Assembly: GCA_003243915.1 (NCBI GenBank)
Contig: QHCC01000173.1
Location: 1 to 38,409, forward strand
Length of the DNA stretch: 38,409 nucleotides
Source of the DNA: Pseudonocardiales bacterium
GTDB lineage: Bacteria; Actinomycetota; Actinomycetes; Mycobacteriales; Jatrophihabitantaceae
Direction: 5' to 3'
Both the position numbers and the translations under genes were made by a program. The first letter of the stretch is position 1; each line of letters opens with the position of its first letter. The notes under the pieces are model-generated. The model was not told where the DNA came from. It saw nothing but the letters and a program-made list of their open reading frames with translations, and made no database searches. Shown here piece after piece: positions 1 to 38,409 of the stretch.

Positions 1-396
1 GACTACGAGGTGTTCCTGCTGTCCCGCATCCGCGAGGCGTGGCTGGACTCGCCACAGACCTCCGCCGACAACACCCACGCGGTCGCGCTGGGGCTGGGCC
101 GCACCGGGCGGATCGTCACTGCCGCCGCGCTGCTGATGGCCATCGTGTTCGCCGCGATAGCCGGTTCGCGGGTGTCGTTCATGATGCTGTTCGGCGCGGG
201 GCTTACCCTCGCGGTAGTGATGGACGCGACGATAGTGCGAGGAATCCTGGTGCCGGCCTTCATGCGGCTAGCCGGCCGGTGGAACTGGTGGGCACCGCGC
301 CCACTGGCCCGCCTGCACGCCCGCTTCGGCCTGTCCGAGGCGGCTGCCCCGTCCCCGGTCGACGTGGCCGAGCGAGAACTCATGACGACGCGATGA
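1..396 (+). CDS. MMPL family transporter, C-terminal part (5' truncated by window)
   Basis: The frame is open from base 1 and ends at a TGA at 394-396. It begins with DYEVFLLSRIREAW, the conserved stretch at the start of the last membrane-helix bundle of MMPL/RND-type exporters. About 131 residues are visible. Two hydrophobic segments follow (around AAALLMAIVFAAIA and LFGAGLTLAVVMDATIVRG), then RLAGRWNWWAP, which matches the usual cytoplasmic end of actinobacterial MMPL proteins. These are inner-membrane, proton-driven exporters of lipids, siderophores or drugs; the substrate cannot be told from this fragment. A TetR regulator lies 145 bp downstream on the same strand and is a plausible local repressor (inference). 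Confidence 0.9.
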   Translation, partial: DYEVFLLSRIREAWLDSPQTSADNTHAVALGLGRTGRIVTAAALLMAIVFAAIAGSRVSFMMLFGAGLTLAVVMDATIVRGILVPAFMRLAGRWNWWAPRPLARLHARFGLSEAAAPSPVDVAERELMTTR

Positions 397-541
397 GCGC
401 CTCCTGCGACAGTAGTGAGCGCGAGGGTAGTGAACGCGACCCAACCGCGAGGAGCGCTCGCGCGAAGAGCCGCTGGTCGCGCCGAAGGCGCGTGGCACGT
501 CGATGATCCCGCCGAGCGCAGCGAGCAGCCGTGAGCGGGGA

Positions 542-1225
542 ATGAAGCGGCGGCGAGCCTCCCGGGGATCCGGGGAGGATCTCCGGGCAGAGATCGTGGC
601 TGCGGCGAAGGAGTTGCTGGCCAAGTCGGGCAGTGCCGACGCCATGTCGATCCGGGCGGTGGCCGATGCGGTCGGCGTGACCTCGCCGTCGATCTACCTG
701 CACTTCGCCGACAAGGACGACCTGCTCAGCGCGGTGGTCGTCGACGTGTTCACCGAACTGGACGCGGCCATGCTGAGCGCCGCGGAAGGCCTCACGGCGC
801 CGATGGAACGGATGCGGGCCTTCGGCTTGGCGTACGTCCGGTTCGCAGTCGATCATCCCGAGCACTACCGGATCGCGGCGCTGGATTCGTGCCCGCGCCC
901 GAATGTGGACGAGGTGCTCGCGACGTCGGCGTTCGAGCACTTCAATGCGACGGTCAAGCAGTGCATGGACGCCGGCATCTTCGCCCCCGGCGACCCGTTG
1001 CCCATAACCCTCGAGCTCTGGGCGGCGGCGCACGGAATCGCGGCGCTGATGATCACCAAGCCCTTCCTGCCGTGGGGCGATGTCGAGCAGGTCGCCGATC
1101 GGGTGCTCCGTGCGGCGGCGTTGGGCCGCGCGACCGCCGACCTCATCGGCGGCGACGTCACCCCGGCCCGCGTCACCGAGTGGCTGGCCGCGCAGAAGAC
1201 GCCGGCCCGCTCACCGAAGCAGTGA
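542..1225 (+). CDS. TetR/AcrR family transcriptional regulator
   Basis: Protein of 227 residues from the ATG at 542 (MKRRRASRGSG); the ORF track starts 13 codons earlier at 503, but the intervening residues look non-family. A GAGCGGGGA purine run sits directly before the ATG, with short spacing. The N-terminal helix-turn-helix reads SIRAVADAVGVTSPSIYLHFADKDDL, the classic TetR DNA-binding signature, and the C-terminal half (WAAAHGIAALMI) resembles the TetR_C_33-type ligand-binding domain. It should act as a dimeric repressor released by a small ligand. It sits between an MMPL exporter and a methyltransferase whose start is 3 bp after its stop, so it probably regulates one or both (inference). 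Confidence 0.92.
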   Translation: MKRRRASRGSGEDLRAEIVAAAKELLAKSGSADAMSIRAVADAVGVTSPSIYLHFADKDDLLSAVVVDVFTELDAAMLSAAEGLTAPMERMRAFGLAYVRFAVDHPEHYRIAALDSCPRPNVDEVLATSAFEHFNATVKQCMDAGIFAPGDPLPITLELWAAAHGIAALMITKPFLPWGDVEQVADRVLRAAALGRATADLIGGDVTPARVTEWLAAQKTPARSPKQ

Positions 1226-1228
1226 CCG

Positions 1229-2128
1229 GTGCGCGTCCCGCAGCTGCCGGCTGAGCTGCACACCTCCGAGCGACCCAGTTCGACGGCCCAGTGGACGACG
1301 CTCGGGCGGGCGCTCGAGCTGGAACGCCCGAGGGGCCGGCGAATCGTCAGCGACGAGTACGCGCCGGTGTTCCTGAGCCCGCTGAGCCGCACAGTGCTGG
1401 CCCCGCTGCGGCTGAGCATCCCGCTGGTGCAGCTGGCCGAACGTCATCCGCTGGCCGGCGTGTCGGCCTCCGCACTGTGCCGGCACCGCTTCATCGACGA
1501 GCATCTGCGTGCCGCGCTCGCCGACGCCGAGGTCGCGCAGGTGCTGATTCTCGGCGCCGGATACGACAGCCGCGCCTACCGCTTCGCCGACGAGCTGGCC
1601 GGACGCCCCGTTCACGAGGTCGACCTGCCGCCGCTGTCGCGGCGCAAAGCCCAGATCGTCGCAGAACATCCAGCCTGTTTCATCGGCAATGCCATCACCC
1701 GCGTCGAGATCGACTTCCGCACCGAGTCGCTGGCCGACCGGTTGACACAGAGTGGTTTCGTGGTGGGCGCGCGGACGTTCGTGGTGTGGGAGGGCGTCAG
1801 CATGTACCTCACCCGCGCTGCCGTCACCGACACTCTCGGCACGCTCGGTGGGCTGTGCGGCGCCGGCTCCACGGTGGCCATGGACTTCTGGTATCGCCTG
1901 GACGGGATGGCGCCAGGCAGGCAGGTGCGCCGGCTCGGCGCGCGAGCCATCGCGTTGATCGGAGAGCCGGTCACGTTCGGCGTCGCGCCGACGGACGTGG
2001 CCGCCCTGCTCCGCGTCCACGGCTTCGAGGTGTTCGACCTCGTACGATCGCACGAGCTCGCGGCGCGCTACTCGACGGGCGGCCGCCCGTGCGAGGAGTC
2101 GATCTACGTGCTCGCCGCGCGACACTGA
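1229..2128 (+). CDS. Class I SAM-dependent methyltransferase, LCMT/PPM (TIGR00027-like) family
   Basis: Protein of 299 residues starting at a GTG 3 bp after the tetR stop, so the pair is probably co-transcribed. The SAM-binding motif VLILGAGYDSRAYR followed by HEVDLPPLSRRKAQ is diagnostic of the leucine carboxyl methyltransferase-like family, which is greatly expanded in mycobacteria and relatives. FVVWEGVSMYL is the family's post-III region. Members methylate small molecules or polyketide-like products, but most actinobacterial ones have no known substrate, and none can be assigned here. The start is set by the GTG; an N-terminus near RPSSTAQWTTLGRALE would also fit the family. Confidence 0.88.
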   Translation: MRVPQLPAELHTSERPSSTAQWTTLGRALELERPRGRRIVSDEYAPVFLSPLSRTVLAPLRLSIPLVQLAERHPLAGVSASALCRHRFIDEHLRAALADAEVAQVLILGAGYDSRAYRFADELAGRPVHEVDLPPLSRRKAQIVAEHPACFIGNAITRVEIDFRTESLADRLTQSGFVVGARTFVVWEGVSMYLTRAAVTDTLGTLGGLCGAGSTVAMDFWYRLDGMAPGRQVRRLGARAIALIGEPVTFGVAPTDVAALLRVHGFEVFDLVRSHELAARYSTGGRPCEESIYVLAARH

Positions 2129-2136
2129 GACGCCGC

Positions 2137-2188
2137 TGATCAACAGCCCGTGAGCCTGGCTGCTGCCATGCTGGCGGCGTGTTGATCA
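2137..2188. terminator. Inverted repeat between convergent genes; possible terminator or dispersed repeat
   Basis: Perfect 9-bp arms TGATCAACA (2137-2145) and TGTTGATCA (2180-2188) flank a 34-nt loop that itself contains short GC pairings. The hairpin starts 8 bp after the methyltransferase stop, in a convergent intergenic gap. The right arm, read on the minus strand, is GTGATCAACACGCC, which recurs in the repeat region at 31208 and 31370. It may therefore be a member of a dispersed repeat rather than a simple terminator. There is no U-tract. Confidence 0.45.
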
Positions 2189-2222
2189 CCTAGCGAAGGG
2201 CGCCCCCACGGATCGAGCATGC

Positions 2223-2366
2223 GAACCAGCCGAACCAGCCGAACCAGCCGAGCTGGCCGAGCTGGCCGAGCTGGCCGAGCTGGCCGAGCTGGCCGAACCA
2301 GCCGAACCAGCCGAGCTGGCCGAACCAGCCGAGCTGGCCGAGCCAGCCGAACCAGCCGAACCAGCC
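2223..2366. repeat. 9-bp tandem repeat (minisatellite), 16 units
   Basis: Sixteen uninterrupted 9-bp units of two types: GAACCAGCC (A) and GAGCTGGCC (B), plus one hybrid GAGCCAGCC (C). Read left to right the order is AAA BBBBB AA B A B C AA. The cores CCAGC and GCTGG are reverse complements, so A and B blocks can base-pair with each other. The array ends 8 bp before the asnC stop codon (TAG, read on minus). Several frames stay open through it only because 9 is a multiple of 3, giving low-complexity shadow ORFs; I do not regard these as genes. Confidence 0.95.
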
Positions 2367-2374
2367 GACCGACG

Positions 2375-2869
2375 CTAACCGCCGCCGATATCGACCGCCT
2401 GCACCCGGTCCTCGAACTTGGTCGACAGCACCACAGTGGTGCGGGTGCGGGCCACACCCTTGATGGCATTCAGCATGCCGATCGCCCCCTCCAGGCCGGC
2501 GACATCGGGCACCCTGACCTTGACGACGAATGTCTCCTCGCCGGCGACGAACCAGCAGTGCTCGACCACCGGCAGCGCGGCCAGTGCTTCGCACAGCTCG
2601 TCGGTATCGGCGCTGTCGTTGATGAAGATGCCGATCAGCGCATTCATGGCGTAGCCCAGGGACTCCGCCGCGACGGCCGCGTGGTAGCCGGTGATCACAC
2701 CGGCGGCCTCCAGTTTGGCCACCCGTTCGTGGACGGCCGGCGCGCTCAGGCCGACGAGCCGCGCCAGCTCGGCGTAGGTGGCGCGGGCGTTCGCGCGCAA
2801 GGCATCGAGCAGTCGCCGGTCGACGGAGTCCACCAGCGCAGTCGACCCGAGCCGCCGGTGACTAGTCAA
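2375..2869 (-). CDS. Lrp/AsnC family transcriptional regulator
   Basis: Protein of 164 residues from a TTG start at 2869 that overlaps the end of ubiX by 8 bp; a GTG at 2833 (VDSVDRRLL) is the alternative start. The N-terminal winged HTH reads VDRRLLDALRANARATYAELARLVGLSAPAVHERVAKLEAAGVI, and the C-terminal RAM/effector domain contains EHCWFVAGEETFVVKVRV. From memory, an AsnC-type regulator occupies the same place beside ubiX in the Streptomyces menaquinone (mqn) cluster, so a link to futalosine-pathway control is possible. Amino acids are the usual effectors. The coupling to ubiX suggests co-transcription from upstream mqnP. Confidence 0.93.
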   Translation of the reverse strand: MTSHRRLGSTALVDSVDRRLLDALRANARATYAELARLVGLSAPAVHERVAKLEAAGVITGYHAAVAAESLGYAMNALIGIFINDSADTDELCEALAALPVVEHCWFVAGEETFVVKVRVPDVAGLEGAIGMLNAIKGVARTRTTVVLSTKFEDRVQAVDIGGG

Positions 2870-3494
2870 GTTCGCGGGCGGCGCCCAGGTGGCCGGTCCA
2901 GCGGGTGATCAGGTCATGCTCGACCCCGATCGCGTCGAGCACCTTGGCCGCCACGAAGTCGACGAGCTGCGCCACCGTCTGCGGTGCGCTGTAGAACGCT
3001 GGGCTGGCGGGCAGGACCACCGCGCCGGCGTCGTGCAGCGTGAGCATGTGCTGCAGGGTGGCTCTGGTGTAGGGCGCCTCGCGCGGAACGACCACGAGCG
3101 GGCGGCGTTCCTTGAGCGTGACGTCGGCCGCGCGCTGCAGCAGGTCCTTCGACAGCCCGATCGCGATGCCGGCGACCGCGGCGGTCGAGGCCGGCACCAC
3201 CACCATGCCCCGGGCCGGATAGGAGCCGCTGGCCGGTCCTGCGGCTAGATCGCCCGCGGGCCAGTAGGTGACGTGCGCGATGTCGCGGCCGAGCCAGCCG
3301 GCCAGATCGTCGCGCCAGTGGCCGTCGCGAAACGTCAACCCCGTCTCGTCGAGCAGGGTGAGACGCGCGGCGCGGGAGACGATTAGATCCACCGGATGGC
3401 CGGCGTCGAGCAGCCCGGTGAGCACCGCCCGGGCGTAGGGCGTGCCGGACGCGCCAGACACCCCCACCACCCAAGGCCGGCGGGTGCTAGTCAC
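2862..3494 (-). CDS. ubiX: UbiX-like flavin prenyltransferase
   Basis: Protein of 210 residues from the GTG at 3494 (VTSTRRPWVVGVSGASGTPYA); the ORF track extends upstream through a large palindrome that is unlikely to be coding. GVSGASGTPYA is the FMN-binding N-terminus of UbiX/Pad1. VVVPASTAAVAGIAIGLSKDLLQRAADVTLKERRPLVVVPREAPY and LPASPAFYSAPQTVAQLVDFVAAKVLDAIG are the standard later motifs. UbiX attaches a dimethylallyl group to FMN, making the prenylated FMN cofactor that UbiD decarboxylases require; a UbiD lies about 2 kb away. In the futalosine pathway this pair performs the late decarboxylation of the naphthoquinone precursor. The start codon lies at the very edge of the palindrome arm. 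Confidence 0.93.
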   Translation of the reverse strand: MTSTRRPWVVGVSGASGTPYARAVLTGLLDAGHPVDLIVSRAARLTLLDETGLTFRDGHWRDDLAGWLGRDIAHVTYWPAGDLAAGPASGSYPARGMVVVPASTAAVAGIAIGLSKDLLQRAADVTLKERRPLVVVPREAPYTRATLQHMLTLHDAGAVVLPASPAFYSAPQTVAQLVDFVAAKVLDAIGVEHDLITRWTGHLGAARELD

Positions 3495-3558
3495 CGCTTT
3501 GCACCTTTGAGCGCCCCAAATCAGCCCAATTTGGGGCGCTGAAAGGTGCAAAGCGGTG
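3492..3558. repeat. Near-perfect 67-bp palindrome between mqnP and ubiX
   Basis: The left arm (3492-3521) and right arm (3529-3558) are 30 nt each and complementary at 29 of 30 positions, with a 7-nt loop CAGCCCA. The arms begin CACCGCTTTGCACC and end in the AT-rich CCCCAAAT. The element fills almost the whole gap between the mqnP stop (3561) and the ubiX GTG (3492-3494). As RNA it would form a very stable hairpin that includes the ubiX start codon. It is clearly lower in GC than its surroundings and lacks a U-tract. It may be a REP/MITE-type insertion, an attenuator or an RNA-processing site. Confidence 0.9.
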
Positions 3559-3560
3559 CA

Positions 3561-4478
3561 TCATGCGGCCAGGCCGTGGATGAGCAGGTCACCCACGCCG
3601 CATCCGAACAACCCGATGCCGATGACGCCGTTGGCGGTGAAGAACGCCCGGTTGACGCGCGAGAGGTCATCGGCGCGCACGATCGTGTGCTCGTAGGCGA
3701 GCACGACCGCGGTTAGTGCGACGCCCACCCACCACAGCCAACCCAGCCCGGCCGCCGCGCCGAACCAGACGAAGGCCGCCAGGGACGCGGCGTGCACGGC
3801 GGCCGAGGCACGCAGCGCCGTCACAATGCCGAAGCGCGCCGGGAACGAGCGGGAGCCGATCCGACGGTCGATCTCGGCGTCCTGGCAGGAGTAGATCAGG
3901 TCGAAGCCGCCGATCCAGGTGCCGACCGCGATACCGAGCGCGTACGGCGCCGCCGATGTCAGGACGCCGGCGTGATCGGTCACCGCGATCCAGGCACCGA
4001 CCGGAGCGACGAACTGGGCCAGGGCGAGCAGCACCTGCGGGAAGTCGGTGAACCGTTTGCCGTAGGAGTACAGGACGAGCAGGGCAATCGCGACCGGTGC
4101 GAGCGCCAGGCACAGCCACGAGAGCAGGGCCGCCGAGGTGAGGAAGATCGCCAGCGCCACGACCGTACCGACCCACGCCGAACGAACAGACAGCTGACCG
4201 GTGACCAGCTCGCGCCGGGCGGTGCGCGGGTTCAGCGCGTCGAAGTCACGGTCCAGGATGCGGTTTGCCGACATCGCCACCGTGCGCGCCGACACCATCG
4301 CGACGGTGATCAGTGCGAGCTGCATCCAGTGCACGGTCCGGCTCTGCAGCCACATCGCCGTGAGGGCCGAGATATAGGCAAAGGGCAGCGCGAACACCGA
4401 ATGCTCGATCATCACCAGTCGCAGGAACGCCCTGACCTTGTTCGGTTCAGGCGTCGCGACGACCGGGGTGGCGGACAC
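3561..4478 (-). CDS. mqnP: MqnP-type UbiA family polyprenyltransferase (menaquinone biosynthesis)
   Basis: Protein of 305 residues from the GTG at 4478 (VSATPVVATPEPNKVRAF); the longer track ORF has an arginine-rich, non-family extension. NRILDRDFDALNPRTARREL is the first aspartate-rich prenyl-diphosphate/Mg motif, and YSCQDAEIDRRIGSRSFPARFG is the second; both match the 4-hydroxybenzoate/MqnP branch of UbiA. About eight hydrophobic helices are visible, so it is an integral membrane enzyme that joins a polyprenyl tail to an aromatic acid. Flanking ubiX and ubiD argue for the futalosine menaquinone route rather than MenA; the early genes mqnA-E are not in this window. It is the first minus-strand gene of an mqnP-ubiX-asnC unit. 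Confidence 0.9.
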   Translation of the reverse strand: MSATPVVATPEPNKVRAFLRLVMIEHSVFALPFAYISALTAMWLQSRTVHWMQLALITVAMVSARTVAMSANRILDRDFDALNPRTARRELVTGQLSVRSAWVGTVVALAIFLTSAALLSWLCLALAPVAIALLVLYSYGKRFTDFPQVLLALAQFVAPVGAWIAVTDHAGVLTSAAPYALGIAVGTWIGGFDLIYSCQDAEIDRRIGSRSFPARFGIVTALRASAAVHAASLAAFVWFGAAAGLGWLWWVGVALTAVVLAYEHTIVRADDLSRVNRAFFTANGVIGIGLFGCGVGDLLIHGLAA

Positions 4479-4563
4479 GCACCGAGTGTGCCAGCCGCCC
4501 TCCGCCTCGCCCCGCCGGCGCCTGGTTTGACACCGCGCGCCCGGCAAGTGGGAGGGTTGCCGG

Positions 4564-5400
4564 ATGGCGACACAGGTGATGAATCTGCTCATGGAGGCGC
4601 TCGGGCAGCTGCGCGTCCAATCCACGCCGAAGCGGGTCCGTGCCCTCATCGGCGACGCGGTCGCGGCCGACACCACCCACCCGATGCTGGTGTGGGAGCC
4701 GGGTCGCGGCGTCCCCTACTACGCCGTCCCTGTCGACGACCTGCGTGTCCAGCTCATCCCTACCGAGGATGATCGGAACACCGCAACCGCCGACGCGCAG
4801 CAGGACGACGGCGGCGGCGGCGTGAAATTCGTCCCTCCCGGCAACTTCCGGGGGCACACCACCGACGGCGTCGAGATGACCGTGGTGGGGCTCGGCCCCA
4901 ACCTGCCCGGTGCGGCGTTCCTGCCGCTGGACATCGACCTGGCCGGCTACGCCATCCTCGACTTCGACGCCTTCGATGCCTGGCTCGAGGAGGACGAGGC
5001 GATCATCGGCCATCCCCGCGATCCATTCCACCGCATCGACGTCCGGCGCAGCTCCCGCCACGTCAAGGTGAGCCTCGACGGCGTCGTCCTGGCCGACAGC
5101 ACGCGCCCGCAACTGGTGTTCGAGACGCCGTTGCCGGTGCGGTACTACCTGCCCACCGAGGACGTGCGCGTCGGCCTGGTCGGACCGAGCGCGACGAGCT
5201 CGGCGTGCGCGTACAAGGGGATCGCGTCCTACTTCACCGCGCAACTGCCCGACCGCGAAGTGCCCGACATCGCGTGGTCCTACCTGAGCCCGCTGCCGGA
5301 TGCGATCGACCTGCGCGGCCTGATGTGCTTCTACAACGAGCGCGTCGACATCGAACTAGACGGCCAACCGCTGGAGCAGGCCGTCACCCGCTGGTCGTGA
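4564..5400 (+). CDS. DUF427 domain protein (two tandem domains)
   Basis: Protein of 278 residues from an ATG preceded by GGGAGGG about 7 nt upstream. The second half, VKVSLDGVVLADSTRPQLVFE through YYLPTEDVRV to AYKGIASYF and LMCFYNERVDIELDGQ, is a clear DUF427 domain. The first half (HPMLVWEPGRGVPYYAVPVDDLRVQLIP) is a more diverged copy carrying a Gly-rich insertion (DDGGGGVKF). DUF427 proteins are small cytoplasmic beta-rich proteins with no established reaction. The gene is oriented against its menaquinone neighbours, diverging from mqnP and converging on ubiD with a 22-bp gap, so it is probably an independent insertion in the cluster. Confidence 0.85.
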   Translation: MATQVMNLLMEALGQLRVQSTPKRVRALIGDAVAADTTHPMLVWEPGRGVPYYAVPVDDLRVQLIPTEDDRNTATADAQQDDGGGGVKFVPPGNFRGHTTDGVEMTVVGLGPNLPGAAFLPLDIDLAGYAILDFDAFDAWLEEDEAIIGHPRDPFHRIDVRRSSRHVKVSLDGVVLADSTRPQLVFETPLPVRYYLPTEDVRVGLVGPSATSSACAYKGIASYFTAQLPDREVPDIAWSYLSPLPDAIDLRGLMCFYNERVDIELDGQPLEQAVTRWS

Positions 5401-5422
5401 ACCAGGCGCCGCGTCGGCGGAC

Positions 5423-6889
5423 TCATCGACGCCCGCGCCCGATCCCGTACTCGTTCCAGCGCCGATCGACCTTGGCCGTCGTTGCGGCGTCCAGCACGCA
5501 TTCCGCGGGCCAGCCGCCGGCGCGGCGGTAGCCCTCGGTAGGCAGCTTGCGCGTCGCGTCGACCCCGAGCTTGCCGCCGAAGAACTGCTCGTAGGACGCG
5601 TGGTCTAGGTGGTCGACCGGCCCGACGGTGTGCAGCGCGTCGTGGGCGTAGTCGACGTTGCCGAACGCGCGCCAGGCCACCTCGGAGTAGTCGTGGACGT
5701 CGCAGTCGGCGTCGACCACGACGATCAGCTTCGACAGCGACAGCAGGCCGGCGCCCCAGATCGCGTTCATCACCTTCTGCGCGTGTTTCGGGAACCGTTT
5801 GTCGATCGAGACGATGCAGCAGTTGTGGAACACGCCGGCCACGGGCAGGTCGTAGTCGACGATCTCGGGCACCGTCATCCGGATGAGCGGCAGGAAGATC
5901 CGTTCGGTGGCCTTGCCCATCGGCCCGTCCTCCTGCGGCGGGCGCCCCACGATGATCGACTGGTAGATCGGGGCCGTCCGCATCGTCAGTGTCTCGACGC
6001 GCACGAACGGGAAGGGCTCCACAGGAGTGTAGAAGCCGGTGTGGTCGCCGAAGGGCCCCTCCGGCAGGCGCCGCCCCGGTTCGACCCAGCCCTCGAGCAC
6101 CACCTGCGCCGCGGCCGGGACCTGCAGCGGCACCGACAGGCAGTCGACCATGTCGACCCGCTCGCGTTGCAGGAAGCCGGCGAACAGGTACTCGTCGATC
6201 TCGGCGGGCAGCGGCGCCGAGGCCGCATACGTCACCGCCGGCGGGCAGCCGAACGCGATTGCCACCGGCAGCCGCTCACCGCGACGCTCGGCCACTGCCG
6301 CGTGCGACGTGGAGTCCTTGTGGATCTGCCAGTGCAGGCTGACGGTGCGCGAGTCCTGCAGTTGCAGGCGGTACATGCCGAGGTTGCGCGCGCCGGTGTC
6401 CAGGTGCCTGGTGTGCGTCAGGCCGAGATTGAGGAAGACGCCGCCGTCGTCGGGCCAGGACTTGATCCCGGGCAGGATCGACAGGTCCACGTCGTCGCCG
6501 CGCACGACGACCTCCTGGCACGGGGCGATCTTGACGTGCCGCGGCGGCGCCGCCCGCAGCTGGGCCACCTTGCCCAGCGCGTCGCGCAGGCCACCGACCC
6601 CGCGCGGCAGTTCCGGGCGCAGCAGATCGGCAATGCGCGCGCCGATCTCGTCGAGGTCGTCGACGCCCAGTGCCATGGCCATTCGGTGCTCGGTACCGAA
6701 GACGTTCATGGCCAGCGGCATCGTGCCCCGCGTCGGGTTCTCGAACAGCAGGGCGGGGCCCTGCTCACGAACCACCCGCGTCACGATGGCGGTGACCTCG
6801 AGGTGCGGGTCGACCGGTGCTTGCACCCGCGCCAGGTCGCCATCGCGCTCGAGCGCGCTCAGGAAGGCCTGCAGGTCGGAGAACGCCAC
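5423..6889 (-). CDS. ubiD: UbiD-family decarboxylase (menaquinone biosynthesis)
   Basis: Protein of 488 residues, the usual UbiD length, from a GTG at 6889 (MAFSDLQAFLSALERDGDLARV). The sequence is UbiD-like throughout: LLFENPTRG near the N-terminus, then EGPFGDHTGFYTP and GRPPQEDGPMGKATERIFLP around the prFMN/metal and catalytic Glu-Arg region, and HAQKVMNAIWG later. UbiD enzymes use prenylated FMN made by UbiX to decarboxylate aromatic acids. Beside a MqnP-type prenyltransferase, the likely substrate is the prenylated 6-naphthoate intermediate of the futalosine pathway (mqnL-like; inference). The ccsB stop lies 54 bp upstream, so it may be read together with the cytochrome c assembly genes. 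Confidence 0.94.
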   Translation of the reverse strand: MAFSDLQAFLSALERDGDLARVQAPVDPHLEVTAIVTRVVREQGPALLFENPTRGTMPLAMNVFGTEHRMAMALGVDDLDEIGARIADLLRPELPRGVGGLRDALGKVAQLRAAPPRHVKIAPCQEVVVRGDDVDLSILPGIKSWPDDGGVFLNLGLTHTRHLDTGARNLGMYRLQLQDSRTVSLHWQIHKDSTSHAAVAERRGERLPVAIAFGCPPAVTYAASAPLPAEIDEYLFAGFLQRERVDMVDCLSVPLQVPAAAQVVLEGWVEPGRRLPEGPFGDHTGFYTPVEPFPFVRVETLTMRTAPIYQSIIVGRPPQEDGPMGKATERIFLPLIRMTVPEIVDYDLPVAGVFHNCCIVSIDKRFPKHAQKVMNAIWGAGLLSLSKLIVVVDADCDVHDYSEVAWRAFGNVDYAHDALHTVGPVDHLDHASYEQFFGGKLGVDATRKLPTEGYRRAGGWPAECVLDAATTAKVDRRWNEYGIGRGRR

Positions 6890-6943
6890 AACCGCCAGTA
6901 TCCCTGCGCCTCACCAGCTGCACGTACCTGGCGGGGCAGGCCG

Positions 6944-7978
6944 TCAGTTCAGGCCGGCGTAGGAGTGCAGGCCGGAGACCACGATGTTGACGATCAGGAA
7001 GTTGAACGTGATCGCGAAGAAGCCGGTCAGGTTGACCCAGGCTGCAGCACGGCCCTTCCAGCCGGCCGTCGCGCGGGCGTGCAGGTAGCAGGCGTAGATG
7101 ACCCAGACGATGAACGCCCACGTCTCCTTGGGATCCCAGCCCCAGTAGCGTCCCCACGCTGCCTCGGCCCAGATCGCGCCACAGATCACGGCCACCGTGT
7201 AGAGCGGGAAGGAGAACGCGACGACCCGGTACGCGGCCTTGTCCAGGGTGGCGGCCGCGGGCAGCTTCGCGCCGAACCCGGTGAGACCACCCACCGTGGC
7301 CCCCGGCTTCTCGCAGACCCGGTCATAACGCTGGCGCACCAGGAACAGCACCGTCAGCACAGCGCTGGTCATCAGCGCGCCCTCGGCCACCGACACCAGC
7401 GTCACGTGGATCGCCAGCCAGTAGGACTGCAGCGCGGGCACGAGCGGTTGCGCCTGGGAGTACAGCACGGTGCCGGCCAGGAACATCATGACGATGACGG
7501 GCAGCAGGACGAACCCGCCGAGATGGCGGATCTGCGGGATCCGCCACATCAGCGCGAGGAATGCGATGACGCCGACGAGCCCGGCCACGGAGGCGAACTC
7601 GTACATGTTGCTCCACGGCACCGCGTCGACCGCGATCGCGCGCACCGCCACCGAACCGGCATGCACCAGCGCGCCCAGCACGGTGAGGACGAAAGCGAAA
7701 CGCCCGATCCGGTCGGCAGCCGAGCCCCGTTCGCTCGACGCAGGCTGCGCGGGTTCGGCCTGCTCGACGGACGGACCGCCGGCGCCGACGAGTTCCCGCG
7801 CGGGCGCTGCGGCGGCCACCGCGGCGGGGACTGCGCCGGGCACGGTCGCGGCGATCCGGCCGCGCTTGCCGAACGAGTACTCGGCCACGAATCCGACCAT
7901 GCCGACCGAATAGATCGCGATGGCCGTCGTGAACAACGAGTCGGACAGATGGGCCATCGAGCCGTCGATACCAGCCAC
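6944..7978 (-). CDS. ccsB: Cytochrome c biogenesis protein CcsB (ResC/CcsA family)
   Basis: Protein of 344 residues from a GTG at 7978, 1 nt after the resB stop, so translation is coupled; Met8 is an alternative start. It has multiple membrane helices and the tryptophan-rich haem-handling WWD motif WGRYWGWDPKETWAFIVW, with conserved histidines in SYWLAIHVTLV and CYLHARA. WSNMYEFA is another hallmark of the family. With ResB it forms the system II synthase, which moves haem across the membrane and attaches it to CXXCH motifs of apocytochromes on the outer face. A variable Ala/Pro-rich loop separates the first two helices, as is common in actinobacteria. Confidence 0.95.
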   Translation of the reverse strand: MAGIDGSMAHLSDSLFTTAIAIYSVGMVGFVAEYSFGKRGRIAATVPGAVPAAVAAAAPARELVGAGGPSVEQAEPAQPASSERGSAADRIGRFAFVLTVLGALVHAGSVAVRAIAVDAVPWSNMYEFASVAGLVGVIAFLALMWRIPQIRHLGGFVLLPVIVMMFLAGTVLYSQAQPLVPALQSYWLAIHVTLVSVAEGALMTSAVLTVLFLVRQRYDRVCEKPGATVGGLTGFGAKLPAAATLDKAAYRVVAFSFPLYTVAVICGAIWAEAAWGRYWGWDPKETWAFIVWVIYACYLHARATAGWKGRAAAWVNLTGFFAITFNFLIVNIVVSGLHSYAGLN

Positions 7979-7979
7979 G

Positions 7980-9578
7980 TCACTCCTCTCCTGCGCCGAT
8001 CAGACTCACCGGCTGGTCCGCCCGCTGCGACCGCTCGTCGTGCGCCTCCGTCGCTGCATCGCGCAACCGGTGCATCAGGGTCGTGAACTCCGTCGCGAAG
8101 TTGCCCGAGTCGCTGCGCGCGAGCCCGCCCACGGCGACCACGGTAGGCGACCCGCTCGCGGCACCGGCCGACGGGGTGATCCGCAGCCACAGCCTGCGCC
8201 GGCGCACCCCTAGCGAGCCGAGCAGGCCGAGCACCATCGCCGCCGCGGCGACGAGCAGGTACCCCTGGCTGGGATCGTGGCTGACCTGCATGCTGGCCCA
8301 CGGCACCCAGCCGTCGAAGCTCACCGACACACCGTTGCCGAACGTGTGGCTCTGCCCGACGGCGAGGTTGACCGCGCCGAGCTGTGTCATCTTGGACGCG
8401 TCGAGGGCGTACACCGACTGCGGCAGGCCCCGGTAGTTCAGGTCGCCCTGGTAGACGAAGATCCCGAGCACCGGATTGTCGACCTTCGGCGACACCGACC
8501 TGATGGCACCATCACCGCCCTGCTCCGGCGTGGGCGCGAAGAAGCCGCGGATGCCGACATCCTGGTTCTTGCCTGGGGCACCCTGCTCCTTGAACGCGCC
8601 TTCGGACAGCAGGGTGGCCGCATTCTGCGGGATGAACACGGCGGTGTCGTGACGCACCGTCCCGTCGGGCATCCGGATTGTCAGCTGCGGTGCGAAGCCG
8701 TGCCCGATCAGATAGAGGCGATCGCCGCCGAGGCGCAGCGGGTGGTTCACCGTGATCGTGGCGTGCTCGGCCGCGCTGTCGACATTGCGGCGGTAGGTGA
8801 CGTTGGCCGCGAACTTCGATGGCTCGCCGCTGGCCGTGTAGTCGGCGGTGAACCGAGTCATTTCGTCGATGCAGAACGGGCCGGGCGCGATCTTGCCCTC
8901 GGCGGCGAAGCGGCCTGGCTTCCACGAGTCGTACTGCGAGACCGTGTTGCAGAAACCCTGGTCGGGACCCTGGACGACGATGCGGGAGCCCTGGTAGCTG
9001 TACAGCCGCCCGATCGCGATCAGCAGCAGCGATGCGAGCACCGCGAGGTGGAAGATCAAGTTGCCGGTCTCGCGGCTGTAGCCCTTCTCGGCCGACAGCG
9101 TCAGTGTGCCGCCCGGCTCGGGACGCTGCACGATCCGCCAGCGCCGCCCGAGGGCCCGGCGGGCGGCGACCGCGTAGTCGGCGGGCGGCTGAGCCGTCTG
9201 GAAGCTGCCCGACTCGGGCAGCCGCCCGAGGTTGCGCGGGGCCGGCAGCGGCTTGCGGGCCACGGCGCGGGCGTGCAGCCGGATCCGCGGGATCAGGCAG
9301 CCGACCAGCGAGATGAACAGCAGCAGGTAGATGGCGGCGAACCACACCGAACCGAACACGTCGAACGCCCCGACCCTGTCGAGGAAGCGGCCCCACCCAC
9401 CATGCGAGGCGAGATAGCTGTCGGTCTTGTCCGGGTTCAGCGGGCGCTGCGGCAGCAACGAGCCGGGAACCGCCGCGACCGCGAGCAGGAACAGCAGGAT
9501 GAGTGCGGTGCGCATGCTGGTCAGGCGTCGCCACGCCATTCGGAGCGGGCGCAGCGCGGCCCTGGCCGGTGTGCTCAC
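7980..9578 (-). CDS. resB: Cytochrome c biogenesis protein ResB
   Basis: Protein of 532 residues from the GTG at 9578 (VSTPARAALRPLRMAWRRLTSMRTALILLFLLA), which overlaps the ccdA stop by 4 bp (GTGA). The track ORF begins far upstream only because its frame stays open through ccdA. Features include N-terminal helices with LLPQRPLNPDKTDSYLASHGGWGRFLDRVGAFDVFGSVWFAAIYLLLF, the motif KGYSRETGNLIFHLAVLASLLLIAIG, a large extracytoplasmic beta-rich domain and a final helix (GYLLVAAAAMVLGLLGSLG). It is the scaffold partner of CcsB in system II cytochrome c assembly. CcdA and TlpA upstream keep the apocytochrome cysteines reduced. Confidence 0.95.
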   Translation of the reverse strand: MSTPARAALRPLRMAWRRLTSMRTALILLFLLAVAAVPGSLLPQRPLNPDKTDSYLASHGGWGRFLDRVGAFDVFGSVWFAAIYLLLFISLVGCLIPRIRLHARAVARKPLPAPRNLGRLPESGSFQTAQPPADYAVAARRALGRRWRIVQRPEPGGTLTLSAEKGYSRETGNLIFHLAVLASLLLIAIGRLYSYQGSRIVVQGPDQGFCNTVSQYDSWKPGRFAAEGKIAPGPFCIDEMTRFTADYTASGEPSKFAANVTYRRNVDSAAEHATITVNHPLRLGGDRLYLIGHGFAPQLTIRMPDGTVRHDTAVFIPQNAATLLSEGAFKEQGAPGKNQDVGIRGFFAPTPEQGGDGAIRSVSPKVDNPVLGIFVYQGDLNYRGLPQSVYALDASKMTQLGAVNLAVGQSHTFGNGVSVSFDGWVPWASMQVSHDPSQGYLLVAAAAMVLGLLGSLGVRRRRLWLRITPSAGAASGSPTVVAVGGLARSDSGNFATEFTTLMHRLRDAATEAHDERSQRADQPVSLIGAGEE

Positions 9579-10339
9579 AGCCCGCTGCCGATCCCGGCGC
9601 CCGGGCCGACCGTGCTGCGCAGCTCGTCCATCCAGTGGTTCCAGGTGCCGGTGACGAGCAGCAGTCCGAAGACGATCAGGAGCACGCCGCCGACCTGGCT
9701 GACGGCCCGCGCGTGCCGGCGCACGAAACCCAGCGCCCCGGACACCCAGCCGACGCCCACCGCCACGAGCACGAACGGGATGCCCAGGCCCAGGCAGTAA
9801 CACAGCATCAGGAACGCGCCGCGGCCGGCCGTCGCCTGCTGGAAGGCCAGCGTGTACACGGCGCCCAGCGTGGGCGTCAGGCAGGGGGCCCAGGCCAGCC
9901 CGAACGCCGCACCGAGCAATGGCGCGCCGAGCAGGCCGGCGCGGGGAAGGCGGTGGATGCGGACCTCGCGTTGCAGGAACCCGATACCGCCCAGGAAGAC
10001 CACGCCCATGAGGATCGTCACCACGCCAAGCACCCGCTCGATCGTGAGCGCGTGCTCGCGTATCGCCGCGCCGAGACTGCCGAACAGCACCCCCTCGGCG
10101 ACGAAAATGGCGGTGAATCCGACGACGAACAACAACGCGCCGAACACCATTCGCCGCTGGCTGTGCTTGACGTCGACGGCCGAACCGGACAGCCCGGCGA
10201 CATAGGACAGGTACCCGGGCACCAGCGGCAGCACGCACGGCGACAGGAACCCGATCAGGCCGACCAGTGCCGCGACGCCCGCAGCCACCAGCAGCGGCCC
10301 GTCGCTGACGGCATGCTCGAAGGCACCGGCAGCGAGCAT
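9575..10339 (-). CDS. ccdA: CcdA-type thiol-disulfide transporter
   Basis: Protein of 254 residues from an ATG at 10339 that overlaps the tlpA stop by 1 nt (ATGA). Six hydrophobic segments are visible. The two catalytic cysteines lie in GFLSPCVLPLVPGYLSYVAG and GLAWAPCLTPTLGAVYT, the paired Cys-Pro motifs of DsbD-beta/CcdA. The protein passes electrons from cytoplasmic thioredoxin across the membrane to the neighbouring lipoprotein TlpA/ResA for reduction of apocytochrome c. Every gene from tlpA to ccsB is overlapping or within 1 nt, so this is one translational unit. Confidence 0.95.
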   Translation of the reverse strand: MLAAGAFEHAVSDGPLLVAAGVAALVGLIGFLSPCVLPLVPGYLSYVAGLSGSAVDVKHSQRRMVFGALLFVVGFTAIFVAEGVLFGSLGAAIREHALTIERVLGVVTILMGVVFLGGIGFLQREVRIHRLPRAGLLGAPLLGAAFGLAWAPCLTPTLGAVYTLAFQQATAGRGAFLMLCYCLGLGIPFVLVAVGVGWVSGALGFVRRHARAVSQVGGVLLIVFGLLLVTGTWNHWMDELRSTVGPGAGIGSGL

Positions 10340-10911
10340 CAGGACTCCGCGAGCAGCTTGTCCAGCAACGGCTGGAGGTCCTTCGCCGTCAGCTTGTTCA
10401 GATACACCACGGCCACCCGCTGATGCTTGTCGATGATCACCGTGAACGGCAGGGCGAGAGCCGGGATCTTGCCCAGCCGCAGAGCCGTCTCACCCTGCTC
10501 GTCGAACACGATCGGGTAGCTGATGTCGTTGTCCTGGACGAACGCCTCAGCCTGGCTGCGGATGTCTTTGGTGTCGATGCCGATGAAGTCGACGCCCTTG
10601 GCCTTGTCGGCGCGATACACGAGGTCGAACTGCGGTGTCTCGGTCGTGCACGGCCCGCACCAGGTGGCCCAGAAGTTGATGACGACGACCTTGCCGGTGT
10701 GCTGCGACAGCTTCATCGTGCTGCCGGTCAGCAACGTGCCGGTGAAGTCGCCGGCCTTCTTGCGGTCGCCGACGGGGTAGGTCTTACCGAGGGTGGTGCC
10801 GCTGACGAAGCGGAACTGACCGCCGCTCTGGTCGACCGCGTTCTTGCCGGTGCAGGCGGCGAGCACCAGCGCAGCGAGTGCCGCAGCAGCCAGAAATCGT
10901 GGGAGTCTCAT
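10339..10911 (-). CDS. TlpA/ResA-like thioredoxin-fold lipoprotein
   Basis: Protein of 190 residues from the ATG at 10911; the track ORF adds an arginine-rich upstream stretch that is not family-like. The N-terminus MRLPRFLAAAALAALVLAAC is a lipoprotein signal with lipobox LAAC and predicted lipidation at Cys20. The redox site WCGPC lies at residues 84-88 within VVVINFWATWCGPC, and the cis-proline region is FTVIIDKHQRV. It should sit on the outer face of the membrane and reduce apocytochrome c cysteines using electrons from CcdA. It is the first gene of the tlpA-ccdA-resB-ccsB unit and follows the histidine phosphatase by 74 bp. Confidence 0.94.
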   Translation of the reverse strand: MRLPRFLAAAALAALVLAACTGKNAVDQSGGQFRFVSGTTLGKTYPVGDRKKAGDFTGTLLTGSTMKLSQHTGKVVVINFWATWCGPCTTETPQFDLVYRADKAKGVDFIGIDTKDIRSQAEAFVQDNDISYPIVFDEQGETALRLGKIPALALPFTVIIDKHQRVAVVYLNKLTAKDLQPLLDKLLAES

Positions 10912-10985
10912 CGCCGTCCAGTGTGCGTCACGGCCGATCCACGCCCGCAGCCGCCTCAGCTTGCTGTGGGCGGCGCCGCAGTTCC

Positions 10986-11633
10986 TCAGGCGCCGGCCCC
11001 GCGCCCGGGCGGCAGCGTTGCGGCCGGCTCGGCGTAGTCGACGGCCACGACATCGTCCCCGTCGAAGGTGAACGACGTGACCGAGGCCAGGCCGCACTGG
11101 CGGTGACGTGGGTCGTGGAACAGCCTGCGGCCCTCGACGGCCCGGCGGGCGATCACGATCGGGAGTTGGTGACTGACGCAGACCGCGTGCTTGCCGGCCC
11201 CGGCCCCGGCCGCGAGCGCGCCGTCGCGTGCCGCGCGGGCGGCGGCAAGCACGCGGGCGGCGATCTGCGCGTACGGCTCGCCCCAGGACGGCCGGAACGG
11301 GTTGACGAAGTACTTCCAGTTGCCGACATCGGTGAACAACCCCTTTCCCCCGGCAACCTGACGCCCCTCGAGCTCGTTGGCCGCCTCGATGAGGCGCTCG
11401 TCGGTGCCGACGCCGAGGCCGAACGAATCGGCCAGCGGCGCGGCGGTCAGCAGGGCCCGCTCCAGCGGCGAGGACACCAGGTAGCCCACGTCGTGGCGCG
11501 CCAGGTACTCCGCGGCCAGCTTGGCCTGCGCGACGCCGAGGTCGCTGAGCACGAAGCCGGGCAGCCTGCCGTAGAGGATGCGGTCGGGGTTGAACACCTC
11601 ACCGTGGCGTAGCAGGTGCACTGTCGTCGTCAC
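10986..11633 (-). CDS. Histidine phosphatase (phosphoglycerate mutase-like) family protein
   Basis: Protein of 215 residues from a GTG at 11633 (MTTTVHLLRHGEVFNPDRILYGR). LLRHGE carries the phospho-accepting histidine, SSPLERALLTA the following conserved arginine, and CVSHQLPI the second catalytic histidine. It lacks the features of true glycolytic mutase; that role is filled by the gpm gene at 36202. It is probably a small-molecule or protein phosphatase of unknown substrate. From memory, a phosphatase of this kind lies between hemL and the cytochrome c assembly genes in Streptomyces too, so a haem-related role is conceivable but unproven. Confidence 0.9.
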   Translation of the reverse strand: MTTTVHLLRHGEVFNPDRILYGRLPGFVLSDLGVAQAKLAAEYLARHDVGYLVSSPLERALLTAAPLADSFGLGVGTDERLIEAANELEGRQVAGGKGLFTDVGNWKYFVNPFRPSWGEPYAQIAARVLAAARAARDGALAAGAGAGKHAVCVSHQLPIVIARRAVEGRRLFHDPRHRQCGLASVTSFTFDGDDVVAVDYAEPAATLPPGRGAGA

Positions 11634-11689
11634 CTGGCCGATCCTGCCAGGCCACCGGATCGTCCTGCGCCAGCAGCGAAGCGGGCCGT

Positions 11690-11715
11690 GTGCTAGGGCC
11701 GGGTGCTAGGGCCGG
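11690..11715. repeat. 13-bp tandem duplication at the hemL stop
   Basis: GTGCTAGGGCCGG occurs twice back to back (11690-11702 and 11703-11715). On the minus strand each copy supplies a TAG; the hemL stop lies in the upstream one, and the duplicate sits just beyond the gene end. It looks like a recent replication-slippage event. Confidence 0.8.
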
Positions 11716-13031
11716 GCCTGCGCGGCGGCGTGGGCTGCGGCGGGCAGCGCGGCTGCGATGCGATCCAGCGCGCCGTCGTCCATGGCCGCGTTGACGAACC
11801 AGGCCTCGAACGCGCTGGGCGGCAGGTACACCCCCGCGTCGAGCATGGCGTGGAAGAACGGCTTGTAGCGGTACGTCTCGGCAGCCTGCGCGCTGGCGAA
11901 ATCGACCACCGGCGCCGCCGCGAAGAAGATCGAGAACAGGTTGCCCGCGTACTGCACCTGGTGCGCAACACCCGCCGCAGTAAGGGCGTCAGCGGCGAGC
12001 CGGCCGATCAACGCGGCATTGCCATCCAGCGCCGCGTACACCGACGCGTCCGCGGCGCGCAGCGAGGCCAGCCCGGCGGCGACCGCGACAGGGTTACCCG
12101 ACAGCGTCCCGGCCTGGTACACCGGACCGCCCGGCGCGAGGTAGCCCATCACCTCAGCCCGCCCGCCGAAGGCCGCGGCCGGCAACCCACCGCTCATCAC
12201 CTTGCCGAACGTGAACAGGTCGGCGTCGACCGGATCGAGTCCGTACCAGCCCGCGGCGCCGACCCGGAACCCGGTCATCACCTCATCCATCACCAGCAGC
12301 GCGCCATGGGCCGATGTGATCTCCCGCAGGCCGGCGTTGAAGCCCGGCAGCGGCGCGATGGCACCCATGTTGCCCGCAGCCGCTTCGGTGATCACGCACG
12401 CGATGTCGCTGCCGAACTCGGCGAAACACGCCCGCACCGCGCCCAGATCGTTGTACGGCAGCACGATGGTCTCGGCGGTCTGTGCGCCGGTGACGCCCGG
12501 GGTATCGGGCAGGCCCAGCGTCACCACCCCCGAGCCCGCGGCGGCCAGCAGCGCGTCGACGTGGCCGTGGTAGCACCCGGCGAACTTGACCACCCGGTGC
12601 CGCCCAGTCGCGCCGCGGGCAAGCCGGATCGCCGACATCGTCGCCTCGGTGCCGGAGTTGACGAGCCGCACCTGCTCGAGCGGCGCGCGCGCGCCGCCGG
12701 GCGCGGCCGCGTTCACCCGCCGGATGATCTCCTCCGCCAGCTCGATCTCACCGAGCGTGGGCGCCCCGAACGACAGCCCGGACGACGCCGCGCGCTGCAC
12801 CGCGGACACCACCGCCGGGTGCGCGTGCCCCAGGATCATCGGCCCCCATGACGACACCAGGTCGACGTAGGAGCGCCCATCGGCGTCGGTGAGGTACGCA
12901 CCGCTGCCGCTGACCATGAAGCGCGGGGTGCCGCCGACGGCCCGGAACGCCCGCACCGGCGAGTTCACCCCGCCCGGGATCACCCGCTGCGCACGGGCGA
13001 ACAGCTCAGCTGAAACGGGCGCGTCAGGCAC
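11706..13031 (-). CDS. hemL: Glutamate-1-semialdehyde 2,1-aminomutase
   Basis: Protein of 441 residues from the GTG at 13031 ([29 protein letters not shown]); the track ORF adds 16 unlikely residues. Conserved family segments are present: [10 protein letters not shown], the PLP-phosphate motif [25 protein letters not shown], and the Schiff-base lysine in [11 protein letters not shown]. It converts glutamate-1-semialdehyde, the HemA product, to 5-aminolevulinate, completing the C5 route into haem. It is separated from the main rex-hem operon by an SDR gene on the opposite strand. Its own transcript appears to run on into the phosphatase and cytochrome c assembly genes. Confidence 0.96.
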
Positions 13032-13095
13032 AGCCGAAGTGTCCCAGCAGGCATAGGGCAGGATCGACGCGACTCCCACGGAGAGGCATCACCGC

Positions 13096-13848
13096 ATGCA
13101 GATCGAAGGCAGCGTCGCAGTCGTCACCGGTGGCGCGTCGGGGCTCGGCCTGGCCACCGCGCACCGGCTCGTCCGGGCCGGCGCCCAGGTCGTGGTGCTC
13201 GACCTCCCGTCGGCGCCGGGGCCCGCCGCGGAGAAAATCGGCGCGGCCTTCGCCCCCGGCGACGTCACCGAGGAGGCCGACGTCACCGCCGTCCTCGACG
13301 CCGCCGCCGCCCGCGGCCCGCTCCGCATCGTGGTCAACTGCGCGGGTGTCGGGACCCCGGGGCGTGTCATCGGTCGCAACGGCGTGCTGCCCCTCGACCA
13401 GTTCGTCCGCGTGGTGCAGGTGAATCTGATCGGCACGTTCAACGTGCTGCGCCTGGCCGCCGAACGCATCGCGGCCACCGAACCGGTCGACGGCGAACGC
13501 GGCGTCATCGTCAACACCGCCTCTGCCGCCGCCTTCGACGGCCAGATCGGGCAGGCGGCCTACGCGGCATCGAAGGGCGGCGTCGTCGCGATGACCCTGC
13601 CGATCGCCCGCGACCTGGCCGACAAGCTGATCCGCGTCATGACGATCGCACCCGGCCTGTTCCAGACGCCGATGCTGGCCGGCCTGCCGCAGGAGGCACA
13701 GGATTCCCTCGGCGCGCAGGTGCCGCACCCCAGCCGCCTCGGTCACCCCGACGAGTACGCGGCGCTCGTCGAGCACATCGTCACCAACCCGATGCTCAAC
13801 GGCGAGGTGATCCGCCTGGACGGCGCGATCCGGATGGCCCCGCGATGA
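13096..13848 (+). CDS. Short-chain dehydrogenase, 3-hydroxyacyl-CoA dehydrogenase (HSD10)-like
   Basis: Protein of 250 residues from an ATG preceded by GGAGAGG about 9 nt upstream. [11 protein letters not shown] is the NAD-binding TGxxxGxG motif, an aspartate ending VVVLDLP favours NAD over NADP, and [12 protein letters not shown] and YAASKGG supply the Asn-Ser-Tyr-Lys catalytic set. The tail ([44 protein letters not shown] and [13 protein letters not shown]) resembles the HSD17B10 branch, which oxidises short branched 3-hydroxyacyl-CoA, so a beta-oxidation or amino-acid catabolic role is likely. It is divergent from hemL with a 64-bp shared upstream gap. Confidence 0.9.
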
Positions 13849-13850
13849 GC

Positions 13851-13894
13851 GCCCGCGCGTCGAGCAACGCGATCGATGCCGAACGCGCGCGGGC
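13851..13894. terminator. GC-rich hairpin between convergent SDR and GNAT-fusion genes
   Basis: GCCCGCGCG (13851-13859) and CGCGCGGGC (13886-13894) form a 9-bp GC stem with a 26-nt loop, right after the SDR stop and before the end of the opposite gene. It could serve as a bidirectional terminator. There is no U-tract, and such pairing is easy by chance at this GC content. Confidence 0.35.
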
Positions 13895-13919
13895 CGAGTG
13901 TCCGCCCGAGCCCGCGCCG

Positions 13920-14888
13920 TCATGATCGGCTGGGCAGCTCGCGGCGCATGACCACGCGGGTGCCCACGGCATCCAGGCCGGCCGCCCGCTCCTTGTCCCG
14001 CAACCGGACGAGTCCCGGCGAGAGGTCCTCGAGGACGGCGAAGCCGCGCGCTGCGTAGAACGGGGCGTTCCACGCGACGTCGGCGAAGGTGGTGAGGGTG
14101 ATCGCCCGGTAGCCGGCGGCGGCCCAGTCGCAGGCGGCCTCGAGCAGTGCCGTGCCCAGACCCGAGCGCATCCGGCCCGGGATGACGGCCAGCTCCGCGA
14201 GGTGGGCGACGCCGTCGAGCTCGTCGACCCAGACGAAACCCACGGCGGGGCGAGCGGCCACGAAGATGGCCTTCGCGCCGGCCAACTCGTCCGCCGGGAA
14301 CGCGATCTCGGGCAGGTACAGCCCCGAGACCCGGAACAGGGACTCCGCGCGCTCGTCGATCTCCGGCAGCACCGCCAGGTCGTCGGGCTCGGCGGGGCGA
14401 ATGTCAGCTGACTCCTCGGCTCGGGTGTCGGCTTCCTCGGACCGGACGCCGAGGGCCGCGGCCAACAGGTCCGGACGCCGGGTGGGCACGACCACGACCC
14501 CGCCACCGGCCAGGTGCAGCGTGAGCCCCGGCGTGCCGCTCGGCAACCCCTCGTGCACGGTCTGGCCGAGTACCGGCAGCAGTGGATCGACGACGTCGTC
14601 GAAGCCGACGATCATCTCGCGTGCCACCGAGTGTTCGCCCACCTGCAACTGGGTCGACGTGACCGTGATCGAGCGCACGGTCCGGGCGGCGTGCGTGGCG
14701 AGCGCGCTCACGCCGACGACGAGGACGACCGCAACCAGCCAGGCCCAGACGTGCAGAAACCCGGCGCCGAGGCCGAGGTCGACGACGAACCCGACGGCGA
14801 GCAGGGCGAACAGCGCCCAGACCGTGCCGTAGCCGCGGGCCGGCTCGTGGTAAACCGGCGGCTGCGCTGCTTCCCCCGGTGCGCTCAC
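13920..14888 (-). CDS. Membrane-anchored Rv0513-like domain fused to a GNAT acetyltransferase
   Basis: Protein of 322 residues from a GTG at 14888 that overlaps the hemB stop by 4 bp (GTGA). Residues 1 to about 70 hold two membrane helices ([17 protein letters not shown] and [20 protein letters not shown]). Residues 70-150 form a small domain with [23 protein letters not shown] and [17 protein letters not shown]. This layout matches the conserved membrane protein after hemB in mycobacteria (Rv0513, from memory). Residues 160-322 are a GNAT domain with the acetyl-CoA loop [20 protein letters not shown] and [10 protein letters not shown]. The substrate is unknown. As the last gene of the rex-hem operon it may act on something linked to tetrapyrrole synthesis (inference). 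Confidence 0.82.
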
Positions 14889-15886
14889 GGCGTCAGGTTC
14901 GCCGCTTCGACCGCCCAGTAGGTGAGGATGATCGAGGCGCCGGCGCGCTTGATCGAGGTCAGCGTCTCCAGGATGATCCGCTCCCGGTCCAGCCAGCCGC
15001 GTTCGGCCGCCGCCTCGACCATCGCGTACTCGCCACTGATCTGGTACGCGGCGACCGGTACCGGCGACGCGTCGGCGACCGCCCGCAGCACGTCCAGGTA
15101 GGGCAGCGCGGGCTTGACCATCACGATGTCGGCGCCCTCGGCGACGTCGAGCGCGACCTCGGCCAGCGCCTCGCGCACGGTGCGGGTGTGATCCTGCTGG
15201 TAGCCCTTGCGGTCGCCGACGAGCGAGGAGTTGACGGCCTCGCGAAACGGGCCGTAGAAGCCGGAGGCGTACTTCGGGGCGTAGCCGAGGATGCCGACCT
15301 CGACGTGGCCGGCGGCGTCCAACGCGGCCCGCACCACCCCGACCTGGCCGTCCATCATGCCGCTGGTGCCGAGCAGGTGGGCGCCGGCGTCGGCCTGCGC
15401 GCGGGCCATCGCGGCGTAGCGCTCCAGCGTGGCGTCGTTGTCCACCTCACCGGTGCCGTCGCCGCTCAGCACGCCGCAGTGGCCGTGGTCGGCGAACTCG
15501 TCCAGGCACAGGTCGGCCATCAGCACGGTGTCCTCGCCCAGTTCGGCGCGCAGCCGCGCGAGCGCCACGTTCAGCACGCCGTGCGGATCGTCGGCGCCGG
15601 AGCCCCGGCCGTCCTTGTCCGTCGGGATACCGAACAGCATCAGCCCGCCGACGCCGGCCTCGACGGCCGCGACCGCCGCCTTCACCAGAGACTCCTGGGT
15701 GTGCTGGACGACGCCGGGCATCGAGGTCACCGCGACGGGGTCGGCGATGCCCTCGCGCACGAACATCGGCAGCACCAGATCGGCCGGGCGCACCCCGACC
15801 TCACTGACGAGCCGGCGCAGCGCCGCCGTGCGCCGCAGCCGCCGCGGCCGCGACACGGGGAACCCCGGCAGCTCAGGCAAGGTCAT
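14885..15886 (-). CDS. hemB: Delta-aminolevulinic acid dehydratase (porphobilinogen synthase)
   Basis: Protein of 333 residues from an ATG at 15886 with GAGGTGG upstream, 11 bp after the hemD stop. The active-site lysines lie in [15 protein letters not shown] and [12 protein letters not shown]. The metal site reads [14 protein letters not shown]: two of the three zinc cysteines are present, and the middle one is Asp, which suggests a mixed or altered metal site. It condenses two 5-aminolevulinates to porphobilinogen. Its position in the rex-hemA-hemC-hemD-hemB operon fits the order of the pathway enzymes. Confidence 0.96.
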
Positions 15887-15897
15887 CGTCCGCCACC

Positions 15898-17451
15898 TCA
15901 GCGGCCGGAGCGACGCGACGGGCGGGCCGCCTTCTTGGCCGCCGCAGCGGCGGCCTTCTCACGCTGCTCTGCGGCCCGGGCCGAGGCGTACTCGGCCAGC
16001 GCGTCGACCAGGGCCGGCACCGTCGCCGCCTCCGGCTCCACGTCCACGCGCAGGCCGAACTCGCGCGCGGTGGCCGCGGTCTGCGGGCCGATGCACGCGA
16101 CGACGGTCCGGGCGTGCGGCTTGCCGGCGATGCCGACCAGGTTGCGCACCGTGGACGAGGACGTGAAGCACACCGCCTGGAAACCGCCGGACTTGATGGC
16201 GTCGCGGATCTCGGCGGCCGGCGGGGCAGCGCGCACCGTGCGGTATGCGGTGACGTCGTCGATCTCCCAGCCGCGCTCCCGCAATCCGGCGGAGAGCGTC
16301 TCGGTGGCAATGTCGGCCCGCGGTAGCAGGACGCGGTCGATCGGGTCCAGCACGTCGTCGTAGGGCGGGAAGTCGGCCAGCAGCCCCTCGGAGGACTGCT
16401 CGCCCGACGGCACCAGCTCGGGACGGATACCGAAAGCACGCACCGCGTCTGCACTCGCCTCGCCCACACAGGCGATCTTCACGCCGGCGAACGCGCGGGC
16501 GTCCAGGCCGTACTCCTCGAACTTCTCCCGCACCGCCCGGACCGCGTTCGTGGAGGTGAACACGATCCACTCGTAGCGGCCGGTGACCAGGCCCTTCAGG
16601 GCGCGTTCCATCTGGGTCGGAGTGCGCGGCTGCTCGACGGCGATGGTCGGAACCTCCACGGGCGTCGAACCGTAGGAACGCAGCCGGTCGCTCATGGCGC
16701 CGGCCTGGTCCTTGGTGCGCGGGACGAGCACCTTCCAGCCGTAGAGCGGGCGCGACTCCCACCAGGTGAGCCGGTCGCGCTGGGCTGCGGCCTTGCCGAC
16801 GGTGACGACCAGCGTTCCGGTCATCCCGACGCCGGTCAGCTCCAGCTCGCCGAGCGTGCCGAGCACTGTCTGCTGGGCGGTGCTGGTGCCGTCGCAGCTC
16901 ACCGTGACCGCGGTATCGGGCTTGAGGCCGTTGGCCACGAGCTGCTCGCCGAGCAGCGCGACGTCAGCGGCCGCCACGGTGAGCACCAGGGTGCCGGGCG
17001 CATGCGCGAGCGCTTCGAAGTCGGCGCCGTCGACGCCGCGCAGGTCGGCCTCGGTTCGCACCGAGCCGACCGGCACGCCCGCGTAGGCCGCGGTGCCGGC
17101 ACCCAACGGCACGCCGGGTACGACCTCGAACGGCACCACCGTCCTGGCGACGGTGAGCGCCTCCTTGACGGCACCGTCGTCGGCGAACGGGTCGCCGGCG
17201 ATCAGGCGCACGACGGACACCCCGGCACGTGCCTCGGCCAGCACCGCCTTCGCGGTCTGGGCCGGCGTCGTCTCGGCCAGTCGCACCTCGACGGTGGCCA
17301 GCGCAGTGATCGACGCCGGCACCGCCGCATCGGCGACGACGAGTTCGGCGCGTCGCAACGCGTCGACGGCGTGTACGGCCAGCAGCCCCGGGTCGCCGGG
17401 ACCGGCACCGACAAAGGTGACGCGGCCGAGGACCTTGCGCGCTCGGGTCAT
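15898..17451 (-). CDS. hemD: Fused uroporphyrinogen-III C-methyltransferase-like / uroporphyrinogen-III synthase
   Basis: Protein of 517 residues from the ATG at 17451, overlapping the hemC stop (ATGA); the track ORF starts too far upstream. The N-terminal half begins [36 protein letters not shown], the SAM-binding start of the SUMT/CobA fold, but the usual Y-D catalytic position is replaced, and later motifs are weak, so methyltransferase activity is doubtful. The C-terminal half ([74 protein letters not shown]) is a full HemD domain that closes hydroxymethylbilane to uroporphyrinogen III. A lysine/arginine-rich tail ([16 protein letters not shown]) ends the protein. Such fusions are usual in actinobacteria. 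Confidence 0.93.
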
Positions 17452-18368
17452 TTCGAGCTCCCCATCATCTGATCTGCGCCGTCGGCGAGCAGGTCGGCAG
17501 CGAGCCGCCGCCCGACGCCGTCGGCATCTGTTGTCGCGCCAGTGGCCGAGAGTCGAACGGCGCAGCTGCCGTCGAGTGCGGTCACTGATCCACGAAGGAA
17601 CACTTCGAGTACGGCGTCGCCCTCGACCACCTCGGCCAGCGCGCCCACCGGGGCGGAACATCCTGCTTCCAGCGCCGCGAGCAACGCCCGCTCGGCGCTC
17701 ACGGCGGCGGCCGTGTCGACGTCGTTCAGCGCGGCGAGCACGGCGATCGTGTCGCCGTCGCCGGACCTGCACTCCACCGCGAGGGCACCCTGCGCGGGCG
17801 CCGGCAACACCTGGATTGGGTCGAGGACCTCGGTGACCTCGCCGCCGCGACCCAGGCGCCGCAACCCGGCATAGGCCAGCACCACCGCGTCGAGCTCGCC
17901 CGAGGACACCTTGCCCAGGCGGGTGTCGACGTTGCCGCGCAGGCCGACGATGTCCAGGCCTAGCCCGAGCGCCCGCAGCTGCGCGGCCCGGCGCGGCGAG
18001 CCGGTGCCGACGCGCGCGCCCGCCGGCAGCTCTCCGAGGCTCAGACCGTCTCGGGCGACCAAGGCGTCGCGCGGGTCCTCGCGCTGCGGCACCGCCGCGA
18101 TCATGACGCCCTCGGCGGCGGCCGTGGGCAGGTCCTTGTAGGAGTGCACGGCGACGTCGATCTGGCCGGCGAGAAGCGCGCTGCGCAGTGCCGAGACGAA
18201 GACACCGGTGCCGCCGATCTGGGTGAGTGCCGCACTCGAGCGGTCACCCTCGGTGACGATGTGGACGATCTGCGCGGGCGCGCCCAGCGCGGAGACGACC
18301 AGACCGGTCTGGGTCCGGGCCAGCGCGCTGCCCCGGGTGCCGACGCGCAGGGTGCGGGTGGCGGTCAT
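17448..18368 (-). CDS. hemC: Hydroxymethylbilane synthase (porphobilinogen deaminase)
   Basis: Protein of 306 residues from an ATG at 18368 that overlaps the hemA stop (ATGA). [15 protein letters not shown] is the N-terminal signature, VHSYKDLPT carries a substrate-binding motif, [13 protein letters not shown] and [13 protein letters not shown] carry the conserved arginines, and [10 protein letters not shown] carries the cysteine that holds the dipyrromethane cofactor. It polymerises four porphobilinogens to hydroxymethylbilane, the HemD substrate. Length and motif set are complete. Confidence 0.97.
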
Positions 18369-19651
18369 GACAGCGGCTTCTTCATAGCGGCAACCGACTC
18401 GACCGCGGCCTGGTCGAGGTCGAACAGCTCGCGCAGCGCGGCGGCGTAGCGGTCCCCGCCCGGCGTCGAGGCGAGCTCCTTGACCCGGACCGTGGGCGCG
18501 TGCAGCACCTTCTCGACGGCGCGGCGCACGGCGTCGGCCACCTCGCGGCGCATGTCGTCGGCCAGGCCCGGCAGGCGGGCGTCCAGGCGTGCGAGCTCAC
18601 CGTCGATCACCTGGTTGGCCCGCGCCCGCAGCGCCGTCACCGTGGGTGCCACGGCCAATTGCTGCTGCTCGGCGAGGTAGTCGTGCAGCTCGTCGGCGAC
18701 GATCGCCGTCGCCGCGCGCACGTCGTCGTCGCTGACCATCGCACCATTGGTGCGCAGCACGTCGAGGTCGACGTAGGTGATTCCCGGTCGGCTCCCCACG
18801 ATCGGGTCGACGTCGCGCGGCAGCGCCAGGTCGAGCACGACCAGGGCACGCGACGCGCGCGAGCCCACGGCGTCGGCTTCGACGACCAGGCCGGTGGCCC
18901 CGGTGGAGGCGATGAGGACGTCGGCCGCGGCGATCTCGTCAGGCAGCGCATCGAGCGCCACTGCGCGGCCACCGAGCGATCCGGCCAGCCGCTGTGCGCG
19001 CTCGGGGGACCGGTTCGCGACGACGACGTCGCTGAGCCCGCGCCGGCGCAGCGTCGCTCCCGCGAGCGCGCCCATCGATCCCGCCCCGACGATCACTGCG
19101 CGGCGCCCGTCGAGCGTGCCGAGAACGGCCGCGGCCTCGTCGAGTGCGACCGACACGATCGACGCACCGGCCCGGGAAATGCCGGTGTCCGAGTGCACTC
19201 GCTTGCCCACCCGCAGGGCGCTCTGGGCCAGCCCGTGCAGCACGCTGCCCACCGAGCCGACCTCGGTGCCCAGCAGGTAGGACGCACGAAGCTGGCCGAT
19301 GATCTGCGACTCACCCACCACCATCGAGTCCAGGCCGGACGCGACCGAGAACACGTGCTCGGCGGCCGCCTCCGCGAAGTGCACGTAGAGGTGGTCGGAC
19401 AGGTCGGGCACCGCCAGGCCCGCGTGCCGCGCCAGCACCGTGGTGATCTCGGCGACCGCAGGGTGGAAGCGGGCCACGTCGGCGTAGACCTCGACGCGGT
19501 TGCAGGTCGAGAGCAGCAGCACCTCGCTGATCGTCTCCGCCCGGTGCAGTTCGTCGAGCGTTTTGCGCAGGTCGTCGACCGGCACCACGGCGCGTTCGAG
19601 CACCGCCACCGGCGCCGTGCGGTGCGATAGGCCAACCACGAGCACGCTCAT
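18365..19651 (-). CDS. hemA: Glutamyl-tRNA reductase
   Basis: Protein of 428 residues from the ATG at 19651 ([19 protein letters not shown]), overlapping the rex stop (ATGA); the track extension is not part of the family. [10 protein letters not shown] holds the catalytic cysteine, [10 protein letters not shown] is the conserved catalytic-domain motif, [20 protein letters not shown] is the NADPH site, and the C-terminal dimerisation helix is present. It reduces glutamyl-tRNA to glutamate-1-semialdehyde, which HemL converts to 5-aminolevulinate. Direct coupling to rex means the first committed step of haem synthesis is made together with a redox-sensing repressor. Confidence 0.97.
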
Positions 19652-20415
19652 CGCGGCACCGCCTCGCTCGGCACTGCCGCGGCCTTGCGGTTCTCGTGGA
19701 AGGACAGGATCTGCAGCTCGGCCGCCAGATCGACCTTGCGCAGGTCGACGTGCGCCGGCACGGTCAGCACCACCGGTGCGAAGTTCAGGACGCTCGTGAC
19801 GCCGGCGGCGACGACCCGGTCGCACACCTCCTGCGCGACGGCGGCGGGCGTAGCCAGAACCGCGATCGCGATCTGCTGCTCGTCCACGATCCGATCGAGA
19901 TCAGCGATGTCCTGCACGATCAGGCCGCGGATCTCCGTGCCGATGCGGGCAGGATCGGCATCGACGAGTGCGGCGATGCGAAAGCCGCGGGTGGCGAAGC
20001 CCGCGTAGCCGGCCAGCGCCTGACCGAGGTTGCCGACGCCGATCAGTGCGACGGAGCGGTGCACGGTGAGCCCGAGCGTGCGGGCGATCTGCTCGGTGAG
20101 CGTCGTGACGTCGTAGCCGACGCCGCGGATGCCGTAGGAGCCGAGGAAGGAGAGATCCTTGCGCAGCTTGGCCGAATTCACGCCGGCCGCGATCGCCAGC
20201 TCCTCCGACGAAACCGTGCTGGTCGAGCCGTCGCCGAGGCCGCCGAGCACGCGCAGGTAGGTGGCCAACCGGGCGACGGTAGCGTCGGGCACCGCGCGAG
20301 CCGCCGCGATCCGCTCCTCGACCGGATCGCGACCGTCACGGCGCCCGCGCTCCACGGCGGACCCCGGCGGGTTGGCCCCGTTTCGCGCGGGTGGCGCGGG
20401 TGGCGCGGCGGACAT
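19648..20415 (-). CDS. rex: Redox-sensing transcriptional repressor Rex
   Basis: Protein of 255 residues from the ATG at 20415 with AGAGG about 6 nt upstream; the longer track ORF runs into the promoter. The winged-helix domain includes VARLATYLRVL, SSEELAIAAGVNSAKLRKDLSFLGSYGIRGVGYDV, the classic Rex DNA-reading helix. The Rossmann domain ALIGVGNLGQALAGYAGFATRGFRIAALVD binds NAD(H). Rex leaves DNA when NADH/NAD rises, derepressing respiratory genes. It leads the rex-hemA-hemC-hemD-hemB operon, as in Streptomyces (rex-hemACD, established knowledge), and a matching operator lies in its own promoter. Confidence 0.96.
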   Translation of the reverse strand: MSAAPPAPPARNGANPPGSAVERGRRDGRDPVEERIAAARAVPDATVARLATYLRVLGGLGDGSTSTVSSEELAIAAGVNSAKLRKDLSFLGSYGIRGVGYDVTTLTEQIARTLGLTVHRSVALIGVGNLGQALAGYAGFATRGFRIAALVDADPARIGTEIRGLIVQDIADLDRIVDEQQIAIAVLATPAAVAQEVCDRVVAAGVTSVLNFAPVVLTVPAHVDLRKVDLAAELQILSFHENRKAAAVPSEAVPR

Positions 20416-20507
20416 TGGACACCTCTGCGGGAGCGACACGGGCGAGCGCGCGGACCGGCTATCGGCGGCGCTCGGCCGGTGTGGTAGGAGCTGGCGGGAC
20501 GCAGCCA

Positions 20508-20537
20508 AAGCTACGCCGCTCGTGAATCTTTTCCCAA
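20508..20537 (-). promoter_or_regulatory. Candidate promoter of the rex-hem operon
   Basis: On the minus strand a -35-like TTGGGA (20537-20532) and a -10-like TAGCTT (20513-20508) are separated by 18 bp. This leaves a leader of roughly 90 nt before the rex ATG. The element overlaps the Rex operator, as expected for autorepression. Confidence 0.55.
20520..20537. promoter_or_regulatory. Candidate Rex operator (ROP)
   Basis: TCGTGAATCTTTTCCCAA matches the Rex consensus TTGTGAA-N4-TTCACAA at 12 of the 14 fixed positions, with the exact spacing. It covers the -35 and spacer of the proposed rex promoter, so Rex binding would block the operon when NADH is low. Confidence 0.75.
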
Positions 20538-20566
20538 ATCGCGGGGCGCCGTGCTATGGCCGCTTC

Positions 20567-20815
20567 TCAGCGATTGAGCGCCCTGCGCAACCGAGCCTCC
20601 TCGACGCGCCAATAGCCGTGTTCCTTGCCGTCGATCAGGATCACCGGCACGCGATCGGAGTACTCGGCGCGGCGGTCCTGCTCGGCGTCGACGTCGAGTT
20701 CCTCGTAGCCGAAGCCAAGCTCGCTCGAGAGCCGGCGAAGCAGAAGTTCGGCGTCGGCGCACAGGTGACAGCCGACCCGCGTGACGAGCGTCACACGATG
20801 CTCACGCGGCGCCAT
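20567..20815 (-). CDS. Glutaredoxin-like (DUF836) thioredoxin-fold protein
   Basis: Protein of 82 residues from an ATG at 20815. HRVTLVTRVGCHLCADAELLLRRLSSELGFGYEELDVD is a compact thioredoxin fold with CHLC at Cys16-Cys19, followed by the cis-proline segment RVPVILIDGKEHGYWRVEEARL. It is probably a cytoplasmic thiol-disulfide protein; its partner is unknown, though mycothiol is the main thiol of this organism, judging from mshA. From memory, the same small gene precedes rex/hemA in mycobacteria and Streptomyces. It overlaps the end of the ligase gene by 14 bp, so the two are likely co-expressed. Confidence 0.88.
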   Translation of the reverse strand: MAPREHRVTLVTRVGCHLCADAELLLRRLSSELGFGYEELDVDAEQDRRAEYSDRVPVILIDGKEHGYWRVEEARLRRALNR

Positions 20816-22277
20816 CAGCGCGCTCCGCCGCTCGAAGCTGCCACTTCATGACCTTGCCAGTGACGGTGCGCGGTAGCTCGGTGACGATCTCGATCTCGCG
20901 CGGCAGCTTGAAGCGGGCCAGTGAGCGGGCGGCCGCAGCCAGCAGCTTGTCGGGATCGAGCACGGCATGTGCCGCCGGCACCACGTAGGCGCGCACAGCC
21001 TCCCCGGAGCGCTGGTCCGCGACCCCGACTACCGCAACCTCGCCGACCCCCGGCTGGGCTGCGAGGACGGCCTCGACCTCGGCCGGATAGACGTTGAAGC
21101 CGTTGACGATGACGAGTTCCGTGCTGCGGCCGACGAGGTGCAGCTCGCCGTCGGCATCGGTGACCGCGATGTCACCCGTGCCGAACCAGCCGTCGGCGTC
21201 CGGACCGTCCGAGCCGTCTGGCCAGTAGCCGGAGAAGAGGTTCGCGCCGCGGACGAACAACCGGCCTGGGTCGTCGGGCCCGGTCCGCTCCCCGTCGGCG
21301 TCGCGCAGTTCGATCTGCACGCCGGGCAGCGCCACACCGATGGAGCCCGGCTTCGGCGGCCCGCTGCCGGGGCCGATCGCGTTGATCGTGACGACGGGCG
21401 CCGCCTCGGTGAGCCCGTAGCCATCGTGCAGGACGACACCCAGTTCGGCGAAGCCCTCGACCACCGCGTACGGCAGTGTCGCCGACCCGGACATCGCGAA
21501 GCGCACGGCTGCGAAGCCTGTGCCGACAGCGGGTTCCTGCAGCCACTGGACGTACTGCCCGGGTACGCCCAGCACTGCGCTGACCCGCTCGGCGGCCATC
21601 GTCGCGAGCGTGGCGGCGGCGTCGAAGCGGTCGGCCAGCACGACTGTCGCGCCGACGCGCAGCGCCATCCCTAGCCCCGCGTTCAACCCGAACACGTGGC
21701 ACAGGGGCAGCGGGACGAACAGCACATCGTCGGCGCGCAGCACAGCCGGCTCGACGGCGGCGAGCTGGTCGACGTTGGCGAGCAGGGCACCTGCCGAGAG
21801 CATCGCTGCCCTCGGGCGCCCGCTCGTGCCTGAGGTGTACAGCAGCACCGCCACCGCCGCGCCGACCCGATCGGCCGGTGGGTCCGCACCCTCCGGTGGG
21901 TCCGCGCCCTCCGGCGCCGCCGCGAGCACCTCTCGGGCCGTCTCAGGCGTGAGGTGCAGAGCGGCACCGCAGTCGCGCACGACGTAGTCGATCTCTGGCG
22001 GTGTGTAGGCAGGGTTAACTGGAACGGCGATCACACCTGCACGCAGCGCACCGAGGTAGAGCACCGTGAACGCAACGCCGGTGCCGAGCTCGAGCGCGAC
22101 CCGATCCCCAGGCTTCGCCCCGGCCCGGCGCAGCGCAGCGGCGGCACGGGTGACGGCTCTGTCGAGTTCGCCCCAGGACAGGCGGGTTTCCGAATCGACA
22201 ACCGCCGTCCGCGACGGGTCGTGGGCGGCATTGATGCTCACCAGCTGGGCCATCCCGAGAGCTCTGGGCCGGCCCAT
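20802..22277 (-). CDS. AMP-dependent acyl-CoA synthetase/ligase
   Basis: Protein of 491 residues from the ATG at 22277, chosen because GGAAGGG lies about 8 nt upstream; Met9 at 22253 is the alternative. The adenylation core is clear: VLLYTSGTSGRPRAAMLS (P-loop), FVPLPLCHVFGLN, HDGYGLTEAAPVV, GWFGTGDIAV, GRSTELVIVNGFNVYPAEVEAVL and the C-terminal lysine in PRTVTGKVMKWQL. It activates a carboxylic acid as an acyl-adenylate and, by family, transfers it to CoA; chain length is not predictable. Between residues 120 and 132 EGADPP is repeated in tandem (18-bp duplication), an unusual insert in a surface loop. It is divergent from the bldN-like gene. Confidence 0.92.
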   Translation of the reverse strand: MGRPRALGMAQLVSINAAHDPSRTAVVDSETRLSWGELDRAVTRAAAALRRAGAKPGDRVALELGTGVAFTVLYLGALRAGVIAVPVNPAYTPPEIDYVVRDCGAALHLTPETAREVLAAAPEGADPPEGADPPADRVGAAVAVLLYTSGTSGRPRAAMLSAGALLANVDQLAAVEPAVLRADDVLFVPLPLCHVFGLNAGLGMALRVGATVVLADRFDAAATLATMAAERVSAVLGVPGQYVQWLQEPAVGTGFAAVRFAMSGSATLPYAVVEGFAELGVVLHDGYGLTEAAPVVTINAIGPGSGPPKPGSIGVALPGVQIELRDADGERTGPDDPGRLFVRGANLFSGYWPDGSDGPDADGWFGTGDIAVTDADGELHLVGRSTELVIVNGFNVYPAEVEAVLAAQPGVGEVAVVGVADQRSGEAVRAYVVPAAHAVLDPDKLLAAAARSLARFKLPREIEIVTELPRTVTGKVMKWQLRAAERADGAA

Positions 22278-22427
22278 GACTGTCGCCCTTCCGATTGGCG
22301 AGACGCGCGCGCGGCCGTTCTCGTGGCGGTCTGTGACAGATTGGTGACCACCGAAGGCGTTCAGGCCACCTACCGGCGGGTAAGGTTAGCGCGTTCTTCA
22401 CACGCGCTGCCCGCCGCCGAAGGGTCC

Positions 22428-23249
22428 ATGCCGATGCCACGCGCAGATCAACCGTATCCGGGGTCGGCTGACTCCGGCTGCGGACTGCGCGCCCTGGCCA
22501 TTCTCATCAACGACGTACTGGCCGCTATGGGTACGCGGCCCGCGTTCGCACTGCCCGCACCGCTGCCGGGAGCAACCCGGATGGCCACCGAGATCACCAC
22601 CCCGGTCGGACGGGCCGGCCGCGGCCGCGCTCGCGCCGAAGCCAGTCACAGCGCATCACCCGGTGCGCCGCAGCCGGCCGAACCCGGCGTCGTCGAGGAG
22701 CAGCACGTCGAGACGTGGCGACTGGTGACCCTGGCGCAGGGCGGCGACGGCGAGGCCTTCGGCGAGCTCTACGACCGCTACGTCGACATCGTCTTCCGGT
22801 TCGTCTACTACCGCGTCAACGATCGCGCCATGGCCGAGGACTTCACGAGTGAGACGTTCTTGCGAGCTCTTCGGCGCATCAGCACCATCACCTACCAGGG
22901 CCGCGATATCGGCGCGTGGTTCATCACCATTGCCCGCAACATCGTGCTCGACCACGTGAAGTCCGCCCGGTACCGCCTCGAGATCACCACGGCCGACACC
23001 ATCGAGGGCCGCGACGCGGAGGCGGGTCCCGAGGCCGCCGTGATCGGGGCGCTGACGTCCGCGCGGCTGATGTCCGCGGTCAAGCAGCTCGGCGAGGAAC
23101 AACGCGATTGCGTGATGCTGCGTTTCATCCAGGGGTTCTCGGTGAGCGAGACAGCCTCCGTGATGGGAAAGAACGACGGCGCGATAAAGGCCTTGCAGCA
23201 TCGAGCAGTGCGCAAGCTCGCCGAAATCGTGGGCGAGGACCTGCGATGA
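22428..23249 (+). CDS. bldN: BldN-like ECF RNA polymerase sigma factor
   Basis: Protein of 273 residues from the ATG at 22428, with GAAGGG close upstream; a second ATG is at 22434. Sigma region 2 is AFGELYDRYVDIVFRFVYYRVNDRAMAEDFTSETFLRALRRI, with WQGRD-like YQGRDIGAWFITIARNIVLDHVKS after it, and region 4 is QRDCVMLRFIQGFSVSETASVMGKNDGAIKALQHRAVRKL. Both closely resemble Streptomyces sigma-BldN as I recall it. The roughly 100-residue N-terminal extension, unusual for an ECF factor, has LAILINDVLAAMGTRPAFALPAP near its start, comparable to the BldN pro-sequence. The next gene is an rsbN-like anti-sigma. In Streptomyces this factor drives aerial-hypha genes; its regulon here is unknown. Confidence 0.88.
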   Translation: MPMPRADQPYPGSADSGCGLRALAILINDVLAAMGTRPAFALPAPLPGATRMATEITTPVGRAGRGRARAEASHSASPGAPQPAEPGVVEEQHVETWRLVTLAQGGDGEAFGELYDRYVDIVFRFVYYRVNDRAMAEDFTSETFLRALRRISTITYQGRDIGAWFITIARNIVLDHVKSARYRLEITTADTIEGRDAEAGPEAAVIGALTSARLMSAVKQLGEEQRDCVMLRFIQGFSVSETASVMGKNDGAIKALQHRAVRKLAEIVGEDLR

Positions 23250-23266
23250 GCGCGCACTGGGCCTCA

Positions 23267-23294
23267 AGTATCGAAACCCCGGCCGTTTCGTTGA
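23267..23294 (+). promoter_or_regulatory. Possible sigma-BldN-dependent promoter of the rsbN-like gene
   Basis: A -10-like CGTTGA (23289-23294) is preceded after exactly 16 bp by AGTATC (23267-23272), against a recalled sigma-BldN consensus of CGTAAC-N16-CGTTGA (6/6 and 4/6 matches). It lies about 78 bp before the rsbN-like ATG. rsbN is a known sigma-BldN target in Streptomyces. The same TCGTTGATCC string also occurs in an intergenic repeat elsewhere in the window, which lowers confidence. Confidence 0.4.
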
Positions 23295-23372
23295 TCCGAG
23301 TGGGTCACGGCGGCGGGTGCAGCAGGTATCGGCAGGCCGTGGTCTGCGCGTGGGGTCTTATCCGGGTAGGGG

Positions 23373-24620
23373 ATGTCTGACATGGGCGAGCATCGGGTAT
23401 CGATGCTGGGTGCACCGCTACGCCGGTACGAGGATCCGGCTCGCTCCGCCGATCCCCGCATCCGCACGCTGATCACGCACCTCGCCGCGCTCGATCCGGC
23501 GCCGGGGCCGCGCGCCCACTTCCGCGCCGAGCTGCGCGCCCAGTTGGTGGCCGTGGCTCCGCGGCTCATCGCCGAGGGCACCGCCATCGAGACGCCTCGG
23601 GCCCGCACTGCGCCGGCCGCGCCCCAGCATGCCGTCGCGAAGCCCTCCGAGGCCAAGGTGCGTGCCGCGACAGGCTGGACCACCAGGATCACCGTCATGC
23701 GCCCCCTGGCGGCGATCACCGCGGTCATCGCGACCTTCGCCCTGCTTCTCGGTGGCGCGGTCCTGATCAGCAAGAAGGCGCTACCCGGTGACGCGCTCTA
23801 TGGGCTGAAGAGGGCGAATGAGAACGTCGCGTTGTCCCTGGCCGGCAGCGACGCCGACAAGGGCCGGAAGTACCTGAGCTTCGCCCAGACCCGAGCCGAC
23901 GAAGTCTCGGCACTGCTCTCGCGCTCGTCGGCGATGGCCGACGGTAGCGGATCGAGCGCAGCCGCAGGCGTCAACTCCCACACCGCCCAGCTCATCAATC
24001 GCACGCTCGATTCCGCGGACTCCGACGTCCGCAACGGCGCGCAACTGCTCAATGCTGACGCGGTGAGCACCGGCTCGGCCGACTCGCTGTCGATTCTGAC
24101 CAGCTGGGCGCCGGACCAGATCGCCCGCTTGCAGGCCATTGCCGCTCGGTTGGGGCCCGGTGCGCTGCACGACCGCGTGATGGCCTCGACCAACCTGACC
24201 TCCGCTGCCCTGTCGCGGGCGACGGCGCTGCACGCGGTGCTGGGTTGTCACTGCCCGAGCAAGATGACCACCGACGACCTCGGGCCGGTGCCGTGCGCCC
24301 TCTGCTCCGCCGTCCAGGTTCCCAAACAGTCGACGGCACCGCCCGGTCCGGGCCAGGCGCCGACCAACAAGAGCGGCGGCACGCAGCCGCATCCGAAGCA
24401 GCCCGGCGTCACCGCGCCGAGCACAGCGGTGCTGCCGACCGGCCCTGGTTCGACCTCGGTGCTGCCGGGGGGTGGCCCAACGATCGTCGTCAGCCCGCCG
24501 CCGATCACGCTCCCCCCACTGCCACTGCCCCTGCCCACGACCACCCCGCCGACATCGGGGGGAACGAGCGCCACCGCCGCCTGCAGGCTGGTCGTGCTGG
24601 GGGTCTGCATCGTCCGGTAA
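23373..24620 (+). CDS. rsbN: RsbN-like membrane anti-sigma factor (DUF5667)
   Basis: Protein of 415 residues from an ATG at 23373; a second ATG three codons on has a better-spaced GGGG. The cytoplasmic N-terminus ([37 protein letters not shown]) is the likely sigma-binding segment. A single membrane helix lies at about residues 110-132 ([23 protein letters not shown]), followed by [47 protein letters not shown], a DUF5667 extracytoplasmic domain. The tail is Pro/Thr-rich with a final Cys-containing hydrophobic stretch. The layout and position right after the bldN-like gene match Streptomyces RsbN, which holds sigma-BldN inactive at the membrane. Confidence 0.86.
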
Positions 24621-24681
24621 CAGCGGCATCGTGGCCGACGGCGGTAACCGCCGCGACACCTGTACTCGATACCCTGATCAC

Positions 24682-25518
24682 GTGGCAGAGCCGGCTTCGG
24701 GTAGCCGCGACCTCGCGCGAGCCCCGACGCATGAGCCGCAGCACCGGTGCGCCGCATTCTTCGACGTCGACAACACGATGATGGTCGGCGCGTCGATCTT
24801 CCACTTCGCCAAGGGGATGGCCGCGCGCGACTTCTTCTCGTGGCGGGACCTGATGAGGTTCACAGCTCGCCAGACCCGCCTGCGGGTGCGTGGCGAGCGA
24901 CATGGCGACATGCACACGGCCCGGGAGTCCGCGCTGGCGTTCGTCGCCGGCAAGAGGGTGGCCGACATCATCGCGCTGGGCGAGGAGATCTACGACGAGG
25001 AGATGGCCGACAAGATCTGGTCGGGCACTTACGCCCTTGCCCGCCAGCATCTCGACTCCGGTGAGCGGGTCTGGCTGGTGACGGCGACGCCGGTCGAGTT
25101 GGCCACGATCATCGCGCGCCGCCTCACCCTCACCGGCGCCCTCGGTACCGTCTCCGAGTCGCAGGACGGCGTGTACACGGGTCGCCTCGTCGGTGAGGTC
25201 CTGCACGGCGAGGCGAAGGCGCACGCGATCCGGGCGCTGGCGGCACGTGAGGGCCTGGAGCTGTCCCGGTGCACCGCGTACTCGGACTCGATCAACGACA
25301 TCCCCATGCTGTCCCTCGTCGGGCGGGCGGTGGCGGTCAACCCCGACTCCGCGCTGCGCGCGGAGGCCAAGGACCGGGGCTGGGAGATCCGCGATTTTCG
25401 ATCCGGTCGCCGGGTCGCGCGCGTCGGCATCCCCGCCGCACTGGGGCTCAGTGCCGTGGGTGGCGCGTTCGCCGCAGGGATGGCCCTACGGCGTAGGCGA
25501 ACCCCAGCCACGACGTGA
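24682..25518 (+). CDS. HAD-IB family hydrolase (SerB/CicA-like phosphatase)
   Basis: Protein of 278 residues from the GTG at 24682 ([10 protein letters not shown]); a GTG at 24631 is the alternative. HAD motif I is FFDVDNTMM with nucleophile Asp28 and acid Asp30, motif II is LVTATP, motif III a lysine in [11 protein letters not shown], and motif [17 protein letters not shown]. The C-terminus carries one hydrophobic helix ([22 protein letters not shown]) and an RRRR tail, suggesting membrane attachment. The family dephosphorylates small molecules; mycobacterial SerB1 is the positional counterpart (from memory), but serine phosphate is not proven as substrate. It overlaps the convergent DUF2784 gene by 71 bp. 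Confidence 0.9.
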
Positions 25519-25834
25519 CGACGACAACCCCGACGAGCGCCTGCGCCAGCCCGATGCGATCGGCCGGGAAGAGCGTGCCCCGGACGTAGATGTCGATGAA
25601 GCTGCCGCCCAGCGGCTGCTGGCCGGCCCGTTCCCGGAGGTTGTTCTGCAGCGCGGTCAGCGGGCAGGGCACCTTCGTCACGACGATGAGCACCGCCCAT
25701 ACCGCGGCGAGCACGTGCGCGACGATCGACCTGGGCCAGCGCCAGGCAAGGAATCCGCCGGAGACCAGATAGGCGAGGTAGCCGTAGTGCAGCACCACAA
25801 CGCCCTCGGCCAGCGATACCCAGACGGTGTGCAT
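25448..25834 (-). CDS. DUF2784 membrane protein
   Basis: Protein of 128 residues from an ATG at 25834. Four hydrophobic segments are visible ([35 protein letters not shown], and two near the C-terminus around [19 protein letters not shown]). The family signature [34 protein letters not shown] is present. DUF2784 proteins are small integral membrane proteins with no established function. Its last 71 bp run antisense to the end of the HAD-IB gene, and the terminal RRTRHPRH may be read-through past the usual family end. Confidence 0.88.
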
Positions 25835-25863
25835 CGGCCCTACCGCCCCACCGATCCGATCGG

Positions 25864-25962
25864 TTACTTCTTGTTTCGACGCTGGACGCGCGTCTTCTTC
25901 AGCAGCTTGCGGTGCTTCTTCTTGGCCATCCGCTTGCGCCGTTTCTTGATGACAGAACCCAT
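25864..25962 (-). CDS. bS22-type small ribosomal protein (AURKAIP1/COX24 domain)
   Basis: A 32-residue protein, too short for the ORF track: it starts [19 protein letters not shown] and ends in [13 protein letters not shown] lies 5 nt before the ATG. About half the residues are Lys or Arg. This is the conserved AURKAIP1/COX24 peptide of actinobacteria, seen in mycobacterial ribosome structures as bS22 on the 30S subunit (established knowledge). It lies between the small HTH gene and the DUF2784 gene, matching the mycobacterial order proC-HTH-bS22 from memory. Confidence 0.95.
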
Positions 25963-26056
25963 GCGAACCTCATCGGATACCCGGTGGACCGGGCGGAGTC
26001 GTCGGTGATTACCCAGGCGGATTCGCCGGGCCGGTGCTACCCGTCCGACAGACTAC

Positions 26057-26311
26057 TCAACCAGCTTCGATGAAGGCGCCGCGGAGGTAGTCGTGGACCG
26101 CCTTCTCCGGGACCCGGAAGGACCGGCCCACCCGGACAGCGGGCAGCTCCGCGCTATGCACCATCCGATACACCGTCATCTTGGAGACCCGCATGACGCC
26201 GGCCACTTCGGCCACCGTCAAGAACTTGACGTCAGCGAGCGCGGGATCGAGCGGGTGAACCCCGGCAGGATCCGCAGGCTTGCTGGCACCGCGGTCATTG
26301 GACGTGCTCAT
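26057..26311 (-). CDS. Small helix-turn-helix (excisionase/BldC-like, MerR-type) DNA-binding protein
   Basis: Protein of 84 residues from an ATG at 26311. After a disordered 28-residue N-terminus it contains KFLTVAEVAGVMRVSKMTVYRMVHSAELPAVRVGRSFRVPEKAVHDYL, a winged HTH of the HTH_17/excisionase type, related to BldC but closest in pattern to mycobacterial Rv0500A (from memory). It probably binds DNA cooperatively as a small regulator. It is not a phage excisionase in this context: there is no integrase nearby, and it sits in a conserved housekeeping cluster between proC and bS22. Targets are unknown. Confidence 0.9.
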   Translation of the reverse strand: MSTSNDRGASKPADPAGVHPLDPALADVKFLTVAEVAGVMRVSKMTVYRMVHSAELPAVRVGRSFRVPEKAVHDYLRGAFIEAG

Positions 26312-26440
26312 GCGTCACCGACACCTTCGGCACGTATCGGTGCGTCGGCTTCCCCACCGGCGAACGGGACACGCACGTGCTCGGGGGAAGAGTACCGGTA
26401 CACGTGGGGCTGGTGCGATAGTTGGCCCCCACTGTTCCCG

Positions 26441-27286
26441 TCAGCTCCGACGGTTTTGCCCGGTTATGCCGGATTTATCAGGAGTCTGGCCGGCGCCGAG
26501 TTCGCGGCTGCGGATACACGCGGCCTCGATGGCGGCCAGCAGCGCCGCGCGTACCCCGTGCACCTCCAGCTCCCGGATAGCGGCGATCGTCGTGCCGCCA
26601 GGACTGGTCACGGCCTCGCGAAGCTGCACCGGGTGTTCGCCGGAATCGCGCAGCATGACCGCAGACCCGATGGCCGTCTGCACGATCAGCTCCGCGGCGA
26701 GGGCACGCGGCAGGCCCAGCAGGATGCCCGCGTCGATCATCGCCTCGACCAGGAAGAAGAAGTAGGCGGGCCCGGATCCGGACAGCGCGGTGACGGCGTC
26801 GAGCTGGGACTCCGGGACCCGCACCACGCGCCCCACCGCGGCGAGGAGCGATTCGGCGGTGGCCAGATGCTCCTCGGTGGCGTGCGCGCCGGCCGATACC
26901 GCAGTCATCGCCTGGTCGACCAGCGCGGGGGTGTTGGGCATGCACCGCACGACCGGGACGCCGTCGGCCAGGCGCGCCTCGATGTGCTCGGTGGTGATGC
27001 CAGCCGCCACCGACACCACCACGTGCTGCGCCGCGACCACTGGACGCAGCTCACTCAGCAGGGCGTCGATGTCCTGTGGTTTCACGGCCAGGACCAGGGT
27101 GCGCGCCGCGTCGACTGCCGCGGCTACGCCGAGGGTCTGTACGCCGTAGGTGTCACGGAGGTAAGTGGCCCGCTCGGGGTGCTGCTCCGAGACGACGATG
27201 TCCGCCGGCGTGCGCTGCCCACGCAGCAGCCCCGAGAGCAGTGCCTCGCCGATCTTGCCGCCGCCGAGAATCGCCAGTCCGTCCAT
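26441..27286 (-). CDS. proC: Pyrroline-5-carboxylate reductase
   Basis: Protein of 281 residues from the ATG at 27286 with AAAGG about 9 nt upstream; the track ORF begins far upstream inside the proline dehydrogenase gene. LAILGGGKIGEALLSGLL is the NADPH-binding N-terminus, VLAVKPQDID and RCMPNTPALV follow, and the C-terminal signature is ALSGSGPAYFFFLVEAMIDAG with TSPGGTTIAAI. It reduces pyrroline-5-carboxylate to proline, the last biosynthetic step. It starts 5 bp after a proline dehydrogenase that makes the same intermediate in the opposite direction. Confidence 0.96.
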   Translation of the reverse strand: MDGLAILGGGKIGEALLSGLLRGQRTPADIVVSEQHPERATYLRDTYGVQTLGVAAAVDAARTLVLAVKPQDIDALLSELRPVVAAQHVVVSVAAGITTEHIEARLADGVPVVRCMPNTPALVDQAMTAVSAGAHATEEHLATAESLLAAVGRVVRVPESQLDAVTALSGSGPAYFFFLVEAMIDAGILLGLPRALAAELIVQTAIGSAVMLRDSGEHPVQLREAVTSPGGTTIAAIRELEVHGVRAALLAAIEAACIRSRELGAGQTPDKSGITGQNRRS

Positions 27287-27291
27287 CGTGA

Positions 27292-28242
27292 TCAGCCTTT
27301 CGAGACGAGGGAGCGGGCGAAGAACGTCAGGTTGGCCGGCCGCTCGGCCAGCCGGCGCATCAGGTAGCCGTACCACTGCGCACCGTAGGGGATGTAGACG
27401 CGCACCACGTGACCGGCGGCCGCGAGGCGGCGCTGCTCGTCGGGACGGATGCCGTAGAGGAACTGGAACTCGAACTCGTCGGATCGCCTGCGGTGGAATC
27501 TCGCGCGCTCGGCGCCGATGGCGATCAGCCGTGGATCGTGGGTGGCGAACATCGGGTAGCCGGTACCGGCGAGAAGTGCATTCATGCAGCGCACGTAGGA
27601 GCGGTCGACATCGGCGCGCTTCTGGTACGCCACGGAGGCGGGCTCCTGGTAGGCGCCCTTGCACAGCCGCACCCGGCTGCCCGCGATGGCCAGCTCACGG
27701 CAGTCATCGACCGTGCGGCGCAGGTAGGCCTGCAGGACGGCCGCGGTGTCGGGGAAGTCCGCGCGCAGTTCGGCCAGGACCCCGAGCGTGGAGTCGGTGG
27801 TGGTGTGGTCCTCCATGTCAAGGGTGACGGTGGCGCCGATCCGCTGCGCCTCGGCGCAGATCCGGCGCGCGTGCTCGAGCGCGATCTTCTCACCGTCGCC
27901 GCCCAGCGCCTGCCCGATCGCGCTCAGCTTGACGCTCACCTCGCTGCGCGCCGTCAACGGCCCCAGCCGCTCGGCCAGCCCCCCGTGCTCGAGTGCCCGC
28001 AACAGTTCGAGGTAGGCGTCCACCACGGCCTGCGCGTGCTCGCGGTCGGTGGTGTCCTCGCCGAGATGGTCGAGGGTGACCGTGAGCCCGTCGGCGATCA
28101 GGCGCTGGGCCGCGGCGACGGCCGAGGCGGTGTCCGGGCCGCCGACAAAGCGGCGGACGACGGTGCGGGAGATGGGGGCGGTCGTGACGAGGTGTTCAAC
28201 ACGCCGGTTGCGCGAGGCGGCCAGGATCGTCGAGCGGAGCAT
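27292..28242 (-). CDS. Proline dehydrogenase (monofunctional, PutB-type)
   Basis: Protein of 316 residues from the ATG at 28242 (MLRSTILAASRN); the ORF track adds 15 residues. The FAD-linked TIM barrel shows VSVKLSAIG, TLDMEDHTTT, RLCKGAYQEPASVAYQ, FATHDPRLI, EFQFLYGIRPDEQRRL and RVYIPYGAQWYGYLMRRLAERPAN, all PRODH motifs. It oxidises proline to pyrroline-5-carboxylate and passes electrons to quinone at the membrane. It is the monofunctional form, and no P5C dehydrogenase is in the window. It is the promoter-proximal gene of the proline dehydrogenase-proC pair. Confidence 0.95.
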   Translation of the reverse strand: MLRSTILAASRNRRVEHLVTTAPISRTVVRRFVGGPDTASAVAAAQRLIADGLTVTLDHLGEDTTDREHAQAVVDAYLELLRALEHGGLAERLGPLTARSEVSVKLSAIGQALGGDGEKIALEHARRICAEAQRIGATVTLDMEDHTTTDSTLGVLAELRADFPDTAAVLQAYLRRTVDDCRELAIAGSRVRLCKGAYQEPASVAYQKRADVDRSYVRCMNALLAGTGYPMFATHDPRLIAIGAERARFHRRRSDEFEFQFLYGIRPDEQRRLAAAGHVVRVYIPYGAQWYGYLMRRLAERPANLTFFARSLVSKG

Positions 28243-28330
28243 GGCAGCCAGGCTATCCAGCGCGACGCCGGGCGCGCGCCGCGGCAATGTGGCAGCAATT
28301 ACACCTTTCTCACATGTGTGAATTACTAGT

Positions 28331-28357
28331 AAAGTTGCGTTCCGAGTCGCCGGTCGC
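28331..28357 (+). promoter_or_regulatory. Possible WhiG/FliA-like promoter upstream of the surface-protein cassette
   Basis: TAAA (28331-28334), exactly 15 bp, then GCCGGTCG (28350-28357), compared with the WhiG consensus TAAA-N15-GCCGATAA: 4/4 and 5/8 matches. It lies about 75 bp before the proposed ATG at 28432, in an unusually AT-rich island. The weak -10 makes this only a candidate. Confidence 0.3.
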
Positions 28358-28431
28358 CCTTGTCGCTATTCCGGGTGATCTGCGGCTTGCGCGAAGAATC
28401 GGCTTCGCGCACTCGCCTTTGCCGGGGTCGA

Positions 28432-29430
28432 ATGGACGCACAACGACTGCCCGCCCGCGCGCGCTGGTACGGACCGTCGTCCGCCACCCGCAACGTGTCG
28501 GTGCCCAACGGTCTCGGCCCGGAACGAAGCGCCGGCCAGCACCGGGCGGCGCGCGCTCGGCAGCGGCTCGGCGCGGCCCGACGCGCAGCCGAGCCCGGCG
28601 GTGGCAGGCCTCAGGTGCTCCTGCTGACCGTGTTGACCGCTGCGTTGGCCGTCACCGCCGCCACCAGCCTCGTCCTCAGGCTCAACGCCCCGCGCCCGCC
28701 GCTCGGCGGTGCCGTGAGCGCGTCGACCCAGAAGCCGCCGCTCGTGCAGGCGGCCGAGCAGTGGCTGATGACGAATCTGCCGTACTCGGGCAAGGTCATC
28801 GCCGACGACGCGGTCCGCGCCGCCCTGATCGACTCGGGCTTCCCGCCGGCCTCGGTGACGCCGCCCGCCGGAGTGCTCGGCTGTGCCGCGGTCTCCTTCG
28901 TCGTGGTCACTGCGGCGCTCGAGGCGGCCGCGATCTCCGACGGAGCTCTGGGCCGGTGCCTGCACACCGCGCTGCCGATTGCCGTGTTCGGCACTGGAGC
29001 AACGGCGGTGCGGATCGCGCAGACCACACCGGGCGGCTCGCCGGCGCTGGCGGCCCAGCGGCGCCTGGACGCGCGCGACCGCATGGTGGCCGGCGTCGCC
29101 CTGGCCGGCAACCCGTCGGTGCGGGTCTCGGCGGGGGCACGGGCGCAGCTGAGGCTGGGCGGCCTGGACCTCCGTGCGGGCACCGTCATCGCCGTGCTCG
29201 CGGGCCACACGCTCGTACACATCACCGCCATCACCGGTGTCGCGGCAGAGCGGGCTGCCGGTCTGCCGGCTCGAACGGTCGAGCTGGCGCTCGCCGACCC
29301 GGCCGTGTTGCCGTCCGTGCTGGCCGGCTTGTCCGCACCGTTTCGGCCGAGCATGACCGTGCACACCGGTCCCCTTTCCGTTCGTCTCGTCTGGCCGTTC
29401 ACCACGGCCACCATCCCGGCTCTGCACTGA
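28432..29430 (+). CDS. Membrane-anchored extracytoplasmic protein of unknown function
   Basis: Protein of 332 residues from the ATG at 28432; the track ORF starts 24 codons earlier. A basic cytoplasmic N-terminus (about 60 residues, Arg/Ala-rich) precedes one membrane helix VLLLTVLTAALAVTAATSLVL. The outer part contains PLVQAAEQWLMTNLPYSGKVIADDAVRAALIDSGFP, which resembles the 'AxxWL..NLP..xxVLVDDxxxxDLV..G' stretch seen in some actinobacterial surface proteins and glycosyltransferase tails. The rest is alanine-rich with two Cys (LGCAAV, GRCLHT). I do not recognise an enzyme motif. It precedes a DUF4397 protein and a sortase in one apparent operon, so a cell-surface role is likely. Confidence 0.75.
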   Translation: MDAQRLPARARWYGPSSATRNVSVPNGLGPERSAGQHRAARARQRLGAARRAAEPGGGRPQVLLLTVLTAALAVTAATSLVLRLNAPRPPLGGAVSASTQKPPLVQAAEQWLMTNLPYSGKVIADDAVRAALIDSGFPPASVTPPAGVLGCAAVSFVVVTAALEAAAISDGALGRCLHTALPIAVFGTGATAVRIAQTTPGGSPALAAQRRLDARDRMVAGVALAGNPSVRVSAGARAQLRLGGLDLRAGTVIAVLAGHTLVHITAITGVAAERAAGLPARTVELALADPAVLPSVLAGLSAPFRPSMTVHTGPLSVRLVWPFTTATIPALH

Positions 29431-29447
29431 CCCACGAGGAGAATCGC

Positions 29448-30317
29448 ATGATCGCTCGAACGCTTCGCGGATCGCTGGGCGCAGCCGCCGTCGCTGGGCT
29501 GTTGCTGTCAGCGACGCCGGCCGTCTCAGCCCCGGCGGCCAGCGCAAGCACGCCCTACACACTGCTGCGCGGGGCACACTTCTCCCCCGACACTCCCGGC
29601 GTGGACGTCTACCTCACGGCGTTCTCCGGCGGCACAGCCACGCTGTGGCTCTCGAAGGTCGGCTACGGGGACGTCAGCGGTTACCACCGGGTGTCCCCGG
29701 GTCTGTACGCAGTCTCGATGCGCCCGCACGGCGCAGCGGCGTCGACGCCGGCGGCGCTGAGCTGGACCCTCACCGCCAGCCCGGGCCAGGCCTACACTGC
29801 TGCGGCCGTCGGCATGAACAAGCACCTGAAGGGCATCGTCCTTCGCGATGACCTGTCGCAGCCGCGCCATGGCAACGGCAGCGTCCGCGTCATCCAGGCA
29901 GCCAGCCAGGCGCCGCACGTCGACGTGACGGCGCAGGGTGGGCCGAGCATCGCGCGCGACACCGCCTTCGCCACCCAGACCGCATACGCCACCGTCCCAG
30001 CAGGCAGCTGGCCGATCGTCGCGCAGTCGGTGGAGAAGCCCGCGCTACAGGCTCGCGCCAATGTGTCGATATCCGCGGGCAGCATCCACACCGTTGTCGT
30101 GCTGGACGCGCCCAACGGCCGAATCGCCCTGCACACGTTGCTCGACGCAACCGGTCCGAGCACAGCGCCCGTCGGTGGGGTTCCAGCCGGCGGTGGCGCC
30201 GCAGCGGGTCGGGCGGTGGCGCCGAGCGTGTGGCTGGCGCTCGGCGTTGTCATCGCCGGCGCCCTCGTGGCGGGCACCGGGCTCGCGCTGCGCCTCGGTT
30301 CGCGGCGCCGCCGATGA
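29448..30317 (+). CDS. DUF4397 surface protein with C-terminal anchor, probable sortase substrate
   Basis: Protein of 289 residues from an ATG with GAGGAG about 6 nt upstream. It has a signal peptide (RTLRGSLGAAAVAGLLLSATPAVSAPA) and a DUF4397 domain (LLRGAHFSPDTPGVDVYLTAF, SGYHRVSPGLYAVSMRP, VRVIQAASQAPHVDV). A C-terminal PVGGVPAGGGAAA linker leads to a membrane helix (VWLALGVVIAGALVAGTGLAL) and the tail RRRR. That tripartite end looks like a cell-wall sorting signal, but there is no LPXTG; PxGGVxxGGG may be the recognised motif (inference). DUF4397 is a beta-sandwich domain of secreted proteins without a known reaction. Its stop overlaps the sortase start (ATGA). Confidence 0.88.
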   Translation: MIARTLRGSLGAAAVAGLLLSATPAVSAPAASASTPYTLLRGAHFSPDTPGVDVYLTAFSGGTATLWLSKVGYGDVSGYHRVSPGLYAVSMRPHGAAASTPAALSWTLTASPGQAYTAAAVGMNKHLKGIVLRDDLSQPRHGNGSVRVIQAASQAPHVDVTAQGGPSIARDTAFATQTAYATVPAGSWPIVAQSVEKPALQARANVSISAGSIHTVVVLDAPNGRIALHTLLDATGPSTAPVGGVPAGGGAAAGRAVAPSVWLALGVVIAGALVAGTGLALRLGSRRRR

Positions 30318-30976
30318 GCCGCTACGCCGCTGCGCATCGGGTACACAGGCGGTGGCCACCACGGGCTGCCGGGTTGGTCGTGCTCGGGACACTCATGGTC
30401 CTCGCCGGTGCAGGCTCGCTGCTGGCGCACTCGACGCGTTCGACGGCGCAGCCGAGGGCGGGTGCCGGTGCCGGTGCGTATGGCGACGCCCTGGCGGGGC
30501 CCGTGCCCGCCAGCACCCGACCGGCCGTCGCGAGCGCCACCCTGCCGATCCGGCTGCGCATCCCGTCGATCCAGGTCGACACGGCGCTTCAGCCGCTGGG
30601 GCTGCAACCGGACGGCACCCTGCAGGCTCCGAGCCAGTGGCAGGTGGCCGGATGGTTCCGTGCCGGCGTGCACCCAGGAAGCCCAGGCCCCGCGGTGATC
30701 GCGGGGCACATCGACTCGCGGTCCGGTCCGGCCGTGTTCAGTCGGCTGCACGAACTGCGCGGCGGCGAGATCGTGTTCATCACCCGCGCGGACCACAGCG
30801 TCGTGCGGTTTGTGGTCGACGACATCGCCCGCTACCGCAAGGACAACTTTCCGGCCGCGATGGTGTACGGCCCGCAACCCCTACCCGTGCTGCGGCTGAT
30901 CACCTGTACCGGCGCCTTCGACGCGCACGCGCACAGCTACCTCGAGAACCTGGTCGTGTCGGCACATCTCACCTGA
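30314..30976 (+). CDS. Class E/F-type sortase
   Basis: Protein of 220 residues from the ATG at 30314, overlapping the DUF4397 stop. A membrane helix (AAGLVVLGTLMVLAGAGSLLA) near the N-terminus leaves the catalytic domain outside. IRLRIPSIQVDTALQPLGLQPDGTL and VIAGHIDSRSGPAVFSRLHELRGGEIVF contain the catalytic histidine; LITCTGAFDAHAHSYLENLVVSAHL contains the catalytic cysteine. The arginine often seen after the Cys (as in HYRDN) reads SYLEN here, so the third catalytic residue must lie elsewhere or differ. Sortases cut a C-terminal signal and attach the protein to peptidoglycan; the neighbouring DUF4397 protein is the obvious substrate. Confidence 0.88.
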   Translation: MSRYAAAHRVHRRWPPRAAGLVVLGTLMVLAGAGSLLAHSTRSTAQPRAGAGAGAYGDALAGPVPASTRPAVASATLPIRLRIPSIQVDTALQPLGLQPDGTLQAPSQWQVAGWFRAGVHPGSPGPAVIAGHIDSRSGPAVFSRLHELRGGEIVFITRADHSVVRFVVDDIARYRKDNFPAAMVYGPQPLPVLRLITCTGAFDAHAHSYLENLVVSAHLT

Positions 30977-31151
30977 CCAGCCGTGACAGATGCGCCGGGC
31001 TCCATGGTGGGCGACGCGCGCCAGGGTGGCGACCGGCGGGACAGGCCGGCAGGCCGACGGCCGGCGGCCGGCGGCCGGCGGGACAGGCCGCACTCCATAG
31101 TCCTGGTCGGCGCCTCGTGGTCTGCCCGCATCTATGCGACGCAGGCCGGCA

Positions 31152-31263
31152 CCGGATCGTCGCCCGGCCGGTTGCTCTCGGTGCCCACCAACGCGGACCG
31201 AACTTCATGATCAACACGCCGTACACGTGCTGGTGGACATGTTCACGGGATGTGGATCAACGA
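31152..31263. repeat. Direct repeat copy 1 (112 bp)
   Basis: Begins CCGGATCGTC and ends GATGTGGATCAACGA. It contains the 20-mer core TGATCAACACGCCGTACACG at 31208, identical in copy 2. Confidence 0.85.
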
Positions 31264-31314
31264 GGACCGGGGCGCGCGAATGCGGGCAGACCACAGGGCG
31301 CGAGCATCACCCGT

Positions 31315-31425
31315 CCGGATCGTCCCCGGCCAGTTTGCTTGGCTGCCCACGAACGCGGTCAGACGTTCGTGATCAACACGCCGTACACGTGGTCGTAGGC
31401 ATGGTCACCGGATGTGGATCAACGA
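31315..31425. repeat. Direct repeat copy 2 (111 bp)
   Basis: Aligns over its full length with copy 1, with one single-base gap and scattered substitutions; the core at 31370 is identical to copy 1. Both copies end in GATGTGGATCAACGA. Confidence 0.85.
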
Positions 31426-31452
31426 CGGCCGAGCGCGCCGCCCCGCTCCGGC

Positions 31453-32328
31453 TTAGGGCTGTTCCGGGATGGGCCGCGCGGCGGCACCCGGCGCAGCGAC
31501 CAGGTGCAGGCGGCAGAAGGCGAGAGCGTCGGCCAGGTCAGCCTCACGCTCGGCGCGGTCCAGGGCGCGGCGGGTGTTGACCTCGACGATCACATGGCCG
31601 CGGAAGCCGTGCGCGGCGACGCGTTCGAGCACCTCCACACAGGGCTGAGTGCCGCGGCCGGGAATCAGGTGCTCGTCCTTGCTCAGTCCGGTCCCGTCCG
31701 CGACGTGCAGGTGAGTCAGTCGGCTGCCCATCGCCTCGAGCATCGCCAGCGCGTCGGACTGCGAGACCGCGGCGTGCGACAGGTCGAGGGTGTAGTCGCG
31801 GTAGGGCTCGTCCTCGGAGCCGACATCCCAGGTCGGCTGGTAGGCCGAGACCTCCCGCCCGCGCACGCGCAGCGGGAACATGTTCTCGACGGCGAAACGG
31901 ATGTCGGTTTCCGTCGCCAGGCGCTCGATGCCGGCCCGGAATTCGCGCGCGTACTCGCGCTGCCAGCGAAATGGCGGGTGCACGACGACGGTCTGGGCGC
32001 CGAGAAGTTCGGCGGCGAATTGAGCTTTCTGCAGCTTGACCCAAGGGTCGGTGCTCCACACCCGCTGGGTGATGATCAGGCACGGGGCGTGGATAGCCAG
32101 GATCGGCACCTGGTAATGCTCCGAGAGCCGAAGCAGGGCGTACGGGTCCTGGCTGATCGGGTCCGTCCAGACCATCACCTCGACGCCGTCGTAACCGAGC
32201 TTGGCGGCGAGTTCGAAGGCGGCCGGGGTGCCCTCCGGGTAGACAGAGGCAGTCGACAGCCCGACCTTCGCGCCGGATTCGCGCAGCGCCCTCGATGCCG
32301 TGCCAGCCTGCGGCGCGTCGGGGCTCAT
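31453..32328 (-). CDS. Sugar phosphate isomerase/epimerase-type TIM-barrel protein (AP endonuclease 2 superfamily)
   Basis: Protein of 291 residues from the ATG at 32328. It shows the xylose isomerase-like barrel pattern: [106 protein letters not shown] and [10 protein letters not shown]. The Glu, Asp and His metal-binding positions appear intact. The substrate is unknown. Mycobacterial Rv0498 is the positional counterpart (from memory). It follows the Ppx/GppA-like gene by 29 bp, so the two are probably co-transcribed. Confidence 0.9.
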
Positions 32329-32357
32329 AGCCGCGCAGGGTAGCCGTTGGCGTACTG

Positions 32358-33290
32358 TCAGTTGCCGGTGAGCCAGTCCAGGCGACGCAGGATCACGCCT
32401 TCGCGCAGCGCCCACGGGCACAGTTCGAGTTCATCCACGTCGAGCGCGTCCATCGCCGCGGCCGCCACCACTGCGCCCGCGATCGTCTGATGCGCGCGAC
32501 CTTCGCTGACCCCGTCCAGTTCGGCCAGGTCGGCCGATGCCATCCGGGAGACGAACGCGCTGACCTGGCTGAGTCCGGTGCGGGTGAGGATGCGCCGCGC
32601 GCGCGGACCGGCTGAGCTCGGGGCGGCGCCGGCGAGCCGGGCGAGCGTCCGGAACGTCTTGCTCGTTGCCACGACGCGATCGGGACGCCCGCCCCCGAGC
32701 AGCTTGTCCGCGGGTTTGCTCAGCAGGGCGTCGACGTGCTCACGCAGCGCGCTCACCGCTGCCTTGTTGGGTGGGTCGGTCTCGAACCAGTCGCGGGTCA
32801 GGCGGGAGGCACCCAGCGGCAGCGATACCGCGACGGCGGGATCCTCGTCGGCGCCCGCGCCGAGTTCGAGTGATCCGCCGCCGATGTCGAGACAGATCAG
32901 GTTGCCTGCGCTCCAGCCGAGCCAGCGGCGGACGGCCAGGAACGTCAGGCGCGCCTCGTCCTCACCGGACAGCACGGTGAGTTCGACCCCGGCTTCTCTG
33001 TCGACGCGCCTGAGCACGTCCGAGGAGTTGCGGGCGTCGCGCACCGACGACGTCGCAAATGCGAGCAGCTCGTCGCAGCCGAGCTCCTTGGCCTGCTTGC
33101 GCGCGTCGTTCGCGGCGGCGACGAGCGCGTCCGCTCCGGCGGCGATGAGGTCGCCACGCGGGTTGATGTGCTCGGCCAGGCGCAACTCGCTCTTTCGTGA
33201 ATGCTGCGGCGTCGGCTGGGCACCGCGGTAGGCATCGACAACGAGCAGGTGGACGGTGTTCGACCCCACATCGAGTACACCCAACCGCAT
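32358..33290 (-). CDS. Ppx/GppA-family exopolyphosphatase-like protein
   Basis: Protein of 310 residues from an ATG at 33290. [18 protein letters not shown] is the first phosphate-binding loop of the ASKHA fold, [12 protein letters not shown] and [19 protein letters not shown] follow, and [14 protein letters not shown] is the second loop. At about 310 residues it is the short form, without the C-terminal HD-like domain of E. coli Ppx. It should hydrolyse short polyphosphate and possibly (p)ppGpp-type substrates, as described for mycobacterial Rv0496. Location near senX3-regX3, a phosphate-responsive system in mycobacteria, fits phosphate metabolism. Confidence 0.92.
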
Positions 33291-33326
33291 AGCCAGACCC
33301 TATGGCCTGTCTCGTACTCTCATCGG

Positions 33327-34163
33327 GTGCCGAGCCCTGATCACGTGGTTGCCGAAGTTCCGCTGGACTTCGCGCGGGAGTGGATCGAGTTCACCGATCC
33401 CGCAGACACCGCACACCGGATCCGCGCCGATCTGACCTGGTTGTGCTCACGCTGGACGTGCATCTTCGGGCGCGGCTGCCATGGCGTCGTCCCCGGCCGG
33501 CCCGACGACGGCTGCTGCTCGCACGGGGCGTTCTTCTCGGACAAGGAGGACGAGAAGCGGGTGCGCGGTTTCGCCGCCGCGCTGACGCCGGCGGACTGGC
33601 AGTACGCGCCCGCCGCGCAGGGAAAGGGCAAGAAGCTCGACATCGTCGAGAAGGACGACATCGGCGAGGACGTGGACCGGCGGCGGACCCGGACCGTGGA
33701 CGGCGCGTGCATCTACCTGAACCGGCCGGGCTTCGCCGGGGGGGAGGGGTGTGCCCTGCACGCGCTCGCACTGCGCACCGGGCGGCACCCGCTCGAGACC
33801 AAGCCGGAGGTGTGCTGGCAGCTGCCGGTCCGCCGCGAGCAGGACTGGGTCGATCGTCCCGACGGCACGAGGGTGCTGTTGTCCACGGTCGGCGAGTTCG
33901 ACCGCCGCGGCTGGGGCGAGGGTGGCCACGACCTGAACTGGTGGTGCACGTCCTCACCGGAGGCGCATGTCGGCGGCGAGGCGCTCTACCTGTCCTACGG
34001 GCCGGAGTTGATCGCCCTGATCGGCCAGCTGGCCTACGACGAGTTGGCGCGGTTGTGCGCCGAGCGGTTGAAGCTGGGGCTGGTGGCCGTCCATCCGGCA
34101 ACCGCGGCCGCCGCGGCCGCCGCTCCCGCCGCGGCGGGCACCGCTCGCCCGTCCGTTGAGTGA
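33327..34163 (+). CDS. Cysteine-rich conserved protein, Rv0495c-like (possible metal or Fe-S binding)
   Basis: Protein of 278 residues from a GTG at 33327, only 36 bp from the divergent ppx-like start; TACTCT 6-7 nt before suggests a leaderless message, and a GTG at 33342 is the alternative. The N-terminal third has [16 protein letters not shown] and [11 protein letters not shown]; later come [16 protein letters not shown] and EVCWQLPV. This CC-H-G and 'C-x-L-H' pattern recalls the UPF0153/YkgJ metal-chelating family, so a metal or Fe-S site is likely (inference). The C-terminus is an Ala-rich low-complexity tail. From memory, Rv0495c occupies the same place near regX3. No reaction is known. 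Confidence 0.82.
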
Positions 34164-34232
34164 CGTTTCCCCAAGATCAGAGACGGCGAATTCGGCGTCA
34201 CTCAACCGCCGGACGCGTCACTCAACCGCCGG
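34155..34232. repeat. Inverted and direct repeat overlapping a stop codon (possible bidirectional terminator)
   Basis: GTTGAGTGACG (34155-34165, containing the TGA stop of the Rv0495c-like gene) is the exact reverse complement of CGTCACTCAAC at 34196-34206 and again at 34216-34226. The right-hand part is a direct repeat GCGTCACTCAACCGCCGG (34195-34212 and 34215-34232). It fills the gap to the convergent regX3 stop. Confidence 0.8.
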
Positions 34233-34242
34233 GTGTGCCGGC

Positions 34243-34923
34243 TCAGATCTCGAACTTGTAGCCCAGCCCCCGGACCGTCACCAGGTACTTGGGGTTCGCC
34301 GGGTCCGGCTCGATCTTGGAACGCAGCCGTTTGACGTGGACGTCGAGGGTCTTGGTGTCGCCGACGTAGTCCGCGCCCCAGACCCGATCGATCAGCTGGC
34401 CGCGGGTGAGCACCCGGCCGGCGTTTCGCAGGAGCAGTTCGAGCAGGTCGAACTCCTTGAGCGGCATGGGTGTTTGGACACCGTCGACCGAGACGACGTG
34501 CCGCTCGACGTCCATCCGCACCGGGCCGGCCTCGACCGTGCTCGTCATCAACTCCTCGGGCTCGGCGCCGCGACGCAGCACCGCCCGGATGCGGGCCACC
34601 AGCTCGCGTGAGGAGAACGGCTTGGTGACGTAGTCGTCGGCGCCCAGCTCCAGGCCGACCACCTTGTCGACCTCGGCGTCGCGGGCTGTGACGATGATGA
34701 TCGGCACGTGCGAGCGGGCCCGCAGGCTGCGGCAGACCTCGGTGCCCGACAGCCCGGGCAGCATCATGTCGAGCAGCACCATGTCGGCACCGGCGCGCTC
34801 GAACGCGGTGAGCGCATCGGGACCGGTGGCGGCCACCTCCACCTCGTAGCCCTCCCGGCGCAGCATGTAGGACAAGGCGTCGGAGAACGACTCCTCGTCT
34901 TCAACGACCAGAACACGCGTCAT
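34243..34923 (-). CDS. regX3: OmpR-family response regulator RegX3
   Basis: Protein of 226 residues from an ATG at 34923 that overlaps the senX3 stop (ATGA). The receiver domain starts TRVLVVEDEESFSDAL and has the phospho-acceptor Asp52 in MVLLDMMLPGLSG, the conserved Thr in IIIVTARD and Lys in YVTKPFSSREL. The winged-helix effector shows PLKEFDLLELLLRNAGRVLTRGQLIDRVWG and KTLDVHVKRLRSKIEPDP. In mycobacteria SenX3-RegX3 activates phosphate-starvation genes. The immediate coupling to senX3 and the upstream gpm gene is the mycobacterial order. Confidence 0.95.
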   Translation of the reverse strand: MTRVLVVEDEESFSDALSYMLRREGYEVEVAATGPDALTAFERAGADMVLLDMMLPGLSGTEVCRSLRARSHVPIIIVTARDAEVDKVVGLELGADDYVTKPFSSRELVARIRAVLRRGAEPEELMTSTVEAGPVRMDVERHVVSVDGVQTPMPLKEFDLLELLLRNAGRVLTRGQLIDRVWGADYVGDTKTLDVHVKRLRSKIEPDPANPKYLVTVRGLGYKFEI

Positions 34924-36164
34924 GCAGTTCCTTTCGCTGTGACGACACCGTCGGCGACGTCCGCCGACGACGGTCGCGCACGGGAGTGAACGCGCGGTAA
35001 CCGAATCGTGAACGTCGAGCCCTGCCCCTCGACACTGCTCACCCGCACCGTCCCGAGATGGTTGGTGACGATGTTCTTGACGATCGCCAGACCGAGGCCG
35101 GTGCCCCCCGTTGCGCGGGAGCGTGCCGGGTCGACGCGGTAGAAGCGCTCGAAGATCCGGTCCAGGTCGGCGGCGGCGATGCCCAGCCCCTGGTCGGCGA
35201 TCGAGATGTCGACAGTCGGACGGGCCTGGTGGTCACTCGACGGCGCAGCTGTGACGACAACCCGGGTGCCGCCGGGGCTGTAGGCGATCGCATTGTCGAC
35301 GAGGTTCGCGACGGCGGTGCCCAGCTGGGCCTCGCTGCCGCGCACCACCAGGCCGTCGGCGCAGTCGACCTCGACGCAGATGCCCGCCTGCTCCGCGGCC
35401 AGGCGGGCCCCGGCGGCGGACTCGTCGACCAGATTGCGGACGTCGACGGCGGTGGCAGCGGGCATCGGGTCCATGCCCTGGACTCGGGACAGCTCCATCA
35501 GTTCACCGACGAGCCGGGCCAGCCGGGCACCCTCGTGCTGCATGCGCCCGGCGAATCGTGCGACGGTATCCGGGTCGTCGGAGGCGTCCTGCACCGCCTC
35601 GGCCAGCAGCATGAGGGCGCCGACCGGGGTCTTCAGCTCGTGTGAGACGTTGGCGACGAAGTCACGCCGAACGGCCTCCAGGCGGCGCTGGTCGCTCACG
35701 TCGGCGAGCAGCAGCGCGACCGCGTCGACTCGATCCTCGTCGACGACCCGCAGCGGCACAGCGGTGACGGCCAGGGCAATGGGTCCGCGGCCCAGACGCC
35801 CGAGCGGCAGGTCGACGGTGCCGGAGACGATGGTGGCGCTGTCGCGGCACTTCAGTCCGAGGTCGCCCAACTCCGGGAACATCAACCGGTCGACGTCGAG
35901 CACGCCCATCGCGCGCGCGGCCGGGTTGACCAGGACGGCCCGCTCGTCGCGGTCGATGACCACCACGCCCTGGTCGAGCGCCTCGACGACCAGTGAGGAC
36001 AGCGGCTGTTCCGGGGAGTGCCGGACAGACTCGAGCGAGGGCGCCCGCGTTCCCGCCGGCGGCCCGGCCGGGCGGTGCCGTTGCGCAAGCCGCAGGCCGG
36101 TCAGCACCCCTGCCACGAGGCAGAGCGCGCCGAGCAGAGCCAGCAGGACTATGGACCCGGTCAC
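34920..36164 (-). CDS. senX3: Sensor histidine kinase SenX3
   Basis: Protein of 414 residues from a GTG at 36164. One N-terminal membrane helix (IVLLALLGALCLVAGVLTGL) is followed by a PAS-like domain (VVEALDQGVVVIDRDERAVLVNPAARAMG), then the HisKA box FVANVSHELKTPVGAL with the phospho-histidine, and the ATPase boxes NLVDNAIAYSP, DQGLGI, FERFYRVD and GGTGLGLAIVKN. Having almost no extracytoplasmic loop suggests an internal or membrane-associated signal, as proposed for mycobacterial SenX3 via PhoU and the Pst system. It follows gpm by 37 bp. Confidence 0.95.
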   Translation of the reverse strand: MTGSIVLLALLGALCLVAGVLTGLRLAQRHRPAGPPAGTRAPSLESVRHSPEQPLSSLVVEALDQGVVVIDRDERAVLVNPAARAMGVLDVDRLMFPELGDLGLKCRDSATIVSGTVDLPLGRLGRGPIALAVTAVPLRVVDEDRVDAVALLLADVSDQRRLEAVRRDFVANVSHELKTPVGALMLLAEAVQDASDDPDTVARFAGRMQHEGARLARLVGELMELSRVQGMDPMPAATAVDVRNLVDESAAGARLAAEQAGICVEVDCADGLVVRGSEAQLGTAVANLVDNAIAYSPGGTRVVVTAAPSSDHQARPTVDISIADQGLGIAAADLDRIFERFYRVDPARSRATGGTGLGLAIVKNIVTNHLGTVRVSSVEGQGSTFTIRLPRVHSRARPSSADVADGVVTAKGTA

Positions 36165-36201
36165 ACGCCAATGGTACGGACGGCGTGCGTAGCCGTGAGC
36201 G

Positions 36202-36945
36202 CTACTTCTTGCCCTGGTTGGCTACCGCCACGATGGCCGCCGCCGCGGCCTGTGGGTCCAGATACGCCGAGGCCCGTGTCGGCATCAGCGTCGCCGCGTC
36301 CAGGTCGTAGTGCAGCGGGATGCCGGTTGGCACGTTCAATGCGACGACCGCCTCGTCGGACAGCCTGTCGAGATGCTTGATCAGAGCACGCAGCGAGTTG
36401 CCGTGCGCAGCGACAAGCACGACGGCGCCCGCGCGCAGGTCCGGCACGATCGCGTCATACCAGTAGGGCATCATGCGGGCGACGACGTCGGCGAGACACT
36501 CGGTACGCGGCACTGTCTCGAGCAGGTCGGCGTAGCGAGGATCGCCTACCTGGCTGAACTCGGCGTCGTCCGCCAGCGGTGGGGGCGCGATGTCGTACGA
36601 GCGGCGCCACCGCATGAACTGCTCGTCCCCGAACTCGGCACGGACGGCCACCTTGTCCTTACCCTGCAGCGCCCCGTAGTGCCGCTCGTTGAGCCGCCAT
36701 GAGCGACGCACCGGGATCCAGTGCCGGTCGGCGATGTCCAACACGATGTTCGCGGTACGCGTCGCCCGCCGCAGCACCGAGGTGTGCACGACGTCGGGCA
36801 GCAGGCCGTGCTCGACGAGCAGCTCGCCGCCCCGGCGCCCCTCCGCCTCGCCGTCCGGACTGAGGTCGACGTCGACCCAGCCGGTGAACAGGTTCTTGCG
36901 GTTCCAGTCACTCTCGCCGTGGCGGAGCAGGATCAATGTCGGCAC
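36202..36945 (-). CDS. gpmA: 2,3-bisphosphoglycerate-dependent phosphoglycerate mutase
   Basis: Protein of 247 residues, the standard dPGM length, from the GTG at 36945 ([15 protein letters not shown]); the track ORF runs past it. [24 protein letters not shown] has the phospho-histidine, [11 protein letters not shown] the conserved arginine, [14 protein letters not shown] the catalytic Glu region, and [23 protein letters not shown] the second histidine. It interconverts 3- and 2-phosphoglycerate in glycolysis. It lies directly before senX3, as gpm1 does in mycobacteria. Confidence 0.96.
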
Positions 36946-36977
36946 GGGGCCAATCCTGCCAGTGCCGCCCCAGCGCC

Positions 36978-37466
36978 CTAGTGGTCTGGTCGCTGCGCGA
37001 AGTCCGCGAACGCGGCGAGGTTGGCCAGCGACTCGCCCCGCTTGACCCGCCACGCCCACTCACGCCGGATGGACGAGCCGAATCCCAGCTCCAGCAGCTG
37101 GTTGAACGTCCCGTCGGAGTACTCCAGTACCGATCCGAGCACCCGGTCTATCTCGTCGGGCGTGACCGCCGACAACGGCAGCCGGCCGGTGAGGTACACG
37201 TCGCCGGCCGCGTCGAGTGACCATGACACCGCGTACATGCGCACGTTGCGCTGCAGCAGGAACGCGTAGACCTGCTTGTGGTGCTCGTCGGGCTTGCGCA
37301 TCACGAACGCTTCGATCTCCAGGGCGTGGGCGCCGATCGTCAGCCAGCAGGCCGTCTTGAGCCGCTTCTCACCGGGCAGCGCGACGACGAACGTCTGCGG
37401 CGCGACGCGCTCGAACTCCACGTCCTGCGCGCGCAGCGCCGACTCGATCACGTCGGCCGTCGTCAC
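36978..37466 (-). CDS. YbjN domain-containing protein
   Basis: Protein of 162 residues from a GTG at 37466 overlapping the mshA stop (GTGA). [48 protein letters not shown] and [39 protein letters not shown] are typical of the YbjN family, whose fold resembles type III secretion chaperones. No enzymatic activity is known. In actinobacteria it almost always follows mshA (mycobacterial Rv0487, from memory), so it may support mycothiol synthesis or simply be co-regulated. Confidence 0.92.
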
Positions 37467-38409
37467 AGGCGCACGCTTTCAGCCGCCGGCGCGGCGATCT
37501 CGTCGACGGCTTCCTGGTAGGCGACGAGCAGCCCGTCCACGGTGCGTTGCCACGAGAACTTCTCGGCGTGCGCCCGCGCGCCGGCCGCGAGCTGGGCCAG
37601 CGCGGACGGTGCGCGCAGCAGCTCGCCGAGCACCTTTGCCCACTGCTCGGGATCGTGGCCGTCGACGAGCACGCCGGAGACTCCGTCGGCCACAGCGGTC
37701 GGCAATCCCCCGACCGCCGCCGCGACGACCGGTGTCCCGCAGGCCTGGGACTCCAGCGCCACCAGGCCGAAAGACTCGTTGTAGCTCGGTACGACGGTGA
37801 GATCCGCGGCGCGGTAGTAATCCGCGACGGTTTCGCGCGACACCGGGGCGACGATGCGCACCGTTCGGGCCAGCCCGAGGGACGCGGCCAGCTCACCGAG
37901 CCAGTCGGGTTCCGCGAGCCCGGTGCCGCTGGGCGCGCCGAGCACCACGACCTGCGGCGGCGCGTCCAGCGACGGGTCGTCGCGCAACAGCGCCGCGGCG
38001 CGAACCAACACGTCCGGCGCCTTCAACGCCTGGATACGGCCCACGAACAGCAGCACCGGGGCATCGGCACGCAGTCCGAGGCGGCGCCGGGCGTCGAGCG
38101 CCGGTCCGGGACGGAACGCCGCCAGGTCGACGCCAGGGGCGATCGTGCGCACCTTGTCCGCAGCTGCGCCGTAGCGCTCGATCAGATCGGCGGCCTCGTC
38201 AGCGGTCGAGGCGATGAGCCGGTCAGCCTCGGCGACCACCTGCTCCTCGCCGATGACCCGGGCCATCGGCTCGGGTACGTCACCGTCTGCCAGCAGCGAG
38301 TTCTTGACCTTCGCGAGGGTGTGCGCGGAGTGCACCAGCGGCACACCCCAGCGCTCGCGGGCCAGCCAGCCCACGTGCCCGGACAACCAGTAGTGCGAGT
38401 GGATGACGT
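37463..38409 (-). CDS. mshA: D-inositol-3-phosphate glycosyltransferase MshA (5' end beyond window)
   Basis: The frame stays open to the window edge: reading inward from 38409, [25 protein letters not shown] is the conserved MshA acceptor-side motif, so the ATG-like start in the track is internal. About 314 residues are visible. Later features are [46 protein letters not shown] and the GT-B donor motif [29 protein letters not shown]. The enzyme transfers GlcNAc from UDP-GlcNAc to 1L-myo-inositol 1-phosphate, the first step of mycothiol, the main low-molecular-weight thiol of actinobacteria. It is the first of mshA-ybjN-gpm-senX3-regX3. Confidence 0.95.

Follow-up and report, generated by a model that had tools for sequence, protein, structure and literature searches.

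A dispersed palindromic element at a mqnP-ubiX junction, with conserved arms that are putative protein half-sites

The mqnP-ubiX junction

The window analysed here is the whole 38,409-nucleotide stretch of a Pseudonocardiales bacterium (contig QHCC01000173.1), in which a long palindrome separates mqnP from ubiX. NCBIfam models agree with the initial annotation on the gene identities (mqnP, ubiX and an asnC-like gene), and the following features are referred to below.

2375 to 2869, minus strand: AsnC/Lrp-like regulator, downstream of ubiX (NCBIfam search)
2862 to 3494, minus strand: ubiX, UbiX-family flavin prenyltransferase (NCBIfam TIGR00421, 160 bits)
3492 to 3494, minus strand: ubiX GTG start, within the last bases of the element (aligned with the ATG of ubiX in L138)
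3492 to 3558: whole palindrome, 67 bp, the ubiX copy of the family-1 element (inverted-repeat search, fold, family alignment)
3496 to 3515, plus strand: arm 1, GCTTTGCACCTTTGAGCGCC, one mismatch to the family consensus ...TTTCAGCGCC
3504 to 3508, minus strand: AAAGG, putative SD-like stretch inside the arm, 9 nt before the GTG (sequence)
3516 to 3534: interior, 19 nt, variable, self-complementary, of fixed length, evolving at the rate of the flanks (family comparison)
3535 to 3554, minus strand: arm 2, GCTTTGCACCTTTCAGCGCC on the minus strand, exact consensus match
3561 to 4478, minus strand: mqnP, menaquinone prenyltransferase (NCBIfam NF041584, 436 bits)
34155 to 34226: second-family copy, four GWTSAGWGACG boxes, between convergent genes, related to family 1 by layout only

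The palindrome consists of two 30-nt arms (3492-3521 and 3529-3558) that pair at 29 of 30 positions (97%) around a 7-nt loop, the sole mismatch being 3509 versus 3541. Folded as RNA, 3485-3565 reaches -56.5 kcal/mol, compared with -24.0 +/- 3.5 in shuffled sequences (z = -9.4), and the 38-kb window holds no second inverted repeat as long and as perfect. These recomputed values reproduce the 67-bp near-perfect palindrome, with its 29 of 30 arm pairs and 7-nt loop, that the initial annotation had described. It had also stated that the palindrome nearly fills the mqnP-ubiX gap, which we measured as 64 of the 66 nt from mqnP stop to ubiX GTG, and that the GTG lies at the hairpin base, which holds on the transcribed (minus) strand. 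Elsewhere at the locus, a 9-bp tandem array of 16 units (CGAACCAGC; 2222-2368) lies directly 3' of the asnC-like stop.

The mqnP stop TGA is the complement of 3561-3563 and lies inside an ATGA (3561-3564); on the minus strand the order is mqnP ATGA, then the element, then ubiX from its GTG. In a related Jatrophihabitans MAG (L138; UbiX 80% identical), mqnP and ubiX overlap in ATGA and the palindrome is absent, which argues that the element entered this junction and now gives ubiX its GTG. The GTG codon is homologous to the old ATG, and its G comes from the element. The element would have inserted into an ancestral ATGA overlap of the two genes, and its last bases would now serve as the ubiX start codon and possibly also as its ribosome-binding site. 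Judged by this sequence comparison, it is an insertion that rebuilt the ubiX start, and a side effect on ubiX translation, through the start codon and SD-like stretch that the element supplies, is possible.

A family of elements in two sister species

The assembly that the window comes from (G000; 3.67 Mb, 82% complete) was searched with an 81-bp query from the palindrome region. The full-length search returned 15 near-identical copies of about 60 bases on 13 contigs. A half-site search with GCTTTGCACCTTTCAGCGCC at no more than 3 mismatches found 15 matches in forward and 15 in reverse orientation; all 30 fall inside palindromes, where the spacing of the arms is invariably 39 bp. The reversed control pattern has 0 matches, and solo arms are absent from G000 at this threshold. 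A sister species (G001) carries about 37 copies, some of them decayed or broken off at contig ends. The 59-bp core comprises two inverted 20-bp half-sites and the 19 bp between them, giving the pattern TTTGCACCTTTNNGCGCC-N19-GGCGCNNAAAGGTGCAAA; taken as TTTGCACCTTTCAGCGCC - 19 nt - GGCGCTGAAAGGTGCAAA, the core is 55 bp long in 52 of 54 copies. Per genome, 1.5-2.4% of arm positions and 21% of interior positions are off consensus, and no two copies within one genome share an identical interior. The arm search that the initial annotation had called for therefore yields many copies with conserved ends rather than a single locus, and its option of a mobile REP/MITE-type element is borne out insofar as the element is dispersed (15 and about 37 copies).

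Beyond these two genomes the family is scarce. Among 59 further relatives that were scanned, the element is present in just two, G033 with 1 copy and G035 with 2, and across a 299-genome sample of the order no other genome contains a half-site at up to 2 mismatches. The contigs concerned (G033:C24 and G035:C151) are 80-81% identical to G001 loci and sit in bins of other families; they are probably mis-binned pieces of further species of the genus. The viral contigs, phage records and plasmid records searched contain no element, and the palindrome has no Rfam match above the gathering score. Across the genomes validly searched, the family thus appears restricted to the genus, save for three copies on two contigs.

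This distribution bears on the suggestion, made in the initial annotation, that the hairpin tunes UbiX. As a cis-regulator of ubiX, the hairpin would hide the GTG and SD and tune UbiX relative to MqnP, or would act as an RNase III processing site. The GTG and AAAGG do lie within the stem, and the sister species keeps an element at its ubiX site with the same GTG. The element nevertheless occupies 14 other, unrelated places in the same genome, and L138 manages without it at ubiX, which would make any such role at most a by-product of insertion. We regard this explanation as highly improbable, and a ubiX-only regulator as the origin of the element is excluded by the data.

Position relative to genes

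Genes were called with a simple codon-usage gene finder. A called gene ends at 39 of the copies, and 37 of these lie within 20 bp of its stop codon. Convergent gaps are enriched (odds ratio 4.2, p = 3e-4), at 15 of 41 compared with 28 of 230 for the background on these contigs. When 55 bp is subtracted from the site-bearing convergent gaps, 17-31 bp is left in 12 of 15, close to the background median of 22, as would be expected had the core been added to an ordinary gap. The neighbouring genes (guaA, tsaD, paaA, glycogen synthase, a NarL-type regulator and others) have no common theme; a regulon reading was rejected on that ground, and UbiX tuning as the origin or primary role of the element fails on the same observation.

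In both species paaA carries an element in frame within its C-terminal tail (L068:5106-5160 and L080:2443-2497), just before the ATGA overlap with the next paa gene. As an intragenic insertion it resembles the Rickettsia palindromic elements. The next ORF (L068:5177-6295) matches the PaaB model over 1-44 and then the full PaaC in one frame, a possible fusion or deletion.

Conservation of arms, interior and pairing

Twelve orthologous pairs could be aligned, nine between G000 and G001 and three with the stray G033/G035 contigs. The arms differ at 16 of 432 positions (3.7%), compared with 53 of 228 in the interior (23.2%) and 308 of 1269 in the flanks (24.3%); the arms are distinct from the interior at p = 6e-14 and from the flanks at p = 6e-26, with the arm divergence biased somewhat downward because the pairs were recognised by their arms. 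Half-decayed copies are very few in the full-length BLAST searches of G000 and G001, which indicates that copies are mostly intact or absent.

Pairing does not show the same constraint. Among 39 non-orthologous copies, covariation is absent from the interior (217 versus 223.5 for shuffled partners, p = 0.90) and shows no clear excess in the arms (p = 0.13), with a marginal pairing excess at outer pairs 4-6 beyond the core (p = 0.03). A weak excess appears in 44 aligned copies that include orthologues (0.070 versus 0.058, reached in 11 of 500 shuffles), which we attribute to relatedness and the outer pairs. The near-perfect match of the two arms had been taken as a sign of pairing selection; that claim does not survive, since covariation is lacking and each arm fits the family-wide sequence. 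Arms that are nearly frozen, an interior that drifts and no covariation would together indicate that the arms are kept as sequence-specific DNA half-sites and not as an RNA stem. A sequence-specific DNA-binding protein is thus predicted to contact both arms at a fixed distance.

The same data weigh on the view that the palindrome is a bidirectional intrinsic terminator, or an mRNA 3'-end hairpin common to many genes. Such a role would suit the very stable hairpin, its placement just after stop codons and the enrichment in convergent gaps. It is at odds with the lack of a U-tract, with a terminator scan that is empty at the palindrome, with arms kept by sequence rather than by pairing, and with copies inside operons (among them the ancestrally overlapping mqnP-ubiX pair and the in-frame copy in the paaA tail), where downstream genes would be cut off. 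We consider this explanation improbable, and a terminator that works through pairing is unlikely.

In one orthologous pair (L070:5848 and L115:4696) the interiors differ at 11 of 19 positions and the flanks at 14%. The turnover of interiors may thus sometimes outpace point mutation. Three further processes or affiliations were tried and rejected. Self-correction of the palindrome by template switching predicts arms that match each other and not the family consensus, and an interior that is mended too; gene conversion would make the interiors of the copies uniform along with the arms, and nearest-neighbour interiors within a genome always differ; and for an attC/integron-like element, inspection found outer boxes (GCTTTGC) unlike GTTRRRY.

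Gain, loss and signs of movement

At 9 of the 15 G000 sites, ubiX included, G001 has a copy at the orthologous place. Three sites are cleanly empty in G001 (L065:5063, L072:6385 and L073:1544), at one (L071:323) G001 has another hairpin repeat in the corresponding position, and for the remaining 2 the comparison runs into contig ends. In the reverse direction, the G001 sites L100:5147, L100:6490 and L095:5024 have no element in G000, and L103:4998 has one decayed arm only. The repeat that replaces the L071:323 element is a third repeated hairpin (CGCGATGAGCTCCCCCGCAAGCGGGGG...), seen at L077:6066, L080:7243, L084:9088 and L122:1761.

Scanning all fixed offsets, we found no clearly enriched direct repeat flanking the copies that would mark a target-site duplication; the TGA/TGA repeat at the ubiX copy is accounted for by the fact that stop and start both had to be preserved. 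The Y1_Tnp/RAYT domain (PF01797) was not found in G000, G001 or G013 (assemblies 79-89% complete), and the assembled parts contain no autonomous parent, be it an arm pair around a transposase or an IS with these ends. Recent movement lacks support, given that target-site duplications are missing and that no copies in the same genome share an identical interior.

A plain REPIN or MITE, that is, a non-autonomous mobile element whose arms are kept only for a transposase or RAYT and which has no host function, would account for inverted conserved ends with a variable middle, for dispersed extragenic copies, for presence and absence between sister species and for the many more copies in G001. Against it stand the missing RAYT, IS and target-site duplications just described, the confinement of arms to palindromes in G000, the ever-different interiors, and the conservation of arms in situ at old orthologous loci, which is not expected of a dead insertion. 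On balance we find this explanation rather unlikely.

A second palindromic family

A second family has the layout GTTGAGTGACG-n9-GATCAGAGACG-n10/11-(inverted pair), with four boxes. Exact-ended copies number 2 in G000, 18 in G001 and 3 in G013, which belongs to another genus. In 9 of the 23 copies, one call being borderline, one of the inner boxes belongs to the alternative type (GTTGAGTGACG-like versus GATCAGAGACG-like); such a swap breaks the stem pairing and leaves the boxes valid. Swapped yet valid boxes lend support to reading family 1, too, as DNA sites. The window copy (34155-34226) overlaps the stop of the ORF at 33201-34163 and faces a response-regulator-like gene, and in G001 the second family is also seen at gene ends (L100:7039, L111:7505 and L128:3756).

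Possible explanations for the element

Taken together, the comparisons point to a genus-restricted, dispersed palindromic DNA element with a REP/MITE-type distribution, whose arms are putative protein half-sites and which is not primarily a ubiX regulator; we hold this reading to be probable. Of the initial annotation, the dispersed element stands, and the locus-specific regulator as origin or primary role does not. The candidate binder could be a transposase or recombinase, a nucleoid protein or a protein linked to termination; the element itself would be tolerated or kept mainly at gene ends. Two readings are live: a miniature element with a mobilising enzyme that recognises its arms, or a DNA-binding site of the host, whose spreading is incidental. 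The conservation of arms in situ would favour a present-day binder.

One tentative hypothesis, rated well short of even confidence, is that the genus has a chromosomal DNA-binding system. Its long bipartite sites (20-bp half-sites at fixed spacing, or four interchangeable boxes in the second family) would build up at the ends of genes, especially convergent ones, and selection would keep them there. The system would be a counterpart of BIMEs specific to this clade, with a part in managing supercoils, insulating transcription or assisting termination through a protein.

Comparison with known systems

REP doublets and REPINs (Bertels and Rainey 2011, PMC3116915; Nunvar 2010, PMC2817692) likewise consist of a short conserved motif in inverted pairs with a spacer between; they are extragenic, hairpin-forming and of species-specific abundance, and family 1 is itself an extragenic inverted doublet with a spacer. 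REPINs differ in having >100 copies with singlets and a mutant cloud, compared with 15 and about 37 copies and no singlets in G000 for family 1. Family 1 is further unlike REPINs in that no RAYT was found, in the lack of signs of recent copying and in the conservation of its arms in place at orthologous loci.

GTAG- and CGTC-tagged REPs are found chiefly past the ends of coding regions and in gaps between tandem or convergent ORFs, with some intragenic and many oppositely paired, and the CGTC class has no dedicated transposase (PMC3733652; Actinobacteria are not mentioned in its text, by a term search). Family 1 is like them in gene-end placement, some intragenic copies and opposite pairing, and like the CGTC class in that no dedicated transposase was found; it is unlike them in that its alignment has no GTAG or CGTC tag on a short stem and in its one 20-bp arm pair at fixed 19-bp spacing. 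From bacterial MITEs (PMC10969869) it differs in lacking target-site duplications and a detected parent IS, in its near-uniform 55-bp core and in an interior that does not come from a transposase gene. It shares with them a size within 50-500 bp, inverted ends (terminal inverted repeats in the alignment), intergenic placement and the possibility of intragenic insertion.

Orthologous copies in two species separate signals here: arms frozen as sequence, a middle that drifts and pairing that is not maintained. Together these signals predict a specific DNA-binding protein, which can be put to the test, and the ubiX copy offers an example of an element that would have entered an overlapping gene pair and come to provide the start of its second gene. 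The usual view of dispersed palindromes in bacteria is that they are RNA hairpins or dead miniature transposons, and we know of no described element of the present kind in this clade. In E. coli, BIMEs are palindromic multi-box DNA to which proteins bind, and roles in chromosome organisation and termination have been suggested for them (cf. PMC2817692). It is to these that family 1 may be likened, in its manner of working and without a claim of membership.
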